DNA from: Chlamydiota bacterium
Lineage (GTDB): Bacteria > Auribacterota > Tritonobacteria > UBA1439
Assembly (NCBI GenBank): GCA_012729785.1
Contig: JAAYCL010000030.1
Location: forward strand, 1 to 25,248
DNA: 25,248 nucleotides
Reading direction: 5' to 3'
The notes under the pieces were generated by a model that saw only the letters and a list, made by a program, of their open reading frames with translations, was not told where the DNA came from and made no database searches. Positions 1-25,248 of the stretch are shown here, in pieces. How positions within the stretch are numbered: the stretch's first letter is position 1; each line of letters begins with the position of its first letter. The translations under genes and the position numbers were made by a program.

Positions 1-57
1 CTCCCTGGCCGGCTTGAGCGGAGCCCTTGAAGGCTCAACCTCAAGCCGGCCAGGGAG
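1..57. repeat. perfect 18-bp inverted repeat at the window edge
   Basis: Bases 1-18 and 40-57 are perfect reverse complements. The 21-base interval contains a second small stem, GAGCC at 21-25 with GGCTC at 32-36. No T-run follows, so it does not look like an intrinsic terminator. It may be a palindromic repeat, a mobile-element end, or a foldback at which an assembly stopped. I saw no second copy in the window. Confidence 0.75.
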
Positions 58-231
58 ATATGTCATGCCTGATGCTGGTACTCCTGTCGCAGCCGTGAAA
101 ATCTTTCACAAAGAAACGTCATGAGCCCCTTTTTCTTTTCCCCCCGTCCCGCCCTCCTCATGCCTCCGTCCACAGGGACCGTTACGTCAAATCTGCATAC
201 AGCAGCGTACGCCACCCGGCGCGGTTGGCGC
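58..231. other. non-coding stretch before the ftsB promoter
   Basis: Together with the flanking hairpin and promoter, the first 385 bases hold no convincing gene. Open frames here on both strands have no recognisable protein sequence. A pyrimidine-rich run near 130-150 is the only compositional feature. The useful signal is the promoter at 232-260. Confidence 0.5.
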
Positions 232-260
232 TTGCCGGGCCGGGTGGGCGGCGGTATAAT
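232..260 (+). promoter_or_regulatory. sigma-70 type promoter for the ftsB cluster
   Basis: A TTGCCG -35 box (232-237) and a perfect TATAAT -10 box (255-260) are separated by 17 bases. It is an AT-containing island in very GC-rich DNA, about 125 bases before the likely ftsB start. The ftsB, HEAT and HD genes follow closely and may share it. Confidence 0.65.
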
Positions 261-385
261 GAGCGCCCGGACCCAGGGCGCCGCGGGGAGCCTGGGGCGC
301 GGCCGGTGCATCGCGCCGGGGGGGCGGGCGTTCAGATGACGGAGGCCGCCGCGTGCGTCGCGGGCGCGGCCGACGGGGGCGGACA

Positions 386-688
386 GTGAAGAAAAGCGAC
401 TCGCGCGGTTGGCGGGCGCCCGCCTGGATCGCGGGGCTCGTCCTCGTCCTCGGGCTCGGATTCTACTTCTTCGTGATGCCGCTCCTCGCCAAGAGGGCCG
501 TCTTCAGGGCGCGCGTCACGGAGCTCGGCGACGAGATCTCCGCGGCGCAAGGGCTGCACCAGAAGCTCGAGAAGGAGCGTCGGATGCTGGAGGAGAACGA
601 TCCGGTGTTCCTCGAGAAGTACGCGCGCGACAACTTCGGCTGGGCCCGCGAGGGCGAGATCGTCTACAAGCTGGAGAAGGCGAAGTAG
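386..688 (+). CDS. ftsB: FtsB/DivIC-like septum formation initiator
   Basis: This 100-residue protein has the layout of the FtsB/DivIC cell-division family: a short basic cytoplasmic N-terminus, one membrane helix at about residues 11-31, then a charged coiled coil at about 35-70. Near the end is the family-like motif YARDNFGWAREGEIVYKLE. Such proteins join the FtsL/FtsQ-type division complex and act in septal wall synthesis. I chose the GTG at 386 because a G-rich ribosome site (375-379) precedes it. An in-frame upstream start at 353 would add 11 mostly Arg/Gly residues and is less likely. The length is normal for the family. A HEAT-repeat gene follows 35 bases downstream. Confidence 0.8.
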   Translation: MKKSDSRGWRAPAWIAGLVLVLGLGFYFFVMPLLAKRAVFRARVTELGDEISAAQGLHQKLEKERRMLEENDPVFLEKYARDNFGWAREGEIVYKLEKAK

Positions 689-723
689 GCCTCGCCCGGA
701 CCCGTCGTTCGCCCGCGCGAGGC

Positions 724-2943
724 ATGTGCCGTTTCCCGCCCATGAACGCATCCGCTGGCAGGACACACGGCGACGAGAAACTCCATCGCGGGGCGGTGGA
801 ATTCGTCCAGCGCACCGCCTCGCTCCGCCGGGCGTGGGTCCTCTACGGACGCGGCAACGCGATGTTCCTCGAGAACCTCCAAAGCTGGCGCCTCTCCGCC
901 GACCCCCTCTTCGCGGCGCGCGATTTCATCGAGCTCACCACCGCGGGGAACAAGCTCTTCTTCGGGGAGACCCTCATCGGCGGCGACAATCCGTACGCCC
1001 GGGATCTTGTCGAGACCCTCCGCCGCCTCATCATCCGCAGGATCACGCTCCTGAAGGGGGTCGGGGACGAGGAGCTCTGCGTGTTGATGGAGATGCTGTC
1101 GCAGGAGAGCAAGGCGCTCCTCGCCGGGGGAGGGCCGGTCGCGTTCCTGCGCCGGGCGAACGCCGGGAAGGTCCGCGTCATCGAGAACATCTACCTGAAG
1201 CGGGTCGGACAGACCGGCGATATCGACCTCGACGAGGGGAAGCTCACGCTCGACGACCTGCACTTCATCCGGGGGCAGCTCGGGAACATGCTCTCCCTCG
1301 CGGGCGAGGGGTTCGACCTGCGGAACGAGGAACGCTCCCTGCTCTCCGAGGTCATCGAGCACCCCACGTTCATGGGCGAGCTCCTGCGTGAGCTTGCGGA
1401 GAAGGATGCCGGCGCCGCCCCGGAGCCGATTGCGGCGAAGGGCGCGGCGATCGCCGAGATGCTCAACGCCTTTCTCGTCCAGCTGAGGAAAGGCGGGGGG
1501 ATCGACGAGACGAGGCTCGGGAAGCGGATCTCGGACGCGGTGCGGGTGCTCGACGAGCCGACGCGGCTCGAGACCCTCGCCGCGGAGTTCGGGACCGCGG
1601 GGCAGGTCGCGCCGGTGCTCGACGCCGAGGTGTTCGACAGCCGCCCCGAGCAGGTCGGGCGGCTTGTCGTCGGCATCTTCCAGCGCGACCCGAAGGAGAT
1701 GCGGCGCGCCTCGATGCTCCTGCGCCGGCTCGCCCCGAGCGAGGAGGCCCGCCGCGAGGTGGCCGCGCGCGTGCGGGAGGAGTGCGGGGCGCGCGGCGCC
1801 GACGCCGACGAGGCGGAACGCGTTTTTTTGGAGTCGCTCGGGCCCCCGGAGCCCCCCGCCGACGCGGACGAGGCGGGCGCGGAGCCGGACGCCGTCCGTC
1901 TCGCCGCCCTCCTCGCCCCCCATGTGGCGGTGACGACCTCGGGGCTTCTCGCCTCGCTGGAAACGGGCGGCGAGGAGGAGCGGGCGGACCAGGTGCTCTC
2001 CGCGCTGCTCGCGGAGGGCGGCGCCACGCCGAAACTCGCCGCGCGCGCGGCGGCGCGAGTACGGGAGCACGCCAAGGGCGGCTTCGGCGGGAAGGCCCGC
2101 CCGCTCTTCGACGCGCTTCTCCTTCTCGCCGAGGCCGGCGAAAAGGCGTGCGTGGCGGCGGCCGGGGAGATCCAGGGGCTCTGCGCCGAGGGGGTCGCGG
2201 AGGCGCTCCTGCGCTCCGCCGACTCCGTCGAGGATCGGGCGGCTTTGCTGACGGAGATCGCGCGCCGGCTGCCCGCGGAAAGGACCGGCCCGCTCTGGGC
2301 CGCCGTGCTTGGCGGGGATCCGGAGCCGATGCAGGCGCTCGCCGAGGCGGCGCGCCGGGAGCCGGCGACGGTCGCCGGGCTGCTGCAGCACCTGTTCCGC
2401 GACGCCGATGCATCGCTCATCGCGCGCGCGGGGGAGATCATGCGGGAGCTCCCCGGGGAACTCTCGACGCCGATCCTGGCGGAGCTCTGCCGCCACCCCG
2501 ACGCCTCGATCCGCCTCAAGGCGGTGTCGGCCCTCGCGAAGGCGGGGGGGGCGCAGGCCTCGCCGTTCGTCCGGGTTCTCGTGAACGACGGCGACGCGGA
2601 GGTGCGCCGGACCGCCATCCCCCTGCTCGGACACTGCGGCGGCGAGGGGGCTGAGGAGGCGCTCATCGAGATCGCCGCCGATGCCCGAGGCGTCCAGGGG
2701 GAGCAGGAGCGCGCCCTCGCCTGCCGCGCCCTCGCCAAGTGCGGCGGGCCGCGCGCGGTCGACGCGCTCGCGGCCATTCTCCGCCGGACGCACGGCGGGC
2801 CCCGCGGGAAGGATGCGCAACTGCTCCGCTCCTCGGCCCGCTTCGCCCTGGAGAGCATCGGCGGCGAGGCGGCGCAGGAGGCGCTCCGCGGGGACGCCCC
2901 GCCGCGCCGCTCGTTGTTCGGGCGCCTATTCGGGGGGGGATGA
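724..2943 (+). CDS. HEAT-repeat protein with an N-terminal module shared with the HD protein
   Basis: This 739-residue protein has no recognised enzyme motif. Residues about 20-130 form an alpha/beta-looking module that aligns with the N-terminus of the next gene: a KLFFGE-like strand, a DLVETLRRL helix, a short hydrophobic strand, then a GVGDEEL helix. The rest is mostly helical. HEAT-like repeats are clear in the last 200 residues, for example HPDASIRLKAVSALAKAGG and NDGDAEVRRTAIPLLGHCGG. There is no signal peptide, so it is probably a cytoplasmic scaffold. The start is uncertain: ATG 724 or ATG 742, since neither has a strong ribosome site. An open frame back to 409 runs through ftsB in another frame and is an artefact. 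The HD gene starts 7 bases after the stop, suggesting co-translation. Confidence 0.75.
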   Translation: MCRFPPMNASAGRTHGDEKLHRGAVEFVQRTASLRRAWVLYGRGNAMFLENLQSWRLSADPLFAARDFIELTTAGNKLFFGETLIGGDNPYARDLVETLRRLIIRRITLLKGVGDEELCVLMEMLSQESKALLAGGGPVAFLRRANAGKVRVIENIYLKRVGQTGDIDLDEGKLTLDDLHFIRGQLGNMLSLAGEGFDLRNEERSLLSEVIEHPTFMGELLRELAEKDAGAAPEPIAAKGAAIAEMLNAFLVQLRKGGGIDETRLGKRISDAVRVLDEPTRLETLAAEFGTAGQVAPVLDAEVFDSRPEQVGRLVVGIFQRDPKEMRRASMLLRRLAPSEEARREVAARVREECGARGADADEAERVFLESLGPPEPPADADEAGAEPDAVRLAALLAPHVAVTTSGLLASLETGGEEERADQVLSALLAEGGATPKLAARAAARVREHAKGGFGGKARPLFDALLLLAEAGEKACVAAAGEIQGLCAEGVAEALLRSADSVEDRAALLTEIARRLPAERTGPLWAAVLGGDPEPMQALAEAARREPATVAGLLQHLFRDADASLIARAGEIMRELPGELSTPILAELCRHPDASIRLKAVSALAKAGGAQASPFVRVLVNDGDAEVRRTAIPLLGHCGGEGAEEALIEIAADARGVQGEQERALACRALAKCGGPRAVDALAAILRRTHGGPRGKDAQLLRSSARFALESIGGEAAQEALRGDAPPRRSLFGRLFGGG

Positions 2944-2950
2944 GACGGCC

Positions 2951-4339
2951 ATGGAACCGACGCATCCCGTGGATGAACACAGGACCGACGAGCTGCTGGC
3001 GATTCTCGACCGCATCGAGCTCATCGTCAAGCAGCTGGTGACCGCCGGCAGCCAGGCGTTTCTCTACTCGGGCGCGCACCCCGCGGTGCGCGAGTACATC
3101 GAGCGCGCCTTCGGGACCATCGGAGAGATCCTCGCCCGCAGGGAGTCGTTCGCCGTCAGCGCGCGGGAGGGGATGCTGGTCTACGAGAACATCCCCCTCT
3201 ACCGGCTGAGCGTGAGCGCGCGGAAGTTCATCGACTACCTCGAGGCGAGGAAGATCCACGGGATCATCATCGCGCGCGGCTTGACGATCGAGGAGCTCGT
3301 CGATTTCGTGGAAATCCTGGTGTCGCCATCGGTGCAGGCGCGGGGGCGCGACGAGTTCAACCGGGAGCTCGAACGCCGCGGCGTCAAGGCGATCACCGCG
3401 ATGGAGATCAAGAAGGAGGAGGAGAAGCCCGGGCCCGCCCGCACGCCGCAGGCCGTCTACGAGGAGACGGTGCGGCTCATGCGCGCGTTCACGAAGGCCG
3501 CGCTCACCGGGAAGGAGCTCGACCTCCCCGGCGCCGACAGTCTCGTCAGCGAGATCTCGGAACTCGCGGCAAAGGACCCCCGGGCGATGCTCGACCTCTC
3601 GGCGATCCGCGAGTTCGACGAGCACGCCTTCACCCACGCGGCGCACGTCTGCGTCCTCTCCACCTCGCTCGCGGCGCTCCTGGGAGTCCGCCGCGCGCGC
3701 CTCGCCGCCATATGCCGTGCGGCGATGCTCCACGACATCGGAAAGATGGCGTTCCCCGCGGAGACGCTCTTCTCCTCGGGCGAACCCGATCCGGCGACGG
3801 CGGAGCTCCTGCGGCGCCACCCTCTCGAGGGGGCGCGCGCGCTGCTGGAGGGGCTGGAGGCGCGGCCGCTGGCGGTGGCGGTGGCCTACGAGCACCATAT
3901 GCGGTACGACCTCGCGGGCTATCCGGCGCGGCCCGACGGCGTCCGCCCGCACCCGGTGAGTCTCCTCGTCCAGATCGTCGACGCGTACGATAATCTCACC
4001 GCGCGCCGTCCGGGACGCCTCCCACTCTCCCGCCCCGCAGCGCTCGAGCGGATCGCCGAGGAGGCGGGCAGCGCCTACGACCCCGCGATCGCAAAAGGGT
4101 TCCTCGCCATGATGGGGTGCTACGTCCCGGGGACGATCGTGGAGCTCGACGGCGGCGAGATCGGCGTCGTCGAGGAGGTCCGCGGAAGCGACCCCGCCAG
4201 GCCCGCGGCGAGGATGCTCGGCCAGGAAGGCCCGGGGGGCCTGCGGGATCTGGGGGAGAAGGACGCGGGGGGCTTGTTCCGCTGGTCGATCCGCCGCCCC
4301 CTCGGCGCCGAACGCGTTCCGCCCCTTGAGGCCGAATAG
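2951..4339 (+). CDS. HD-GYP-like domain protein
   Basis: This 462-residue protein has an N-terminal module (about 20-125) resembling that of the preceding HEAT protein, then a linker and an HD-GYP-type domain (about 220-390). Visible metal or active-site residues are His229, His261-Asp262 in LHDIGK, His290 in RRHP, His315-His316, and Gly323-Tyr324-Pro325 in RYDLAGYP, with Asp344 in IVDAYDNLTARRP. HD-GYP proteins are usually cyclic-di-GMP phosphodiesterases. Here the usual HHExxDGxGYP reads HHMRYDLAGYP, so the Glu and one Gly are changed while Asp and GYP remain. Activity is therefore unproven. No receiver domain or membrane segment is seen. The start has a G-run ribosome site inside the end of the upstream gene. 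The C-terminal 60 residues are not recognised. Confidence 0.8.
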   Translation: MEPTHPVDEHRTDELLAILDRIELIVKQLVTAGSQAFLYSGAHPAVREYIERAFGTIGEILARRESFAVSAREGMLVYENIPLYRLSVSARKFIDYLEARKIHGIIIARGLTIEELVDFVEILVSPSVQARGRDEFNRELERRGVKAITAMEIKKEEEKPGPARTPQAVYEETVRLMRAFTKAALTGKELDLPGADSLVSEISELAAKDPRAMLDLSAIREFDEHAFTHAAHVCVLSTSLAALLGVRRARLAAICRAAMLHDIGKMAFPAETLFSSGEPDPATAELLRRHPLEGARALLEGLEARPLAVAVAYEHHMRYDLAGYPARPDGVRPHPVSLLVQIVDAYDNLTARRPGRLPLSRPAALERIAEEAGSAYDPAIAKGFLAMMGCYVPGTIVELDGGEIGVVEEVRGSDPARPAARMLGQEGPGGLRDLGEKDAGGLFRWSIRRPLGAERVPPLEAE

Positions 4340-4351
4340 TCGTAATATACT
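4326..4351 (+). promoter_or_regulatory. possible promoter before the second HEAT gene
   Basis: A TATACT -10 box (4346-4351) lies just after the HD gene stop. The best upstream partner is TTGAGG (4326-4331), but the spacer is only 14 bases, so the -35 assignment is weak. The same TATACT sequence occurs in five other promoters in this window. Confidence 0.35.
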
Positions 4352-4442
4352 GCCGCGGTAACAGTTGGGAGCATAATGGCGCCGTGAACGCGGTCGCCTT
4401 CGCCCGGCGGGGTATTGCCGGAAGGCGGTGCGGGATGCTATC

Positions 4443-6146
4443 ATGGCGAAACTGCGGAAGGCGGTGCGGCGGCGGGCGGTCGTTTCCGCGGAACGGAGGG
4501 CTGCCATGGATGCGGTCACCAGGAAACTCTGCGCGCTCCTCGATCGCGACGATGTCGAGCTCCAGTGCTCCGCGGCCCGCGTGCTCGGAGAACTCGGCTC
4601 GGCCGGCCGCGAGGTGCGCCTCTGCCTCGCCAAACACCTCAAGACGCAGAATTTGACCCTCAAGCACTACCTCCTCTCCGCGCTGGAGCGGCTCCCCGGC
4701 CGCGAGGCGCTTCCGTACCTGTTCCCGCTCCTCAGGGAGGGGGGAAAGGTGCAGGAGCGGGCACTCGCCCTCATCGGATCGTGCGGACCCGCCGCGGTCC
4801 AGGAGGGGCGCAGACTCTTCGCCGGCGCGGACGAGGAGTTCAGGAAGCTCATCGTCAGGATCTTCGGCGCCCTGGGGACCGTCGAGGCGTGCGCGTTCCT
4901 CGTCGGCTGCATCCCCGGCGCGACCCCCGACCTCCGGCGGAGCGTCGGCCTCGCCCTCCGCGAGGCGATGGAGAAGCTGCCCGCGGCGGGGAAGAAGCTC
5001 CTGCTGAAGAAGATCGACGCCCTCTTCTCCTCGCCGAAGGGGACGGTGTCCGCGGAGGTCGCCGCCGCGGGGGTGATGCTGCTCGGCTGCGCGGCGGACC
5101 CCGCCTCGCTCGGGAAACTGATCCGCGCCGCCGCCCCGGACCAGCCGGCGCCGGTCCGGGAGCAGGCGCTCCTCGCCTTGGCGAGGATCGATATCCCCCG
5201 GGCCCGCGCGCGCGAGGTGGTCGCGGCGCTCGTCCCCGCCCTGCGGGAGTCCGACTACGCGAACGTGGTCCGCCACGCCCTCGCCGTGCTGCACCGGGTG
5301 GAGTTCCCCGGGACCCTGGCGGCGAAGCTCGACGAGGAGCTCCGCGGGGCGCACCCCGCGGTGCGGAGCTTCCTCCTCTCCAAGATGAGCGCGTTCGGTT
5401 CGAAGGAGAACATCGCGCGGCTGATCGGGCATTTGAACGCGGGCAGCTTCGACGAGCGGCGCGCGGCGCAGGAGGCGCTGGCGGGGATCCCGGCCGCCGC
5501 CGCCGAGATCCTGAAGGAGCTCGACGCGGCCAAGGACTACGAGGCGGCGATGCGGCTGGTGAGCATCCTCAAGGCGCAGGGGGCGAAGCCGGACGCCGCG
5601 GAGAAACGCCGCCTGTTCGACCGGATGGAGAAACTGCGCGCGGCGGGGGACGCGCGCGCCGCGGCGTACGCGGCGGCGCTCACGGTGGCGGACCCGGCGT
5701 TCCTGATCTCCCGGGTGCTCGGCGTGGTCAGGCGGCTGAAGAGCCGCAAGGCGTTCGCCGAGGCCGACGCCCTCTTTGCCACGCTCGCCCGCCACGCGCC
5801 GCTCGACGACGAGCTGAAGTTCGAGCGCGCGGTCGTGAAGCTTCGGCGGGGGCTGCCCGACCTCGCCTCCTCGCAGCGCGACGAGCACGAGGGACTCCGC
5901 CTCATCGCCGAGCTCCTCCGCCAGGAGGGGTTCCCGCTGCTGAGGCGGTTGAAGGCGGAGAAGGCCCTCGGCCCCGAGGAGCTGTACCACGTCGGTTTCC
6001 ATTTCGCCGAGAAGCTGTTCGCGCAGCGCGAATTCGGCGTCGCCCTGCTCCGGCATCTCGCGTCGCGCTCGCCCCGGAGCAAGGCCGGAACCGCGGCGCG
6101 GCGCAAGCTCGAGATCGTCGGCGCCCCGGTGCCGAAGCGGTCGTGA
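4443..6146 (+). CDS. HEAT-repeat protein
   Basis: This protein of about 567 residues is built mostly of helical repeats of 30-40 residues. Examples are DVELQCSAARVLGELGSAG near the N-terminus, QERALALIGSCGPAAV, and VREQALLALARIDIPRARA. This is the HEAT/armadillo-like pattern of protein-binding scaffolds. The last 150 residues look more TPR-like, with helices rich in Lys, Arg and Glu. There is no signal peptide, membrane segment or catalytic motif. The start is uncertain: GTG 4428, ATG 4443 and ATG 4506 are all in frame. I prefer 4443, which follows a purine-rich stretch. Its closeness to the first HEAT gene and the HD gene suggests a functional set, but no specific role can be read from the sequence. 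Confidence 0.7.
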   Translation: MAKLRKAVRRRAVVSAERRAAMDAVTRKLCALLDRDDVELQCSAARVLGELGSAGREVRLCLAKHLKTQNLTLKHYLLSALERLPGREALPYLFPLLREGGKVQERALALIGSCGPAAVQEGRRLFAGADEEFRKLIVRIFGALGTVEACAFLVGCIPGATPDLRRSVGLALREAMEKLPAAGKKLLLKKIDALFSSPKGTVSAEVAAAGVMLLGCAADPASLGKLIRAAAPDQPAPVREQALLALARIDIPRARAREVVAALVPALRESDYANVVRHALAVLHRVEFPGTLAAKLDEELRGAHPAVRSFLLSKMSAFGSKENIARLIGHLNAGSFDERRAAQEALAGIPAAAAEILKELDAAKDYEAAMRLVSILKAQGAKPDAAEKRRLFDRMEKLRAAGDARAAAYAAALTVADPAFLISRVLGVVRRLKSRKAFAEADALFATLARHAPLDDELKFERAVVKLRRGLPDLASSQRDEHEGLRLIAELLRQEGFPLLRRLKAEKALGPEELYHVGFHFAEKLFAQREFGVALLRHLASRSPRSKAGTAARRKLEIVGAPVPKRS

Positions 6147-6256
6147 GCGGCGCCGGCATCGGCATCTGTTCTTTTCCGCCTGTTGTATGCGGTCCTTTGA
6201 GCGGGCGAGGCGGGGCGTGAGCGTCCCCTCCCGCGCGCCTGCGGCGAAAAAAGCGG

Positions 6257-6284
6257 TGGACAGCGCACGCCGGTGCGCTATACT
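6257..6284 (+). promoter_or_regulatory. sigma-70 type promoter for the small lipoprotein gene
   Basis: TGGACA (6257-6262) and TATACT (6279-6284) are separated by 16 bases. The start codon is 73 bases downstream of the -10 box. The -10 region reads GCGCTATACT, the same ten bases as the promoter at 17740. Confidence 0.65.
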
Positions 6285-6357
6285 ACCCCGTGCGCGGCGG
6301 GTACGCGCAGCCCCGCGGCACGGGGCGGCTACCGGGACGCGAAAGGAGGAGGAGGAG

Positions 6358-6588
6358 ATGAACGGCAGGATGATGCTGTGGTGTGCGGCCCTGCTCGCGG
6401 TGGCGCTCTTCTGCGGCTGCGTCGGGTATTTCCACTATCACCCGATCAAGAGCACCGAGCAGGAGACCGCGGGGCCCGTCAGCGGCAGGTTGTTCACGGG
6501 CGAGACGTCGATGGGCTCCGGGATGGGCTCCGGGGTGACGCCGGCGATTTCGGCGATACCGATTTCCGAGGAGTCCCTCATCAAGTAG
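6358..6588 (+). CDS. small putative lipoprotein
   Basis: This 76-residue protein begins with a short basic N-terminus and a hydrophobic stretch ending ALFCGC, about residues 8-20. The second Cys, preceded by Gly, is a plausible lipidation site, although the lipobox is not ideal. The mature part is short and low in complexity, with a GSGMGSG run and no recognised domain. The start is well supported by a strong ribosome site (AAAGGAGGAGGAG) just before ATG 6358. It has its own promoter and is followed by a long perfect hairpin, so it is probably a single-gene transcript or one with attenuated read-through. Function unknown. Confidence 0.65.
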   Translation: MNGRMMLWCAALLAVALFCGCVGYFHYHPIKSTEQETAGPVSGRLFTGETSMGSGMGSGVTPAISAIPISEESLIK

Positions 6589-6606
6589 GCATCGCGCGCC
6601 GGTCGC

Positions 6607-6647
6607 GGAGCGGGCGCGCCCCATCGGATGCGGGGCGCGCCCGCTCC
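6607..6647 (+). terminator. perfect 16-bp hairpin after the lipoprotein gene
   Basis: Bases 6607-6622 and 6632-6647 are perfect reverse complements around a 9-base loop. The stem is almost entirely G and C. No T-run follows, so it may slow transcription, terminate with a factor, or protect the 3' end of the lipoprotein mRNA. The next small gene starts 33 bases later. Confidence 0.5.
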
Positions 6648-6680
6648 CTCGCGTCGGGGCGCGGCACGGAGGAACGAACA

Positions 6681-6917
6681 ATGGCGGATATCAGGGTGGG
6701 CGACCTCGTGAGCTGGCAAACCGGGCAGAAGACCAAGGTGGGCGTCGTGCGGGCGTTGAACGAGGACGGGTCGTGCACCGTCGACATGTCGACGCCGGCC
6801 GGGAGGTTCGAGGAGCGGATCGGCGCCGCCCGCCTCACCCGCCTCACCTCGACGGTCGAGCCGGCGCAGGAGCCCCCGGCGCCGGGGTGCGCGTGCGCGG
6901 GACCCGCGGACGACTGA
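6681..6917 (+). CDS. small conserved-looking beta-barrel protein, function unknown
   Basis: This 78-residue protein starts at ATG 6681 behind a GGAGGAAC ribosome site. Residues 5-55 have the strand pattern of a small SH3/Tudor-like barrel: VGDLVSWQTGQKTKVGVV, then a strand ending in CTVDM, then a further strand and FEERIGAARLTRL. The tail is rich in Pro, Ala and Cys and probably disordered. It recalls the small Tudor-like (DUF2945-type) proteins, but that is only a pattern resemblance. No membrane segment or catalytic motif is seen. It ends 19 bases before the stop of the convergent malonyl-CoA decarboxylase gene. Confidence 0.6.
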   Translation: MADIRVGDLVSWQTGQKTKVGVVRALNEDGSCTVDMSTPAGRFEERIGAARLTRLTSTVEPAQEPPAPGCACAGPADD

Positions 6918-6936
6918 GCGCCGGCGGCGCGCGTCC

Positions 6937-8295
6937 CTAGGCGTCGATCGCGACCTTGCCCGCGGCGTAGAGGAGCTTGTTGGCCTCCTGCCGCTCTCCG
7001 CCTTCGTACAGATAGTTCACCATCACCCCGTACGATTCCTCGACCCCGCGCCCGGAGGGGTTGGCGAGGTGGTTGATGCTTCCGATCGACGCCCCGTTCG
7101 ACAGGTGGAAGTTCGCCACCGGGTCGTAGGCGGCGGGCGACCCGTCCGCCGCGCGTTTCTCCCGCGTGAGGTAGAAGCGCGCGAGCTCCGTGATCGGCTG
7201 CGTTAGGGCGCGCGCCAGGGCGCGGGTGCTGTACCATTCCGGCGTCGCGAGCGCCTTCCGCAACAACCCCGAGAGCGGCAAAGTCCGCCCTCCCGCCTCC
7301 TCCTCGCCGCACGCCGCCGCGAGCCGGCGCATCTCGGCGGGGGAGATGAACCGCCGGTGCTTGTTGGCGTCGATCTTCCGGGCGGTGAGAAGGAACGGCT
7401 GTTCCCCGCCGGAGAGGATCCGGTCGAGGTAGTCCCTGAACCGGGGGACCGGGCTCAGCGTGGCGAAGCGCCGGATGCGGGGGTACTGCTCCTCGATGTA
7501 CGCCCGGGCGCGTATCAGCATCTTCGCCCCGAGGGCGATCCCGCCGAGGCCGTGCATCGTCGTGTTGACCGAGTAGAAGATCGCGGTGTCCGCGCGCCGG
7601 AGATCGGGCGGGCGCCGCTTCTCCCCGATGATCCTGGAGATGCTCTTGATGAGACCGCGCGCCAGCGCCACCTCCACGTAGACGAGCGGCGTGTACGGCA
7701 TCTTGAAATGCTCGAGCGAGATGATGATCCGGTCGGGGCTGTTCAGGCGATCCTCGAAGCTCCACCAGTTCTCCGCCGGGTGGACGCCCTCCTTCTCGGA
7801 GATGAACTTCAAGAGCGCCACCGAGGTGTTCTGGGCGTTGCAGCAGCGCGTCGTCAGGTACTGGAAGTTGAAGATCCGCATGAAATGGTCGCTGAAGAAC
7901 AGGGCGAGCTCGCGCAGCGGCTCGAGGACCGACGCGGGGCGGCCGGCCGCCCCGAGATCGCGGATGAGGGCGTGGAGGTCGGCGCGCAGGGTGATCAGCC
8001 ACGCGGGGGTGTCCATCGCGGCGTAGATCTGGTTGAGGATGAAATCCACCTTGAGGTGGTCGAGGGAGGCGAGGATCGAGAAGAACGCCTCGCGGTGCGC
8101 CGCGCCGCCCTGATAGAACTCGGTCAGGATCCGGAGCGACTCGGGGTGGATGGTCCGGTCGGTGGCGAGGAGGGCGAGCGCCTCCTCGACGGGGCGCGGT
8201 TCCGACGCGGTGTACGCGCCGAGGGCGCTCCGGATCGCGACGCCGATCTTCCTGCGCAGCTCGGCGAGGCCTGCGTGGGGCGCGTGGGCCGTCAT
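6937..8295 (-). CDS. malonyl-CoA decarboxylase
   Basis: This 452-residue protein matches the malonyl-CoA decarboxylase family, which converts malonyl-CoA to acetyl-CoA and CO2. The first 120 residues are helical, as in the family. The C-terminal acetyltransferase-like fold shows RRADTAIFYSVNTTMHGLGG, then FATLSPVPRF with Ser281, then ANFHLSNGASIGSINHLAN with His397, and finally GVMVNYLY. Ser281 and His397 correspond to the catalytic Ser and His described for the family. Length is normal for bacterial members. There is no targeting signal, so it should be cytosolic. The start has a strong G-rich ribosome site and lies 13 bases after the rpoD stop, so it appears to be the last gene of the dnaG-rpoD operon. 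That is an unexpected place for a fatty-acid metabolism enzyme. Confidence 0.88.
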   Translation of the reverse strand: MTAHAPHAGLAELRRKIGVAIRSALGAYTASEPRPVEEALALLATDRTIHPESLRILTEFYQGGAAHREAFFSILASLDHLKVDFILNQIYAAMDTPAWLITLRADLHALIRDLGAAGRPASVLEPLRELALFFSDHFMRIFNFQYLTTRCCNAQNTSVALLKFISEKEGVHPAENWWSFEDRLNSPDRIIISLEHFKMPYTPLVYVEVALARGLIKSISRIIGEKRRPPDLRRADTAIFYSVNTTMHGLGGIALGAKMLIRARAYIEEQYPRIRRFATLSPVPRFRDYLDRILSGGEQPFLLTARKIDANKHRRFISPAEMRRLAAACGEEEAGGRTLPLSGLLRKALATPEWYSTRALARALTQPITELARFYLTREKRAADGSPAAYDPVANFHLSNGASIGSINHLANPSGRGVEESYGVMVNYLYEGGERQEANKLLYAAGKVAIDA

Positions 8296-8308
8296 TCCCC
8301 CCTCCCGG

Positions 8309-9946
<1,638 letters not shown>

Positions 9947-9977
9947 GATGTGCGCTCTTTCCCGGGGCGGCGCCCCG

Positions 9978-11735
9978 TCACGAGATGCGCAGGAGGTCCG
10001 TCTTCCTGCGCATCAGAAGCTTCTGCATCTCGGGGATTGCTCCGGCGTCCCCGCCCGCCTTCTCCCGCCGCGCGATCTCGCGCGTGATCCTCCCGATCTC
10101 CTCCTTCAGGGCGCGCCGCTTCAGGAACCGGATGCAGTCGTGCGCGACCTGGAGACGGTCCCCCGCCGCCTCCTCCTCCGCGGCGAGGCGTCCGAGCAGG
10201 GCGGCGGCGGGATCGTCCGCGAGCGCGGCGAGGATCTGCGCGCGGCCGGCGCCGCGCCCGTCGCGGTGTAGCGCGAAGGCGCACTCCGCGATGCGGCGAA
10301 GGGACGGGTCGCGGAACTCCTCGGCGGTCAGCGCCTCCGCGGCCGCCGCGAGAACCCGCGGGTCGTCGAGCATCAGCCGCGCGAGCTCGCGCTCCCCCGC
10401 CGGGAGCCGCGCCGCCGCCGCGTCCCGTCCGGCGGGGGCCGCGGCCCGCGGACGGCCCTTCTTGCGCAGCGCCTCGATGACAAACTCCTGCGGCACGTCG
10501 AGCCGCTCGGCGAGCTTCCTCCGGTACGCCTCGCGGAGGATCCCGTCGTCGACGCGGGCGAGCGCGTCCAGGAACTCCGCGGCGACCCGCGCCTTCCCGA
10601 CCTCGCGCCGCGCGTCGTGCCGCCGGCAGAGATCGTCGAGCAGGAAGTCGAAATAGTCCGCCGCCTTCTCGACGAGCGGGCGGAATGCCTCCCCCCCCTT
10701 CTCCCGCACGAACGTGTCCGGGTCGTGTTTCCCCGGCAGCACCAGCACGCGCACCCGGAGCCCCTCCACGAGGAGCGCGTCGAGGCTCCGGAGCGCGGCG
10801 CCCTGCCCCGCGGCGTCGGCGTCGAAGCTCATCACCACCTCGGGCGCGAAGCGCCTGAGGATGCGGGCGTGCTCCGCGGTGAAGGCGGTGCCCTGCGACG
10901 CGACGACGTTCCGTATGCCCGCGGCAAAGAGGGACAGCAGGTCGAAGTATCCCTCAACCACGATCGCGCGCCCCTCCTCCACGATGCTGCGTTTGGCGAG
11001 GTGGATCCCGTAGAGACTGCGCGACTTGCTGAAGAGCGCGGACTCGGGGGAGTTCATGTACTTCGGGGTCCCGTCGCCCACCACCCGCCCGCTGAAGGCG
11101 ATGACCCGCCCGCCCGCGTCCCGGATCGGTATCATCAGGCGGTTGCGGAACCGGTCGTAGACCCTCCCCCCCTCCTCGCGGCGCATCACGAGCCCGAGCC
11201 CCAGGAGCGACTCCTCGGCGTGGCCCCGCGCGCGGGCGGCGCGGCGGAACGACTCCCACGCATCGGGTGCGTAGCCGAGCGAGAACTCCGTGATCAGGTC
11301 GTCCGATACCCCCCGCTTCCGCAGGTAGGCGAGGACTTTCCCTCCCGCCGCGGTCTTCCAGAGCTGCTGCGCGAACCAGGAGGCGGCGAAGTCGTTCAAA
11401 CGGTACAGCGCCTCCTTCCCCCGCTCCGGCGCCGCGCCCCGCCGCGTCTCGGGGACCTCGATCCCCGCCTTCCGGGCGAGGATCCTGACCGCCTCGGGGA
11501 ACGGGACGCGCTCGTACTGCATCACGAAGTTCACCGAGCCGCCGCCGGCGTTGCAGCCGAAGCAGTGCCAGATCTGCTTCTCCGGGTTCACGAAGAACGA
11601 CGGGGTCTTCTCGCTGTGAAACGGGCAGCAGGCCTTGAAGCTCCTGCCGGCGCGCTTGAGGGGGATGTAGGAGGAGACGACCTCCACCACGTCGTTCGCC
11701 GCCTGCACCTCCTCGATGACGCGCTGCGGGATCAT
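9978..11735 (-). CDS. dnaG: DNA primase
   Basis: This 585-residue protein is a DnaG primase, which makes RNA primers at the replication fork. The N-terminal CHC2 zinc finger shows [12 protein letters not shown] (Cys37, His40) and HCFGCNAGG (Cys58, Cys61). The TOPRIM catalytic core includes the acidic motifs [15 protein letters not shown] and [13 protein letters not shown]. The C-terminal 150 residues are a helical, poorly conserved DnaB-binding type domain. Length is normal. Its start overlaps the stop of the upstream NIF3-like gene by 4 bases, implying translational coupling, and rpoD follows. The gene probably depends on the promoter before cvpA. Confidence 0.97.
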
Positions 11736-12709
11736 CCTCTTCGACCCCCGCGGCGGGCGCGCGCGACCCTCGTGAACCCCGAGCAGGGTATGATCTCGAT
11801 CTCGTCCTCTCCGACGACGGCGTCCAGGAGCAGGTTCAGGCCGAGGTTGTCGCTGGCCATGTGCCCCGCGATGATCACGATCAGGTTCTCCCGCTTCGCC
11901 TCCTCGAGATGCTTGTCGCTCATGTGCATGCAGACGAGCGTCCCCACCCCCGCCTGGGCGAGTTTGGCGAGCACCTTCACGGGGCCCTCGGTCCCGCCGG
12001 TCATGTCCACGAAGATCGTTCCCGTCCTCCGGTTCTCCTTGCCCGCGATGATCTTCGGCGGGGCGTTGTTGGCGATGGAGGTCTGGTACTCGGGGATCTC
12101 CGCGAGCAGGTCGACGATGTCGCGCGCGCGCTCCGGCTTCCTGCGGTCCATGAGCCGCTGCAGCCAGCCGGCGACGCAGTTGTCGGCGGGGGTGTGCATG
12201 CAGGCGAGCGGGATGTCGAGAAGCCGCGCCGCGTCGACCGCCCGGGTGTGGTTCTGGGCCATCACCCGGCGCTCGACCTCCCCCATCCGCTCCTCCAGCA
12301 GCCCCTCGGCGGCGGCGATCGGCACGCCGAGGCCGTGCACGATCTCCGCCTGCATCCCCATCACGTTGTAGAAGCCGGCATACGCCCGCCCCGCCGGGTG
12401 GTGCGCCAGCACGAGGTCCAGCCGCCTCCCGCGCTCGCGCAGGCGGTCGGCGAGGACGATCTCGCCGACGTCGATGTCCACGCCGACCATCATCCCGCGG
12501 ACCTCGACGGCCGGGTCGCCGTGCAGGATGCGGGTGTCGGCGTACGGGTTCTCGAGGCGCTCGCGGTCGAAGGAGCGCTTCCGGCGCTCCGGCATCTCCC
12601 CGAACGCCTGCGCGAGGCAGTCCAGCTCCCCGCGGACGCTCGCGGCGCCGCGGGGATCGCGCCGCATCCCCTCGGCGACCGCGCGCTGGAACATCGTGCC
12701 CAGTTTCAT
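11732..12709 (-). CDS. NIF3-like dinuclear metal centre protein
   Basis: This 325-residue protein belongs to the NIF3/YbgI-like family, whose members bind two metal ions but have no settled function. Metal-ligand-type motifs are visible: a His pair in DLVLAHHPAG near the first third, and CMHMSDKHLEEAKRENLIVIIAGHMASD near the end. A central segment, GTIFVDMTGGTEGP, fits the family fold. The N-terminal 60 residues are an extra helical extension. The ribosome site AGGAAGG is well placed before ATG 12709. It overlaps cvpA upstream and dnaG downstream by 4 bases each, so the three are tightly coupled. NIF3 genes also sit near dnaG-sigA in some Firmicutes, so the neighbourhood is meaningful. Confidence 0.8.
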   Translation of the reverse strand: MKLGTMFQRAVAEGMRRDPRGAASVRGELDCLAQAFGEMPERRKRSFDRERLENPYADTRILHGDPAVEVRGMMVGVDIDVGEIVLADRLRERGRRLDLVLAHHPAGRAYAGFYNVMGMQAEIVHGLGVPIAAAEGLLEERMGEVERRVMAQNHTRAVDAARLLDIPLACMHTPADNCVAGWLQRLMDRRKPERARDIVDLLAEIPEYQTSIANNAPPKIIAGKENRRTGTIFVDMTGGTEGPVKVLAKLAQAGVGTLVCMHMSDKHLEEAKRENLIVIIAGHMASDNLGLNLLLDAVVGEDEIEIIPCSGFTRVARARRGGRRG

Positions 12710-13365
12710 CGGACCTTCCTTTCCCTCGTCCCCCCGAACGCCCCCGTGCGGGCGCCCGGAGGCGGCGGCTCCTCCCCCCCGGAAAGCGGGCCGGTGCTCC
12801 TGATGACCTCCGGCGCGACGTTCACCTTCACGGACGGGAGTTGTTCGATCACATCGTCGGCGGGGAGCTCCCGCGCGGGCGGGTAGACGTGGACCGCCAG
12901 GCGGTACGCCCCCGGGACCGCCGATATCGCCAGCGGCCCGAAGAACGAGTTCCGGCTCACGGCGTTCGAGATCCGGTCGACCTTGACGAGGGCCAGAAGG
13001 ATCAGCGCCGCGCAGGCGAACAGGAACGCCTTGGCCCCGCCCAGGGCCGCGCCGCCCAGCTTCTCGACGGTCGAGATGACGGGGATCCGCGCGAGGTGGC
13101 GGACGGCCTGGTTGAGCATGTAGAAGAAGGCGAAGACCGCGAGGAAGACGGCGAGGAAGCCGCAGGCAATGCGGATGTTCTCGTCGTCGGGGAGCCAGGG
13201 GGCGAACCGGTCCGCCGCGGCGGGGTAGTAGCGAAAGGAGAGGGAGAGGGCGAACAGGATGCCGAGGAAGCGGAGCACCTCCCCGGAGAGGCCCCGCCGG
13301 TGCCCGAGGATGACGCCGCGGACGACGACCAGCACGACGAGCAGGTCGATCAGGTGAAACCTCAT
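12706..13365 (-). CDS. cvpA: CvpA family membrane protein
   Basis: This 219-residue protein has the CvpA-like layout: an N-terminal LIDLLVVLVVVRGVILGHRR segment with the basic residues of the first loop, then about four hydrophobic helices, at roughly 5-22, 30-45, 66-90 and 105-125. The C-terminal 70 residues are soluble, rich in Pro and Gly, and not conserved-looking. CvpA proteins are inner-membrane proteins linked to colicin V export and envelope stress tolerance; their activity is not known. A GGAGG site precedes ATG 13365. It is the first gene of the operon, about 50 bases after a consensus promoter, and overlaps the NIF3-like gene by 4 bases. Confidence 0.75.
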   Translation of the reverse strand: MRFHLIDLLVVLVVVRGVILGHRRGLSGEVLRFLGILFALSLSFRYYPAAADRFAPWLPDDENIRIACGFLAVFLAVFAFFYMLNQAVRHLARIPVISTVEKLGGAALGGAKAFLFACAALILLALVKVDRISNAVSRNSFFGPLAISAVPGAYRLAVHVYPPARELPADDVIEQLPSVKVNVAPEVIRSTGPLSGGEEPPPPGARTGAFGGTRERKVR

Positions 13366-13415
13366 CGGAACACGATCCTCCGCGAGCCCAAAACGCCCAA
13401 AATACTTAAACGATA

Positions 13416-13444
13416 AGTATAACAGGAAGATGGGTGAATGTCAA
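13416..13444 (-). promoter_or_regulatory. consensus promoter of the cvpA-nif3-dnaG-rpoD-mcd operon
   Basis: On the minus strand a perfect TTGACA (13439-13444) is followed after 17 bases by TATACT (13416-13421). The -35 box lies immediately next to the rsmE stop codon. Transcription would start around 13409, giving a leader of about 44 bases before cvpA. Confidence 0.85.
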
Positions 13445-13445
13445 A

Positions 13446-14237
13446 TTATTCCGCCCGCATTGTTTTCGTTTGCCCGCGCTGCGACCCCATGAGCAGATGA
13501 TGGGAAAGGAGGGCCGCCCCGGCGGCGGCGGCGGTCTCGGCGCGTAGGACCTCCGCTGTGAGGCGGCAGGGGAGGGCCCCGGCCGCGATGAGGGCGTCGA
13601 GTTCGGCCGGCGTGAAATCGCCCTCCGGGCCGGTGACGATGAGGAGGCGGGACGCCGCCGCGGCCGCGGGCCGGGCGAGGAGTTCGCCGAGCGGGGGGCT
13701 GCCCTCGCGGAGGCAGGCGACGAATGCGGCGTCATATCCGCGCAGCAGCGCAGCCGGGTCCGGTCCCGGACGCATCGCGGTCTCGGGCAGGAAATCGCGT
13801 CCGCACTGGCGGCACGCCTCGAGGGCGATCTTCTGCCAGCGCTTCGCCCGCGCCTTCGCGTCCGCGTCCCCTCCGACGCGCGGCACGCTCCGCGCCGCGG
13901 CGAACGTCGCGATCGAGAGCGCCCCGAGCTCCGTGCAGGCCCGCACGGCGAGATCCATCGCGGGGGCCTTCAAAAGCGCCAGGGCGACGGAGAAGCCGCG
14001 GGCGGGCTTGGCGAGGCGGCGCTCCCGGACGATGGCGAGCGTGCACGAGTCGCCGCCTAGCGACCGCACCTCCGCCTGCGCGGTCCAGCCGTTCCCGTCG
14101 AAGGCGGCGACCTGCTCCCCCGCGCGGAGGCGCAGCACGCGGCGGAGGTAGTGCGCCTCCTCGGCGGGGAGGAGGAGCTCGTTTCCCCGGCGGCAGCCGA
14201 GGGGGGCGTGGACGCGTCGCTCGGGCAGCGGGTGCGT
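13446..14237 (-). CDS. rsmE: 16S rRNA m3U1498 methyltransferase RsmE, ACG start proposed
   Basis: The protein (263 residues from ACG 14237) is RsmE, which methylates U1498 of 16S rRNA using S-adenosylmethionine. The N-terminal PUA-like part shows ERRVHAPLG and LLLPAEEAHYLRRVLRLR. The C-terminal SPOUT knot has LLIVTGPEGDFTPAELDAL and EVLRAETAAAAGAALL. The family normally begins a few residues before the RRxF/V strand. No ATG, GTG or TTG exists in frame anywhere near this point; the open frame continues upstream through dnaJ in another frame. The ACG at 14235-14237 has a GGAGG nine bases upstream and gives a normal-length protein. A CTG at 14268-14270, overlapping the dnaJ stop, is the alternative. 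The gene closes the grpE-dnaJ operon, a common position for rsmE. Confidence 0.8.
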   Translation of the reverse strand, partial: THPLPERRVHAPLGCRRGNELLLPAEEAHYLRRVLRLRAGEQVAAFDGNGWTAQAEVRSLGGDSCTLAIVRERRLAKPARGFSVALALLKAPAMDLAVRACTELGALSIATFAAARSVPRVGGDADAKARAKRWQKIALEACRQCGRDFLPETAMRPGPDPAALLRGYDAAFVACLREGSPPLGELLARPAAAAASRLLIVTGPEGDFTPAELDALIAAGALPCRLTAEVLRAETAAAAGAALLSHHLLMGSQRGQTKTMRAE

Positions 14238-14246
14238 GGCGGCCGG

Positions 14247-14251
14247 CCTCC
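14247..14251 (-). promoter_or_regulatory. ribosome binding site that decides the rsmE start
   Basis: On the minus strand GGAGG (14247-14251) is followed by nine bases and then ACG (14235-14237). It is the only strong Shine-Dalgarno sequence between the dnaJ stop and the conserved start of RsmE. It therefore supports ACG as initiation codon. Confidence 0.55.
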
Positions 14252-14266
14252 GTGTGGGCGCGTGGA

Positions 14267-15418
14267 TCAGGCGCCGGTGAAAAACTTCTTCGCGCGCTCG
14301 ATGAACGAGCTGCTTATCGGGTGGACTCGCTCGCCGCCAAGTTCGGCGAACTTCGCGAGGAGCGCCTTCTGCTCGTCGGTCATGCCGACGGGGGTCTCCA
14401 GCATGACGCGCACGTACTGGTCGCCGCGCCCCGCGCCGTTCACGTTCGGCATCCCCTTCCCCTTGAGGCGGAACGTCTTCCCGGTCTGCGTCCCCTCCGG
14501 GACCTCCAGACGGACCCTCCCCTCCAGCGTGGGGACGTCCACCGTGCCGCCGAGCGCCGCGGTCACGAACCCCAGCGGCACCTCGCAGAGGATGTCGTCG
14601 CCGTGGCGCTGGAAGATCTCGTGCTCCTTCACGTGGACGACGATGTACAGGTCGCCCGCCCGGGCGCCGTGCGCCCCCGCCTCGCCCTCCCCCGCGATCT
14701 TCAGGCGCGAGCCGGTCTCGATGCCCGGGGGCACCTTCACCGACATCTTCTTCCGGCGCCGCACGCGACCCTCGCCGCGGCAGCGGGGGCACGGATCCGA
14801 CGCCGTGGTCCCCTCGCCGCGGCAGCGGGGGCAGGGGCTCCGGCGGATCTGCATCCCGAAGAAGCCGCTTACCCGTTCCTCGATGACGCCGTGCCCGCCG
14901 CAGGCGACGCACGGCCCGCGCGAGGTCCCCGCCCGCGCGCCGCTCCCGCGGCAGTCGCCGCAGAAGTCGAGGCGGGGGAATGAGAAGTCGCGCGTGCAGC
15001 CGGAGGCCGCCTCCTCGAGGGTGATCTCGAGGTCGTGGCGGAGGTCGTCGCCGCGCGCGGGCCCGCGGCGGGGCCCGCCGAAACCGAAGAAGTTGTCGAA
15101 GATGCTCCCGCCGCCGCCGAAGGCGCCCATGAACGTGCGGAGCGCCTCCTCGAGGTCGATCCCGTTGAATCCGCCGAAGCCGCCCGGCCCCCCGCGGAGC
15201 CCCGCGTGGCCGAACCGGTCGTAGCGCTCGCGCTTCTCGGGGTCGCTGAGGACCTCGTAGGCGACGGAGACCTCCTTGAACCGCTCCTCGGCGGTCTTGT
15301 CCCCGGGGTTCTTGTCGGGATGGTGTTTGACCGCGAGTTTCCGGTAGGCCTTCTTGATCTCCTCGGCGGCGGCGTTCCTCGCCACGCCGAGCACCTCGTA
15401 GTAGTCTCGCTTCGCCAT
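14267..15418 (-). CDS. dnaJ: chaperone DnaJ
   Basis: This 383-residue type I Hsp40 stimulates the DnaK ATPase and delivers unfolded proteins. The J-domain (1-70) contains the essential HPD at 33-35 within [12 protein letters not shown] Gly/Phe-rich stretch lies at about 75-120. The zinc region contains four CxxCxGxG motifs: [24 protein letters not shown] and CPRCRGEG. The last two are encoded by an identical 23-base direct repeat. The C-terminal substrate-binding domains follow, with [20 protein letters not shown] and GKGMPNVNG. Length is normal. It follows grpE by 95 bases, which include a small hairpin. No CIRCE operator was found near grpE or dnaJ. Confidence 0.96.
14769..14833. repeat. 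23-bp direct repeat inside dnaJ
   Basis: The same 23 bases occur at 14769-14791 and 14811-14833. Each encodes part of a CPRCRGEG zinc-binding motif of DnaJ. It probably reflects protein repeat plus codon bias or local gene conversion, not a mobile repeat. Confidence 0.8.
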
Positions 15419-15443
15419 GGTTCTCCGGAGCGTGATTTCGAAT

Positions 15444-15463
15444 CCCGGCCGGTGTCGGCCGGG
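15444..15463. other. small hairpin between grpE and dnaJ
   Basis: CCCGGCC (15444-15450) and GGCCGGG (15457-15463) form a 7-bp stem with a 6-base loop. No T-run follows on either strand. On the transcribed minus strand it lies between the grpE stop and the dnaJ start, where it could affect mRNA stability or read-through. Confidence 0.4.
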
Positions 15464-15513
15464 AGGGGGCGGTCGATGCGGGCGGTTTCGAGCCCGCCGG
15501 CCCCGCCGGGTCT

Positions 15514-16152
15514 CTAGACCGTCTCCTCGCCCGTCCCCTTGGGGGGCGCCGCGACGCCCACCACCGAGGGCCTGAGCAGCCGTCCGTTCAGCGTGTAGCC
15601 CCTGAGCGTCTCATCCACAACCGTTCCCTCGGGATGGCCGTCGGTCTCGACCTGCGCAACGGCCTCGTGGAACTCCGGGTTGAACGGTTTGCCGAGCGCC
15701 TCGATCGGTTGGAGCCCGAACTTGCCCAGCGCGGAGAGGAACTGCCTGCGGATGAGGGCGACGCCGTCGATGAGCCCCTTCGCGTCGGCGGGCGTTTGGG
15801 CGGCGGCGAGGGCCCGCTCCAGGTTGTCGATGACGCCGAGCAGCTCCGCCATCAGTTCCTCCTGCCCGTACTTGAGCAGGTCGAGACGGTCGCGCTCGGC
15901 CCGTTTCTTGTAGTTCTCCAGGTCCGCGGCAATCCGAAGCATCCGATCGTGGTATTCGTCGGCCTTGGCGGCCTTCTCCCGAAGCGCCGCGAGCTCGTGT
16001 GCCGCCGCGCGCTCCTTCTCCGGGGAGGCGGCCGGTGCGCCCTGCGTCATCGCCTGCGCCTTTTCCATCGCGATGTCCAGGTGCGTCTTGACCTGTTTCT
16101 TGTCGTGCGTCTCGTGCTTCTTCTCGGTGCCTTTGGCCTGGTCCTTGGTCAT
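15514..16152 (-). CDS. grpE: nucleotide exchange factor GrpE
   Basis: This 212-residue protein is GrpE, the dimeric factor that releases ADP from DnaK. An N-terminal charged, Lys-rich tail (1-50) is followed by a long coiled-coil helix (about 55-110) with the family motif [17 protein letters not shown]. The C-terminal beta domain contains [21 protein letters not shown] and [21 protein letters not shown]. The start is ATG 16152 with an AGGAG ribosome site. The open frame runs much further upstream through alr in another frame, which is not coding. It heads the grpE-dnaJ-rsmE operon, downstream of a consensus promoter. dnaK and hrcA are not in the window. Confidence 0.95.
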
Positions 16153-16233
16153 GCGCCACGCTCCTGTCCGGGAACGTCGAACGAAAGGGAAGGGCCCGTG
16201 TTCGGGGATGCTCCCTGCGCTGCAGCGGTGATA

Positions 16234-16262
16234 AGTATACGGATGCCGTCCGTGTGTGTCAA
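16234..16262 (-). promoter_or_regulatory. consensus promoter of the grpE-dnaJ-rsmE operon
   Basis: On the minus strand TTGACA (16257-16262) and TATACT (16234-16239) are separated by 17 bases. The leader before the grpE ATG would be about 75 bases. This is a housekeeping-type promoter; no CIRCE inverted repeat or sigma-32-like sequence was seen with it. Confidence 0.85.
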
Positions 16263-16382
16263 CGGTGCCGCCCGGAAACAGGCGGGCCCCCGAACGGCGG
16301 ATCCCGGCGGTATAGTCCGCGGGGTTTGCCCGGAACGTCTCCCCCGCAGCCGCCGCGCCCGTGCCTCTCGGGCGTCCCCGTC

Positions 16383-17510
16383 TCATTCCCCCGTGTAGAT
16401 CCGGTGCTGGACCTGCTTCCCCATGGCGCACATCACGTCGTACGGGATGGTGCCGGTGAGATCGGCGACCTCGTTCACGGTGATCTCGTCGTCCCCCTGC
16501 CTCCCGATGACCACGACCTCGTCGCCGACCCGCGCCCCGGGGATGTGGCCGACGTCGATCATCGTCTGGTCCATCGTGACGTTGCCGACGACGGGGGCGC
16601 GCCTGCCGCGGACCAGGACCTCGCCCCGGTTCGAGAGGAGCCGGCAGTAGCCGTCGCCGTAGCCGATCGGGATGGTGGCGATCGCCGTGTCCCGGTAGGT
16701 GGCGTAGCTCCGGCAGTAACTGATCGACCGGCCGGGCGGCACCTGCTTCAGGTAACAGATCTCGGTCTTCAGGGTGAGGGCGGCGCGCAGGGGGACGGAC
16801 TTGACCACCTCCCGGGACGGGTAGACGCCGTAGAGCATGATCCCGATGCGGGCCAGGTTGAAGTACGAGGCGGGGAGGCCGAGGAGCGCCCCGCTGTTGG
16901 CGATATGCACCAGGGGGACGCGGATCCCCGCGCGCCGGCATTTCAGGAGCACGCGCCGGAACCGGTCGAGTTGGAGCGTGGCGAAGGAGAGGTCGCGGTC
17001 GGACGCGCAGGCGAAGTGGGACGAGATCCCCTGGAGCCGCACCCCGCGGGTGCGGCGCGCGCGGCGTATGAAGTCGAACGCCCCCTCGTGCCAGACGCCG
17101 ATGCGCCCCATCCCGGTGTCGACCACCGCGTGGATGTCCACGGCGCGCCCGGCGCGGAGGGCCGCGCGCGACACCGCGTCGAGCATCGCCGCGGAGCAGA
17201 TGACCGGGGTAACGCGGTGCCGGACGATCGCCTCTGCGTGCCCGACCATCCCGGCGCTGAGCACGAGGATCCTGGCCTCGGGGTGCGCCTTGCGCAGCTT
17301 CAGCGCCTCGTAGATGTTCGACACCCCGAGCCAGCTCGCCCCGGACCGGAGTGCGACGCGGGATATCCGCGTCATCCCGTGCCCGTAGGCGTCGGCCTTG
17401 ACCACCGCCAGGAGATGGACGCCGCGCCCGAGCTTGGCGCGTATCCGGGCGATGTTGTCCCGGACCGCGCCCAGGTCGATCTCGGCCCACGTCTTGTAGA
17501 GTTTTTCCAT
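16383..17510 (-). CDS. alr: alanine racemase
   Basis: This 375-residue fold-type III PLP enzyme interconverts L- and D-alanine for peptidoglycan synthesis. The PLP-binding lysine is Lys38 in VVKADAYGHG. Other family signatures are DTGMGRIGV, the HFACASD stretch, the substrate-side LVHIANSGALL, ARIGIMLYGVYPS, and GNVTMDQTMIDVG near the C-terminal beta domain. The catalytic tyrosine region reads SISYCRSYAT, where most relatives have SYGRTY-like sequence; the Tyr is kept but the neighbours are changed. Length is normal. It has its own promoter and is divergent from the large PEGA gene. The next gene, grpE, also has its own promoter. Confidence 0.94.
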   Translation of the reverse strand: MEKLYKTWAEIDLGAVRDNIARIRAKLGRGVHLLAVVKADAYGHGMTRISRVALRSGASWLGVSNIYEALKLRKAHPEARILVLSAGMVGHAEAIVRHRVTPVICSAAMLDAVSRAALRAGRAVDIHAVVDTGMGRIGVWHEGAFDFIRRARRTRGVRLQGISSHFACASDRDLSFATLQLDRFRRVLLKCRRAGIRVPLVHIANSGALLGLPASYFNLARIGIMLYGVYPSREVVKSVPLRAALTLKTEICYLKQVPPGRSISYCRSYATYRDTAIATIPIGYGDGYCRLLSNRGEVLVRGRRAPVVGNVTMDQTMIDVGHIPGARVGDEVVVIGRQGDDEITVNEVADLTGTIPYDVMCAMGKQVQHRIYTGE

Positions 17511-17540
17511 CCCGGCTCCGCCCTCGCGGCGTAAAAAACA

Positions 17541-17569
17541 ATTTTACCGCAGATGCGGGGTTGGGTGAA
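17541..17569 (-). promoter_or_regulatory. promoter of alr
   Basis: On the minus strand TTCACC (17564-17569) and TAAAAT (17541-17546) are separated by 17 bases, with the alr ATG about 31 bases after the -10 box. It is one of the few AT-containing stretches in the alr/PEGA intergenic region. Confidence 0.55.
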
Positions 17570-17716
17570 GCCCAAACCGCCGCGGGGAAGGCCGTTTCCC
17601 TCGCGGCCGTCTCTCTCCTTCCCGCCGCGCCCCCTTCGGCCCCCTCCTCCACCCGTGCCGTCGTTCGCCGTCGGGAAGAATGGCGGGAGAGCCAAAAGAA
17701 AAAAAGAAAAGATAGT

Positions 17717-17751
17717 TTCCCTCTCCCGGTCCCATGCGCTATACTTATACT
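17717..17751 (+). promoter_or_regulatory. promoter of the large PEGA protein gene
   Basis: Two overlapping-phase -10 boxes, TATACT at 17740-17745 and again at 17746-17751, lie about 45 bases before the start codon. The -35 for the first would be TTCCCT (17717-17722), a weak match. An A-rich stretch at about 17695-17713 just upstream resembles an UP element and may compensate. Confidence 0.55.
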
Positions 17752-17791
17752 GTATATCGTTTCGTGTACGGCCGGCGAGAGGAACTCGGCG

Positions 17792-20725
17792 ATGTCCGTT
17801 TCGACAGCGAAACGCGCCAGTGGGACACGACTACTGGGCGCCCTTCTGTGCGCGCTGGCCTTCGCCTCCCCCCGCCCGGCGCAATGCCAGTACGGCTGGG
17901 TGCACGTCACGACCCTCCCCGAGGCCAGTTCCGCGATCTGGCTCGACTTCGTATTCGACACCGGCATCAAGACGAACGAGGTCATCGGTCCGGTCTCCTC
18001 CGGCACGCACCAGATCTACGTGGTTCCCCCCGACGGTACTCCCGTTCCCGGCCCCCGCGAAGTGGCGGTCGCCACCGGGGCCACCTCCACCGTTGAGTTC
18101 GACATCGCCACGGGGACGGGCTCCATCATCGTCTCGTCCCTCCCGGAGACGGGCGGAGACATCTACCTTGACTACGGTTCCACGGAACAGGTCACCGACG
18201 CCACGCTTGACGACGTCGCGGCGGGGACGCACTACCTGCTGCTGCGAAAGGCCGGGTGCGTGAAGCCGGGATACCAGGCGGTGGTGGTGGAGGCGAGCGC
18301 CTCGACAGAGGTCGTGATGTACCTCGAGCAGGCCGCCTCGACGACCTCGGCCGTCCTGGGCGTGGATTCGGTGCCGCCCGGGGCGGAGATCTATCTCGAC
18401 TACATCAGTCTCTCGGAGTTCACGAACAGCACGGTCTCCTCGGAGATCGGCTACGGGACGCACGACGTGACGGTGACGCTGCCGGGGTATCTCGTGCCGC
18501 CGTCGCAGACAGTCGAGCTTTCGGCGGGCACCCCCTCCACGGAGCTCCTGTTCGTGCTCGTCGAGGAGCCCACCATCACCCCGACGCCGACGGAGACGCC
18601 GACATCGACGCCGACGCCGACGCCGACGGCGACGATCACGCCCGGGGGTCCCACGCTGACGCCTACGGCGACCGCGACGGAGACGCCGACGGCCACGCCC
18701 ACGATCACGCCCGGGGGGCCGACGGTCACGCCGACGCCGACGCCGACGCCGGACCTCGGGGTGGGGTCGGTGAACGTGTACACGACGCCGGTGGCAGGGG
18801 CGGACATCCTGCTCGACTACGCGGCGACGGGACAGACGACGAACTCGACGCTGGCGCAGGTACAGGCGGGGAGCCACGTGGTGTCGGTCTCCTTGGAGGG
18901 GATGTACCCGGCGCAGGCGCCGCAGGATGTGTGGGTGGTGGGGAGCGCGTCGACGGACGTGGTGTTCGTGCTGACGGAGGCGACGGGGGCGCTTGAGGTA
19001 AGGGCGTCGCCGGAGGCGAGCGCGGAGATCTACCTGGACTACAAGAACACGGGGCTGCTGACGGACGATACGATCGGGGACGTGGGGGTGGGGACGCACT
19101 ACGTGACGGTGCGGAAGGACGGGATGGTCCCGCCGGGGGTGGTCGCGGCGGCGGTGACGGCGGGGTCGACGACGACGGTGGAGTTCGAGCTGTGGGCGGC
19201 GACCGAGTCGTGCCCGATCACAGTGGAGTCGGTGCCGACGGGGGCGGAGATCTACCTGGACTACATCGGGACGGGGCAGGTGACGAACGACACGCTTGCG
19301 GAGGTGGGGTACGGGACGCACGCGGTGACGGTGCTGCTGCCGGGGTACCTGAAGCCGCCGCCGCAGACGGTGGAGCTGTCGGCGTCCACCTGCGCGACGA
19401 CGCTGGTGTTCACGCTGGTGGAGGCGGAGACCCCGACGGTCACCCCGACGCCCACCATCACCCCGACGCCGACGATCACCCCCACGCCCACCATCACGCC
19501 GACGCCCACCATCACGCCGCCGCCGACGATCACGCCGACGCCCACCATCACCCCGACGAGGACGCCGACGCCGGTTCTGCCGACGCCGACGCCCGACCTT
19601 TCCTACGGATGGATCGGCGTCTCCACGACCCCCGTCCCCGGCTCGGCGATCTTCCTGGATTTCATCTTCGACACGGGGCTCGACACGAACGCGGTCATCG
19701 GCCCGGTGGCGTCGGGAGTTCATAACGTCCTCGTGGAGCCGCTGGATCCGACGCCCATACCGGCGCCGAAGGCGGTGGCGGTGCTCGAAGGAGCCACCTC
19801 GGAGGTCTGGTTTGACCTCGGGCTCGGGATGGGCCTGATCGATGTGACCTCCTCCCCGGAGACCGGCGCGAGGATCTACCTCGACTACGCCGACACGGGT
19901 CTGGAGACAAACGACACGATCGCAAATGTTCCGGTGGGCACGCATTTCGTGTCGATACGCAAGGACGGTTTCGATCCGCCCGGCGTGCAGACGGCGGAGG
20001 TCCTCGCGGGCGAGACGACGTCGGTCGCCTTCGAGCTGCCGCCTGCGGGCCTATGCCCCGTCACGGTGACCTCGGATCCAAACCAGGCGGAGGTATACCT
20101 CGACTACATCCCGACGGGCCAGTTGACGGATGTCGTGCTCGCGGGGATCGGCTACGGGAAGCACGACGTGACCGTGCGGCGTAGCGGGTACCTGCTGCCG
20201 CCGCCGCAGACGGTGGAGCTCTCCGCCTCGACCTGTGCGACCTCGGTGCACTTCGCGCTGGTCGAGGAGCCGCCGACGGCGACCCCGACGCCGGGACCGA
20301 CCGCCACGCCGACCGCCCCCCCGCCGCCGCCGCCGACGCCGACGCCGTTCCCCGGCGGACTTAAGGTCTGGCTGAACAACGCCGCACTCCGCCCGGGGGA
20401 CACGTTCGAGGTGGCGGTGAGCTTCACGGACTCCGTCATCGACTTCGACGGCTACATGGTGATCGTGAGATCCGACGGGCGCGCCTGGTCGATCCTCCAG
20501 GGCAACCGGCTGGTCGAGGCGCTCCTCCCCATCGTCGCCGACGCGATGGAGATCCACTACCCGTGGGGGCCGGTGACGGTGCTCAGGATGCAGGTTCCCT
20601 ACGGCGTGCCGGGCTACTACGCGGTGTACGGCGCGATACTCCCGCCGGGCACCCCGCCCACGCTCCAGAACGCCCGCGGTCCGTTCAGCCAGCTCGACAT
20701 CGAGCCGTTCTACGTATCGCCCTGA
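17792..20725 (+). CDS. secreted protein with nine PEGA domains in three triplets
   Basis: This 977-residue protein has a signal peptide (about 1-32, with LLGALLCALAFASPRPAQC) and then nine PEGA-like domains of about 72 residues. Each contains a core such as GAEIYLDYIGTGQVTN followed by GTHxVTV and an aromatic/Pro turn. The usual PEGA Gly after the Asp is replaced by Tyr or Phe (LDY/LDF). The domains form three triplets, at about 34-258, 324-545 and 604-826, each followed by a Thr-Pro linker. Residues 857-977 are a separate domain, nearly identical to the end of the next protein. ATG 17792 has a GAGAGGA ribosome site; the frame is open further upstream, but without a signal peptide. There is no catalytic motif, so a structural, adhesive or ligand-binding surface role is likely. 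No anchor motif is recognised. Confidence 0.85.
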   Translation: MSVSTAKRASGTRLLGALLCALAFASPRPAQCQYGWVHVTTLPEASSAIWLDFVFDTGIKTNEVIGPVSSGTHQIYVVPPDGTPVPGPREVAVATGATSTVEFDIATGTGSIIVSSLPETGGDIYLDYGSTEQVTDATLDDVAAGTHYLLLRKAGCVKPGYQAVVVEASASTEVVMYLEQAASTTSAVLGVDSVPPGAEIYLDYISLSEFTNSTVSSEIGYGTHDVTVTLPGYLVPPSQTVELSAGTPSTELLFVLVEEPTITPTPTETPTSTPTPTPTATITPGGPTLTPTATATETPTATPTITPGGPTVTPTPTPTPDLGVGSVNVYTTPVAGADILLDYAATGQTTNSTLAQVQAGSHVVSVSLEGMYPAQAPQDVWVVGSASTDVVFVLTEATGALEVRASPEASAEIYLDYKNTGLLTDDTIGDVGVGTHYVTVRKDGMVPPGVVAAAVTAGSTTTVEFELWAATESCPITVESVPTGAEIYLDYIGTGQVTNDTLAEVGYGTHAVTVLLPGYLKPPPQTVELSASTCATTLVFTLVEAETPTVTPTPTITPTPTITPTPTITPTPTITPPPTITPTPTITPTRTPTPVLPTPTPDLSYGWIGVSTTPVPGSAIFLDFIFDTGLDTNAVIGPVASGVHNVLVEPLDPTPIPAPKAVAVLEGATSEVWFDLGLGMGLIDVTSSPETGARIYLDYADTGLETNDTIANVPVGTHFVSIRKDGFDPPGVQTAEVLAGETTSVAFELPPAGLCPVTVTSDPNQAEVYLDYIPTGQLTDVVLAGIGYGKHDVTVRRSGYLLPPPQTVELSASTCATSVHFALVEEPPTATPTPGPTATPTAPPPPPPTPTPFPGGLKVWLNNAALRPGDTFEVAVSFTDSVIDFDGYMVIVRSDGRAWSILQGNRLVEALLPIVADAMEIHYPWGPVTVLRMQVPYGVPGYYAVYGAILPPGTPPTLQNARGPFSQLDIEPFYVSP
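17891..18565 (+). repeat. PEGA triplet 1 (A-B-C)
   Basis: Three tandem PEGA-like domains. The first, with LDFVFDTGIKTNEVIGPV, closely resembles the first domain of triplet 3. The third lacks both cysteines that mark the C-type domain elsewhere (Ala187 and Pro248 stand in their places). Confidence 0.7.
18572..18751 (+). repeat. Thr-Pro linker DNA repeat 1
   Basis: Short ACGCCG-type tandem units encode TPTPT runs, with two TITPGGPT segments inside. It links PEGA triplets 1 and 2. Such DNA is prone to slippage, so length may vary between strains or assemblies. Confidence 0.75.
18761..19426 (+). repeat. PEGA triplet 2 (A-B-C), with distinct codon use
   Basis: Three tandem PEGA-like domains more similar to the triplet in the downstream protease than to triplets 1 and 3, including the shared junction FELWAATESCPIT. 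Third codon positions are mostly G here (gtg, gcg, acg, ggg), while triplets 1 and 3 favour C. The C-type domain has Cys474 and Cys534. Confidence 0.7.
19430..19594 (+). repeat. Thr-Pro linker DNA repeat 2 (18-bp units)
   Basis: About six 18-base units encoding TPTPTI lie between roughly 19441 and 19550, with synonymous differences and one Pro replacing Thr. They join PEGA triplets 2 and 3. Confidence 0.75.
19601..20269 (+). repeat. PEGA triplet 3 (A-B-C)
   Basis: Three tandem PEGA-like domains. The A domain, with LDFIFDTGLDTNAVIGPV, pairs with that of triplet 1. The C-type domain has Cys755 and Cys815, 60 residues apart. A Thr-Pro/poly-Pro linker (20273-20356) follows. Confidence 0.7.
20360..20722 (+). 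repeat. shared C-terminal domain, copy 1
   Basis: This encodes a domain of about 120 residues beginning near VWLNNAALRPGDTFEVAVSF. It is nearly identical at DNA level to 22551-22913, with only scattered substitutions. I do not recognise the domain. Confidence 0.85.
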
Positions 20726-20764
20726 CCGCCTTCCCGCCTTGCGTGCTGCGCCGCTTTGAAGCCG

Positions 20765-20793
20765 TTGAACTCCGCCTGGGGCCGTGCTAAACT
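20765..20793 (+). promoter_or_regulatory. promoter of the papain-like protease gene
   Basis: TTGAAC (20765-20770) and TAAACT (20788-20793) are separated by 17 bases. They lie 40 bases after the stop of the large PEGA gene and about 50 bases before the protease start. The protease can therefore be transcribed on its own. Confidence 0.65.
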
Positions 20794-20843
20794 TTATTAA
20801 TAGTCTTGTTTCCGTGCCGGCCGCGCACAAAGGAGAACCGGTG

Positions 20844-22916
20844 ATGAGAAGGGCGCTCCCACTCGTGCTTTTCGCGGTTCTGACGGCCGGGGCGCGCCCC
20901 GTCCCGGCGCAGGAGCTCCATCCCCGAATGCGGTTCACGCGGGAGGAGAAGCGCCGTTGGATCGAGGCCTACGAGCGCGCCTCCCGGGTCTATCTCGATC
21001 CCGCCCTGAAGTCGATCCACGAATCCAAGGACCTCCTCAAGTACCTCTCGTACGTCCCCGCGGAGCGGGACCAGGGGTCGTGCGGCAACTGCTGGCAGTG
21101 GGCGGGGACCGGCTGCATGGAGATCTCCCACACGCTCCAGCGCGGCATCATGGACCGTTTCTCGATCCAGTATCTGAACTCCTGTGCCTCCTCGCTGATA
21201 GGGAAGGACTGCTGCGACGGCGGGACGGTGGAGAACGTGGCCGCGTTTTACAACGCGACCCGGAAGGCGATCCCCTGGTCCAACGCGCAGGCGTATTGGC
21301 AGGACGGCGACGCCTCCTGCGACACCCCCTGCGACACCGTCGCGGATTCCCCCTCCTACGGCATAGTTTCGATCGCGGCCGAGACGATCCCGACGCACAA
21401 GATCGGGCAGGAGGACGCCATAGAGAACATCAAGAACGTCCTCGATCAGAACAGGCCGGTCTTCTTCGCGTTCTTTCTCGCCGACGACGCCGATTGGGAT
21501 GTCTTCTTCAACTTCTGGAACAGCAGCGACGAGGGGAGCCTGTTCAATTTCGACTACTCCTGCAACCACCCGTGGAACCCCAAGCAGGGAGGCGGGCACG
21601 CGGTGCTCTGCGTGGGGTACGACGACGAAGACCCCGACGACCGCTACTGGCTGATGCTCAACAGCTGGGGCACCACGGCGGGCCGTCCGAACGGGCTCTT
21701 CCGGGTGGATATGGACATCGACTACGACTGCGCCGACACCACCCCCGAGTACAACCTCTTCTGGCAAACGCTGAACGTCGTCTATCAGACGGAACCGACC
21801 CCGACCCCGACGCCGAAACCCTCGACGACGGGCGCACTCAACGTCTCCAGCAGTCCGGTTCAGGGGGCGGCGATCTACCTGGACTACTTCAGCGTGGGGC
21901 AGCTCACGAACAGCATCCTGGCCGCCGTGCACCCGGGCATGCATACGGTGTGGGTCTCCCACCCGGCGTATCCGCCGCAGGCCCCGCGCGAGGGGGTGGA
22001 GGTCGTCGCGGGCGGGGTGACCCCGGTGACGTTCGAGCTCAAGGATGCCTTGCAGTCGGGCGATATCCTCGTCGAGTCGGACCCGGAAAAGGGCGCGGCG
22101 ATTTACCTCGACTACCGCAACACCGGCCTGGTGACCGACGCGACGCTCGCCGACATCGGCCCGGGCACGCACTACGTGACGATACGGAAGGACGGCACGG
22201 TCCCGCCCGGTCTGCAGGCGGCCTTTGTGGAGACGGGGCTGACCACCCCGCTGCTCTTCGGGCTATGGGCGGCGACGGACTCCTGCCCGATCAGCGTCTC
22301 CTCGGTGCCCACGGGTGCGGATATCTACCTCGACTACCTGCCGACAGGACTTGTCACCGACGCCACCATCGAGGAGGTCGGGCATGGAACGCACGACGTC
22401 ACGGTGCGCAAGAGCGGGTACCTGATACCGCCGCCGCAGACGGTGGAGCTGTCGGCGGCCACCTGCGCCACCTCGCTGGTCTTCGAACTGATGGCCGTGC
22501 CGACCCCGACCCCGATCCCGACGCCGACGCCGACGCCGTTCGCGCAGGGCCTGCGCGTCTGGCTGAACAACGCCGCGCTCCGCCCGGGGGACACGTTCGA
22601 GGTGGCGGTGAGCTTCACGGACTCCATCCTCGACTTCGACGGCTACATGGTGATCGTGAGATCCGACGGGCGCGCCTGGTCGATCCTCCCGGGCAACCGG
22701 CTGGTCGAGGGGCTCCTCCCCATCGTCGCCGACGCGCTGGAGATCCACCACCCGTGGGGGCCGGTGACGGTGTTCAGGATGCAGATTCCGTACGGCGTGC
22801 CGGGCTACTACGCGGTGTACGCCGCGATACTCCCGTCGGGCACCCCGCCCACGCTCCAAAACGCCCGCGGACTGTACGCGCAGCTTGACGTGGAACCCGC
22901 GCGGGTCCTGTATTAG
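20844..22916 (+). CDS. secreted papain-family cysteine protease with PEGA triplet
   Basis: This 690-residue protein has a signal peptide (1-23, ending PVPAQ) and then a C1A papain-like domain (about 65-315). The catalytic set is complete: Gln77 and Cys83 in QGSCGNCWQW, His252 in GGGHAVLCVGYDD, and Asn273 in LNSWGTT. Extra cysteines (for example CC at 123-124 and 159/163) suggest disulfides in an exported enzyme. No long propeptide is evident; residues 24-64 may serve. A short Thr-Pro linker leads to three PEGA-like domains (331-551), then a second linker and a C-terminal domain (570-690) almost identical to that of the upstream protein. ATG 20844 has AAAGGAG upstream; GTG 20841 is an alternative. 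It probably acts at the cell surface or outside the cell; the substrate is unknown. Confidence 0.9.
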   Translation: MRRALPLVLFAVLTAGARPVPAQELHPRMRFTREEKRRWIEAYERASRVYLDPALKSIHESKDLLKYLSYVPAERDQGSCGNCWQWAGTGCMEISHTLQRGIMDRFSIQYLNSCASSLIGKDCCDGGTVENVAAFYNATRKAIPWSNAQAYWQDGDASCDTPCDTVADSPSYGIVSIAAETIPTHKIGQEDAIENIKNVLDQNRPVFFAFFLADDADWDVFFNFWNSSDEGSLFNFDYSCNHPWNPKQGGGHAVLCVGYDDEDPDDRYWLMLNSWGTTAGRPNGLFRVDMDIDYDCADTTPEYNLFWQTLNVVYQTEPTPTPTPKPSTTGALNVSSSPVQGAAIYLDYFSVGQLTNSILAAVHPGMHTVWVSHPAYPPQAPREGVEVVAGGVTPVTFELKDALQSGDILVESDPEKGAAIYLDYRNTGLVTDATLADIGPGTHYVTIRKDGTVPPGLQAAFVETGLTTPLLFGLWAATDSCPISVSSVPTGADIYLDYLPTGLVTDATIEEVGHGTHDVTVRKSGYLIPPPQTVELSAATCATSLVFELMAVPTPTPIPTPTPTPFAQGLRVWLNNAALRPGDTFEVAVSFTDSILDFDGYMVIVRSDGRAWSILPGNRLVEGLLPIVADALEIHHPWGPVTVFRMQIPYGVPGYYAVYAAILPSGTPPTLQNARGLYAQLDVEPARVLY
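21834..22496 (+). repeat. PEGA triplet of the protease (A-B-C)
   Basis: Three tandem PEGA-like domains matching triplet 2 of the upstream protein in order and junction sequence (FGLWAATDSCPIS). The C-type domain has Cys481 and Cys541, again 60 residues apart. It is flanked by short Thr-Pro linkers at 21792-21833 and 22500-22550. Confidence 0.75.
22551..22913 (+). repeat. shared C-terminal domain, copy 2
   Basis: Second copy of the domain at 20360-20722, at the end of the protease. Because it is terminal in two otherwise different secreted proteins, it may be a sorting, export or anchoring domain; that is inference. Confidence 0.85.
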
Positions 22917-22934
22917 CTGTAGTGGCGTCTGTCC

Positions 22935-22957
22935 CGCGGGGACCCCCGGGCCCCGCG
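22935..22957. terminator. weak GC hairpin between convergent genes
   Basis: CGCGGGG (22935-22941) and CCCCGCG (22951-22957) can form a 7-bp stem between the protease and the convergent membrane-protein gene. No T-run follows, so a terminator role is only possible. Confidence 0.3.
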
Positions 22958-22999
22958 CGCCTTCATCGCGGGGTGCCTCCGCCTGACGGGCGCGCGACG

Positions 23000-24097
23000 C
23001 TATGCGGAGTTCCCCGCCCCCCGCGCCGACGCCTCTTCCCGCAGCGTCCGCACGATCTCGGCGAGTTCCGCCGTCTCGCGCCGGAGATGGCCGACGCTCA
23101 TCCGGAGCGAAGAGACGCAGAGGTCCTCCTCCCCCGGACTATCGAGGCCCGCCGCGGCGACCGGCCCGTCCGCGGCGGGCCCTGTCAGGCACCTGCCCGA
23201 GCCGCCGCGCGCGGGCGTACCGAGCGCGCTGCACGAGTCCAGGATCCCCCGGAAACAGGCCGCCGCGGCGTCGATCTCCGCGTCGAGCGCCTGTTTCTGT
23301 CCCGCCGTCAGAAGCCCGTCGCGGAATATCCGCGGGCTGAACCAGAGGACGTCCCACGAGTAGTGCGCGACCGAGGCGAGCCTGTCCGCGATGCGCGAGA
23401 GCGAGACCACGGCGGCGTAGCTGAGTCCGCCGCTCTCCTTCCGGAGCCGCAGCTCCTTCTTCAGGTCCGCCATCTCGTCGATGGCGCTGCTGATGAGACG
23501 GAAGAGGCCGTGGAAGCGCGCCTCGAGCCGTTCCATCCCGTCCGCGTCCCCCGCGATGAAGCTCCGCTGCAGCCGTTCGAAACAGTCCGCCGCGATCCCG
23601 AGGAGCTCCCTGCACCTGCCGAGGTAGAGCTCGCGGTAGCGGAACCTGGATGCCGCCCAGTTGACCAGCATCGCGATCCCGATCCCCGCCCCGACCTGGA
23701 CGGTGCGGTCGAGGCTGCTCGCCCAGATGCTCTCCTCGGGGTAGTAGGAGACGACGAGCAGCGTGAAGGCGGCCAGCGGGAAATGGTCGAGCCAGTTCAA
23801 GACGTAGCAGGCGAGGCAGACGATCATGATCCCGGGCGGGATCGCGAGGAAGTCGTTGTCTAGCGTCACGATGAGGATCGTGCCCACGAGGGCGCCGATC
23901 ACCGTGGCGTAGATGTTCTTGATGCCGGTCTTGAGGCCCCGGTAGAAGGCGGAGGGGATGCAGAGGATCGCGGTGAAGGCGATCGTGATCGGCTCGTCGA
24001 AGGCGGGGATCCTGCTCACCGCGAGGGAGAGGAGGGCGACGACCCCCGCCTTCGCGATCAGGTACCTTGCCGCGAGCGTGATCCTCTTCGGTCGCAT
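23000..24097 (-). CDS. FUSC/aromatic acid exporter-like membrane protein
   Basis: This 365-residue protein has about six hydrophobic helices in residues 10-150 and a long soluble C-terminal half. The loop and helix YRGLKTGIKNIYATVIGALVG and the later DRTVQVGAGIGIAMLVNW resemble the repeated helices of the FUSC/ArAE (DUF939-type) family of inner-membrane exporters. The soluble half (about 155-300) is helical, with Arg/Glu-rich segments, as in those proteins. Typical substrates are aromatic acids or other organic anions, but none can be named here. It is a single gene convergent with the protease. The last 60 residues are Gly/Ala-rich and unremarkable. Confidence 0.7.
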   Translation of the reverse strand: MRPKRITLAARYLIAKAGVVALLSLAVSRIPAFDEPITIAFTAILCIPSAFYRGLKTGIKNIYATVIGALVGTILIVTLDNDFLAIPPGIMIVCLACYVLNWLDHFPLAAFTLLVVSYYPEESIWASSLDRTVQVGAGIGIAMLVNWAASRFRYRELYLGRCRELLGIAADCFERLQRSFIAGDADGMERLEARFHGLFRLISSAIDEMADLKKELRLRKESGGLSYAAVVSLSRIADRLASVAHYSWDVLWFSPRIFRDGLLTAGQKQALDAEIDAAAACFRGILDSCSALGTPARGGSGRCLTGPAADGPVAAAGLDSPGEEDLCVSSLRMSVGHLRRETAELAEIVRTLREEASARGAGNSA

Positions 24098-24355
24098 TCA
24101 GCTCCCTGTTCTGCCCCCTCCGCCTCGCGCCGGGAACGGAGCAGGATACGGATAGCCGCCGACAGTGTCCCGCTCCCGGCTTCTCGGGTGAGGTTGCCGG
24201 TGCCTTTATTCACAGGAAACGATCGGCGAGCAACTGCTCCGACCCGATGCGCAACCCGGGCAATGATAATACAACCGTTTCCCGAATGGAAGCGGGGGGC
24301 GATGTGGATGTGCCCGATGTACGCTCCGATGCTCCGAAAGCGTCGAAAAAAGCGT
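24098..24355. other. intergenic region between the exporter gene and tRNA promoter
   Basis: About 260 bases without a convincing gene. It contains a weak minus-strand promoter candidate for the exporter (24143-24171). Short open frames on either strand have no ribosome site and no recognisable protein features. Confidence 0.5.
24143..24171 (-). promoter_or_regulatory. possible promoter of the exporter gene
   Basis: On the minus strand GGGACA (24166-24171) and TATCCT (24143-24148) are 17 bases apart, with the start codon about 46 bases after the -10 box. Each hexamer matches the consensus at four of six positions. Confidence 0.35.
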
Positions 24356-24383
24356 TTGACAACGGTTCCCGGGATGGTATACT
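24356..24383 (+). promoter_or_regulatory. strong promoter of the initiator tRNA gene
   Basis: A perfect TTGACA (24356-24361) and TATACT (24378-24383) are separated by 16 bases, about 22 bases before the first base of the tRNA. Confidence 0.85.
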
Positions 24384-24405
24384 GGAGCACGCTGAACGAC
24401 TGTGA

Positions 24406-24482
24406 TGCGGGGTGGAGCAGCCAGGAAGCTCGTCAGGCTCATAACCTGAAGGTCGCTGGTTCGAATCCAGCCCCCGCTACCA
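24406..24482 (+). tRNA. initiator tRNA-Met (CAT)
   Basis: This 77-base gene folds as a full cloverleaf with encoded CCA end. The anticodon CAT is at 24440-24442 in loop CTCATAA. Initiator features are the unpaired 1-72 position (T1 opposite T72 in the acceptor TGCGGGG/CCCCGCT) and the A11-T24 pair in the D stem GAGC/GCTC. Of the three G-C pairs usual at the base of the initiator anticodon stem, two are present; the 29-41 pair is A-T. It has a dedicated promoter and terminator, so it is a single-gene transcript. It delivers formyl-Met to start codons. Confidence 0.95.
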
Positions 24483-24487
24483 ACGTA

Positions 24488-24518
24488 GGGCCCCGGAGAT
24501 ACCTCCGGGGCCCTTTTT
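24488..24518 (+). terminator. intrinsic terminator of the tRNA gene
   Basis: A perfect 11-bp stem (24488-24498 with 24503-24513) closes a 4-base loop and is followed by five T (24514-24518). It is the clearest Rho-independent terminator in the window. Confidence 0.95.
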
Positions 24519-24561
24519 CTATGTCCTATATCGTGTATATCTCGTGGGCGGATGTCGGCAA

Positions 24562-24576
24562 CCGATTCTAAATCGG
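24562..24576. other. small hairpin downstream of the tRNA
   Basis: CCGATT and AATCGG form a perfect 6-bp stem with a CTA loop. No partner signals are seen. It lies at the start of the stretch with mobile-element remains and could belong to an element boundary. Confidence 0.3.
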
Positions 24577-24578
24577 CG

Positions 24579-24854
24579 TCACCGACGATCCCCAACGGAG
24601 AGTGTCCGACCACAATTCAGGAAAATCCCGCTGGTCGAAAAGGTTTGCAGGAAGCTGGCGCATAATTTGATTGAGACGCCTGTCAGAACGCCGGCAGGCG
24701 TCCCTTTCCTTTTCAGCACCGTCGGGCTGCCGAACAGGCGCAGCTGAATTTGTCCGGAAGCCGGGTCAACCTCGATTTTTTTAACGAATAAGCGGGTAAA
24801 CTGCCGCTTTTCGTCCGCCGTCCCGCAGGCAAACACCACTTTAAAGTCTCTCCT
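24579..24854 (-). pseudogene. remnant of a large serine recombinase-like C-terminus
   Basis: The open stretch encodes up to about 90 residues. The part starting GTADEKRQFTRLFVKKIEVD and continuing PASGQIQLRLFGSP resembles the C-terminal end of large serine recombinases, where an EKR-helix-IxVD-strand pattern is common. An in-frame stop at 24855-24857 cuts it from anything upstream, and no resolvase catalytic domain is present. The last 40 residues look unlike a recombinase and may be read-through. Composition is less GC-rich than the genes to the left, consistent with acquired DNA. It could also be a chance fragment of another integrase-like protein. Nothing suggests it is still functional. 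Confidence 0.45.
24675..24702. other. 8-bp stem hairpin inside the recombinase remnant
   Basis: GACGCCTG (24675-24682) and CAGGCGTC (24695-24702) pair around a 12-base loop. On the + strand it is followed by a pyrimidine stretch (CCCTTTCCTTTTC). It may mark the original end of the recombinase gene or be a weak terminator. Confidence 0.35.
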
Positions 24855-25126
24855 TTACTCCCGTAGTACAAGATGCAGAAGGATACCTTCCTCCTTTTGC
24901 ATAAAATACTTGACGCCAAACAATCTTCACGGCGAGTGGAAACGAATAGGCAATTCAGATATAATACAAAGAACTGCATATACTGTAGACTTATTGTTCT
25001 TTCCTAGATAAAAACGGATGAGCTTCCAATACATCCCATTTGATTGCTAGGACTATGCCCCCAGACAAATACCCCTATTCAGCCTACTCGTGGAAACTGC
25101 ATTCCGAGTTGATTGCAGAGAAGGGC
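24855..25126. other. AT-richer non-coding stretch between mobile-element remains
   Basis: About 270 bases with visibly lower GC than the rest of the window and no supported gene. It contains isolated TATAAT (24960-24965) and TATACT (24979-24984) sequences but no matching -35 boxes. It presumably includes the end of the ISL3-like element entering from the right; no terminal inverted repeat can be confirmed without the other end. Confidence 0.5.
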
Positions 25127-25248
25127 TCATGACGGAATTTTGTGAGCCCAGGCCCATGGTTGGAAGCGTCCCATCCATGGGGTACAGGTTTGTATGATCT
25201 TGAGTTTCATGTACTCCTCGTCCCGATAGCCATAGGCACGACGGATCA
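25127..25248 (-). mobile_element. ISL3-like transposase, C-terminal end, cut by the window edge
   Basis: The last 122 bases encode 39 residues on the minus strand, ending at a TGA stop (25127-25129). The sequence begins IRRAYGYRDEEYMKLKI, which matches the closing motif of ISL3-family DDE transposases (K.RRAYGFRN..-type ending). The rest of the gene lies beyond the window, so neither length nor integrity can be judged. A GGGCTCA/TGAGCCC inverted repeat (25123-25129 with 25142-25148) overlaps the stop codon. An IS copy at the window end is a usual place for an assembly break. Confidence 0.55.

Follow-up and report, generated by a model that had tools for sequence, protein, structure and literature searches.

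As seen in Table 1, two adjacent genes, termed p1 and p2, lie on the forward strand of the window, the whole stretch of 25,248 nucleotides that was analyzed. Their coordinates and lengths in the earlier note agree exactly with the positions of the open reading frames. The genes are separated by 118 bases, and a scan for promoters and terminators between and around them gave no signal above chance. Judged by their sequences, both products look exported.

Table 1. Features of the p1-p2 locus and its neighbors (window positions; CTD, C-terminal domain)
Feature	Position	Strand	Remark
alr, alanine racemase	16383..17510	-	Divergent neighbor; marks conserved slot in G001, G003 and G004
p1, predicted secreted scaffold, 977 aa	17792..20725	+	ATG 17792, stop 20725; 9 PEGA modules, 3 Thr-Pro linkers, CTD
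p1 PEGA triplet 1	17891..18565	+	aa 34-258
p1 Thr-Pro linker 1	18554..18772	+	aa 255-327
p1 PEGA triplet 2	18761..19429	+	aa 324-546
p1 Thr-Pro linker 2	19412..19603	+	aa 541-604
p1 PEGA triplet 3	19604..20272	+	aa 605-827
p1 Thr-Pro linker 3	20255..20347	+	aa 822-852
p1 CTD	20354..20722	+	
p2, predicted secreted papain-type (C1) protease, 690 aa	20844..22916	+	ATG 20844, stop 22916; 1 PEGA triplet, Thr-Pro linkers, CTD
p2 probable signal peptide	20844..20912	+	aa 1-23; sequence and simple rule
p2 Peptidase_C1 domain	21033..21731	+	Pfam, aa 64-296
p2 catalytic codon Cys83	21090-21092	+	
p2 catalytic codon His252	21597-21599	+	
p2 catalytic codon Asn273	21660-21662	+	
p2 PEGA triplet	21828..22502	+	aa 329-553
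p2 Thr-Pro linker preceding CTD	22494..22538	+	aa 551-565
p2 CTD	22545..22913	+	
FUSC/ArAE-type membrane protein gene	23000..24097	-	Closes slot, also in G003

The modular composition described in the earlier note was recovered in both proteins. The Pfam PEGA model (PF08308, gathering cut-off 20.8) matches p1 with E=1.3e-35 (121.5 bits) and p2 with E=5.4e-18 (65.1 bits). Read by their xIxLDY cores, nine PEGA modules are present in p1 and three in p2; an automatic pattern gave 8 in p1, and the ninth module, which has GDIYLDY, was added by eye. Thr-Pro linkers were located by residue position in both proteins, including a further one at residues 315-324 of p2. Residues 592-972 of p1 and 318-685 of p2 share 61% identity over about 380 residues. 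Both proteins end in the same domain of about 120 residues, the CTD, with 84% identity over 123 residues and 88% identity at the DNA level. The similarity exceeds that of shuffled sequence by 72 SD for the PEGA triplets and by 103 SD for the CTDs, indicating that the shared modules are homologous and not alike by chance.

The genome carrying the window (G000) was compared with five other genomes of the same taxonomic family (G001-G005), which together make six family genomes, and with 38 other genomes of the phylum. G001 belongs to the same genus, and G003 and G004 represent two other genera; the assemblies of G001 and G005 are incomplete and fragmented. G006, from the same class, is free of the CTD. 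Contigs are denoted by C numbers and loci by L numbers.

PEGA is a known cell-surface domain. In p1 and p2, PEGA modules come in triplets of fixed order (A-B-C), three of them in p1 and one in p2, and modules are mostly most alike at equal triplet positions. Identities are 55-68% for all pairs of C modules and 55-61% for the B modules of p1 triplets 2 and 3 and p2, and are more scattered for A pairs and for the B module of p1 triplet 1. Among the p1 triplets, the second is nearest to that of p2 and also to the orthologue in G001. In a tree of modules from p1, p2 and proteins of G001, G002 and G003, grouping followed triplet position in all proteins except L116, whose A and B modules were unplaced; several deeper branches of this tree are weakly supported. 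The hosts of the triplet include a papain, a metallophosphatase with propeller, a metallo-beta-lactamase with propeller, and propellers with beta-helix. These sequence relationships indicate that the triplet is inherited as an ordered unit across different hosts. The p1 and p2 modules exceed the cut-off of the Pfam model for PEGA domain proteins, first described in PMC2447325, and differ from these proteins in forming an ordered triplet that is passed on whole. Additionally, secreted proteins of metallo-beta-lactamase fold with a CTD or PEGA triplet recur in the family (L023, L115, L116).

The protease domain of p2 was matched by Pfam Peptidase_C1 (PF00112) with E=1.6e-19 (71.3 bits, gathering cut-off 20.7), and p2 also matches solved cathepsins. 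Alignment with other C1 domains showed the catalytic set to be complete (Gln77, Cys83, His252, Asn273), as the earlier note had read it. In these four residues p2 agrees with the papain family; it differs in belonging to a distinct subfamily, here found in MAG lineages only, and in being fused to a PEGA triplet and CTD. Structure prediction of p2 from a 5-row alignment gave a mean pLDDT of 31. C1 domains of the p2 type, with about 39-55% identity, were found on contig C24 of G000, in G002 and G006, and in three MAGs, whose labels are CSSED10-310, Desulfobacteraceae and unclassified. In a scan of genome contigs with p2, the homologues in the three MAGs cover the protease domain only. None of the p2-type proteases of C24, G002, G006 and the three MAGs carries PEGA. 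Fragments of a p2-type protease, nearest to the C24 type, were present in G001. From these comparisons, the protease domain of p2 has a history of its own. The possibility that p2 arose recently by copying of the C24 protease was rejected, the two being 53% identical without a supported sister relation. The C24 protease, the second of the p2 type in G000 (L128:2836-4221), has a C-terminus that resembles a divergent CTD; this divergent end domain is common to L112 and L119 and was missed by the first CTD profile. At the end of contig C64 of G001 (L111), the reading frame of a p2-type protease enters LacI-repressor-like sequence with an inverted repeat, probably representing a chimeric assembly end.

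Only one other protein combining papain, PEGA and CTD was found, on contig C161 of G002 (L081 / L113:1550-3763), and its protease domain belongs to another C1 lineage. Ser replaces the catalytic Cys in this protein (CGSSYAF), which is probably an inactive protease. Therefore, catalysis is not constant in the papain-PEGA-CTD architecture.

As for the CTD itself, a search of G000 with the p2 CTD revealed about 20 further places, and nearly all of the reading frames concerned are long proteins that end in the CTD, often after Thr-Pro linkers. A first profile, A1, found 42 places in G000. The broader profile A2 found 43 in G000 and 26, 78, 39, 81 and 20 in G001-G005, respectively; the 38 other genomes of the phylum gave no match. 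The profiles were trained on one family only, so that distant relatives elsewhere may be missed. The cargo in G000 includes PQQ and kelch propellers, a beta-lactamase-type hydrolase, a metallo-beta-lactamase fold, a beta-helix with golvesin domain, SBBP repeats, DUF11 and a second papain. By a simple rule, signal peptides were present in 30 of 54 distinct CTD reading frames from the retrieved loci, many of these frames being truncated at the edge of a locus. No Pfam model fits among 21 CTD members, and NCBIfam gave two weak, unrelated names only for 46 members. A PDB search with the CTD profile gave no meaningful hit (best E 0.03, an unrelated palmitoyltransferase entry), and no description of the domain was found in the open-licence literature.

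The position of the CTD is highly regular. In 53 of the 54 reading frames it is a single copy at the very end, with at most 33 residues following. Placement at the very C-terminus of many exported proteins that are otherwise unrelated is characteristic of a sorting or anchoring tag, and is what these sequences display. Alternatively, the CTD might bind surface polysaccharide, S-layer or extracellular matrix, with secretion directed by another signal. Such a binding domain would give the same distribution and the same terminal position, and would be in keeping with the high diversity of the copies, most of which are at most 31% identical to the p2 CTD, and with a low-confidence structure prediction of mostly strands (2-row alignment, mean pLDDT 50). 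However, binding domains usually also occur internally or N-terminally and in repeated form, and the single terminal copy makes this alternative rather unlikely. Taken together, the signal peptides, the terminal site on varied cargo, the restriction to one lineage and the linkers point to a sorting or anchoring tag. The common tail suggests a lineage-specific tag for surface delivery or anchoring. In the genomes compared, the CTD is secretome-wide and restricted to the family, and not a private link between p1 and p2.

The genes next to alr differ among the family genomes. In G001, alr adjoins an orthologue of p1, within which the contig stops. In G003, alr is followed by a CTD protein with propeller and beta-helix, a CTD protein with PEGA triplet, propellers and beta-helix, and the FUSC-type gene. 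In G004, it is followed by a three-propeller CTD protein and a thermolysin-type M4 protease with CTD. No such CTD protein lies next to alr in G002 and G005. The CTDs of the three slot pairs and of the G002 papain-PEGA-CTD protein form one clade (99/99). These comparisons indicate an exchange of cargo at the slot from genus to genus, with the CTD type kept. In the CTD tree, the p1 and p2 domains are sisters within G000, and so are the two slot domains within G003 (100/99 in each case), unlike those of the G004 pair. The two tandem G003 proteins (L117:922-9101) have a tail of beta-helix and CTD in common, with 97% DNA identity along 890 bp and 89% along another 611, and their CTDs are followed by a short extension of basic character. 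Because neighboring CTDs are nearest relatives in two of the three genomes, the shared tail reflects local duplication or conversion.

These results bear on the proposal of the earlier note that p1 and p2 form one surface system, with p2 either processing p1 or placed next to it on the surface by PEGA modules that correspond, to which the matching CTDs can be added. The proposal is partly supported: the modules are homologous, both proteins look exported, and the slot holds two adjacent CTD proteins in two other genera. A dedicated pairing of scaffold and protease is not supported. The refuting condition set by the earlier note, a pair that is not found together in relatives, applies in G003 and G004, where the slot is readable and has other cargo; the pairing was also not seen in G001, G002 and G005, an absence that is weak for the fragmented and incomplete G001 and G005. 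A dedicated pair would accord with the adjacency of the genes on one strand at a short distance, the similarity of their tails and CTDs, the intact catalytic residues of p2, and the M4 protease with CTD in the G004 slot. It is nevertheless improbable, as the CTD is common to about 40 other places in G000 and to 20-81 places per family genome, the G003 slot has no protease, p2-type proteases elsewhere have no PEGA, the papain-PEGA-CTD protein of G002 has Ser at the catalytic Cys, and local duplication or conversion accounts for the shared tails.

With regard to export, G000 has a type II secretion operon in which GspD, GspE, GspF and GspG exceed curated NCBIfam cut-offs, and secretins are present in five of the six family genomes, G000 included. 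The secretins and the operon make an outer membrane very probable and offer a plausible exporter of folded proteins. On the basis of gene content, the operon is the best candidate exporter of p1 and p2.

Among known tags, the CTDs of type IX secretion are defined as type A (PF18962/TIGR04183) and type B (PF13585/TIGR04131) (PMC10202324). Like these, the p1/p2-type CTD has about 100 residues or slightly more, forms the very end of many unrelated exported proteins that carry signal peptides, and occurs in many copies per genome in one lineage only. In contrast, it is unmatched by the type IX models in both member sets above and is not of Bacteroidota-type sequence. A search for the SprA/Sov translocon found none in the six family genomes, with control genomes equally silent. 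PEP-CTERM and LPXTG-like signals are likewise C-terminal tags that belong to particular lineages, are borne by varied cargo and often follow Thr/Pro-rich linkers; they consist of a short motif, a membrane helix and a basic tail, whereas the CTD, at about 120 residues, is a domain and has no such tail. In the CSSED10-310 MAG, a p2-type protease with a long Thr-Pro linker (L107:5481-7808) terminates in a hydrophobic helix and basic tail, by eye resembling a tripartite sorting signal; no NCBIfam model matched.

A further reading is that CTDs are clipped off tagged proteins by a papain-type protease that itself has a CTD, a maturase with a role like that of the PorU sortase of type IX secretion. 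C1 proteases exist in all six family genomes, and several end in a CTD. However, C1 proteases also exist in the CTD-free G006, and a conserved cleavage motif was not identified. Moreover, p2 with PEGA is present in G000 only and is therefore no general maturase itself; at best, the other papain type fits the distribution. Such a role is very improbable.

On balance, and with moderate confidence, p1 and p2 are best explained as tandem members of a CTD-tagged, surface-displayed and lineage-specific secretome, with PEGA stalks, cargo exchange at the slot, and export by Sec and possibly type II secretion. The two proteins would be exported by Sec through their signal peptides, and type II secretion would perhaps carry them out of the cell. 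The PEGA triplets would serve as cargo or stalk modules joined by flexible Thr-Pro linkers, with p1 a passive surface stalk or fibre. The CTD would be the sorting or anchoring tag, probably placing each protein on the outer surface. Predicted to be a protease, p2 would most likely cleave external proteins. At the two-gene slot beside alr, cargo would be exchanged between genera with the CTD type staying, and in G000 and G003 the tails of neighbors would have been duplicated or converted locally, giving rise to the shared modules. A bolder extension of this explanation, offered only tentatively, is that the CTD is the signal of an undescribed surface-delivery route, either a new route or a new class of type II tag, which serves dozens of cargos in one family, and that loci like alr-p1-p2 are cargo-swapping slots.

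An account of two proteins gives way in this manner to a secretome-wide one. In a lineage about which little is known, an unnamed domain with 20-81 copies per genome singles out a sizeable group of exported proteins. If the CTD is a sorting tag, it provides a ready list of surface proteins and a handle on the machinery of their export or attachment, and represents an independent case beside the type IX tags. The alr slot, with module exchange and homogenisation of tails, is a natural example of surface-protein rebuilding.

Two smaller observations concern other CTD reading frames. In G002, a PEGA-triplet protein (L072 / G002:C72:4062-4391) has one in-frame TGA in its CTD end region. On contig C38 of G000, a reading frame of 149 residues (L031:1637-2083) extends scarcely beyond a Thr-Pro linker and CTD. 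It is nearly identical to the tail of an adjacent propeller protein of 520 residues and is probably a decayed tandem copy.
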